Shown: piece by piece, positions 1 to 32,992 of the stretch
Layout of the letters: every line of letters begins with the position of its first letter
Position numbering within the stretch: position 1 is the stretch's first letter
Virus record (IMG/VR): IMGVR_UViG_3300047483_000168
Span: 1-32,992 of that record
DNA: 32,992 nt
Source of the DNA: a virus
Direction: 5' to 3' (one strand)
Made by a program: the position numbers and the translations under genes
The notes under the pieces: model-generated
Database searches by the model: none
What the model was told of the DNA's origin: nothing
Seen by the model: the letters and a program-made list of their open reading frames with translations, nothing else

Positions 1-17
1 GTTTGTGCAGTAAACAC

Positions 18-207
18 TTATTTAGATTGAGTATAAATAAGGTAAAAGCGGGGCGGAACACTTGATTAACTATTTAAAAATCAATTAGTTAAGTGTTATT
101 TAGATTCGTTTTAAATAAGAAAAGATATAGTATATATATATTATATTACTTAAGTATATACTTAGTATATAAATAGGTCTGACCTAATTTAGATTTGTTC
201 TAAATAA
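18..207. repeat. Three related 23-bp inverted repeats upstream of packaging genes
   Basis: Three copies of an imperfect palindrome lie at 18-40, 96-118 and 185-207. Each has a left arm TTATTTA (TAATTTA in the third), a centre starting GATT and a right arm TAAATAA, with 9 nt between the arms. Copies are 78 and 89 bp apart, so they do not lie on exactly the same helical face. The third can also be read as TTTAGA-N5-TCTAAA. Their place in the only long non-coding stretch, just before the small terminase gene, suggests operators for a dimeric regulator; that role is inferred. Between copies lie a 14-bp perfect palindrome (151-164) and a short stem (66-72 with 86-92). Confidence 0.6.
190..197 (+). 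promoter_or_regulatory. Candidate -7 element inside the third repeat
   Basis: TAGATTTG fits the Bacteroidota -7 consensus TAnnTTTG and ends 67 nt before the start codon of the small terminase gene. It lies within the third inverted repeat, so a protein bound there would cover the promoter. No clear TTTG -33 element is found at the expected distance upstream, which lowers confidence. Confidence 0.35.
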
Positions 208-264
208 CAAAAAGTGTCTAAAAAAATTCTAACCCAAATTCAAACCTTATAAACAATTACGTTT

Positions 265-762
265 ATGGAAGAACAAGAAGAAGTACCAAAGAAGAAGTAC
301 AACATTAATCCTAATAGCTTAAAGAACTTAAAGCCTATTCAACCTGGTGAAACAAGGAATCCTAATGGCAGACCTAAGAACATGTTTAGGCAAGTTATGG
401 AGAGTGTTGATAAGAGTCTTAGGATTCGGATGAGTAAGCAAGATGTTGTTGATGTAGTGGCAATGGTTAATTCAATGAGTGTTGCTGATATTAAGGTGGT
501 AGCTGCTGATTCTAATACTCCTGCATTTATTGCAGTTGTTGCTAATGCCATCTTAGGTGACATTAAGAACGGAGAGATGAAGAATAGCCAGTTCATGATT
601 GAATTTCAGCATGGCAAGGCATCCCAAGCATTACACTTTGAAACTACCGTAAAGGAAGATGTATTAAACCCCAAATTATTAACAGATGAGCAAATCAGAG
701 AACGACTTAGCCAAATTAGAGAGAGAGATATTGTTGAGGGAGATTTCGAGGAGATCACTTAA
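265..762 (+). CDS. DUF5681 protein, probable small terminase subunit
   Basis: The product is 165 aa. Residues about 23-40 carry the PGETRNPNGRPK-type motif of DUF5681, a short domain common in phage proteins encoded just before the large terminase. The rest is helical and charged with no other recognised motif. Small terminase subunits bind the packaging site on phage DNA and regulate the motor; this role is inferred from position and the DUF5681 motif. The start is the first ATG after a long AT-rich leader. The 3' end overlaps the large terminase frame by 77 nt if that gene starts at its first ATG. A TerS-like helical fold is not proven here. Confidence 0.7.
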   Translation: MEEQEEVPKKKYNINPNSLKNLKPIQPGETRNPNGRPKNMFRQVMESVDKSLRIRMSKQDVVDVVAMVNSMSVADIKVVAADSNTPAFIAVVANAILGDIKNGEMKNSQFMIEFQHGKASQALHFETTVKEDVLNPKLLTDEQIRERLSQIRERDIVEGDFEEIT

Positions 763-2068
763 AGACTTTGTTCAGTACATTAAGCCTGACTATGAGATGC
801 AATGGTTTCATCAGGTTATCTCTGAACACTTAGATTTGGTCTATGAAGGTAAGATTAAGAAGCTAATGATATTTGTGCCTCCACAACATGGGAAGTCCGA
901 GTTATCAACAAGAAGTTTTCCTGCTTACCTACTTGGTCGCAATCCTGATTTGAAGTTAGCTTTAGCTTCCTACAATGCTACCTTAGCCGAGCAATTTTCT
1001 ACTGAAATCCAAAGAAGGATGCTAAGTGAGGAATTTAAACTACTTTATCCTGAATCTCGTATTGGTGAGAAGAAGGGTGAGGCAGTAAAGACTGCAGAGT
1101 TTTTCCAAACTGTTAACAGAAGGGGATATTTAAGAGCAGTTGGTAGAGGTGGTTCGTTAACTGGTACGGCAGTTGATATTGGAATCATTGATGACCCCTT
1201 AAAAGACCGACAAGAGGCACAATCAATTATCATTAAGGAACAACTTTGGAATTGGTACACCGATGTGTGGGAAACTCGTTTGCATAACGATTCCGCACAA
1301 GTGCTTATTCAAACAAGGTGGTATGATGATGATTTAGCAGGTAGATTACTTGAAAGGGATGATGACTGGACAATTATCGAGTTTCCTGCTATTCGTGAGG
1401 GTGCAGAGAACACTTATGATAAAAGAAAGGTCGGGGAAGCCTTATGGCCTGAAAAACATTCACTTGATAAATTATTAAAAGTCAAGAAGAATGAGCCATT
1501 TACTTTTGAGTCACTTTATCAGCAAAACCCTAAGCCAAGTGTAGAATCCTTGATTTATCACGATTGGCAACCTTGTGAGTTCTTTCCAAAGGATGCAGAG
1601 GTGGTGTTTAGTGGCCTTGACTTTGGATTCTCTAATGACCCTACTGCACTAGTAAGAATTGCCAAATTGGGAAATAAGTTATACCTTGATGAGGTTATTT
1701 ACGAGAAGGGATTAACTAATGCCGATTTGATTAAGAAAATCAAGATGTATCCAAGTAAACTCGGTGAGATTTACTGCGATAGTGCTGACCCTAAATCAAT
1801 TGAGGAATTAAAGAGAGCCAATCTTCCTGTTAAGAAAGCAGTTAAAGGTAATGACTCTGTTAATGCTGGAATCAGTAAATTACGAGAATACGAAGTGTAT
1901 TACACGAGGCGGTCAAAAAACATTAAGAAAGAGGTAGATAACTACCAATGGATGATGGTCGGGGGTAAAACCATTAACAAACCGATAGATGACTTTAATC
2001 ATGGACTTGACTCGATCAGGTATGCGGTCTACTCGAAGTATTCAAAGAAAAAACTCTTAATTTTTTAA
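686..2068 (+). CDS. terL: Terminase large subunit (packaging ATPase-nuclease)
   Basis: The product is 460 aa, the usual TerL size. It would pump phage DNA into proheads and cut the concatemer. Residues 65-72 (PPQHGKSE) form the Walker A-type loop and 167-170 (IIDD) the Walker B segment of the N-terminal ATPase. The C-terminal RNase H-like nuclease shows its acidic residues in LDFGFSNDPT (D312), YCDSADP (D365) and HGLDSIRYA (D442). The ATG at 686 lies inside the preceding gene. In-frame TTG codons at 731 and 734 are alternatives that would shrink the 77-nt overlap; residue 24 onward already looks like conserved family sequence. The portal gene follows after 3 nt. Confidence 0.95.
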   Translation: MSKSENDLAKLEREILLREISRRSLKDFVQYIKPDYEMQWFHQVISEHLDLVYEGKIKKLMIFVPPQHGKSELSTRSFPAYLLGRNPDLKLALASYNATLAEQFSTEIQRRMLSEEFKLLYPESRIGEKKGEAVKTAEFFQTVNRRGYLRAVGRGGSLTGTAVDIGIIDDPLKDRQEAQSIIIKEQLWNWYTDVWETRLHNDSAQVLIQTRWYDDDLAGRLLERDDDWTIIEFPAIREGAENTYDKRKVGEALWPEKHSLDKLLKVKKNEPFTFESLYQQNPKPSVESLIYHDWQPCEFFPKDAEVVFSGLDFGFSNDPTALVRIAKLGNKLYLDEVIYEKGLTNADLIKKIKMYPSKLGEIYCDSADPKSIEELKRANLPVKKAVKGNDSVNAGISKLREYEVYYTRRSKNIKKEVDNYQWMMVGGKTINKPIDDFNHGLDSIRYAVYSKYSKKKLLIF

Positions 2069-2071
2069 ACA

Positions 2072-3439
2072 ATGGGATTATTCGATTTTTTTACTGGCAA
2101 GAAAGCCATAGATGTGCAAGGTGTCAAACAATGGCAACTATTTGGCGGAGGCCAAACATATTCGTTGTATAGTACTGATTATCGTGATGCGATAAATAAC
2201 GGATACGACAAGAACGTAGATGTGTACGCAATCATTGATGATATTTCTTCTCGTGCAGTAGAAGTTCCTTTAGAACTATACCAAACAAGCAAGATGCAAA
2301 TTAAATCTGCTAATAGAGTCAAGGCTTTACTTACAAGACCTACTGACCGAAGCATGATGGAGGCTAATTCAATTATGAAGAAGTCTATGAAGGAATTAGA
2401 AGAACATCCATTATTGGCTTTACTTAAAAGACCAAATGGCTATCAAACTTCTAAACAGTTTTTTAATGCTTTATTCTCGTATGACCTACTATTAAAAGAT
2501 GTGGGTGTATGGGGCGAAGAAGACCCAATCAAACCAGGAAAGATTGCAAGACTTCACGTTATAGCCCCACACGATTATGATATCATTACTGATGGTTTTA
2601 GAAAGATTGTTAAGTATAAGATTAGGTCTATTAATCAAGAGGTTGATCCTCAATTCTTTTTATCGTTCCGTAGTTTTAATCCCACTTTTGACAACCAAAA
2701 TTCTGTACATCGTGGAGTATCACCTTTAAAGGCAGGTTCTCGTGTTTTGCAGAAAGCTAATGCAGGAGAAGAAGTAGCGATTGAAAACTTTGAAACTCGT
2801 GGTGCAGTAGGATTTGTGTATAAGGATGATATCAACGTAGAAGATTTAGATTCTACTGAAGTGCAGAACTTAGAGGATAGAATGTATGATAAGATTTACA
2901 ATCCATCTGCTAAAGGTCGTGTACAATGGTCTAATGCTAAAGTTGGTTTTACTAAGCTATCAACTACAAACATTGACTTGGATTTAAGAGCAATGAGTAA
3001 GTTATCTACCGAGCAGTTGTGTCGTTTATGGCATTACCCTTATGTGTTGCTAAATGCAGACAACTTAACTGAAAGCAACTTGGCACAATTTATCCGTAGA
3101 ATGATTATTAACTGCGTTGTGCCTATGCAATCTCGTGTATGCGAAGGTTTGCTAGAATGGCTTGCTCCAAGTATGGGTATGAATCCCTCACAATACGTTT
3201 TACGTTTTGATGTGGATGCTTATCCTGAAATGAAGCAGAACTTCTTGGATGCAGCTTCAATTTTAGAGAAATTAGATGGTGTACTTACTCAAGATGAGAA
3301 ACGTGTGTTTATGGACTTTGAGCCTACTAACGATCCAGTAATGCAACAAGTTTATATTCGTTCTAATCAAGTGACTATTGGTAGCCTTAACATTGACCCG
3401 ACAGAGATTGGCTCAATGGTTATGGATGAAGATAATTAA
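2072..3439 (+). CDS. Portal protein, HK97/phage_portal family
   Basis: The product is 455 aa. It would form the dodecameric ring at one capsid vertex through which DNA passes and to which terminase and neck proteins dock. Family signs are the N-terminal stretch leading to VYAIIDDISSRAVEVPLELY (about residues 50-69), the central APHDYDII strand, and the conserved RGVSPLKAGSRVL segment (about 218-230). The C-terminal half is helical, as expected for the stem and wing. It sits 3 nt after terL in the canonical terL-portal-MuF-protease-capsid order. Arg codon CGT is used often, as in the capsid gene. Confidence 0.93.
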   Translation: MGLFDFFTGKKAIDVQGVKQWQLFGGGQTYSLYSTDYRDAINNGYDKNVDVYAIIDDISSRAVEVPLELYQTSKMQIKSANRVKALLTRPTDRSMMEANSIMKKSMKELEEHPLLALLKRPNGYQTSKQFFNALFSYDLLLKDVGVWGEEDPIKPGKIARLHVIAPHDYDIITDGFRKIVKYKIRSINQEVDPQFFLSFRSFNPTFDNQNSVHRGVSPLKAGSRVLQKANAGEEVAIENFETRGAVGFVYKDDINVEDLDSTEVQNLEDRMYDKIYNPSAKGRVQWSNAKVGFTKLSTTNIDLDLRAMSKLSTEQLCRLWHYPYVLLNADNLTESNLAQFIRRMIINCVVPMQSRVCEGLLEWLAPSMGMNPSQYVLRFDVDAYPEMKQNFLDAASILEKLDGVLTQDEKRVFMDFEPTNDPVMQQVYIRSNQVTIGSLNIDPTEIGSMVMDEDN

Positions 3440-3440
3440 C

Positions 3441-3581
3441 ATGGATACTTTATCAATTATAGTAACAACTTTAGCGGTAACAACTTCCTTTTGGTTAGGG
3501 TTCTTTGTTGTCTATCAAGACAATGTTAAGGACAGAGAAAAGAAGAAGATAGAAAAGCTATTCAGAGATAAGAAATGGTAA
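3441..3581 (+). CDS. 46-aa single-pass membrane protein
   Basis: The likely start is the ATG at 3441, right after the portal stop; a longer open frame begins at 3378 but lies inside the portal gene. Residues about 4-25 (IIVTTLAVTTSFWLGFFVVY region) form one hydrophobic segment, followed by a strongly charged tail rich in Lys, Asp and Glu. The stop overlaps the next start by 7 nt. No family is recognised. Its place among head genes is unusual for a membrane protein; a role at the membrane during assembly or entry is only a guess. Confidence 0.6.
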   Translation: MDTLSIIVTTLAVTTSFWLGFFVVYQDNVKDREKKKIEKLFRDKKW

Positions 3582-4312
3582 CAGAAGAAATGTACCGAGT
3601 AGCTTGGCGAAGAAGGCACAATATGAATGAACGTGCTTTCTTTGCCTATCTTCAAACTAAACTCGGAGCAGAAACAAGAGAGTACTTAAAGTCACTTAGT
3701 GGCCGAAACCCACAGACATTCCATATCACTAATCACTTTAACGAGAGATGGTTTATGGAAATACTGAAAGATGCGTATTTAAAGTTCGGAAGCAGACAAA
3801 ATGAGTTTCTTAGCAGATACTCTAAAAAGGATGAAGCAGAAGATTTTACTAACGCATGGATTTTGGCACTTCTTTTGCTTTTTAAGGACATATCGCAGTT
3901 CATAATGATACTTGGTATCATTCGCACAATTAAGACTGATGTACAACGATTTGTGCAAGAGAAAATGCAAGAAGGTGTTGAGGCAGAAGCAATCATTACT
4001 TTGCTTGGTGTTTATTTAGCTTCTAAGAACATTATTAGAAGTCAAACTATTGCTCGTACAGAACTTACAAAGATTATGAATCTTGCAAGTGAAACATGGG
4101 CAGGAATCCAAAACAAACCACTAAAGAAGAAGTGGGTGGTTACATTGGATGGCAAGGAACGTGCATCTCATAATGCAATGGCAAGTTATCCTGCAATAGC
4201 TTTAAACGAAAAGTTTGTTGTGGGTGGTGCTTTAATGGATAGACCTGGTGATGGGTCTGCTCCTGCAAGTGAACTTGTCAACTGTAGGTGTGGTCTGATG
4301 TATGTAGAGTAA
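3575..4312 (+). CDS. Minor head protein, MuF / SPP1 gp7 family
   Basis: The product is 245 aa. The C-terminal region has the MuF-domain signature: IARTELTKIMN (about 161-171), a KKWVVTLDGKERASH segment with the conserved His, a PGDG turn and the terminal NCRCGL motif. SPP1 gp7-type proteins bind the portal inside the capsid and affect head assembly and DNA ejection. The N-terminal half is helical and less conserved, with a hydrophobic patch around residues 94-115. Its order between portal and protease is canonical. A promoter-like site lies just after it. Confidence 0.85.
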   Translation: MVTEEMYRVAWRRRHNMNERAFFAYLQTKLGAETREYLKSLSGRNPQTFHITNHFNERWFMEILKDAYLKFGSRQNEFLSRYSKKDEAEDFTNAWILALLLLFKDISQFIMILGIIRTIKTDVQRFVQEKMQEGVEAEAIITLLGVYLASKNIIRSQTIARTELTKIMNLASETWAGIQNKPLKKKWVVTLDGKERASHNAMASYPAIALNEKFVVGGALMDRPGDGSAPASELVNCRCGLMYVE

Positions 4313-4314
4313 AA

Positions 4315-4344
4315 TTTGGTTTATAGTTATTTTTATTATATTTG
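4315..4344 (+). promoter_or_regulatory. Probable Bacteroidota-type promoter for protease-capsid genes
   Basis: TTTG at 4315-4318 and TATATTTG at 4337-4344 are separated by 18 bp. This matches the Bacteroidota form TTTG - about 19 bp - TAnnTTTG. The site sits in the 49-bp gap before the prohead protease gene and would place transcription start near 4351. The ten bases TTATATTTGC recur at the promoter near 20127. Confidence 0.65.
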
Positions 4345-4361
4345 CAAAGATTGAATACAAT

Positions 4362-5405
4362 ATGAGAGATTATAAAATAAAATCAGATGGTAGTGTACAA
4401 GACGTTGATGTAAAAAAACGTATTGTTACTGGCTACGCATCTAAGTTTGGCAATATTGACCTGCACAACGATATGATCGTACCGGGTGCTTTTAAGAAAA
4501 CCTTAAAGGAGAGGGGTGTAGATGGCAATAACAGTATTTGGTTCTTACACAATCACAAGACAGAAAACCCTTTAGGTAAGCCAAGAGTTCTAAAAGAGGA
4601 TTCTTATGGTCTTTACTTTGAAGCACCTATTGTAGATACTACGATTGGTAGTGATGTGTTAAAGTTGTATGAAGAAGGCTTAATCAATGAGCACTCTATT
4701 GGATTCTCTACTATTAAGGAAAACAAGGTCACTAAGTCTTTTAATGACTATCCTAAGTCTGTATCTGACAATGCAAAGAAAGGTATCAGATTAAATGAGG
4801 AGGGTGGCAATAAGTGTGCTACTGATGTGGGCAAGATTCGTGCTCAACAATTAGCTAACAATGAGAACATTTCTTTAGATGTTGTAAAAAGAATGTATTC
4901 TTATTTGTCAAGAGCAAAAACTTACTATAATCCTGATGATGAAACTGCTTGTGGTACAATCTCATATTTACTATGGGGTGGCTTACCTGCATTGAAGTGG
5001 TCTGAAGATAAGATTAAGGAAGTAGAAGGTCAAAAATCTGCGAATGGTACTAAAAGTTACTATGAGATACAAGAGGTAAAATTATTCGAATTTAGTAGTG
5101 TTCTTTGGGGTGCAAATCCTGACACTCCTTTCTTAGGACTTAAAAGTTTGGATAATTCACAACTTGTAGATAGATTTGATAAACTTTATAAGCAATTAAA
5201 AGGGGGTACAGTTTCTGATGAAACAATGCAACTTCTCGAGATTGAATATAATTTCATCAAAACGCAAATTGCCCAGTTAATCAATGAAGATGAGGAAGTC
5301 GTAGGAGATGACACTTCGGAGGTTATTGATGCAATTGATGAGCAGTTGTTTATTGAGGAACAGAAAAAGTATTTTATAAATCAATTAAAAAACTCGTTTA
5401 AATAA
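4362..5405 (+). CDS. HK97-family prohead protease with inserted domain
   Basis: The product is 347 aa, longer than the usual 180-250. It would mature the capsid by cutting scaffold regions. The N-terminal fold is typical: VTGYASKFGNIDLHND then IVPGAFKKTL, catalytic His65 in LHNHKTENP and catalytic Ser112 in NEHSIGFS. After this the expected next strand (EVKLFEFSSVLWGANPDTP, residues 238-256) is delayed by an insertion at about 128-222. The insertion carries AKKGIRLNE, CATDVGKIRAQQLA, RMYSYLSRAKTYY and CGTISYLLWGG, all well-formed and with Cys152 and Cys197. A similar block occurs in other Bacteroidota phage head proteins as far as I recall. The C-terminal 90 residues are acidic and helical and may act as scaffold. 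The stop overlaps the capsid start by 1 nt. Confidence 0.9.
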   Translation: MRDYKIKSDGSVQDVDVKKRIVTGYASKFGNIDLHNDMIVPGAFKKTLKERGVDGNNSIWFLHNHKTENPLGKPRVLKEDSYGLYFEAPIVDTTIGSDVLKLYEEGLINEHSIGFSTIKENKVTKSFNDYPKSVSDNAKKGIRLNEEGGNKCATDVGKIRAQQLANNENISLDVVKRMYSYLSRAKTYYNPDDETACGTISYLLWGGLPALKWSEDKIKEVEGQKSANGTKSYYEIQEVKLFEFSSVLWGANPDTPFLGLKSLDNSQLVDRFDKLYKQLKGGTVSDETMQLLEIEYNFIKTQIAQLINEDEEVVGDDTSEVIDAIDEQLFIEEQKKYFINQLKNSFK

Positions 5406-6589
5406 TGGAGGATATTAAAAAAATCGTTGAGGAGGTAAAATCTGACATCAACGCAATGATTGAAAAAGGTGTTGGTAAGGAAATGGAAGGTTTAAACCTT
5501 AAAGACCTTATCTCTCAAACACAAAATGCAGGTGAGAAATTAGCTTCTTTAGAGGAGAAAATGGGAACAGTAGAGAAGTCTGTATCTGACTTTATCTTAG
5601 ACCAAAAATCTGTAGGTGCTCCTGCACAAAGAGAAGATTTCGTAGCTAAGGCTTTCGAAGCTAACGCAGGTAAATTAAAGTCTTTGATTTCTTCTCGTGG
5701 AGAAGCAGTTGGAATGAACTTCAAGGCAGTAGGTGATATGAACTTGACTGCTAACATCGGTTCAGGTTGGGCTTCATCTATCGCAGGTTTGTCTAACACA
5801 ATCTTGACTGATCCTTTCCGTCAAGTACACTTGCGTGATTTGTTACGTTCTTCTACTATCGAGCAGAATGGTGTATTCAAATTCGCTAAGAAAACAGGTG
5901 GTGAAGGTGCTCCTGCAGTTCAAACTGAAGGTGCTTCTAAGGCTCAAGTGGATTACGATTTCACTATCTCTGAAGTAACTCCTAAGACTATCGCTGCATA
6001 TAGCAAGATTTCTAAGCAAATGTTATCTCGTTTGACTTGGTTACAATCTTTCGTATCTACTCAAATGGTTAACGATTTGTTAAACGTTGAAGATACATTA
6101 TTGTATGACTACGCAGGAACAGGTGCTTTCGCAGGTTTATATGAGTCGGCTTCTACTTACGTTCCTTCAGGAACTGTAGTTACTGCTTCTAACCGTTGGG
6201 ACAAACTTGCTAACGCAATTGCTCAATTGAAGGCTTTACGTTTTGCTCCTTCTGCTATCTTGGTTAACCCAATTGATGAGATGGAATTGTTAATCAACAA
6301 AGAATCAGGTGCAGGTTATTCTCACCCATCATTGTTGACTGGACAACGTATTTCAATTGCAGGTGTACCAGTTATCGCAACTGACATCGTAACTGCTAAT
6401 ACATTCCACATCGGTGATTTCAACAAGGCTGCTGAATTGTTATTCGAAGATAACATCATGACTGAATTTGCTTACGAAGATGGTGATAACTTCACTAAGA
6501 ACTTGGTAACTGTTCGTGTTGAGGAAAGCATTGCATTGCCAATCTACTTCGCAAACGCTATGTTGAAAGGTTCTTTCGCAACGGCTTAA
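5405..6589 (+). CDS. Major capsid protein, HK97 fold
   Basis: The product is 394 aa. Residues 1-75 are coiled-coil-like and charged, resembling the delta scaffold domain removed by the prohead protease. From about residue 105 the sequence has the HK97 capsid pattern: SGWASSIAGLSNTI, DPFRQVHLRDLLRSSTI, the E-loop region rich in Gly and Ala, then VTPKTIAAYSKISKQML and the helical P domain. Fusion or direct coupling to the protease gene (TAATG overlap) is canonical. Codon use differs from many neighbours: Arg is largely CGT rather than AGA, with many GGT, TCT and GCA codons, as expected for a very highly expressed gene. An intrinsic terminator follows. Confidence 0.95.
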   Translation: MEDIKKIVEEVKSDINAMIEKGVGKEMEGLNLKDLISQTQNAGEKLASLEEKMGTVEKSVSDFILDQKSVGAPAQREDFVAKAFEANAGKLKSLISSRGEAVGMNFKAVGDMNLTANIGSGWASSIAGLSNTILTDPFRQVHLRDLLRSSTIEQNGVFKFAKKTGGEGAPAVQTEGASKAQVDYDFTISEVTPKTIAAYSKISKQMLSRLTWLQSFVSTQMVNDLLNVEDTLLYDYAGTGAFAGLYESASTYVPSGTVVTASNRWDKLANAIAQLKALRFAPSAILVNPIDEMELLINKESGAGYSHPSLLTGQRISIAGVPVIATDIVTANTFHIGDFNKAAELLFEDNIMTEFAYEDGDNFTKNLVTVRVEESIALPIYFANAMLKGSFATA

Positions 6590-6619
6590 TTTGTTTTTTG
6601 GTTTGTTTTGTGATTATTT

Positions 6620-6656
6620 AAGCCCAGTTCCCATTAGAACACTGGGTTTATTTTTT
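6620..6656 (+). terminator. Intrinsic terminator after the major capsid gene
   Basis: A 9-bp stem (6620-6628 AAGCCCAGT with 6641-6649 ACTGGGTTT, one G-U pair) encloses a 12-nt loop and runs into TTTATTTTTT. It lies 30 nt after the capsid stop. Partial termination here would boost capsid mRNA relative to the connector genes downstream. Confidence 0.8.
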
Positions 6657-6670
6657 AAATAAATAAAGAT

Positions 6671-6871
6671 ATGGCTAAGGTAAAATGTATTAAGATATTC
6701 TTTGATTTAGATGTTAATTTTAACAGACAAGTTGGAGAGCAATGGGAAGTACCTACTGATCGTGCTAATCACTTGAATAAATTAGGTTTTGTTGAAGTAG
6801 AATACAAAGTAGAAGATTCGGTTAAACCGACAGAAGATAAGAGTATCAAACCTTCTTTCAAAAAGAAATAA
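6671..6871 (+). CDS. Small head-region protein, 66 aa, function unknown
   Basis: The sequence has an N-terminal beta-like part (VKCIKIFFDLDVN), a short WEVPTDRANHLNKLGFVEV segment and a Lys-rich tail. Small proteins of this type (strand, then a turn with RA-HL--LG) commonly follow the major capsid gene in siphophages and are seldom assigned a function. It may be a capsid-associated or connector accessory protein. The stop overlaps the next start by 1 nt. Confidence 0.75.
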   Translation: MAKVKCIKIFFDLDVNFNRQVGEQWEVPTDRANHLNKLGFVEVEYKVEDSVKPTEDKSIKPSFKKK

Positions 6872-7398
6872 TGACTTACGAGTTAGAACCAGTTAGAACA
6901 CAAGGAATGGATGTCACTATTGTTAGTGATGCTTTAGCTATTCCTATAACTTTAGCAGAGGTTAAAGACCATGTAAATGTTGATTTTACTGATAGTGATG
7001 ATAAGTTAACTGCATTGTTAGCCTCCGCATTCAGAGAAGTAGAATTGTTCACAGAGAAAGGATTAAAGACTAAGACTGTACGTTTATCTTACACAGAGAT
7101 TAACGGAACAGTACAATTACCTTTTGATCCTATCCAATCTATTACTACGGTAACTGATTTAGATAATGTAGCAATTACTGATTATGAATTAAGTGGAGAT
7201 AAGACTAAGTTAAGTGCTTATTCAGCTTCAGGAATCAAGATTACTTATGTGTGTGGTTTCGCTACTCTACCTCAAGACTTAAAGAATGCAGTATTAGATA
7301 TTGTAGCAATAGATTTTGACAATAAGGTAGAAGATAAAAGATTAGCTTTAAAAGCAGTTAAGGATAGAATAAGACATTATCGCCCTTTATATGTATAA
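6871..7398 (+). CDS. Head-tail connector, HK97 gp6-like adaptor
   Basis: The product is 175 aa. ITLAEVKDHVNVDFTDSDDKL followed by LLASAFREVELFTEKGL is the N-terminal signature of the gp6-like connector family, which forms the adaptor ring below the portal. A beta region follows (RLSYTEI, VQLPFDPIQSITTV), then YVCGFATLPQDLKNAVLDI and a helical end with HYRPLYV. Position after the capsid gene fits. The 3' end overlaps the next gene by 8 nt. Confidence 0.82.
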   Translation: MTYELEPVRTQGMDVTIVSDALAIPITLAEVKDHVNVDFTDSDDKLTALLASAFREVELFTEKGLKTKTVRLSYTEINGTVQLPFDPIQSITTVTDLDNVAITDYELSGDKTKLSAYSASGIKITYVCGFATLPQDLKNAVLDIVAIDFDNKVEDKRLALKAVKDRIRHYRPLYV

Positions 7399-7741
7399 TA
7401 AGTTAAATAGAATCAAGGGAACATTTAAGCGGAAGCTATCAGGTGTATCTGATGGTGCAGGAGGCTTATCAGGAGTAACTTACTCTAGTTATACTACGAG
7501 TATATACTTTGCAGAAACCAGTTCGTTCTATGGGAATTACGGAGGTATTAGAAACATTGAGAGTGCTAACTTTGGCACAAATCAATCCTTTGAAGGAAAG
7601 ATGAGATACCGTTCTGCTTTTATACCTAGAACAACTGATATTTTAGAGGTGAATGGTGTTGAGTATGCTTTGTCTAACATTATGGATGCAGACTTCGAGA
7701 AACAATATTTGACATTTAAAGCAGCAAGAAGAAGTGCTTAA
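7391..7741 (+). CDS. Head closure protein, SPP1 gp16-like stopper
   Basis: The product is 116 aa and is predicted mostly beta. Features shared with head-tail stopper proteins are the N-terminal basic RIKGTFKRKLSGVSDGAGG segment, the central FRYRS-like strand (GKMRYRSAFIPRTTDILEVNGVEYAL) and a final strand ending KAARRSA. The DxLxxxGxxYxI-type pattern is typical of the family. It would close the connector after packaging. It overlaps genes on both sides by 8 nt. Confidence 0.75.
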   Translation: MYNKLNRIKGTFKRKLSGVSDGAGGLSGVTYSSYTTSIYFAETSSFYGNYGGIRNIESANFGTNQSFEGKMRYRSAFIPRTTDILEVNGVEYALSNIMDADFEKQYLTFKAARRSA

Positions 7742-8186
7742 TATAAAGATTACAGGCTTAAAGGTTATTCAGAATCGTATTGATCGTGCATCTAAAAAGA
7801 TACAAGATGATATAAACGATAATGTTTATGAGGCTGCTAATTATATTGAGATGCGTTCTCGTTCAAGTGCTCCAGTAGATACTGGTGTTTTAAAGGCAAG
7901 TCAGTATAGAGATACTATTCAGACTAAGCCTAACACTAAAATTAAAATTGGCTTTCGTGCTTTTTATGCCCCTTATCAAGAATTTGGTACAGGTAAACCA
8001 CCTAAAGGTAAGTTTAGATTAAATGCAGAATATTTAGAATTTGCTGATTTGGCTGAAAAGTTTAACACAAGAAGAAATCCAAGATTAGCAGTAAAACCAA
8101 GAAGGTATTTTTTGCACCATTATATTGTTGCTCGTAGAGCATTAAATAGAAAGACAGGTACGATTATTAAAAACTTATTCAAATGA
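7734..8186 (+). CDS. HK97 gp10-like neck/tail protein
   Basis: The product is 150 aa. The family core is clear: SSAPVDTGVLKAS (about 46-58), then YAPYQEFGTG (about 79-88), and a late PRRYFLHHYIVARRA segment in place of the usual RPFL helix. Gp10-like proteins (HK97_gp10 family) act at the neck or tail end, joining tail to head connector. A basic stretch at 113-128 is longer than usual. Overlaps the next gene by 4 nt (ATGA). Confidence 0.82.
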   Translation: MLNIKITGLKVIQNRIDRASKKIQDDINDNVYEAANYIEMRSRSSAPVDTGVLKASQYRDTIQTKPNTKIKIGFRAFYAPYQEFGTGKPPKGKFRLNAEYLEFADLAEKFNTRRNPRLAVKPRRYFLHHYIVARRALNRKTGTIIKNLFK

Positions 8187-8626
8187 TTAACAGAGATAGT
8201 GCATATGACTTACGCAAGGCTTATTTTCAAGCACTTAGTGGTATAACTTATAATTCACAAGCAGTTGGTGTTTATGATGAAATTGTACCTGAAGGAGCAG
8301 TTTATCCTGTTATTGTTTTAGGCAATCAATTGTCTAATGGAGAAAGGTCAAAAGATGGATTTCAAAGAGATTCATTAATAGAAATTAGTGTTATTCAGAA
8401 GTACACATCTGATGAAGGTGGCAAGAAAGAAGTTAACGATATAAGCAATATTATTATTGGTAGAATTATTACTAGCAATAATACATGGGGCTTTAGCCAA
8501 TACCTTACTGGTTGGCAGGTCATGAATTGTGAATATCAAACAAATTCACTAATATTACAATTGCCTACAGGATGGCAAGTAGAACAGAATATAGTATTTA
8601 CACAATTGTTAAATCAATTAAATTAA
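8183..8626 (+). CDS. Tail completion/terminator-like protein (DUF3168-type)
   Basis: The product is 147 aa. The N-terminal helix DLRKAYFQALSG, then VGVYDEIVPEGAVYPVIVLGNQ and a strand-rich RDSLIEISVIQKY segment match the layout of gp17/DUF3168-like tail terminators that cap the tail tube. The position between gp10-like and tail tube genes is the usual one. Sequence conservation is weaker than for its neighbours, so family assignment rests partly on synteny. Confidence 0.65.
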   Translation: MINRDSAYDLRKAYFQALSGITYNSQAVGVYDEIVPEGAVYPVIVLGNQLSNGERSKDGFQRDSLIEISVIQKYTSDEGGKKEVNDISNIIIGRIITSNNTWGFSQYLTGWQVMNCEYQTNSLILQLPTGWQVEQNIVFTQLLNQLN

Positions 8627-8632
8627 AATAAA

Positions 8633-9046
8633 ATGGCTTTAGTAAACGGAACAGACCTACGCATATTTGTAGGTACTAAAAAGATAGCATTTGAAACATC
8701 TTGCGATATTGAACTTTCAACTACAATGATTGAAACTTCTAGCAAAGATAGCGGTGCTTGGGAAACGGCAATTCCAGGTCGTAAGTCTTGGGGTTTATCA
8801 GCAACAATCCAATTGGATTACAATGATGCTGACACTACAGTTTATACTTATGATGAGTTATTGACTGCATGGTTAAACCAATCAGTATTGACAGTATCAT
8901 TCAAGACTTCTGCAACTCAAGCAACAATCTTGACTGGTAGTGCATACGTTGAGTCTAAGCCAGTTAAAGGTGGTGACATGGAGATTGCAACAGTAGATGT
9001 TAAATTGAAGGGTACAGGAGAGTTAGCTAAGACAACTGCTGCTTAA
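8633..9046 (+). CDS. Major tail (tube) protein
   Basis: The product is 137 aa, a compact beta-rich tube subunit. The start MALVNGTDLRIFVGTKKIAF and the ETSSKDSGAWETAIPGRKSW segment are typical of TP901-1-like tail tube proteins, as are the C-terminal GSAYVES and MEIATVDVKLKGTGEL strands. It would polymerise around the tape measure. Placement between the tail terminator and the assembly chaperones fits. No extra Ig-like domain is present. A terminator and promoter-like site follow at 9050-9106. Confidence 0.85.
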   Translation: MALVNGTDLRIFVGTKKIAFETSCDIELSTTMIETSSKDSGAWETAIPGRKSWGLSATIQLDYNDADTTVYTYDELLTAWLNQSVLTVSFKTSATQATILTGSAYVESKPVKGGDMEIATVDVKLKGTGELAKTTAA

Positions 9047-9049
9047 TAC

Positions 9050-9078
9050 TTGCAATTCAGAATTTTTGATTACATTTG
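9050..9078 (+). promoter_or_regulatory. Promoter-like site before tail chaperone genes
   Basis: TTG (9050-9052) and TACATTTG (9071-9078) are 18 bp apart, matching the Bacteroidota promoter form. The predicted start near 9085 falls within the terminator hairpin that begins at 9079, so a new transcript would lack the left arm and escape that terminator. Confidence 0.5.
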
Positions 9079-9106
9079 GGGTAGGGATTTAATCCTTACC
9101 CTTTTT
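9079..9106 (+). terminator. Intrinsic terminator after the tail tube gene
   Basis: A 10-bp stem (9079-9088 GGGTAGGGAT with 9092-9101 ATCCTTACCC, one G-U pair) with a 3-nt loop is followed by five T residues. It would end part of the transcription coming from the structural genes after the abundant tube protein. Confidence 0.8.
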
Positions 9107-9129
9107 GTTTAACAAAAAACATACAAACA

Positions 9130-9507
9130 ATGCGTACTATCACATACGAAAACAAAAAAATTAATCTTGATTTTTCTTTAGGTTCAATCAATGATGTATA
9201 TGTCAAAGAACTCAATGGGAGTTTCGATGACCTAATTAATATGCAGAATTTTGAAGATAATCCATCGAAAATGATTGACATTACTCGTGATATGCTACTT
9301 AGTGGTCATATCTACTATTTATTTTGTAACGGAGAAGATGAGAAGGCAGAGGAGTTGTTAAGCAAGTTGAAATCTTCTAAAATGATTGCTACTAAATGGT
9401 TAATGTCTGTAGGGGTTGCAGTAATAGTAGAGTGGCTCACTAAAGATTTAATGCCAAGTGATATGGATCAACCAACAGGCGATTCAACAATAAAAAAAAA
9501 GAGGTAA
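9130..9507 (+). CDS. Tail assembly chaperone, upstream (G-like) product
   Basis: The product is 125 aa. It has a short beta start (TITYENKKINLDFSLGSIND) and a helical remainder including LINMQNFEDNP, DMLLSGHIYYLFCNGEDEKAEELL and a Lys-rich end. Position between tail tube and tape measure matches lambda gpG-type chaperones, which hold the tape measure during tail assembly. The last codons run through nine A residues, part of an A AAA AAG heptamer at 9495-9501 that allows a -1 shift into the next frame. No significant motif identity to gpG is expected or seen; the call rests on synteny plus the frameshift signal. Confidence 0.8.
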   Translation: MRTITYENKKINLDFSLGSINDVYVKELNGSFDDLINMQNFEDNPSKMIDITRDMLLSGHIYYLFCNGEDEKAEELLSKLKSSKMIATKWLMSVGVAVIVEWLTKDLMPSDMDQPTGDSTIKKKR

Positions 9508-9530
9508 TTAAGTGGGGAAGTATCCTCACT
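9495..9530 (+). promoter_or_regulatory. -1 programmed ribosomal frameshift signal
   Basis: A AAA AAG at 9495-9501 is in the right zero-frame register (AAA at 9496, AAG at 9499). Nine bases later an 8-bp hairpin forms: 9511-9518 AGTGGGGA with 9523-9530 TCCTCACT (one G-U), loop AGTA. A -1 shift resumes at 9501 and stays open to the stop at 9813-9815. Confidence 0.85.
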
Positions 9531-9815
9531 CGTATTTATAGAACTGGATTGAAGCCATACGAATGGAAAAGAATGACACTAGGTGAATTTCTTGACTATG
9601 AATATGGCTTTGAACTTAGAAAGGCAGAGGAGTGGGATGGAATAAGAAACCTAATGTGGGCTTCACTAGCATCAATGGGTGGGGATAAAGTACCTAAGCC
9701 AAAAGACCTAATACCATTGTGGACAGACAAGATAACTAAACGTATAGAAAAAACAAAAGAAAAAGAGTATCTTTCGGATGAAGAAGTTATAAAATGGGTA
9801 AATACGATTAAGTAA
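9501..9815 (+). CDS. Tail assembly chaperone, frameshift extension (T-like part)
   Basis: This segment is translated only as a -1 extension of the gene at 9130. The fused protein would be 228 aa: 124 from the upstream frame and 104 from here. The frame runs without a stop from GAG at 9501 through EVIKWGSILTRIYRTGLKPY to the end. The extension has WKRMTLGEFLDYEYGFEL, typical of the GT-type second chaperone part. There is no ATG before 9573; a TTG at 9549 is the earliest start-like codon, so independent translation is unlikely. The stop overlaps the tape measure start by 1 nt. Confidence 0.82.
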   Translation, partial: EVIKWGSILTRIYRTGLKPYEWKRMTLGEFLDYEYGFELRKAEEWDGIRNLMWASLASMGGDKVPKPKDLIPLWTDKITKRIEKTKEKEYLSDEEVIKWVNTIK

Positions 9816-12187
9816 TGGCAGAAACTAATCAATTTAATATTGAGGTTGGGGTAGACACTAAAGACTCCATTGGCAAGTTAAAGGAACTTGGCTCAACCTT
9901 AGAAGGTGTTGCTAGTAGTGTAAAGAGTTCTACATCATCTATGTCAAGCAGTTTTACTGCTATGTCGGCCAAATTAGGTTCTTCATTAAAATCAGTTGGT
10001 ACAACTATGTCTGTGGGGCTTACTGCTCCACTAGCTTTATTAGGTACTTCTTTATTTAAGTCTGCTGCTCAAATGGAGCAGATTTCAGTTTCTTTTGAAG
10101 TCTTTACAGGCTCTGCAGAAGTTGCTAAGAATATGCTTGCTCAATTAAAGGATCAGGCATTAAAGTCCCCAATGCAATTCCAGGATATAACTAAAGGTGC
10201 TCAAACACTTCTTGGTTATGGATTAACTGCAGAACAAGTGATTCCTATCACTAGAATGCTTGGTGATATATCAGGTGGTAATGCAGATAAGTTTGGTAGA
10301 TTATCATTAGCATTTGGACAAGTTAATGCTGCAGGTCGTTTAATGGGTCAAGAAACCCGACAAATGATTAACGCAGGGTTTAACCCATTGCAAGCAATAT
10401 CTGAAAAGACAGGGGAGTCTATGGCTTCTTTGACTAAGAGAATGCACGATGGCAAGATTTCTGTTCAAGAAGTTGCTAATGCTTTTACTTATGCAACAAG
10501 TGAGGGAGGTAGATTTTTTGGTAATGCTGACAAACAATCACAAACCTTACAAGGACAATTTAATAAACTGCAAGAAAGTGTAACTTTTGCTTTAGCAGAA
10601 ATAGGAACTGAATTAGCCAATAATGGCGGAATTAAACAATTCTTTGAATCATTAACTACTACTGTTACTAAGGTTAAGGATGCTTTTTTATCTTTATCGC
10701 CTCAAACGCAATCACTTATATTAAAACTTGCGTTAATAGTTGCCGCAGTAGGGCCAGTATTAATTATATTCGGTTCTTTAATTAGTTCAATTGCAAGTAT
10801 AGCAACTGCAGTTGGGGTTTTGTCTGCTGCATTTGTTGGCTTAAACCTTGCTACAGGTGGTATTTTGCTTGGTCTTGGTTTATTTGTTACAGGCATGATT
10901 GCTGTAGCAAAAAATGCTAGAGAAGCAGCAGATTCAATTGATTATATGAAAAAAAGGGCTCAAGCTACAAACGATGTTTGGACTGGGCCTGATAGTATTA
11001 CAGAAAGTGTTGCTTATCTTAAAAATCAATTAAAAGAACTAGAAAGTAGACAAGCATTTAATGTTAAGTTTAATACTACTGGAATTGATGACACAAGTAG
11101 AAAGATACTAAAAGCTCGTGCTGATTTAGAAGCATTAGAAAAGAACATAGGCAAGCCTATGCCTAGTAAAGGATTTAGCACAACTCCTTCAGGTGTTGAT
11201 AATAATAAGGAAAAAGAAAAAGCTGCAGCTAAGGCTAAAAGATTACACGACCAATGGGTTTCTGATGAAGCACAATATTATGATAAGATTCGTGCTTTAG
11301 AGAAAGAAGATAGAATTGCAGGAATTAAAGTTCGCAATTGGTGGTCAACTAATGAAACAGATAAGTTAATGGATATGAAGGCAGCATTTACTGCCCGTAT
11401 CGAAGAATTTAAGTTATTTGGTGTTAGTTACATTAATAAAGAAAAAGAATTTAATTCTAAGGTTGCTGAATTAAGAAGAAATCAAGTTGAAGCTAATGAG
11501 AAGGCAAGAAATAGAGCAAGACAAACTGCTTTACTTGATCCTGCTCAACAGTTGTTTAGCGATAAGATGTCTAAGGATGCAATGCAGTTTAACAACATTG
11601 TTGACAAGATAGCAAGCCAAGATAAATTAGCTAAGATAAACGACTATAGTCAAGCAATGTATTCTTCATTGAGAGATTTTAGTCAAAACATTTATGCAGG
11701 TTTTGCAGAGATGGCTGCCTCCGCAATATTGGGAGGTTTTACATTTGAGAGTGCATTTAACCAATTAGGCAATTTCTTTTTAAACTCGGTTGGTGACTTA
11801 CTTATTCAAATGGGTAATTCGGCTATCAAGTTGGGTATATCTTCAGAGGCAATTAAAAAAGCTTTAGCTGCAATTGGTCTCCCTGAAGGTGGTTTTGCAG
11901 CCATCGCAGCAGGAACATTGGCAGTTGCTGCAGGAAGTATGTTGAAGGGATTAGCAAGTAAGAATTCTGGAAGCATGAGTGCTAAACAAGGCACAACTAC
12001 TGTTAAAGCAAGTGCAGGTAAGTTAACAGGTATGGCTTCAGGTTCTTCTTATAACTACGGTGGAGCATCTTACGCAACACAATCAGTTAGATTAATGATT
12101 GACCTTACAGGAGCAATTACTGCAACACAAACAGGATATAGCATCAACAAGTCATTAGAAACAACACTTAGAGTTACAGGTCGATGA
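9815..12187 (+). CDS. Tail tape measure protein
   Basis: The product is 790 aa. It would set tail length and help deliver DNA through the envelope. Residues about 75-265 match the tape-measure N-terminal domain (AQMEQISVSFEVFTGS, QDITKGAQTLLGYGL, GQVNAAGRLMGQETRQMINAG). A long hydrophobic stretch at about 300-368 (LALIVAAVGPVLIIFGSL and VGLNLATGGILLGLGLF parts) could cross membranes. Helical, charged sequence fills 370-600, and a Gly/Ala-rich hydrophobic region lies near 640-725. Using the general rule of about 1.5 angstroms per residue, the tail would be near 120 nm; this is an estimate. Its 3' end overlaps the next gene by 4 nt. Confidence 0.93.
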   Translation: MAETNQFNIEVGVDTKDSIGKLKELGSTLEGVASSVKSSTSSMSSSFTAMSAKLGSSLKSVGTTMSVGLTAPLALLGTSLFKSAAQMEQISVSFEVFTGSAEVAKNMLAQLKDQALKSPMQFQDITKGAQTLLGYGLTAEQVIPITRMLGDISGGNADKFGRLSLAFGQVNAAGRLMGQETRQMINAGFNPLQAISEKTGESMASLTKRMHDGKISVQEVANAFTYATSEGGRFFGNADKQSQTLQGQFNKLQESVTFALAEIGTELANNGGIKQFFESLTTTVTKVKDAFLSLSPQTQSLILKLALIVAAVGPVLIIFGSLISSIASIATAVGVLSAAFVGLNLATGGILLGLGLFVTGMIAVAKNAREAADSIDYMKKRAQATNDVWTGPDSITESVAYLKNQLKELESRQAFNVKFNTTGIDDTSRKILKARADLEALEKNIGKPMPSKGFSTTPSGVDNNKEKEKAAAKAKRLHDQWVSDEAQYYDKIRALEKEDRIAGIKVRNWWSTNETDKLMDMKAAFTARIEEFKLFGVSYINKEKEFNSKVAELRRNQVEANEKARNRARQTALLDPAQQLFSDKMSKDAMQFNNIVDKIASQDKLAKINDYSQAMYSSLRDFSQNIYAGFAEMAASAILGGFTFESAFNQLGNFFLNSVGDLLIQMGNSAIKLGISSEAIKKALAAIGLPEGGFAAIAAGTLAVAAGSMLKGLASKNSGSMSAKQGTTTVKASAGKLTGMASGSSYNYGGASYATQSVRLMIDLTGAITATQTGYSINKSLETTLRVTGR

Positions 12188-14331
12188 AAACAGGTTACGG
12201 AACTATTTACCAATTTGAATTTGATGGCACTTGTAAGCCTTTTCCTGATCAAGCATTATATACTAACAAAGGCAAAGTATTAATCTTAAAGAAAGGATAC
12301 AATGCTACTATATTCACTATTCCTTATGGACAAGTTAGTCCAGTAGAGATTGATTATCCTACTGCAGATGATGACATATTCTATCCATTAAAAGGTTCTT
12401 CTTTAAGTTTTAAGGTATTAGGTGGGGTCATTAACATGGACTCACTTATTAGCGAAGATGAGCAAGAATACTTCTTAGAATACTATCGTGGTGAGAATCT
12501 ATTTTGGAGTGGTTTTGTTTCTCCTGAATTATGTGAAGAAGATATATTCTTGCGTTATCCTGCTATTGAGTTTAAGACTATTGATGGTTTAGGTACTCTT
12601 AAAAGTAAGGAACTAAAAATAGATAATAAATATCCTGCAGGTATATTAAGTGTTTTAACGATTATGTCTAATGCTTTAAAAAGTATTGGATATGATTACC
12701 CTTTGAACGTGTTAATTAAGACTTGGTATGATAGTCATGTAAAGACTGATTACTCAACTCCTTTAGAGCAAACTTATTTATATACTGCATCACTTAGAGA
12801 TGACAATTTCCAATTTAAAAGTAATGTGGATATTGTTCTTGATATGTGTAATGTGTTTAATGCTTTTGTCTATCAAAACTACGGAGAGTGGTATATCGTT
12901 AAGCCTAAAGATTTAGCATTTGGTGTTAACCAAGCAAGTAAGTTTAGTACGGCAGGAGTTTTAAATACTTCATCTAAAAAGACAATACCTACTTTAGTTC
13001 ATGGAACTGACTTCTTAATTATTGCAGAGCCGAGAAGAAAGATTCGTAGATTCTATAAGTACGCAGAAACAGAATACCAATACTCTAACAACAAGTATAT
13101 TAATGGTGACTTTACTTTATGGAATGGCACTACTAATCCTATTACGTTAACTGATACGTTAACTTTAGTAGGTAGTTCTGAAGCTGAAACAACATTTACT
13201 GGTTATACTAAATCTTCATTAGGTACACCTAAGACATTCTTAATTTATGATGCTTTAGTTGATAAGTACATGATGGGATTAACCACATCAAACTCAACTG
13301 ATGGATCAACAATTATTGGTAACATTGATGTTGGTTGGGAGCAAGGGTTTAATTTATCTATTAGTACATATACTAACAATCCATCATTTGCTTTAGTAAT
13401 AGGTGTTCCTTATTTAGGTGGCACTTCAAGTTGGTATTATAATTTTAGTAATGATACTTGGCAGACATCTCCTTATGTATTTAAGAGGTCTACTGAATAT
13501 CCTGATGAAGATATACCTGTTTATTCTAAGTCATTTGCTTTTCCTGATGTATTAGTAGACTGGAGTGTTAGAGAAGTGAGTTATAAGGTTGGACTTACAT
13601 TGTATGCACAAACAAGAACTGGTTATAGTGGTAATGAATCTTGGTATTCACAGATTCTTTTAAATAGCAACAATATTGCTACCACAACTGATAAAGAGAT
13701 AGTTAAGATTGATAACATTAAGAATGCTTCAATCACTCCTGCTAAGAGAATAGTTTCTAATGGTGATGGATTCCCAATAGGGTTAACTTCGGTACAAACT
13801 AACTATTCTAACTTTAAGTTCTTATCAGATGGTAATTACTTCTCTACTGTATGGCCTTCTCCATCAATATTAGGCCCAACATATCCTGATACAGGTGGAT
13901 GGTACGAAAGAGAAGAACCTGATAGATACGGAATCAATGAGTTAGCTACTCGTAACATTCTTAACCAATATTCTGACTATAGAAATATATTTACAGGAGT
14001 TTTAATTGGTAAGAACTTACAATACGGAGCAATCTACGAGTTTCCTAATCAAGGTGCTTTAAACTCTAAAAAGTTTTGGCCTTTATCAATTAAGTTAAAT
14101 GAACGAGATTGTACTGCTGAAGTAGTTCTGATGGAACTAAGCCCTAATGAAATAACTGGGCAGATGACAATCCAAAGATATGATTACAATGGTTTACTAA
14201 TCTCCGCAGATGTTTCGGAGTCAAAAAAAAAATCCCGTAACGGTGTAGGAACTGACTTAGGAGAAGCAGGAGATTTCGGAACTATATTTGACAGATTCGT
14301 AGCCTTCTTTATGGATGACTTTAAACCTTAA
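12184..14331 (+). CDS. Large tail-tip/baseplate protein, putative
   Basis: The product is 715 aa and begins MKTGYGTIYQFEFDG, with repeated beta patterns such as VSPVEIDYPTADDDIFYPLKGSSLSFKVLG, here cited only in part, and FFLEYYRGENLFWSGFV-like strands. These resemble the N-terminal beta domain of distal tail/hub proteins found after the tape measure in Bacteroidota phages and prophages. The middle (190-280) is helical with VDIVLDMCNVFNAF and GEWYIV. The 3' part is aromatic and polar, then a short basic patch before the end. Function as tail tip or hub is inferred from position and size. It contains no recognisable enzyme motif. Confidence 0.6.
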   Translation: MKTGYGTIYQFEFDGTCKPFPDQALYTNKGKVLILKKGYNATIFTIPYGQVSPVEIDYPTADDDIFYPLKGSSLSFKVLGGVINMDSLISEDEQEYFLEYYRGENLFWSGFVSPELCEEDIFLRYPAIEFKTIDGLGTLKSKELKIDNKYPAGILSVLTIMSNALKSIGYDYPLNVLIKTWYDSHVKTDYSTPLEQTYLYTASLRDDNFQFKSNVDIVLDMCNVFNAFVYQNYGEWYIVKPKDLAFGVNQASKFSTAGVLNTSSKKTIPTLVHGTDFLIIAEPRRKIRRFYKYAETEYQYSNNKYINGDFTLWNGTTNPITLTDTLTLVGSSEAETTFTGYTKSSLGTPKTFLIYDALVDKYMMGLTTSNSTDGSTIIGNIDVGWEQGFNLSISTYTNNPSFALVIGVPYLGGTSSWYYNFSNDTWQTSPYVFKRSTEYPDEDIPVYSKSFAFPDVLVDWSVREVSYKVGLTLYAQTRTGYSGNESWYSQILLNSNNIATTTDKEIVKIDNIKNASITPAKRIVSNGDGFPIGLTSVQTNYSNFKFLSDGNYFSTVWPSPSILGPTYPDTGGWYEREEPDRYGINELATRNILNQYSDYRNIFTGVLIGKNLQYGAIYEFPNQGALNSKKFWPLSIKLNERDCTAEVVLMELSPNEITGQMTIQRYDYNGLLISADVSESKKKSRNGVGTDLGEAGDFGTIFDRFVAFFMDDFKP

Positions 14332-14336
14332 CAGAT

Positions 14337-14918
14337 ATGCCAAGAGAAATAGGATATTTTAAGTACAAGACCCGATCTTCCATTGAAATATATGGAAGCG
14401 GTGTCTTTGCTAGTACATCAGATACAGGATATGTATATGGTTGGAGTGAAACTCTTACAGACTTCGAAATAAGAGGCTATTTAAACACATTTGCAGGCTC
14501 TGTAAGCGGTGCAAAAGCAGGATTAATGCTACGCACTCAAGCTAATGCAAACGTGGCTTATATTGGCATTATGGTGCAAGGAGATAATACTGTAAAAGTC
14601 TATGAACGTGATACTACTAATAGTATTACAGATACGGTAGCAACTGCTACAATTGGAGTTAAACAAGGGGTGTGGTTACAGATAGTAAGAAGTGGAACTA
14701 CACTAACCTTTAAATACTCTTTAAATGCTGAATCTGTTGCACCAGGAAGTATTGTTTGGACTACTCTACATACTGCTACAGGTATCGTAGATGCTTGGCC
14801 TACATTAGAGAAACATTTGTGTTGTAGTAGTGGAACAGATAACGTAAATTTGGCTTACTTTACAAAGGTTTATACGCAAGATTGTTGGATTAGTCCAATA
14901 GGTCAAAAAGAAGATTAG
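14337..14918 (+). CDS. Lectin-like beta-sandwich tail protein (DUF1349-like)
   Basis: The product is 193 aa. The pattern FEIRGYLNTF, GAKAGLMLRTQANANVAYIGIMV, VKVYERDTT, KQGVWLQIVRSGTTLTFKYS and WTTLHTA follows concanavalin-like DUF1349/regulation-of-enolase domains, which form a jelly-roll sandwich and often bind sugars. Lying between the tail-tip gene and the fibre, it probably belongs to the tail tip and may contact cell-surface glycans. Sugar binding is inferred from fold resemblance only. The late stretch CCSSGTDN has an adjacent Cys pair. Confidence 0.6.
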   Translation: MPREIGYFKYKTRSSIEIYGSGVFASTSDTGYVYGWSETLTDFEIRGYLNTFAGSVSGAKAGLMLRTQANANVAYIGIMVQGDNTVKVYERDTTNSITDTVATATIGVKQGVWLQIVRSGTTLTFKYSLNAESVAPGSIVWTTLHTATGIVDAWPTLEKHLCCSSGTDNVNLAYFTKVYTQDCWISPIGQKED

Positions 14919-14920
14919 AA

Positions 14921-17900
14921 ATGGCAATTAAAACATTAAGAGTATTTGCAGAATATACCTCAACAGGTTTTGTACCAATGCCTGTTGCAGGTGGTATTGA
15001 TTATGGATATACATTAGCAAATACGTTTCCAAGTACACAACCAAGTACCTTTCAGACAGATGATCCTGACTTAGATGTTACGGTTACTGCAATGACAGAC
15101 TTTTATGTTTGGATTCGTATTAGTGGTACTGCTTGGAATCCTTCATATACTCGTAATGTTCGTGTTTATCCTGATTCACCTGATATTAATAGTGTGGTGA
15201 TGAACATGATTATTGCTACTGGCCCTGCAGGGGTTAGTTCTTATTCTCAAATAGTTCAAACTGCTAATAGATTGTACTTTAATGGTGCAACTACTGATAG
15301 TGTTTATAACTCTAAGTTTGCAGGTAAGACTTATATTAATGAGTTAAACTTTGGTACTGCTCCACAATTAGCTACAGTTGCTACAAGTGGTGCTTATGCT
15401 GACTTAAGTGGTAAACCTGCTTTAGCTACAGTTGCTACTTCAGGTTCTTATGCAGACCTTTCTTCTAAGCCATCAGGTACTGCTCCAATAAGTTATAATA
15501 GTGGAACTAATAGCTTTCAAATTACGCAAGCTAATAGCACTACAAATGGTTTCCTAACATCTACGGATTGGAATACCTTTAACAATAAATATTTACTTCC
15601 TACGGGAGGTACTACTGCTCAATACCTAAGAGGTGATGGTACATTAGCTACCTTCCCTACTACAATAGACTCTACTCGTTTAATTTTAAGTGGTAGAAAC
15701 TCAACAGGTACTACTTTAACTAAAGGAACTGTTGTGTATATTAATGGTGTATCGGGTAACACTCCTTTGTTTGCTAGAGCCATTGCTTCTGCAGATTCTA
15801 CTTCTGCTCAAACATTGGGAGTTGTAGAGTTTGATATTCCTAATAACTCAACAGGAGTTGTAGTGTTAGTTGGTGCGGTAAATAACTTAGATACTTCTTC
15901 TTACACAGAAGGTGTTCAATTGTATCTAAGTGGTACTGTAGCAGGTGCATTTACTTCTTCTAAGATACTTGCTCCTACTCACTTGGTGTATGTAGGTATT
16001 GTAACTAGAGCACACCCTACATTAGGTGTTGTAGAGGTTAAGATACAGAATGGTTATGAGTTAGATGAGATTCATGATGTGCAAATATCTTCTCCTGCTG
16101 ATAAGCATATTCTTTATTATGACAATGCTACTACCTTATGGAAGCATTCTAGTGTAACTTCGGTTTTAGGATATACTCCTTACAATGCTACGAATCCTAA
16201 TAACTATATTGCTTTAACTGCTTTATCTGCTTCTGCTCCATTGTCGTATAACAATACTACAGGGGCATTTACAATAGCACAAGCTAACGGATCAACTAAC
16301 GGATTCTTATCTTCTACTGATTGGACAACCTTTAATAGCAAGCAAAGTGCTTTGACAATCGGTAACTTTACGGAGGTTAATAGTAATGTGTTTATGTTTC
16401 CTGATGGAACTACAGGAAAGACTATTGGTAACTTGAGTATTCAAATGATACAAGCAGGTGCTTCTACCAATGGTTATTTAAGTTCTACTGATTGGAGTAC
16501 GTTTAATAATAAACAAGGGACAATAACATTAACTACAACGGGAACTTCAGGTGCTGCAACATTTAGTTCAGGGACTTTGAATATTCCTCAATATCAAACT
16601 GCTTTAACTAATCCTGTTACAGGAACAGGTACTGCTAATTATGTAACTAAGTGGACAAGTGGTAGTGCAGTTGGGAATAGTGTTATTTTTGATAATGGCA
16701 CTCATGTAGGTATTGGAACTACTACACCTAATTTAACTACTTCTTATGGTAGAGCATTAAGTTTAGTATCTCCTACTGGATATGCAGGAATTGAGATTTT
16801 TGGTGCTTCCGCAACAGGTGGAGGTCAATTAGACTTTGGTGGCAGTACAACTCGTTTTGCTTCAATATCAGGGGAATATGAAAGCTCTACTAATGGTTAT
16901 TTAAATATTCGTACTCTTAGAGCAGGTAGTATGACCGATGCTGTCAGGATTTCAGCAAATGGTAATGTAGGTATTGGTACAAACACTCCTTTAGGAGCTT
17001 CAGGAACTACACTAGAAATTTTTGGAGGTTCAGGTCAAGCAAGATTAGCAATAAAAAATACTGCAACGGGCTCAGGTTCATTAAATGGACTGCAATTTGG
17101 AGTTGATACAGGAGGAGGAGCATTTATTGAACAACGTGGTGCAAATACACTACAATTTGCTACTAATGGTAATGGTAGGCTTTTTATTACATCGGCAGGG
17201 AATGTTGGTATTGCAACGACTACCCCATTAACTAATTTAACAGTAGGAGATAGTGCTACTCAGCAACAACCATATATTTCAATGGCAAGAAATGCTACTG
17301 GTGGATTTTTTGCAGGTATTAGATGGTATGATGGGGCAACAGTCAAATCTGTTATACAAGAAGATGCAGATTTCAATTTAAGATTTTCTACTTCTAATAC
17401 AGAAAGAATGAGGATTTTATCAGGAGGGAACATTCAAATTGGTGGAACTAATTTTGGTACTGATGCTAAAGTAGGTATATCAAATGGCAATAATGAAGCT
17501 ATTGAAATAAATCCTGCAATTTTATCAAATACAGGTCGTATTTTATTCTACAACAGAGGAACATCTGCATATACTGCTGGCTTGTTAGTTGCTTCAGAAT
17601 TTCAATTTCAAACAGGAGGCACCGAACGTATGCGGATTTCTTCGGATGGCAAAGTTGGTGTTGGAACAAGTTCTCCTACTTCAAGATTAGAAGTAAGGGG
17701 CAATTCCACTGATGGGTGGATTAGATTAAGTACAACAAGTGGAAACCCATTTATAACTTCAACCAATGAAATTGGGTTTCAAACTGGTTCAGGAAATAAT
17801 AATTTATATTTATTTGGATCAGGAAACGTAGGAATAAATAATACTGTTGATACTGGGTATAGGCTATATGTTTCAGGTAATATATATGCCACAAGTAACA

Positions 17901-18169
17901 TTACTGCAAACTCTGATTTAACTCTAAAGAAAAACTTGAAGTTAATTGAGAACCCTATTGATAAGTTAATGTCACTAAACGGATACTTATACCAATGGAA
18001 AGAGAATGATGAGTATCAATATGGTGTAATTGCCCAAGAAATAGAAAAGATTTTACCTCATGCAGTTTCTACTGGTACTAATGGAATTAAGGGAGTATCT
18101 TACAACCAAATTATTCCTGTATTGATTGAAGCAATTAAAGAACTTAACGCAAAATTAGATTCTAAGTAA
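14921..18169 (+). CDS. Tail fibre with C-terminal S74 self-cleaving chaperone
   Basis: The product is 1082 aa. The N-terminal 110 residues look like a beta attachment domain. Repeats follow: two ATVATSG-YADLS-KP units (about 149-187), three units ending in NGFL-STDW-TFNNK (about 207, 455 and 513), then VGIGT-TP-type units near 595, 683, 761 and 911. These are typical of trimeric fibres. The last 85 residues are the endosialidase-type chaperone (Peptidase S74): SDLTLKKN, YGVIAQEIEKILP, GVSYNQIIPVLIEAIKEL. Ser998 and Lys1003 have the spacing of the known autocleavage dyad, so the chaperone should cut itself off after trimer folding. It probably determines host range. Confidence 0.92.
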   Translation: MAIKTLRVFAEYTSTGFVPMPVAGGIDYGYTLANTFPSTQPSTFQTDDPDLDVTVTAMTDFYVWIRISGTAWNPSYTRNVRVYPDSPDINSVVMNMIIATGPAGVSSYSQIVQTANRLYFNGATTDSVYNSKFAGKTYINELNFGTAPQLATVATSGAYADLSGKPALATVATSGSYADLSSKPSGTAPISYNSGTNSFQITQANSTTNGFLTSTDWNTFNNKYLLPTGGTTAQYLRGDGTLATFPTTIDSTRLILSGRNSTGTTLTKGTVVYINGVSGNTPLFARAIASADSTSAQTLGVVEFDIPNNSTGVVVLVGAVNNLDTSSYTEGVQLYLSGTVAGAFTSSKILAPTHLVYVGIVTRAHPTLGVVEVKIQNGYELDEIHDVQISSPADKHILYYDNATTLWKHSSVTSVLGYTPYNATNPNNYIALTALSASAPLSYNNTTGAFTIAQANGSTNGFLSSTDWTTFNSKQSALTIGNFTEVNSNVFMFPDGTTGKTIGNLSIQMIQAGASTNGYLSSTDWSTFNNKQGTITLTTTGTSGAATFSSGTLNIPQYQTALTNPVTGTGTANYVTKWTSGSAVGNSVIFDNGTHVGIGTTTPNLTTSYGRALSLVSPTGYAGIEIFGASATGGGQLDFGGSTTRFASISGEYESSTNGYLNIRTLRAGSMTDAVRISANGNVGIGTNTPLGASGTTLEIFGGSGQARLAIKNTATGSGSLNGLQFGVDTGGGAFIEQRGANTLQFATNGNGRLFITSAGNVGIATTTPLTNLTVGDSATQQQPYISMARNATGGFFAGIRWYDGATVKSVIQEDADFNLRFSTSNTERMRILSGGNIQIGGTNFGTDAKVGISNGNNEAIEINPAILSNTGRILFYNRGTSAYTAGLLVASEFQFQTGGTERMRISSDGKVGVGTSSPTSRLEVRGNSTDGWIRLSTTSGNPFITSTNEIGFQTGSGNNNLYLFGSGNVGINNTVDTGYRLYVSGNIYATSNITANSDLTLKKNLKLIENPIDKLMSLNGYLYQWKENDEYQYGVIAQEIEKILPHAVSTGTNGIKGVSYNQIIPVLIEAIKELNAKLDSK
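15482..16516 (+). repeat. Repeated fibre segments within the tail fibre gene
   Basis: Three diverged DNA/protein repeats lie at about 15482-15589, 16234-16345 and 16436-16516. Each ends in a block coding for TNG(F/Y)L-STDW-TFN-K; the first two also share AP(I/L)SYN----F-I-QAN. They mark duplicated shaft modules. Confidence 0.75.
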
Positions 18170-20109
18170 TGGCATTACCTTTAAGTGGTGATTTATCATT
18201 CAACCAAATCGGTATTGAAATCCAAAGACCTAATAATGCAGTCTTGGATATCAAAGATGCAGAACTTGGTGTTTACGTTCCATTAAATGTTTATAGCACT
18301 TATAGACCTGATGGAGTAGTACCTTGTTCTGTAGCTGAATGGTATGGGTATAATCATACACAATCTCAATTCACACCTTTCTTTCAGGTTGTAAAGAACT
18401 CTGTTGCCTCCACTACTGTTAACACTAACTTTAATATGTGGATTACGGTAGCAAACATTGGTAATGCCCCTACAAGTGGTTTAGTGACCTTTACAGACAC
18501 TTTACCTGCTAATATGCAGATTGTTACTTGGAGTGCTCCAGGATGGTCTGTAAACGTAACTAATCAAACTCTTACTGCTACTAGAAACGATTCTATTGGT
18601 GCTAATAGTGCTTACAATGATGTTGTTATTACTGCTAGAATAATTAATTGTGCTGCAGGTGCTTATTACAATCAAGCTAGTGTTACAGGAGGTGGTACAA
18701 GTGGTACTTTCTTTTCTAACACAATTACAATCAATGCTACTTTATTTTCTTCTACCAAAACAGTAACAAGAAGTATTCAGAAGAATGATTGTGGTGCAGG
18801 TTGTGTAGGAACATTTGTTAGTGTCACTTCTCCTGAATTTACAAGAACTTCTTGTACATCTCAAGCAGATGCAGATAACTTAGCTACATTGGATTGCAAC
18901 AATTGGTTAGATGCTAATGGACAAGCTATAGCTAATGCTAATGGTTCTTGTGTTTGTAACCCTCCTACTTTCTCGGTTAATAAAGGTAGATTAGGTAGTG
19001 GTACAATACTACCAGGACAACAATTTACTTGGCAAATAGCAGTAACTGTTTCTAATAACAATACTAACGGATCAACGGTAACAATATCAGATACTATTAA
19101 CTCTAACTTTACTGTTATATCTTGTGAGGTTATTAATCCTTCAGGATGGACTACGTTTATTAGTGGACAAACTGCTAATGCTTTTACTAACAATACTTTA
19201 GTAGCAGGACAAACTTATTACTTTGTAATTACTGTTCAAGCTAATGCTTCAGGTACATTTAATAATACTGCTACAGTATCAGGTGGTGGTGGAAATACTG
19301 CTAGTGGTTCTGCTAGTATAACTATCAATGCTCCTGCAGCAATCTCTTTAAGTATTTTAAGTGCTGATGTTGCTAGAACAATGTATGATACTACTTTCTT
19401 AGGAACAAACTATTATGGTATTTATTCAAATGATTCAGATTATTTAAACCACAATATTTCTATAAGAGTAGCTAATCAATCTGCTCCTGCTTTCTCAATT
19501 AGAATAAAGTGTAATTTCAGTACAACTGTATTCTTAAACTTATTCTCAAGTGGTTTAGTACCTAATGATACAGATTGGGGATTTGATTCAATTGATGGGG
19601 AGTTCTTTAATAAGACTACTATTAATCCTGGTGATTACTCATTTACTTATATAGCCTTTATTAGACCATTTACAAGTGTTATTAGTAGCAACTTTACTTT
19701 CTCTCTTAGATACAATGGTTCTACGGTAGATTCAAGAGATTTAAGTAGAAATATTGTTAGTAGACACGAAGTAACATTTAGAGTACAAAGTGATGCTAAT
19801 GGTGCATTACAATACTTAGTTGAATGCTCTACATTACAAGCAGGTAAGCCTGACCAATTTAATAGTTCAGTTATAACTGGAGGTGATTTTGGATTCTCTA
19901 TTAATGCGTTTAGTATATTAATTTATGTTAACGGAAGTGGTTCATTTAATTACAATGTATTTAATCCTTCTAAGACAGTTAGATACAAATTAGACTCTGC
20001 AAGCACTTGTCCTGTAGGCTCTTATGTAAGAACAATTAGTAGTTTAAGTACAGGATTAATTTCTACAACATTAATGGTTGATCCTTTTGATGCTCCGTTA
20101 CCTTGCTAA
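18169..20109 (+). CDS. Adhesin-like tail protein with DUF11 and DUF5977 modules
   Basis: The product is 646 aa. Residues 1-60 (MALPLSGDLSFNQIGIEI and on) look like the short docking domain seen at the start of many Bacteroidota phage tail proteins. Residues 68-190 and 266-388 are two DUF11-like Ig-type domains with the VTISDTI and FNNTATVSGGG signatures. Between them, 200-263 is DUF5977: NDCGAGCVGTFVSV, FTRTSCTSQADADNLA, NGQAIANANGSC, Cys-rich. The last 250 residues are beta-rich and unassigned and may be the receptor-binding tip. The start overlaps the fibre stop by 1 nt (TAATG), so it is coexpressed with the fibre. Confidence 0.75.
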   Translation: MALPLSGDLSFNQIGIEIQRPNNAVLDIKDAELGVYVPLNVYSTYRPDGVVPCSVAEWYGYNHTQSQFTPFFQVVKNSVASTTVNTNFNMWITVANIGNAPTSGLVTFTDTLPANMQIVTWSAPGWSVNVTNQTLTATRNDSIGANSAYNDVVITARIINCAAGAYYNQASVTGGGTSGTFFSNTITINATLFSSTKTVTRSIQKNDCGAGCVGTFVSVTSPEFTRTSCTSQADADNLATLDCNNWLDANGQAIANANGSCVCNPPTFSVNKGRLGSGTILPGQQFTWQIAVTVSNNNTNGSTVTISDTINSNFTVISCEVINPSGWTTFISGQTANAFTNNTLVAGQTYYFVITVQANASGTFNNTATVSGGGGNTASGSASITINAPAAISLSILSADVARTMYDTTFLGTNYYGIYSNDSDYLNHNISIRVANQSAPAFSIRIKCNFSTTVFLNLFSSGLVPNDTDWGFDSIDGEFFNKTTINPGDYSFTYIAFIRPFTSVISSNFTFSLRYNGSTVDSRDLSRNIVSRHEVTFRVQSDANGALQYLVECSTLQAGKPDQFNSSVITGGDFGFSINAFSILIYVNGSGSFNYNVFNPSKTVRYKLDSASTCPVGSYVRTISSLSTGLISTTLMVDPFDAPLPC

Positions 20110-20134
20110 TTACAAAATAAATAACTTATATTTG
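20103..20134 (+). promoter_or_regulatory. Promoter for the lysis-side gene block
   Basis: TTG at 20103-20105 and TATATTTG at 20127-20134 are 21 bp apart. The site lies at the end of the adhesin gene and in the following gap, about 62 nt before the next start. It shares TTATATTTGC with the promoter before the protease gene. Confidence 0.6.
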
Positions 20135-20196
20135 CTTTGTAATCAATAGTTAATATGGTTGATACATATAGAAAACTAATAAACAAACAACACACA

Positions 20197-20601
20197 ATGA
20201 AAAAGACTTATCAAGACTTGTTTATGTGCGTAGCCTTTATTGCAGGTAATGTATATAATGAAGAAACGAAAGGACAAAAGAAATTAGCAATCATTCGTAA
20301 GAAGTTGCAACCATTCTTAGATACCTACAATGATGAAGCAGATGCTATTAAGTTAGATAATGCTTTGGTAGTTACAGAAGGGGAGAAGAAAGGTAAGGTC
20401 GTTGTTGAAACTGATGGTAATTATGCTTATTCAGCAGAAGGTATTGCTAAGTGCAATAAAGCATTAAAAGAGTTAAGCAAGAAAGAGTTTGATTATACTC
20501 CTATTGTGGTTAATAATCCTGATGAGTTAGATCAGTATGTATTTTTAAAAGGCTTCGTTACTGGAGTAGAGTTTAAAGAAGAAGAAGAAATAGAATTATA
20601 A
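20197..20601 (+). CDS. Hypothetical protein, 134 aa
   Basis: I chose the ATG at 20197 because it follows an A-rich AAACAAACAACACACA leader like other genes here; an upstream ATG at 20155 would add 14 residues that do not look protein-like. The sequence is charged and mixed alpha/beta: TYQDLFMCVAFIAGNVYN, KLAIIRKKLQPFLDTYNDEAD, VVVETDGNYAYS, ending in a run of Glu (EFKEEEEIEL). No signal peptide or membrane segment. It resembles small phage proteins of unknown role encoded between tail and lysis genes. Confidence 0.75.
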   Translation: MKKTYQDLFMCVAFIAGNVYNEETKGQKKLAIIRKKLQPFLDTYNDEADAIKLDNALVVTEGEKKGKVVVETDGNYAYSAEGIAKCNKALKELSKKEFDYTPIVVNNPDELDQYVFLKGFVTGVEFKEEEEIEL

Positions 20602-20604
20602 GAT

Positions 20605-21006
20605 ATGGAATATATCATTCGTATTAAGCCAATTGAAGCATTCGGAACGTTAGCAACACGTTTGCACGTTCGTTTGTTTTATGTTCTTTATGGGACAACT
20701 CAAAATTGTTTCATTGAGTACAAGACCTTTGATGGTCAAATGATGTACGCAAAGAACATGACTATCCCTGAAGAAATCATTTCTAAGTGGGGTGTGAATG
20801 ATGACCTTATTCTTCAATATATTGTTAAAGCAGAAAACGTAACTATTGATGACTCTCCTGTTTATATGGTTGATGAGCAAGCACAACTTCAAACTAAAGA
20901 GAAGTTGGCTACACCTACAGAGGTTGATTATCAATCTACAGAAGAAATAGTTGCGGAGGCACTAGCAGATGAAACAAGTGTTCCACCTTTAACTGCTGAA
21001 GGATAA
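20605..21006 (+). CDS. Hypothetical protein, 133 aa
   Basis: The N-terminal 90 residues are beta-rich (MEYIIRIKPIEAFG, LHVRLFYVLYGT, CFIEYKTFDGQMMYAKNMTIP) and the last 40 are acidic and probably disordered. No family is recognised. It starts 3 nt after the preceding gene and its stop overlaps the next start by 1 nt, so it belongs to the same transcript as the lysis cassette. Confidence 0.75.
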   Translation: MEYIIRIKPIEAFGTLATRLHVRLFYVLYGTTQNCFIEYKTFDGQMMYAKNMTIPEEIISKWGVNDDLILQYIVKAENVTIDDSPVYMVDEQAQLQTKEKLATPTEVDYQSTEEIVAEALADETSVPPLTAEG

Positions 21007-21302
21007 TGAACTTTGATTTCGAGAATGTAATCTTCCCAACTATCATTTCAGGTATTACTGGCATATTTGGTTGGCTCGTAGGCAAAAAGAGAGAGGATGT
21101 AGAGATAGACACTAATGAAATAGCTAACACTAAAGAGATTATTGAGATGTGGAAAGTTACTGCTAAAGAGATGAAAGAGGAGGTTGCAGAATTGAAACAA
21201 AAGATTGAAGATTTGACTAAAGAAGTACATACATTAAGAGCAGAAAACATAGAACTCCGTACCAAATTAGGCATCACTAATGAAAGTAACCAAGATAAGT
21301 AA
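21006..21302 (+). CDS. Membrane/coiled-coil protein, holin candidate
   Basis: The product is 98 aa. Residues about 8-25 (VIFPTIISGITGIFGWLV) make one membrane segment. After a short charged stretch, residues 35-90 form a heptad-like coiled coil (KEEVAELKQKIEDLTKEV and ELRTKLG). It lies immediately before the endolysin block, which makes a holin or holin regulator plausible; one-segment holins with a charged tail exist. The long coiled coil is unusual for a holin, so another role at the inner membrane is possible. The last 23 nt overlap the homing endonuclease frame. Confidence 0.6.
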   Translation: MNFDFENVIFPTIISGITGIFGWLVGKKREDVEIDTNEIANTKEIIEMWKVTAKEMKEEVAELKQKIEDLTKEVHTLRAENIELRTKLGITNESNQDK

Positions 21303-22002
21303 TAGATTCTACGTCTACTTACATATTAACCCAACAAATGGAAAAGTTTTTTACGTTGGAAAAGGTTCAAGAAATAGAGCCTACCAAACGAGAAGCAGAA
21401 ACGACCATTGGAAAAATACGGTTAATAAATATGGTATAGATGTTTGTATTGTTTCTGACAATATGACTAATGAGGAAGCTGCATCATTTGAGGTGCGGCT
21501 TATTTCATTTTATGGGTTAGATAATTTGTGCAATATGACTTCAGGTGGAGAAGGTCTTATTAATATAAAAGATGAAGTGAGGCTAAAAATGTCCAAATCT
21601 AAAATTGGCAATAAAAATGCACTAGGTCATACTTGTAATAATGCTGAAAATAAAGAAAAAATGAAGCATTATGGTAATAAAAATATGCTTGGGAAAAAGC
21701 ATACAGAAGAAACAAGATTGCTTATATCTAAAAATAGAAAAGGCAAGGTAATTCCAATTGAATCAAGGATAAAACAAAGTGAATCATTAAAACTTGCTTA
21801 TAAAGAAGGAAGAAGGATTAGTCATAATTTAGGAAAACCTGCTTGGAATAGAGGAATTTCCCCATCAAAAGAAACTCTTGAAAAACAGAGATTAAAGAAA
21901 ATTGGAGTTAAAAGAAATCCTCATAGTGAAGAAACAAAACAGAAAATGAGATTAGCAGCATTAAATAGAAAACAAAATGGTAACATCGCAACAGGCTCTT
22001 AA
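21280..22002 (+). CDS. GIY-YIG homing endonuclease with NUMOD3 repeats
   Basis: The product is 240 aa. Residues 10-90 form the GIY-YIG nuclease: FYVYLHINPTNGKVFYVGKG, Arg31/Arg33, catalytic-type Glu71 in FEVRLISFYG, and the closing LCNMTSGGEG. From 95 on, NUMOD3-like DNA-binding repeats occur (LKMSKSKIGNKNALG, NKNMLGKKHTEETR, HSEETKQKM). Such genes cut an allele lacking them and spread by repair. It is free-standing, with no sign of an intron. It overlaps the preceding gene by 23 nt and the endolysin by 26 nt, and it uses AAA for Lys far more than the structural genes, suggesting a recent arrival. Confidence 0.9.
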   Translation: MKVTKISNRFYVYLHINPTNGKVFYVGKGSRNRAYQTRSRNDHWKNTVNKYGIDVCIVSDNMTNEEAASFEVRLISFYGLDNLCNMTSGGEGLINIKDEVRLKMSKSKIGNKNALGHTCNNAENKEKMKHYGNKNMLGKKHTEETRLLISKNRKGKVIPIESRIKQSESLKLAYKEGRRISHNLGKPAWNRGISPSKETLEKQRLKKIGVKRNPHSEETKQKMRLAALNRKQNGNIATGS

Positions 22003-22396
22003 AAAATATGGTATTGCTTCCCAAAGTAATCCAAATCTTGTTTTATGGGATGTCCCAACTAAATTAGAAATTGGCATAATTCCTAAACGAATTTATTGTA
22101 ATAAGGATATGATTATCCCACTTACATGGGCTTTTTCAAAACTTATATCTACTGGTGCAGTCAATGAATTAAAAACTTGGGATGGATGCTTTAATATTAG
22201 AAATAAAAGAGGTTTATCTTCAATGAGTTTACACTCTTGGGCTATAGCAATTGATGTTAATGCTTTTGAGAATGGATTAAATCAAACTCCTAAATTATCA
22301 AAAGAATTTGTTGAATGTTTTACATCATCTGGATTTGATTGGGGAGGGACTTGGACAAGGAAAGATGGAATGCACTTTCAACTATCTAAAATATAA
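21977..22396 (+). CDS. Endolysin, M15-family peptidase (VanY/L-Ala-D-Glu type)
   Basis: The product is 139 aa, a single catalytic domain. It would cut peptide bonds in peptidoglycan at the end of infection. The zinc site is visible: SLHSWAIAIDV gives His86 and Asp93 of the S-H-(x)6-D motif, and GFDWGGTWTRKDGMHFQL gives His133. In most relatives the residue after HSW is Gly; here it is Ala (HSWAIAID). No signal peptide or cell-wall-binding domain, so it needs a holin. The start MVTSQQALKKYG looks native, and the preceding nuclease gene reads into it. A one-gene spanin follows after 15 nt. Confidence 0.88.
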   Translation: MVTSQQALKKYGIASQSNPNLVLWDVPTKLEIGIIPKRIYCNKDMIIPLTWAFSKLISTGAVNELKTWDGCFNIRNKRGLSSMSLHSWAIAIDVNAFENGLNQTPKLSKEFVECFTSSGFDWGGTWTRKDGMHFQLSKI

Positions 22397-22411
22397 CTAA
22401 TCACAAACATC

Positions 22412-22873
22412 ATGAAAAATCTAAAGTACTTTCTCGGAATAATTCCGATTTACTTCATTTTATCTTGCAAGCCTGCTAAGGTTGTTACGAATATAAAAGA
22501 AATTGTAACACACGATACTATCAGAGATACTCGTATTGTTGAAAGATATAAGGCTATCACAGACACATTGATTATTGACAATCCTTGCGATTCTTCGGGC
22601 ATTCTAAGCAACTTTTATAGCAAATTGGTAATACCACAAGGGAAGGTAATTATAAGGTCTGTAAAGGGCAGTATTCAAGCCACAGTAGATATAGATTCTA
22701 TTGAATCTGTCTATGAAACTAAATACAAATCATTGGTCAGAAAAAGTGATGTAAATACACAAAAGTTCGTACGAACAAATGTAGTTCCTTCTTGGGCTAT
22801 CATTACAATATTCTTTGAAACACTCATAATCTTATTGTATTTATACTTTAAGATAGTAAACATATTTAGATGA
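22412..22873 (+). CDS. Probable u-spanin (lipoprotein plus C-terminal membrane anchor)
   Basis: The product is 153 aa. Residues 5-18 form a lipoprotein signal ending in the lipobox ILSC with Cys19, followed by KPAK. Residues about 126-149 (VPSWAIITIFFETLIILLYL region) form a C-terminal membrane helix with a short basic tail. An outer-membrane lipid anchor at one end and an inner-membrane helix at the other is the layout of unimolecular spanins such as T1 gp11, which fuse the two membranes in the last lysis step. The periplasmic part is mainly beta-like. It sits right after the endolysin. A plain membrane lipoprotein is the alternative. Confidence 0.72.
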   Translation: MKNLKYFLGIIPIYFILSCKPAKVVTNIKEIVTHDTIRDTRIVERYKAITDTLIIDNPCDSSGILSNFYSKLVIPQGKVIIRSVKGSIQATVDIDSIESVYETKYKSLVRKSDVNTQKFVRTNVVPSWAIITIFFETLIILLYLYFKIVNIFR

Positions 22874-24063
22874 AAACTTGGAAAGAATTAGTGATTGATG
22901 CAATTAATATGCATCGGTCAGAAGGAGTTAGTAGACACGAGGCTTCTCGTAGAGTTGTAGAAGGGACTGAACATAGTTCTGAAAACATCAGAAAGTCTAT
23001 GAGTAGATACGAAAAGAAGATGGATCATGCAGCTTTAGATGTTGAATCTACTGCAATGGGATTTCCAATAGATAACGTATCATCCTATTGGTTGAAATCT
23101 AAACATATCTCTGTTCACGTTAAAGGTGATACTAAGACTACTGATTACTTTGCTGAAATAGAAAAGATAGTTAGTGGTTACAATCCCGATACAATCAGAG
23201 AGATACCTAAAGTTGACACACCAACACCTAAAGCAATCAAGGCAACACTTAGTGATATGCACGTTGGTTTAGAACCTAATCCTAATAACAAATCCTTATT
23301 CTCTTACGAGTACAATGCAGAAGTATTTAAGTCAAACCTTGATAAAGTTTTTAATAGTATTCTCAAGGAATATACCGCTAATGGTAGATTTGATTTGCTT
23401 ATTATAGATGACTTAGGAGATGGTTTAGATGGATGGGATGGATTAACTACTCGTGGAGGCCATAAGCTAGAGCAGAACATGAACAATCAAGAAGCATTTA
23501 AGACTTTCGTAGAAGGCAAGTTAATGTTAATTGAGAATTGTATCCAAGCAGGCATCGCTAATGAAGTGTTAGTAAGAAACGTAGCTAATGACAACCATAG
23601 CGGTTCTTTTGCTTCTATAGCTAATATGACAATCCAAATGCTTCTTAATAGAACTTATGGTCAAGATTCAGTTAAGTTTTACATCTTAGAAAGATTTATG
23701 GAGCATTTTAAATACGGAATGCACACTTATATTCTTACTCATGGTAAAGACTCCCAGTATATGTTTAAGGGATTACCTTATGAGTTAAATGATAAGGCTA
23801 CATCTTTTATCAACGATTACATTGATCACTACGAGATTGACACTCCTTTTATTCACTTAGAGAAAGGTGATTTACATCGTATTGGGTACTCAAGAACTAA
23901 AAAGTTTGACTATCGTAATTATATGTCCTTTGCTCCACCATCTGCTTGGGTGCAACATAACTTCGGTGATTGTTATTCAGGATATTCAATTGAGATTATT
24001 CCAAAGTTTAGTGGAGAGATTTCTCATACGGATTACTACTTTGATTTAAGCAAGAAATTATAG
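22870..24063 (+). CDS. Calcineurin-like metallophosphoesterase
   Basis: The product is 397 aa. Metal-binding motifs appear in order: LSDMHVG (Asp129, His131), LGDGLDGWDG (Asp184), VANDNHSG (Asn240 to His243), LTHGKD (His291) and KGDLHRIGYSR (His336). This is the phosphoesterase fold shared by Mre11/SbcD nucleases and many phosphatases. Residues 1-60 look like a small helical DNA-binding-like module (VSRHEASRRVVEGTEHSSENIRKSMSRYE, cited as a region at 20-48). Nuclease, phosphatase or RNA-directed activity cannot be told apart here. It starts 4 nt inside the spanin gene and is the last gene of the plus-strand block, with a terminator downstream. Confidence 0.8.
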   Translation: MKTWKELVIDAINMHRSEGVSRHEASRRVVEGTEHSSENIRKSMSRYEKKMDHAALDVESTAMGFPIDNVSSYWLKSKHISVHVKGDTKTTDYFAEIEKIVSGYNPDTIREIPKVDTPTPKAIKATLSDMHVGLEPNPNNKSLFSYEYNAEVFKSNLDKVFNSILKEYTANGRFDLLIIDDLGDGLDGWDGLTTRGGHKLEQNMNNQEAFKTFVEGKLMLIENCIQAGIANEVLVRNVANDNHSGSFASIANMTIQMLLNRTYGQDSVKFYILERFMEHFKYGMHTYILTHGKDSQYMFKGLPYELNDKATSFINDYIDHYEIDTPFIHLEKGDLHRIGYSRTKKFDYRNYMSFAPPSAWVQHNFGDCYSGYSIEIIPKFSGEISHTDYYFDLSKKL

Positions 24064-24119
24064 TACCTTCGTAGCATACGTTTTCATGTATGTTTGTTTG
24101 GGTTAGGTTTCGGTAAATG

Positions 24120-24140
24120 GGGGGCAATTGCTCCCTTTTT
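24120..24140 (+). terminator. Terminator of the late (plus-strand) transcript
   Basis: A 6-bp GC-rich stem (24120-24125 GGGGGC with 24130-24135 GCTCCC, one G-U) with loop AATT is followed by TTTTT. It lies 57 nt after the last plus-strand stop. Confidence 0.85.
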
Positions 24141-24149
24141 ACTTTTAAA

Positions 24150-24183
24150 ACAAAAATACCCACCAACATAGTCAATGGGTATT
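24150..24183 (-). terminator. Terminator of the early (minus-strand) transcript
   Basis: On the minus strand AATACCCA (24183-24176) pairs perfectly with TGGGTATT (24162-24155) across 13 nt and runs into TTTTTG. It lies 31 nt past the helicase stop. With the plus-strand hairpin at 24120 it insulates the two converging units. Confidence 0.85.
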
Positions 24184-24213
24184 CAATAATAGAAACCAAA
24201 CTAATCTACTTAT

Positions 24214-25569
24214 TTAGAAAACTTTTCTATTGAATATATCTTGTTCACTAATTCTACTGGTTGCTACATCCACATACATATCATGTGTAGCAGTATTACC
24301 ATCTCTGTTCTTCAAAAAGATATATTCTAACTTATTATTAAATGTTACATTAGGATTATTGTTCTCTCTTGCCTCCTCATAGGCATAATAATCTTCTCTG
24401 TATAACCCTATTACTACTGAAGCCATTTGTTCTATCTTTCCTGATGAACGAAGGTCTGATAGCTTAGGTCTATGACTACTTCTACCTTCAGATTGCCTGT
24501 TCAATTGTGCAGCACACAAGAAAGGTATATTTAACTTTTTAGATAATGCCTGTATCTTATCGGCTACAGTTCCTACCATTGCTACTTCGTTAGAAGCATT
24601 AATTGTGTTGTCTGTCATTAGTTGCAAGTAGTCAATCATGACCATCTTAATGTTCTTTTCTCTTACTATTTTTTGTATCATACTTGTTAGATAGTTAATA
24701 TCTCTGTTAGCCCCATCATACCAAGTAATTGGTAACTTCTCTAATCTTGTTACTGCTTCTGATTGCACACTTGTAAATTGGTCTATACTTATACGACCTG
24801 TTTTAATTTTAGAATAAGGAGTTGGGTTATCTAGCTGACCTGAAATCATTCGGTATATTAACGACATTACAGGCATCTCTAGTGATAAAAACAAAACATT
24901 ATAGTTAAGTTCTGCTGCACACCTTGCGTGTTCAAGTAGTGTAATGGTCTTTCCTTGTCCTGGTCTTGCAGCAAACAAGATAACATTACCTTTTAACCAA
25001 CCTCCTGTAATCTCATCTAATTTAGGGAATCCTGTAGGTACTCCTGATAAGTTACCATTAGTCATTACATCACCAAGATTGTTAACTGCTGATAGTAAAG
25101 CCTCTTTCATGCTCACTACTTCTAAGCTATTGTCTTTTACAATCTCATTGCTTACTGCATTATTAATCTTATCTAATAGTGAAAAGTAATCCGATCCATT
25201 AAGGATTTCACTACTAATCTCTTTTGATAGTATTAATAAATCTCTTTTACCTTTTAATTCTGCTAACCAAATTAATAACTCTCCTGCATTAAGTGGACTC
25301 TTAGTAGATTGTGCAGTCATCACAGAAGCCCAGTCTTTACTTCCTTTCGTTTTAAGCCTTAATATTACATCAGATAAGGTAAATGTACCTTTCTCGGAAT
25401 ATAATTCAATACAGGTCAAATAAACGTTGCGTGTGGACTCAAAGTGGAATACATCAGGTCTAATAATCTTCTGTACTTCCTTAATGTAAGATGGATAGTT
25501 ACATATGACTGCTAAGAGTTCTTGTTCTGTATCTAAATCAGTTAGTGTTATAGTTTGATTTGGTTTCAT
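24214..25569 (-). CDS. dnaB: Replicative DNA helicase, DnaB family
   Basis: The product is 451 aa, the normal length. It would unwind DNA at the phage fork. Residues 10-110 are the DnaB N-terminal domain (DTEQELLAVICNYP). The RecA-like C-terminal part has GVPTGFPKLDEITGG, Walker A AARPGQGKT (200-208), FLSLEMP, Walker B VMIDYLQLM (Asp313), the AQLNRQSEGR motif and LRSSGKIEQMASVVIGLYR with the usual Arg cluster. It is the last gene of the minus-strand unit, 15 nt after a helicase-loader-like gene. No intein or insertion is present. Confidence 0.95.
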   Translation of the reverse strand: MKPNQTITLTDLDTEQELLAVICNYPSYIKEVQKIIRPDVFHFESTRNVYLTCIELYSEKGTFTLSDVILRLKTKGSKDWASVMTAQSTKSPLNAGELLIWLAELKGKRDLLILSKEISSEILNGSDYFSLLDKINNAVSNEIVKDNSLEVVSMKEALLSAVNNLGDVMTNGNLSGVPTGFPKLDEITGGWLKGNVILFAARPGQGKTITLLEHARCAAELNYNVLFLSLEMPVMSLIYRMISGQLDNPTPYSKIKTGRISIDQFTSVQSEAVTRLEKLPITWYDGANRDINYLTSMIQKIVREKNIKMVMIDYLQLMTDNTINASNEVAMVGTVADKIQALSKKLNIPFLCAAQLNRQSEGRSSHRPKLSDLRSSGKIEQMASVVIGLYREDYYAYEEARENNNPNVTFNNKLEYIFLKNRDGNTATHDMYVDVATSRISEQDIFNRKVF

Positions 25570-25584
25570 TAGTATTGTTTGGTT

Positions 25585-26061
25585 TTAAAACTTAAATGGA
25601 CTTGCAGTTTCAATGCTTTGAATCTTTCTTGGCATATAACCTTCATCCTCCCAAGTTCTTTGATTTAAATAAGTTGTTGGGTTTTTTCTAAACTTAATAT
25701 CGGGTGTTGACTTTAAGTAGAAAGGTAAAGTTTCAAATATTTTATCAATTTCTTTCATTGATAACTTAATAAACTTTGTCTTTGCATCCTTAGTGCCTAC
25801 TTTCTTATTGTATAATTCCCAAAACTTATCAAATTGTTCTTCTTTTAAATTTACTTGCTCAAGTATTTCTTGGGCACTTACTTGTGGTAATGTTGGGATG
25901 TTAATTTTCTTGTCAATGTGGTAGATTAATTCTAATCCTTCAGTACCAGTTAATTTAGTTTCGTTTAGTGAATCAAGTAGTTCTTGATCCTTTATTGAGT
26001 ATAAGAACTTACCTAATACTTCTTGGAGAAAATCTCCTAATCCTAGTTGTTTAGTATTCAT
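25585..26061 (-). CDS. Replication initiation/helicase-loader-like protein
   Basis: The product is 158 aa. The C-terminal half shows a pattern seen in phage replication proteins: FDKFWELYNKKVGTKDAKTKF (about 77-97, cited in part), a helical middle and the ending PTTYLNQRTWEDEG (128-141). This FW--Y--K--K--A plus YL--R-W-DE layout occurs at the end of many phage initiator or DnaD-like loaders encoded beside DnaB. The N-terminal half is acidic and helical and lacks a winged-helix initiator domain. A role in loading the adjacent helicase is inferred from position. The start overlaps the upstream gene end by 11 nt. Confidence 0.65.
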   Translation of the reverse strand: MNTKQLGLGDFLQEVLGKFLYSIKDQELLDSLNETKLTGTEGLELIYHIDKKINIPTLPQVSAQEILEQVNLKEEQFDKFWELYNKKVGTKDAKTKFIKLSMKEIDKIFETLPFYLKSTPDIKFRKNPTTYLNQRTWEDEGYMPRKIQSIETASPFKF

Positions 26062-26293
26062 TAGCTATGGTTATAAAATCTTTAAACTTCTTAATCTTAA
26101 TAAATGATGCGTGTTTTTCGCGATTCTTTGCGTGTTCTAATCTATAAATCCAAACCTTAATTGTATGATGTGTATCATGTACTATATGCCCATCAAAACT
26201 TGTAAAGTATAAAGTTGTAGATGTAGTAGAGAGATAATTGTTAGCCCAATCTAGTGCCATCTGATAATATTCCTCCTGCTTGCTTGCTTCCAT
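26051..26293 (-). CDS. Hypothetical protein, 80 aa
   Basis: The sequence has an N-terminal helix (EEYYQMALDWANNYL), a strand region with three His (TLYFTSFDGHIVHDTHHT) and a basic helical end. The VWIYRLEHAKNREKHASF segment suggests a small nucleic-acid-binding or structural protein, but no family is recognised. The overlap with the upstream gene is 53 nt from the first ATG; starting at Met12 (26260) reduces this to 20 nt and may be the true start. Confidence 0.65.
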   Translation of the reverse strand: MEASKQEEYYQMALDWANNYLSTTSTTLYFTSFDGHIVHDTHHTIKVWIYRLEHAKNREKHASFIKIKKFKDFITIANEY

Positions 26294-26519
26294 CTGTTTT
26301 GCGTTTATAGTAGTAACGTATCTTTCTTAAACTATAGAATCCACCTTTATTAAACTGGACTTCTATCTTCTCATTACAATGCTCACAAACCCAAGCTAGT
26401 GCATACTTATTACCACTACTTTCTGCATATTTAATGATGGGTGCAAGTTTGTTATCTTCAAGGCAAAGAGGACATCTTGGATCGTGGTCAATGTAGTGAC
26501 CTTTATACTTGCGTTCCAT
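26241..26519 (-). CDS. Small zinc-ribbon-like protein, 92 aa
   Basis: Two CxxC pairs, CPLC (16-19) and CEHC (45-48), are 25 residues apart, the arrangement of a zinc ribbon. Between them lies a short beta-like segment (YALAWVC). The C-terminal third is basic (KIRYYYKRKTDG). It may bind nucleic acid or RNA polymerase, but no named family is recognised. Start overlaps the previous gene by 17 nt. Confidence 0.7.
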   Translation of the reverse strand: MERKYKGHYIDHDPRCPLCLEDNKLAPIIKYAESSGNKYALAWVCEHCNEKIEVQFNKGGFYSLRKIRYYYKRKTDGSKQAGGILSDGTRLG

Positions 26520-26736
26520 CGAATGTATCTTTTAGCTTATTGAATGATGCTACGTTAATCTTAGTGTAGTTCTTGCGTATTAAATAGGCTTCTATTCTAT
26601 CTTCCATTGAGCCAAGTAAACGTGTGAACTTGCCATTCTTAGTGTAGTAATGAGTATTTAACTCGTTGTAGTCTATTTCTACTATTTCAGATGATAACGC
26701 ATCACGATAGTATTTAAGAGATATTTTCTTAGCCAT
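26503..26736 (-). CDS. Hypothetical protein, 77 aa
   Basis: A basic N-terminus (MAKKISLKYYRDAL) is followed by VEIDYNELNTHYYTKNGKFTR and a helical MEDRIEAYLIRKNY part. No domain or membrane segment is recognised. It follows the 44-aa membrane protein gene by 1 nt and overlaps the zinc-ribbon gene by 17 nt, so it is part of the minus-strand polycistron. Confidence 0.7.
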   Translation of the reverse strand: MAKKISLKYYRDALSSEIVEIDYNELNTHYYTKNGKFTRLLGSMEDRIEAYLIRKNYTKINVASFNKLKDTFDGTQV

Positions 26737-26737
26737 A

Positions 26738-26872
26738 TTAGTTGATTAAAAACATTAAATATATAAAGTAGAATAAGATTGATACTCCTGCACCTACTAC
26801 ACCAACAAATGCCATTAGTTCTGCTGCATCGTGGTTAATTTTTGATTTACCTTGATAGTTTTTAGTTTCCAT
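26738..26872 (-). CDS. 44-aa single-pass membrane protein
   Basis: This short frame starts at ATG 26872, overlapping the upstream gene by 11 nt, and ends 1 nt before the next gene. The N-terminal 18 residues are polar (METKNYQGKSKINHD). From about residue 20 it is hydrophobic (MAFVGVVGAGVSILFYFIYL and on), forming one long membrane segment with Gly and Val. No family is recognised. Tight packing between two coding genes and the clean hydrophobic profile support its being real. Confidence 0.6.
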   Translation of the reverse strand: METKNYQGKSKINHDAAELMAFVGVVGAGVSILFYFIYLMFLIN

Positions 26873-27095
26873 AAGATTCGTTATAAATTTCGTTTATATC
26901 TTTTTCTAAATAAGCCCTTCCAGTAAATGAGCATTCTGCATTGTAAATAACTTTATTAGCAAATTCAATCATCTGCTCTTTCTCCATTGCTTTGGCTTGT
27001 TTAAATAACTCATCATAATGCATCGTAAAAATAAATCCATTATGTTCGTTTATTTCAAGTATTAGCCATTCTAATGCCGTTTGTTTAGTTTTCAT
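26862..27095 (-). CDS. Hypothetical protein, 77 aa
   Basis: The sequence begins MKTKQTALEWLILEINEHNG and continues with HYDELFKQAKAMEKEQMIEFANK, a pattern seen in many small phage proteins annotated only as hypothetical (ALEWL near the N-terminus, then AKxMEKEQ). It is helical and charged throughout. The ATG is preceded by an A-rich leader. It overlaps the next gene by 11 nt. Confidence 0.75.
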   Translation of the reverse strand: MKTKQTALEWLILEINEHNGFIFTMHYDELFKQAKAMEKEQMIEFANKVIYNAECSFTGRAYLEKDINEIYNESYGN

Positions 27096-27225
27096 TTTGC
27101 TTAATTATTAATATTCCTGATTTAGTGTATCTACCTGGTTCTAACTTACCATTCCATTCTTCGTGATCAACTTCCATTGAAAACTTCTTAAATGGTTCAT
27201 ATACCAAGTGTTGTTGCGTGTTCAT
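27085..27225 (-). CDS. Small ORF, 46 aa, putative
   Basis: The frame from ATG 27225 reads MNTQQHLVYEPFKKFSMEV, then DHEEWNGKLEPGRYTKSGIL and ends IIKQNEN. It looks like a compact beta-containing protein rather than random sequence. It overlaps the next gene by 11 nt, as other pairs here do, and fills what would otherwise be an empty stretch. It is shorter than most gene finders report. No family recognised. Confidence 0.55.
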   Translation of the reverse strand: MNTQQHLVYEPFKKFSMEVDHEEWNGKLEPGRYTKSGILIIKQNEN

Positions 27226-27322
27226 CTTCGTTGATTGCATATTCAAGTTCTTCATATTCATTAATTAGTTTTTGAATTTCTCTTGCGTTTTCCATTAGAC
27301 GTTGTTTCTGTTGCTTGTCCAT
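27197..27322 (-). CDS. Small ORF, 41 aa, charged helical, putative
   Basis: The frame from ATG 27322 reads MDKQQKQRLMENAREIQKLI and then NEYEELEYAINEDEHATTLG. It is a single acidic amphipathic helix by pattern. It overlaps the small ORF on each side by 62 and 29 nt in other frames. The ATG at codon 10 would reduce the upstream overlap. Supported only by coding-like composition and continuity of the operon. Confidence 0.45.
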   Translation of the reverse strand: MDKQQKQRLMENAREIQKLINEYEELEYAINEDEHATTLGI

Positions 27323-27425
27323 GTAGTTTCTTGTAGTTGAGTTGAAGTTGATAAAATAAGTTTTCCCCGAATTGAGAGTAGGTAACTCCTAATTGATTTC
27401 TTTGAAATTGGTGTTGAGTTTTCAT
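27261..27425 (-). CDS. Small ORF, 54 aa, putative
   Basis: The likely start is ATG 27425, which has the AAACAAACAAAC-type leader typical of this strand; an open frame extends upstream to 27476 inside the nuclease gene. The sequence is rich in Gln, Asn and Thr (TQHQFQRNQLGVTYSQFG) with a basic end (GKRKRNSKTN). It may be a small DNA-associated protein. The 3' half overlaps the 41-aa frame by 62 nt, so one of the two may not be translated fully. Confidence 0.5.
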   Translation of the reverse strand: MKTQHQFQRNQLGVTYSQFGENLFYQLQLNYKKLHGQATETTSNGKRKRNSKTN

Positions 27426-27435
27426 GTTTGTTTGT

Positions 27436-28176
27436 TTAGAATAAATATTGTTCGGTAAAATATTGTGTAATGTCATCTGTAGGATTATCTCCGTAGAATC
27501 TCCGGTAGACTTCTATTGCTTTGTTAGTCTTAATCATTCCTGATTCTCTGAACTCATCAGAAACTTTAAACAATCCCAAGCGATTAGTGCCTTTCTCAAT
27601 AACGATAAATACCATCTGCTTACCAGTTAATGTTTCGTAGATATGCGTTTGAGAATCGTAGTTATACTTCTTAGCAGAATACTTGAATTCATCAATGTTA
27701 GTAGTAGTCTTTAGATCGTATATAAAGTCACCATTAATAATATCAGCTTTACCTTTAAATGTAATTCCGTTAATCTCTCCTAACAAAGGAACTTCGTATT
27801 TAACACCATTATCCCATACCAAAGGAGAAAGTGTCTTGTTGCCCCTTAGTGCAACTACCATTGCATCTATTTCTTCTACTTCTTTCTTTAAGAGCATAAA
27901 CTCTTGGTTGTTAGCCTTACAAGCATCTTTGTAAATGTTAGTAGTACGAGTGGAGGCATCAACACATTTAAGATTCTTAATCTTATGTGGCTCAAGGCAA
28001 GATGTATGAAAATAACTACCTTGTAACATTGGTAATGTCTTTTGTGTAGGCATCCCAAAGTTCTTTGGATTATGTAGTAAAGTTCCTATATCACTATTAG
28101 ACATAAACTGTCTGCCGAATGATCCGTAGTATTGGTCATCATCCTTTAGTTTCTCAAGTATTTGTTCGTTTGTCAT
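27436..28176 (-). CDS. PD-(D/E)XK exonuclease, RecE/lambda-exo-like
   Basis: The product is 246 aa. Catalytic core residues are visible: GSYFHTSCLEP with His57, a strand VKYEVPLLGEINGITF, KGKADIINGD with Asp145, IYDLKTT with Asp154 and Lys156 of the D-x-K pair, and NYDSQTHIYE with Gln176 and Tyr180. This is the pattern of phage exonuclease VIII/DUF3799-like nucleases, which resect duplex ends for strand annealing or copying. A candidate ssDNA-binding protein gene lies upstream in the same unit, as is common for such nucleases. It ends 11 nt before the next small gene. Confidence 0.85.
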   Translation of the reverse strand: MTNEQILEKLKDDDQYYGSFGRQFMSNSDIGTLLHNPKNFGMPTQKTLPMLQGSYFHTSCLEPHKIKNLKCVDASTRTTNIYKDACKANNQEFMLLKKEVEEIDAMVVALRGNKTLSPLVWDNGVKYEVPLLGEINGITFKGKADIINGDFIYDLKTTTNIDEFKYSAKKYNYDSQTHIYETLTGKQMVFIVIEKGTNRLGLFKVSDEFRESGMIKTNKAIEVYRRFYGDNPTDDITQYFTEQYLF

Positions 28177-28179
28177 GGG

Positions 28180-28374
28180 TTATTTGATTTTAACTTGATA
28201 CTTATTTTTAAAATATTGTTTTACGTTACCATTGGGAGAGAACTCGTAGAAGTCTGATGGTTGAATATCATTCATCAAGAACTGAAGCAACTCAAAGATT
28301 GCATCCCAATGTGCATTAGAAAGAATCTCTTGTTGTTCTTCCCACTTTCCATCATTAATCCGCATACCATTCAT
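28180..28374 (-). CDS. Hypothetical protein, 64 aa
   Basis: A short acidic helical protein: NDGKWEEQQEILSNAHWDAIFELLQFLM then a polar end (FYEFSPNGNVKQYFKNKYQ, cited in part). Met4 (28365) is an alternative start that halves the 20-nt overlap with the upstream gene. It lies 3 nt before the exonuclease gene, so it is cotranscribed with it. No family recognised. Confidence 0.65.
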   Translation of the reverse strand: MNGMRINDGKWEEQQEILSNAHWDAIFELLQFLMNDIQPSDFYEFSPNGNVKQYFKNKYQVKIK

Positions 28375-28570
28375 TAGCTACCTGTTTAATCATTCGTTCT
28401 ACTTGTTCATCTTTAATCTTTCCATAAGCATGAGATTGTACAATCCCTATGTTATATTCCCTACCTCTGAAGGGTAAGACTTGCTCTTTATTGAGCCTAC
28501 TAGCTACTTCAATGAACAACTCCGAGTAGGTCTTGCTTCTCGGAATTGTAATCTTTTCTTTTAGTTTCAT
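28355..28570 (-). CDS. Hypothetical protein, 71 aa
   Basis: It starts with a beta-like MKLKEKITIPRSKTYSELFI, then an EVASRLNKEQVLPFRGREY stretch and ends with a helix (DEQVERMIKQVANEWYAD). Overlaps the upstream gene by 4 nt, implying coupled translation. No motif of known function. Confidence 0.7.
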   Translation of the reverse strand: MKLKEKITIPRSKTYSELFIEVASRLNKEQVLPFRGREYNIGIVQSHAYGKIKDEQVERMIKQVANEWYAD

Positions 28571-28848
28571 AAAATCTTAAATCCAATAATATTATTAACT
28601 GGAATCATTTTAGATGTGACCAACTTAGGCACTAATACTGCTCCTTCTTTACGAGTGTATTCAGTAATCATTATTGAATGATTTAGGAATGGTTCAGGGT
28701 GTGTGCAGATAACTGATAAGTTTGAATCTGACATCTCTAATAAGCGAGTAACAATAGTTTCATCACCTAATCCTAATCTGTAAGTTACTTGTGCTGACTT
28801 ACCTAAGTTTTTATTGATTGTATTTACAAGTGGGTTATTCGTTTCCAT
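28567..28848 (-). CDS. Hypothetical protein, 93 aa
   Basis: The sequence is mixed alpha/beta: AQVTYRLGLGDETIVTRLLE, DSNLSVICTHPEPFLNHSIM (cited in part) and KMIPVNNIIGFKIL. No domain is recognised. It has the AAACAAACATG leader common on this strand. Located 18 nt after the candidate ssDNA-binding protein gene and coupled by 4 nt to the next. Confidence 0.7.
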   Translation of the reverse strand: METNNPLVNTINKNLGKSAQVTYRLGLGDETIVTRLLEMSDSNLSVICTHPEPFLNHSIMITEYTRKEGAVLVPKLVTSKMIPVNNIIGFKIL

Positions 28849-28866
28849 GTTTGTTTGGGTTAAGGG

Positions 28867-29499
28867 TTAAAATGGTAATGCATCACTTTCTTCTGATACA
28901 ACATCTAATACAATTGGTTTCTCCATTGAGAATTTAGACTTGTATTCAGGTGTTGCACTAATCTTATCAGCTAACCATTCAGGTAAAGACATAAACACAT
29001 CTTGATTCCAAGAATCATAAGCTAAAATACGAGTAGGATTAACTTGTTCAGGGCAAGTAAGACCTTTAGGAATAGGTGAGATAGATGCAATGTTTGCATA
29101 AGTCTTAGTGCCATCAGCAGAAGCCTTGTGAACTACATTAAGCATACAAGTTGCTCCTACTAATTTAGTAATATCAAACTTAGCAGCTTCTTCATCTGTA
29201 AAGGCTTTACCTCTCCAGGATTGTAAATGGCTTCTAAGGGTTGATTTCTCGTGGAATGATAGAGTATATTCCTTAGAGATAACAAATGGTTTCTCGGGCT
29301 CTCCTTCACGGAAAATTGCAGTTTCTAAAGGTAATTCAAAGTCAATCATTACTTTGTGTAATGTTTTCTTCTCTCCTAAGTATTCTGATTCTACTGTACC
29401 AATCTGAATCATTGAATAACATCTTGCGACATGTGAGCCCGCCGGGACTACTTTCTTTGGAAGGTTTGAACCTCCTGATTTGGGTGCAATAATTGCCAT
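28867..29499 (-). CDS. Candidate phage ssDNA-binding protein
   Basis: The product is 210 aa. The first 150 residues are beta-rich with PAGSHVARCYSMIQIGTVES, a LHKVMIDFELPLET segment and LVGATCMLNVVHK, resembling DUF669/OB-like phage proteins of replication modules. The C-terminus is acidic and ends EESDALPF, like the acidic tip DDDIPF of bacterial SSB that recruits partner proteins. It sits beside an exonuclease gene, as phage SSBs and annealing proteins often do. DNA binding itself is inferred, not shown by a diagnostic motif. The leader is ACACAAACACAATT, A-rich as elsewhere. Confidence 0.55.
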   Translation of the reverse strand: MAIIAPKSGGSNLPKKVVPAGSHVARCYSMIQIGTVESEYLGEKKTLHKVMIDFELPLETAIFREGEPEKPFVISKEYTLSFHEKSTLRSHLQSWRGKAFTDEEAAKFDITKLVGATCMLNVVHKASADGTKTYANIASISPIPKGLTCPEQVNPTRILAYDSWNQDVFMSLPEWLADKISATPEYKSKFSMEKPIVLDVVSEESDALPF

Positions 29500-29511
29500 A
29501 ATTGTGTTTGT

Positions 29512-29661
29512 TTAATTATAAAGAAATTGGATAAATTTTGCTTTGCTTTTTTGACACTCATTTTTAAGAATGTCTGAAATTGACCATAGGTCGGGGTTGA
29601 AACTAAAGGTCATGGTGTAGAAACCCGCCTCATCTTGGAACTTTGCTTTAATAACTTTCAT
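29512..29661 (-). CDS. Small ORF, 49 aa, first gene after the internal early promoter
   Basis: The frame from ATG 29661 reads MKVIKAKFQDEAGFYTMTFS, then FNPDLWSISDILKNECQKSK and ends FIQFLYN. It begins about 16 nt after the predicted transcription start of the promoter at 29684-29713, and its stop is 12 nt before the ssDNA-binding protein gene. The leader contains AAACAAACACAGAC. A single Cys and beta-then-helix pattern are seen; no family recognised. Being first behind a strong promoter makes it likely to be expressed early. Confidence 0.65.
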   Translation of the reverse strand: MKVIKAKFQDEAGFYTMTFSFNPDLWSISDILKNECQKSKAKFIQFLYN

Positions 29662-29683
29662 GTCTGTGTTTGTTTGTGTTGTA

Positions 29684-29713
29684 CAAATGTAAACAAGTAT
29701 TATTAATAAACAA
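29684..29713 (-). promoter_or_regulatory. Internal early promoter
   Basis: On the minus strand TTG (29713-29711), 19 bp, then TACATTTG (29691-29684) match the Bacteroidota promoter. The 15 bases TACAAATGTAAACAA (plus strand 29682-29696) are identical to those of the promoter at 32945-32977. It would drive the small ORF, ssDNA-binding protein, exonuclease, loader and helicase genes. Confidence 0.75.
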
Positions 29714-29759
29714 TAGAATATTAAAAAATATTTAAAAATTAATGAAAAAAATATAGAAA

Positions 29760-30034
29760 TTAGCTTTTAAGTAAGAAATTACCCCATTGTGTGGCCATTG
29801 CTTTAGCTATTCCTGGAAACGTCTTAGACCTTTCTCTGCTTCTTTCTTCAGCATCTTTATACCATCTATCTGCAGTAGTAGAAAACTTTTTAACCTTTCC
29901 ATCTTTGCAAGTAAACTTTGTGAATTTTGGTTCAACCCAAGTACACCCTTCATTAAATAAATCTGATTCTTTGCTATGATTTAATAATGGTAGATTTTTT
30001 AACCATAAACAAGTTGCCTTACTTGTAGCATCAC
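29760..30034 (-). pseudogene. C-terminal part of the DNA methyltransferase, out of frame
   Basis: After the frame of the upstream half breaks near 30034, the next frame carries the expected rest of the same protein: DATSKATCLWLKNLPLLNHS, WVEPKFTKFTCKDGKVKKF, DRWYKDAEERSRERSKTFPG and IAKAMATQWGNFLLKS, ending at 29760. This is the conserved tail of the family. Restoring one base (a G on the minus strand in TTTTGTGATG, giving TTTTGGTGATG) would yield a continuous 217-aa enzyme. The undamaged state of this half implies a recent mutation, a sequence error or recoding. Confidence 0.75.
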
Positions 30035-30412
30035 AAAATAATATGGGTGAACAATTTGATCGGGCTTTCTATATAATTTACTCATAATGCCTATAGGATT
30101 CTCAATTGCAATATGTTTAATATCAGCATTGACTATTTGCATAAAGAAGTCTATACCTTGTTGTTGCCTTCCATCTTTTCTCTTTTGTTCAAACCATGCT
30201 GCACCACTTACTGCTAAATGTGTACATGGGGGAAAAGCTATCATACAATCCCAACCTTGATTAATAATCTCAAATACATCTCCTTGAATGTGCCATTCTG
30301 GATGACCACCTGATTCTTTTTGAATGTCACACGAAAATGCTTCAATACCAAGTTTTCGTAACTCAATTGTTACTGCTTGACTTTCTTCGCAAGCGACTAA
30401 TACTTTTTTCAT
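29999..30412 (-). CDS. DNA cytosine methyltransferase-like, N-terminal 137 aa (frameshifted)
   Basis: The start MKKVLVACEESQAVTIELRK gives the SAM-binding motif I region, then FSCDIQKESGG, HIQGDVFEI, the catalytic-type AFPPCTHLAVSG with Cys63 (compare PC of C5 methylases) and IAIENPIG (ENP like motif VI). This matches the small C5-like phage methyltransferase family of about 200-240 aa. The frame breaks after HPYYF (residue 126), where GDAT is expected; the last 11 residues are out-of-frame sequence. An enzyme cut here would lack the TCLWLK and RSKTFPGIA segments and is probably inactive. It lies 1 nt after the MazG-like gene. Confidence 0.75.
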   Translation of the reverse strand: MKKVLVACEESQAVTIELRKLGIEAFSCDIQKESGGHPEWHIQGDVFEIINQGWDCMIAFPPCTHLAVSGAAWFEQKRKDGRQQQGIDFFMQIVNADIKHIAIENPIGIMSKLYRKPDQIVHPYYFVMLQVRQLVYG

Positions 30413-30413
30413 A

Positions 30414-30812
30414 TCAGTAATGCCAATTTCTGCGTTTAGATTGATAATGATTAGCTTTATTTAATTCAGCTATCTCATCTTCTTGTGACTTAATTACCTT
30501 AGTTAGGTTATCAATGATTTTATTTTTTATCATAATCTCATGTGATAAATCAAAATAAACTTCAAGTAAATCTTCGTGCTTTAGTTCAAGTGCTTTAAAA
30601 TCTTCAGCTAAAACATAAACTTGAGTTTTACCCCATTCCTTATGCAATCTCTTTAGATACAATGCACCATCAAGCATTTCCTCATAAGCATGAGTAATCC
30701 AATCGCCTGCATTTAAATCTTCCCGATCTAACGTAGTGTTATACTTCTTGATTCCAACTTCTGACCTATCTAATAAGTCTTGTCGTACTGATTCTACGAT
30801 GGTATCTTTCAT
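30414..30812 (-). CDS. MazG-like phage protein with coiled-coil tail
   Basis: The product is 132 aa. The N-terminal 60 residues read RQDLLDRSEVGIKKYNTTLD then GDWITHAYEEMLDGALYLKR, with EE--D (Glu44, Glu45, Asp48) as in all-alpha MazG-like pyrophosphohydrolases. The R--VGI-KY-TTL-R-DL pattern is common in phage proteins of this type. Residues 65-120 form a coiled coil. Nucleotide hydrolysis is possible but only one metal-binding motif is clear, so the activity is uncertain. Start overlaps the upstream gene by 4 nt. Confidence 0.6.
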   Translation of the reverse strand: MKDTIVESVRQDLLDRSEVGIKKYNTTLDREDLNAGDWITHAYEEMLDGALYLKRLHKEWGKTQVYVLAEDFKALELKHEDLLEVYFDLSHEIMIKNKIIDNLTKVIKSQEDEIAELNKANHYQSKRRNWHY

Positions 30813-31171
30813 GCGTTAAGTTCGATGTTATATTCCTCAAATAAACTATTCATCTTATCGTTTAATTCTAAACGTTTTTCTTCAGGCATTGTGTCCATAA
30901 CTAATCCCACCTGGAATAACTTCCCCATTACTGCGGAGGCATTAACGAATTGGTCAAGTACATTTCCCATATCAACTCCTTCGGCTTCCTTAGCCCCAAA
31001 GATGTGGTTAATGTTCTTTTCGAGTTCTGATTTAAGTTGATTAGTTAAGAGTTTAACCTTTCTTACATTACCTGATGACCTTTCCCAATCAGACTCAATA
31101 AAGTCATATAGGAATTGGCAATGGGAATAATAAACTAAGAATTTGTTTGCTTGTGATTGTGTCATTTTCAT
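30809..31171 (-). CDS. Hypothetical protein, 120 aa, helical
   Basis: The sequence is almost wholly helical and charged: SQANKFLVYYSHCQFLYDFI, KVKLLTNQLKSELEKNIN, GNVLDQFVNASAVMGKLFQV and an acidic end. No domain is recognised. It is coupled by 4-nt overlaps (ATGA) to the 40-aa membrane protein before it and the MazG-like gene after it. Confidence 0.75.
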   Translation of the reverse strand: MKMTQSQANKFLVYYSHCQFLYDFIESDWERSSGNVRKVKLLTNQLKSELEKNINHIFGAKEAEGVDMGNVLDQFVNASAVMGKLFQVGLVMDTMPEEKRLELNDKMNSLFEEYNIELNA

Positions 31172-31290
31172 TGTTCGTTTGGTTTATCATCTTCATCCAT
31201 TAATATCTTATGAACGAGAATAAATGGCGAGAATAATATTAATATCGTAACAACTATTACAGATACTAAGAAGTCTTTTAAGAAGCCCAT
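31168..31290 (-). CDS. 40-aa single-pass membrane protein
   Basis: The frame starts at ATG 31290, overlapping the stop of the preceding gene by 1 nt (TGATG), and its TGA overlaps the next ATG by 4 nt. Residues about 5-25 (KDFLVSVIVVTILILFSPFI) form a membrane segment, followed by LVHKILMDEDDKPNEQ, a short acidic tail. The exact fit between two genes supports translation. No family recognised; possible roles include superinfection exclusion or inhibition of a host membrane function. Confidence 0.65.
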   Translation of the reverse strand: MGFLKDFLVSVIVVTILILFSPFILVHKILMDEDDKPNEQ

Positions 31291-31505
31291 CAGTCAATTA
31301 ATTTAGAGATAAAACTTCTTTCTAATGTATCTTCCCAATTCTTTACTGCACGATCATTAGCAGCATCCAGTTCAGATTTAGTAAATAATAGCTTAAATGG
31401 CCCTCTATTACCTTTGACAATTACATGGTAGTATTCTGTATTAGCACCATTTTTACGTTGTTGGTTCTCAACCTTAACGAGTTCTCCGATTCTTACTGTT
31501 TTCAT
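31290..31505 (-). CDS. Hypothetical protein, 71 aa
   Basis: It begins MKTVRIGELVKVENQQRKNG, with a beta-strand pair TEYYHVIVKGNRGPFKLLFT and a helical KSELDAANDRAVKNWEDTLE part. The layout resembles small phage proteins of unknown role in Bacteroidota phages. It is preceded by AACACAAACAAA. The 212-bp gap upstream of it holds palindromes described separately. Confidence 0.75.
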   Translation of the reverse strand: MKTVRIGELVKVENQQRKNGANTEYYHVIVKGNRGPFKLLFTKSELDAANDRAVKNWEDTLERSFISKLID

Positions 31506-31580
31506 TTTGTTTGTGTTTAATTGTTATTTGTTAAATCTTAATATCCCTAATTGGTATAAATTAGTGCCATACAATACACA

Positions 31581-31691
31581 TTTAAATGCAATACTAGGCT
31601 AGTATTTTAAAAGGTAATATTAAAGTGTAATATACTGCACAAAGTGAGGGTAATTTCATTAATTATTTGTTATAAAATGAGGGATGTGCAG
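31581..31691. repeat. Cluster of palindromes and short direct repeats in a 212-bp gap
   Basis: In the gap between 31505 and 31718 there is a 17-bp palindrome (AATACTAG-G-CTAGTATT, 31590-31606) flanked by TTTAAA on both sides (31581-31586 and 31606-31611). Two GTAATAT copies (31614-31620, 31627-31633) follow. Then CTGCAC (31635-31640) and GTGCAG (31686-31691) bracket two near-identical AAA(A/G)TGAGGG decamers (31641-31650, 31674-31683). No promoter match was found. It may be an operator cluster or a replication origin. Confidence 0.6.
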
Positions 31692-31717
31692 TTCTTATGG
31701 TTTGTACACCCCTACTG

Positions 31718-32071
31718 TTAAATCACATAATCACATACCCAAATACTAAATTCTACTCTTGGGTTTTCTTTATCAAGTTTCTTAAATATTTGTATTTCAG
31801 CTACTTTATTATCATTATCAAATGCTTTTACCTTCTGCATCATATCCAGTAATACCTTCAATGAGTTGTCAATATCTGATTTTCTGTTAGGATAATAAAC
31901 CGTAGCTTCAATTCTTAAATTACCTTCAATGTTTCTATCCTTGTAAACTTTGCATTGATTCATGAATGATTCTTCATACTCTTTAAGTGCTTTAGTCTTA
32001 TACATGAACTTACCTGAAAATCGGTAGCAGTTAGATTTACTTGGCACTAAACCGTAGATAGTTTCAATCAT
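31718..32071 (-). CDS. rusA: RusA-family Holliday junction resolvase
   Basis: The product is 117 aa, the RusA size. It would cut four-way junctions formed in phage recombination and replication. The active site is visible: Asp66 and Asp68 in RKSDIDNSLKVLLDMM, Lys72, and Asp87 in AFDNDNKV. The spacing of these residues (+2, +6, +21) equals that of Asp70, Asp72, Lys76 and Asp91 in E. coli RusA. N-terminal GLVPSKSNCYRF and the C-terminal NPRVEFSIW strand are also typical. It overlaps the upstream gene by 4 nt. Confidence 0.92.
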   Translation of the reverse strand: MIETIYGLVPSKSNCYRFSGKFMYKTKALKEYEESFMNQCKVYKDRNIEGNLRIEATVYYPNRKSDIDNSLKVLLDMMQKVKAFDNDNKVAEIQIFKKLDKENPRVEFSIWVCDYVI

Positions 32072-32295
32072 AGCTTTTGATTTTCTATTTCCTGTTTAAC
32101 TTCTTGCCAGTATTCCATATATTGAACTTTAATTAATTCGCTTGTTTGAAAATTATAAAATCTAGAAGATGTAATTTCTAATATTTCATTTACTGCAAAT
32201 AAAGCACATTCTATGGCAAATCCGTGTTCATCTGCTGAATCTGTCCATTTTTCAAATTCACTAACAAATTGCTTTGCTTTTTCTTTTGGTGTCAT
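32068..32295 (-). CDS. Small paralogous protein B, MTPKEKA family, 75 aa
   Basis: It begins MTPKEKAKQFVSEFEKW and shares the layout MTPKEKA - CALFAVNEI - YW-EVKQE with the neighbour at 32292-32510. This short helical family is widespread in Bacteroidota phages and has no known function. The two genes overlap by 4 nt and probably arose by tandem duplication. It leads into rusA with another 4-nt overlap. Confidence 0.8.
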   Translation of the reverse strand: MTPKEKAKQFVSEFEKWTDSADEHGFAIECALFAVNEILEITSSRFYNFQTSELIKVQYMEYWQEVKQEIENQKL

Positions 32296-32510
32296 AGTTT
32301 TTCTAGTTCTTGTTTAACTTCAAATAAATAACTATTCATTCGTACATAATATTTATTTGCTTTATCTCCTAACATTGCAAGATAAATGTCACCATTCTGA
32401 ACTATCATCTCATCAACTGCAATTAATGCACATTGCTTACAATTAAAATCACCAAAAGTATAATCAATATACGTTCTGTATAAATCTTGTGCTTTTTCTT
32501 TAGGTGTCAT
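32292..32510 (-). CDS. Small paralogous protein A, MTPKEKA family, 72 aa
   Basis: It begins MTPKEKAQDLYRTYIDYTFG and has CKQCALIAVDEMIV (Cys at 24 and 27) and ends YLFEVKQELEKL. The paralogue downstream shares the start, the CAL-AV-E core and the EVKQE end. Copy A has a CxxC pair; copy B keeps only the second Cys. No function is known. Its ATG overlaps the stop of the 35-aa membrane protein gene. Confidence 0.8.
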   Translation of the reverse strand: MTPKEKAQDLYRTYIDYTFGDFNCKQCALIAVDEMIVQNGDIYLAMLGDKANKYYVRMNSYLFEVKQELEKL

Positions 32511-32614
32511 ATATCAGATAATTTAAGTACATAGTGTGCATACAAGAAAGCCAATACTGCTATAATCCAGTAACAAATAGCTACATATCTAGAATAATCA
32601 TTGGGATTTCTCAT
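32507..32614 (-). CDS. 35-aa single-pass membrane protein
   Basis: The frame from ATG 32614 reads MRNPNDYSRYVAICYWIIAV then LAFLYAHYVLKLSDI. About 20 residues form a membrane segment. Its TGA overlaps the next ATG by 4 nt (ATGA), and a terminator lies upstream, so this may be the first gene of the next transcript segment. Its own promoter is unclear. No family recognised. Confidence 0.55.
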   Translation of the reverse strand: MRNPNDYSRYVAICYWIIAVLAFLYAHYVLKLSDI

Positions 32615-32670
32615 AAGCCAAAATATTATTTTCCAAAATTGGAGTGATTTTTAAAATGACAAAAAATAAT

Positions 32671-32703
32671 TTTAGAAAAACCCACATTAAAAATATGGGC
32701 TTT
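32671..32703 (-). terminator. Terminator after the first early gene
   Basis: On the minus strand AAAGCCCATA (32703-32694) pairs with TGTGGGTTTT (32686-32677) over 10 bp including two G-U pairs, with a 7-nt loop, and runs into TTTTT. It lies 28 nt after the stop of the ribbon-helix-helix-like gene, so it would cut or limit read-through to the rest of the early unit. Confidence 0.75.
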
Positions 32704-32731
32704 TACCATAAATCATCTTTAACCTATCATT

Positions 32732-32920
32732 TTACTTACTTTCATCATCTAAAAGGTAAACGCGACAAAAATCCTTAAAAAGACCTTGCCAGTATTTCCC
32801 GAATCTTGCCTCAACTTCTAACTTAGTTTTTGTTGGTATTCTTACTGATATAACTGAAGTAGGCTCTAACTTAGGTCTACCTGCTTTTTTCTTGTTAGTT
32901 TCTGTCTTATCGTGTGCCAT
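32732..32920 (-). CDS. Small ribbon-helix-helix-like DNA-binding protein
   Basis: The product is 62 aa. After a basic start with AGRPKLEP, the stretch TSVISVRIPTKTKLEVEARF gives a strand and first helix, then GKYWQGLFKDFCRVYLL a second helix, the pattern of Arc/CopG dimers whose paired strands read DNA. It is the first gene behind a strong early promoter and is followed by a terminator, so it is expressed as a separate short mRNA. An autoregulator acting on the inverted repeat in its own promoter is a reasonable guess. The DNA target is unknown. Confidence 0.6.
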   Translation of the reverse strand: MAHDKTETNKKKAGRPKLEPTSVISVRIPTKTKLEVEARFGKYWQGLFKDFCRVYLLDDESK

Positions 32921-32944
32921 AATTTCTTTGGGTTTTTATTTCTA

Positions 32945-32977
32945 CAAATGTAAACAATTAATATTAATAATTGCAAA
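32945..32977 (-). promoter_or_regulatory. Leading early promoter with an inverted repeat in the spacer
   Basis: On the minus strand TTTG (32977-32974), 21 bp, then TACATTTG (32952-32945) form a near-consensus Bacteroidota promoter. The spacer holds CAATTA-N7-TAATTG (32955-32973), a likely repressor site. Transcription would start near 32938, 18 nt before the first early gene. Confidence 0.75.
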
Positions 32978-32992
32978 CAAATATTATAAATA

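Follow-up and report, generated by a model that had tools for sequence, protein, structure and literature searches.

The head proteins of tailed viruses are usually viewed as a tight, co-evolved set. The locus described here raises the question of whether a segment of about one hundred residues within one such protein, a prohead protease, belongs to that protease or is a separate module placed inside it, and, in the latter case, what the module might contribute to the virus. The window (the whole stretch of DNA that was analysed, a virus record of 32,992 bases) carries in its left part a standard head operon, with the connectors 3' of the capsid gene (Table 1).

Table 1. Positions in the window of the head genes, of selected protease residues and strands, and of the inserted domain with its predicted helices
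Feature	Position	Strand	Basis or remarks
Terminase large subunit	686-2068	+	phrog_38, E 2e-71
Portal protein	2072-3439	+	phrog_2662, E 1e-29
MuF/gp7-like head morphogenesis protein	3575-4312	+	phrog_2468, E 1.5e-22
S78/HK97-type prohead (head maturation) protease, 347 aa, with inserted domain	4362-5405	+	PF04586, TIGR01543, phrog_80
Major capsid protein	5405-6589	+	phrog_10, E 2.5e-30
Protease His63-Asn-His65, one His likely catalytic	4548-4556	+	both His invariant with and without insert
Protease Ser112, likely catalytic	4695-4697	+	invariant
Protease strand running into insert	4698-4727	+	DSSP on low-confidence full-length model; kept in uninserted relatives
Inserted five-helix domain, residues 128-225	4743-5036	+	no Pfam/NCBIfam family; phrog_2859; AF2 pLDDT 96.1
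Profile core of inserted domain, residues 129-222	4746-5027	+	
Domain helix 1	4755-4802	+	residues 5-20 of P0001, DSSP on AF2 model
Cys152	4815-4817	+	co-occurs with Cys197
Domain helix 2, conserved G30, R33	4824-4856	+	residues 28-38 of P0001, AF2 model
Domain helix 3, conserved T47, R50, R57	4875-4925	+	residues 45-61 of P0001, AF2 model
Cys197	4950-4952	+	co-occurs with Cys152
Domain helix 4, runs into WGG motif	4950-4973	+	residues 70-77 of P0001, AF2 model
Domain helix 5, conserved W86	4980-5030	+	residues 80-96 of P0001, AF2 model
Protease strand after insert	5061-5090	+	DSSP on low-confidence full-length model; alignment with uninserted relatives
Protease Glu243, likely third catalytic residue, C-terminal to insert	5088-5090	+	invariant

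The protease and the segment within it

The reading frame at 4362-5405 is, judged by its profile matches, an S78/HK97 prohead protease: it scores 86.1 bits against Peptidase_S78 (PF04586; cut-off 21) and 80.2 bits against the HK97 proheadase equivalog TIGR01543 (cut-off 59), and it matches phrog_80 with E 1e-32. The frame itself, the motifs quoted in the initial annotation and the positions given there for Ser112, Cys152 and Cys197 are all present as described. The best stretches of the PF04586 and TIGR01543 matches both stop at residue 121, while His63, His65, Ser112 and Glu243 are invariant across 16 relatives that include inserted and uninserted forms. By the pattern of the S78 family, Ser112 and one of His63 and His65 are likely to be catalytic, and Glu243 is presumably the third catalytic residue, by analogy with the His-Ser-Glu triad of HK97; if this assignment is right, the catalytic module surrounds the insert, which is placed at the tip of a hairpin.

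A scan with the protease N-terminus yielded 46 loci. The insert is absent from 22 of 26 aligned close relatives. Most of the aligned relatives are 240-243 residues long, with a loop of about 10 residues joining the Ser112 strand to the 'YYEIQEVKLYEFSSVLWAANPDTP' strand, such that 'KENKVT...GTKSYYEIQEVKLFEFSSV' of the window protease corresponds to 'KEDKVEPKNGIPYYEIQEVKLYEFSSV' in relatives without the insert; the additional residues, about 102 in number, are confined to the window protease and its nearest group, whose proteins are 347-348 residues long. Inserted and uninserted proteases share 64-69% identity overall and 70-79% over residues 1-123, and both forms are found in collinear head operons. 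Residues 128-225 are thus a foreign domain located between Ser112 and Glu243 of the protease. The inserted S78 clade has a single origin in the tree (support 100/89).

Two simpler accounts of the segment were considered and ruled out. It is not an integral part of the S78 fold, since 22 close relatives lack it, in keeping with the expectation of the initial annotation that the region would not be common to all S78 proteases. Nor is it an assembly artefact or chimera, since the same insert occurs on other contigs, in proteases 83-89% identical to that of the window. An identical copy also occurs in one further locus (L001).

No second copy of the domain was found in 15 contigs that carry an uninserted protease, and although these contigs may be incomplete, the result indicates that heads of that type can do without the domain. 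In a protease related to that of the window (L018, 45% identity over its N-terminal part), the core is uninterrupted and the domain is at the C-terminus; here the partner protein is the same as in the window and the joint is different. This arrangement bears on the possibility that the insert regulates the protease in cis, delaying or triggering activity from its position between Ser112 and Glu243. The location within the catalytic module is what such a role would call for, but the C-terminal placement in L018 does not suit it, and many carriers of the domain are not proteases, which weakens a regulatory role to the point of making it improbable.

Fold and conservation of the domain

When modelled alone, using an alignment of the window domain and 61 relatives (62 sequences), the segment is predicted by AF2 to form five helices with pLDDT 96.1 and pTM 0.87, which agrees with the earlier view of it as a discrete folded domain. 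Modelling of the whole protein places the helices (pLDDT about 80-93) between strands 113-122 and 234-243, so that the domain does leave the protease from a single loop as had been proposed; the protease itself is modelled poorly (mean pLDDT 55, from a 16-row alignment), and the presence/absence alignment is therefore the stronger evidence for insertion.

The initial annotation had relied on dense motifs and on two cysteines as signs of a folded domain. The motifs are conserved throughout the family (A11, T27, G30, R33, S44, R50, R57, G71, W78-G79-G80 and W86 in P0001 numbering), but the cysteines are not, although they are strictly paired: among 357 domain sequences both are present in 183, neither in 174 and a single one in none. 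This co-occurrence fits residues in contact, possibly through a disulfide or a shared ligand, but the cysteine carriers form one side of the tree, and one event altering both positions could account for these counts. The dN/dS of the domain is about 0.06-0.16, with dS near saturation, which shows that it is under purifying selection.

No Pfam or NCBIfam family reaches its curated cut-off for residues 128-225. The sole library match of the window domain is phrog_2859 (E 8.9e-8), which is also matched by 22 of the 22 domain members tested, and the open-access literature yielded no paper on PHROG 2859, on DUF2945 in phages or on the insert. Solved relatives were found neither by sequence nor by a Foldseek search of the PDB (best E 1.6); the best VIA-align result (Z 5.1, a copper storage protein, 3.6 A over 85 residues) is at a level common among helical bundles, and a failed fold search of the PDB does not in itself establish a new fold. 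Relations to DUF357, DUF5014 and HTH_Tnp_Tc5 (E 0.04-0.2) were not accepted, and NCBIfam EtFlavAlphaProt matches in three members were taken as spurious. The PADLOC profile for Csm2 weakly matches 7 of the 62 domain sequences (best E 5e-4), an unconfirmed resemblance on which no weight is placed; Csm2 sequences were not found in the 150 genomes or 14 controls scanned. Chance similarity as the source of the family is ruled out by the best tblastn match to phage records (E 2e-10), by the uniform phrog_2859 matches and by the matches among predicted viral structures described below.

Carriers in viruses and mobility

A tblastn search of 50,697 phage records found the domain in 85-91, a range whose upper end includes a few matches with E >1. 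The domain is part of a prohead protease in the haloarchaeal virus HGTV-1, stands between portal and MuF in the haloarchaeal viruses HRTV-28 and HRTV-4, lies at the N-terminus of the capsid gene region in Roseobacter and Synechococcus phages and forms a solo gene in PaBG and Salicola phage SCTP-2; many Vibrio phages, an actinobacterial phage and others carry it as well. The statement in the initial annotation that similar blocks occur in Bacteroidota phages was accordingly too narrow, as the family extends to haloarchaeal, Vibrio, Roseobacter, cyanobacterial and actinobacterial phages and to bacterial chromosomes. The family-wide profile was too diverse for scanning the IMG/VR collection, which was instead searched with three sub-alignments, giving at least 597, at least 597 and 309 relatives, in numbers that reflect the preference of pattern-based scans for close relatives and the bias of such collections towards environmental virus contigs. 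Among predicted viral proteins (BFVD) there are 44 structure matches at E <= 0.001, and the named ones include portal, XkdF, prohead protease, HAD-like, Dps, ParB/sulfiredoxin and Hva1 TUDOR proteins.

Pfam analysis of 20 representatives detected fusions to S78, XkdF (S78_2), ClpP, Phage_capsid, two Phage_portal families, DUF5824 and Hva1_TUDOR. Sorting 358 loci with local profiles, and listing partners in N- to C-terminal order, gives 57 domain-XkdF, 56 XkdF-domain, 50 domain-S78-capsid, 28 portal-domain, 21 domain-S78, 2 domain-ClpP and 1 domain-capsid arrangements, along with 11 S78 proteins in which the domain is inserted or C-terminal, 74 solo genes and 58 other fusions. The domain can therefore be N-terminal, C-terminal or inserted, and the other gene contexts that the initial annotation had anticipated are found in portal, capsid, XkdF and ClpP fusions and in solo genes. 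On a tree of 121 domain tips the label of the host protein changes about 60 times, compared with a minimum of 10 and an average of 79 for shuffled labels, a count that is approximate owing to few columns, many open forks and some labels from cut reading frames (DOM-S78 as opposed to DOM-S78-capsid). Host proteins have thus been exchanged repeatedly, though their labels are not random. Residues 128-225 are shown by these results to belong to an unnamed, autonomous and mobile five-helix domain family, whose members act like interchangeable add-ons to phage head proteins. The idea of a mobile module therefore held; its proposed tie to head assembly is mostly but not always found, given the PaBG copy beside topoisomerase genes and the copies in bacterial chromosomes.

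If a domain moves between proteins and is dispensable in relatives, then it might be merely a neutral or selfish passenger without function. This is very improbable for the present family, because the same core is strongly conserved across bacterial and archaeal viruses, dN/dS is low and, in chromosomes, the pairing of the domain gene with a particular neighbour is conserved (see below).

Several features of individual loci may be recorded here. In a 484-kb uncultured phage (LR756508; L040:3956-5734) the domain is split by an intein with a LAGLIDADG endonuclease (Pfam E 9e-14 and 8e-19), the intein site being between GYMAW and CLWGG, the most conserved motif of the domain. A small, weakly DUF5824-like module (motif AEQWAYARVNSFL) adjoins the domain in L011, L034 and L114; this arrangement is seen in proteases of the XkdF type and in Roseobacter phage genes that bear a capsid-protein annotation. 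A HAD-like segment (KISFDYDGTLS) is joined to the domain in Bacteroidota-type phages (L009:3560-4297; BFVD A0A6J5N6K8). In phage records H39-H45, H102 and H112, genes that contain the domain have the public names DNA methyltransferase, ParB, DUF2945 or major capsid protein, which are probably annotation errors.

Within the window, the head genes differ in their nearest relatives. The portal is 85% identical to that of an uninserted phage (L380) and 71-73% identical to those of inserted phages, and the capsid protein is 84% identical to that of an uninserted phage (L402) and 68-75% identical to those of inserted phages, whereas the protease shares 84-89% identity with those of inserted phages. 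The insert-bearing protease gene has therefore moved between head operons separately from the capsid gene. This disparity, which comes from comparison of the region 4362-6589 with L363-L403, implies that head genes recombine gene by gene in this phage group.

These relationships are relevant to a docking or recruitment function, in which the domain would bind a head component (the capsid delta-region, the scaffold or the portal) and bring its carrier into the procapsid. Almost all carriers are procapsid components, as docking would predict, and in Vibrio phage 1.123.O a solo domain gene is located between head morphogenesis and scaffold-like genes. Since the window portal and capsid are closer to those of uninserted phages, however, the inserted protease evidently works with the capsids of uninserted lineages, and this independence of protease and capsid genes weakens the case for docking; relatives without the domain need no replacement for it, and the chromosomal solo copies have no capsid to which a carrier could be docked. 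A docking role is possible but doubtful.

Cellular copies and possible function

A scan of GTDB contigs gave 342 relatives, and the best 80 of the 342 are mostly chromosomal solo genes of 100-130 residues from Rhizobiaceae and other Alphaproteobacteria, Verrucomicrobiota and Patescibacteria. The cellular solo genes and the PaBG gene form one clade (100/98). Their occurrence is sporadic, with the solo gene present in 10 of 81 genomes sampled from the family of Neorhizobium and in the seed genome only in samples of 142 genomes at the class level and 145 at the phylum level, and plasmids very rarely carry the gene (4 of 72,556 records). An in-frame TAG in two rhizobial copies was considered as a sign of pseudogenes and rejected, these being normal stops. 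On three patescibacterial contigs (L351, L353 and L359) the solo domain gene is directly followed by a gene for a small membrane protein which is TspO-like by eye (e.g. 'WYALLQKPPFAPPSWIFGPVW').

A gene encoding Hva1_TUDOR adjoins 44 of 59 cellular solo domain genes, usually with a 4-base overlap, although many of these loci are related, so the 44 are not independent events; Pfam confirmed the partner in all five cases checked. The Hva1_TUDOR gene precedes the domain gene in Rhizobium and Henriciella and follows it in Verrucomicrobiota, which implies that the adjacency has been kept while the order has not. There are 25 reading frames, from viruses and MAGs, that contain both the domain and Hva1_TUDOR; the two share one frame in L417, and L281 and L296 encode a domain-Tudor-S78-capsid polyprotein. 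Further loci with Hva1_TUDOR beside or fused to the domain are L305, L308, L312, L342 and L358. The two look like a functional pair. The pairing is not obligatory, since Hva1_TUDOR is absent from the window and was found at only 1 of 100 loci in the Bacteroidota-type group. The binding partners of Tudor folds are often proteins or ligands and not DNA. Fungal Hva1 has been linked to NADPH (PMC5008624).

Solo copies of the domain are basic, with a median pI of 9.9 in genomes and 10.4 in phages; the window copy, with a net charge of +1 and a pI of 7.9, is close to neutral, and those of haloviruses are acidic, as halophile proteins generally are. The solo gene of PaBG directly precedes topoisomerase II genes and is annotated as DNA-binding, a label which is an annotator's guess; no DNA-binding profile matched the domain. 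What the fusion partners have in common is that they are part of the procapsid or lie inside it, and this speaks for action in the capsid lumen or on packaged DNA; the basic solo copies, the topoisomerase II neighbour and the Tudor-fold partner together place a nucleic-acid or nucleoprotein role first. The charge of the window and haloviral copies, the other ligands of Tudor folds, the missing DNA-binding profile match and the distance from any solved fold count against such a role. The best explanation, to which a probability of roughly 40% may be assigned, is that the domain would be a nucleic-acid or nucleoprotein binding module taken into the procapsid. In the window it was inserted once at the protease hairpin tip, and the protease core does not depend on it. 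According to this proposal, tethering to a carrier (protease, portal, capsid precursor or MuF) would bring it into the procapsid interior, where it may act, or it may act on incoming DNA; and bacteria and some jumbo phages would use it as a free, small basic protein.

The domain could instead be a cargo protein, i.e. a host-takeover or anti-defence effector that is packaged by fusion to a head protein, freed by proteolysis and injected, a route that has been proposed for polyvalent and MuF-fused effectors. The placement of the domain between portal and MuF in HRTV-4 and HRTV-28, its occurrence beside other small modules (Hva1_TUDOR and DUF5824) and the established theme of effector domains joined to MuF and portal proteins (PMC5512222, a text search of which gave no passage on this domain) are in line with such a role. 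The conserved residues do not look catalytic, however, the matches to defence systems are weak and unconfirmed, and protease carriers do not normally remain in the mature head, being destroyed or lost, so that an effector role appears unlikely.

A broader proposal can be built on the binding module and its chromosomal partner: the domain and Hva1_TUDOR might constitute a two-part nucleoid- or DNA-associated system of bacteria and tailed viruses that has been grafted repeatedly onto head-assembly carriers, the insert in the window being a minimal, one-part form set within the catalytic module of the maturation protease. This remains speculative, and the odds are against it. Whatever its function proves to be, one small domain has been shifted, in bacterial and archaeal viruses alike, among proteases, portals and capsid proteins; it offers a small soluble target whose function could be found in an ordinary bacterium, using the rhizobial gene pair, before the result is applied to phage heads, and annotators gain a domain to name.

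Comparison with known systems places the window protein and its domain as follows. The core motifs and likely catalytic residues of the Peptidase_S78/HK97 gp4-type protease are conserved in the window protein, which differs from its nearest relatives in that family by its enlarged single loop. PHROG 2859, of which profile positions 157-265 of 740 match the domain, is a whole-protein family of 740 columns without a function, and leaves both the domain and its mobility undefined. The fusion to portal or MuF of polyvalent/MuF effectors is matched in the relatives HRTV-4 and HRTV-28 but not in the window, and the domain family differs from these effectors in having no enzymatic signature and in having carriers that include the protease and the capsid precursor. 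Hva1_TUDOR (PF11160, formerly DUF2945) resembles the domain in being solo in bacteria and fused in phage head polyproteins, but it is a beta-barrel of a separate family, and hence a partner rather than a homologue. A parallel in behaviour is provided by mobile Ig-like domains, which are small and autonomous and are appended to or inserted in many unrelated virion proteins, as the present domain is; the Ig-like domains are beta-sandwiches of surface proteins, however, whereas this domain is all-helical in the AF2 model, belongs to a family carried mostly by inner assembly proteins and is paired with a cellular Tudor gene.
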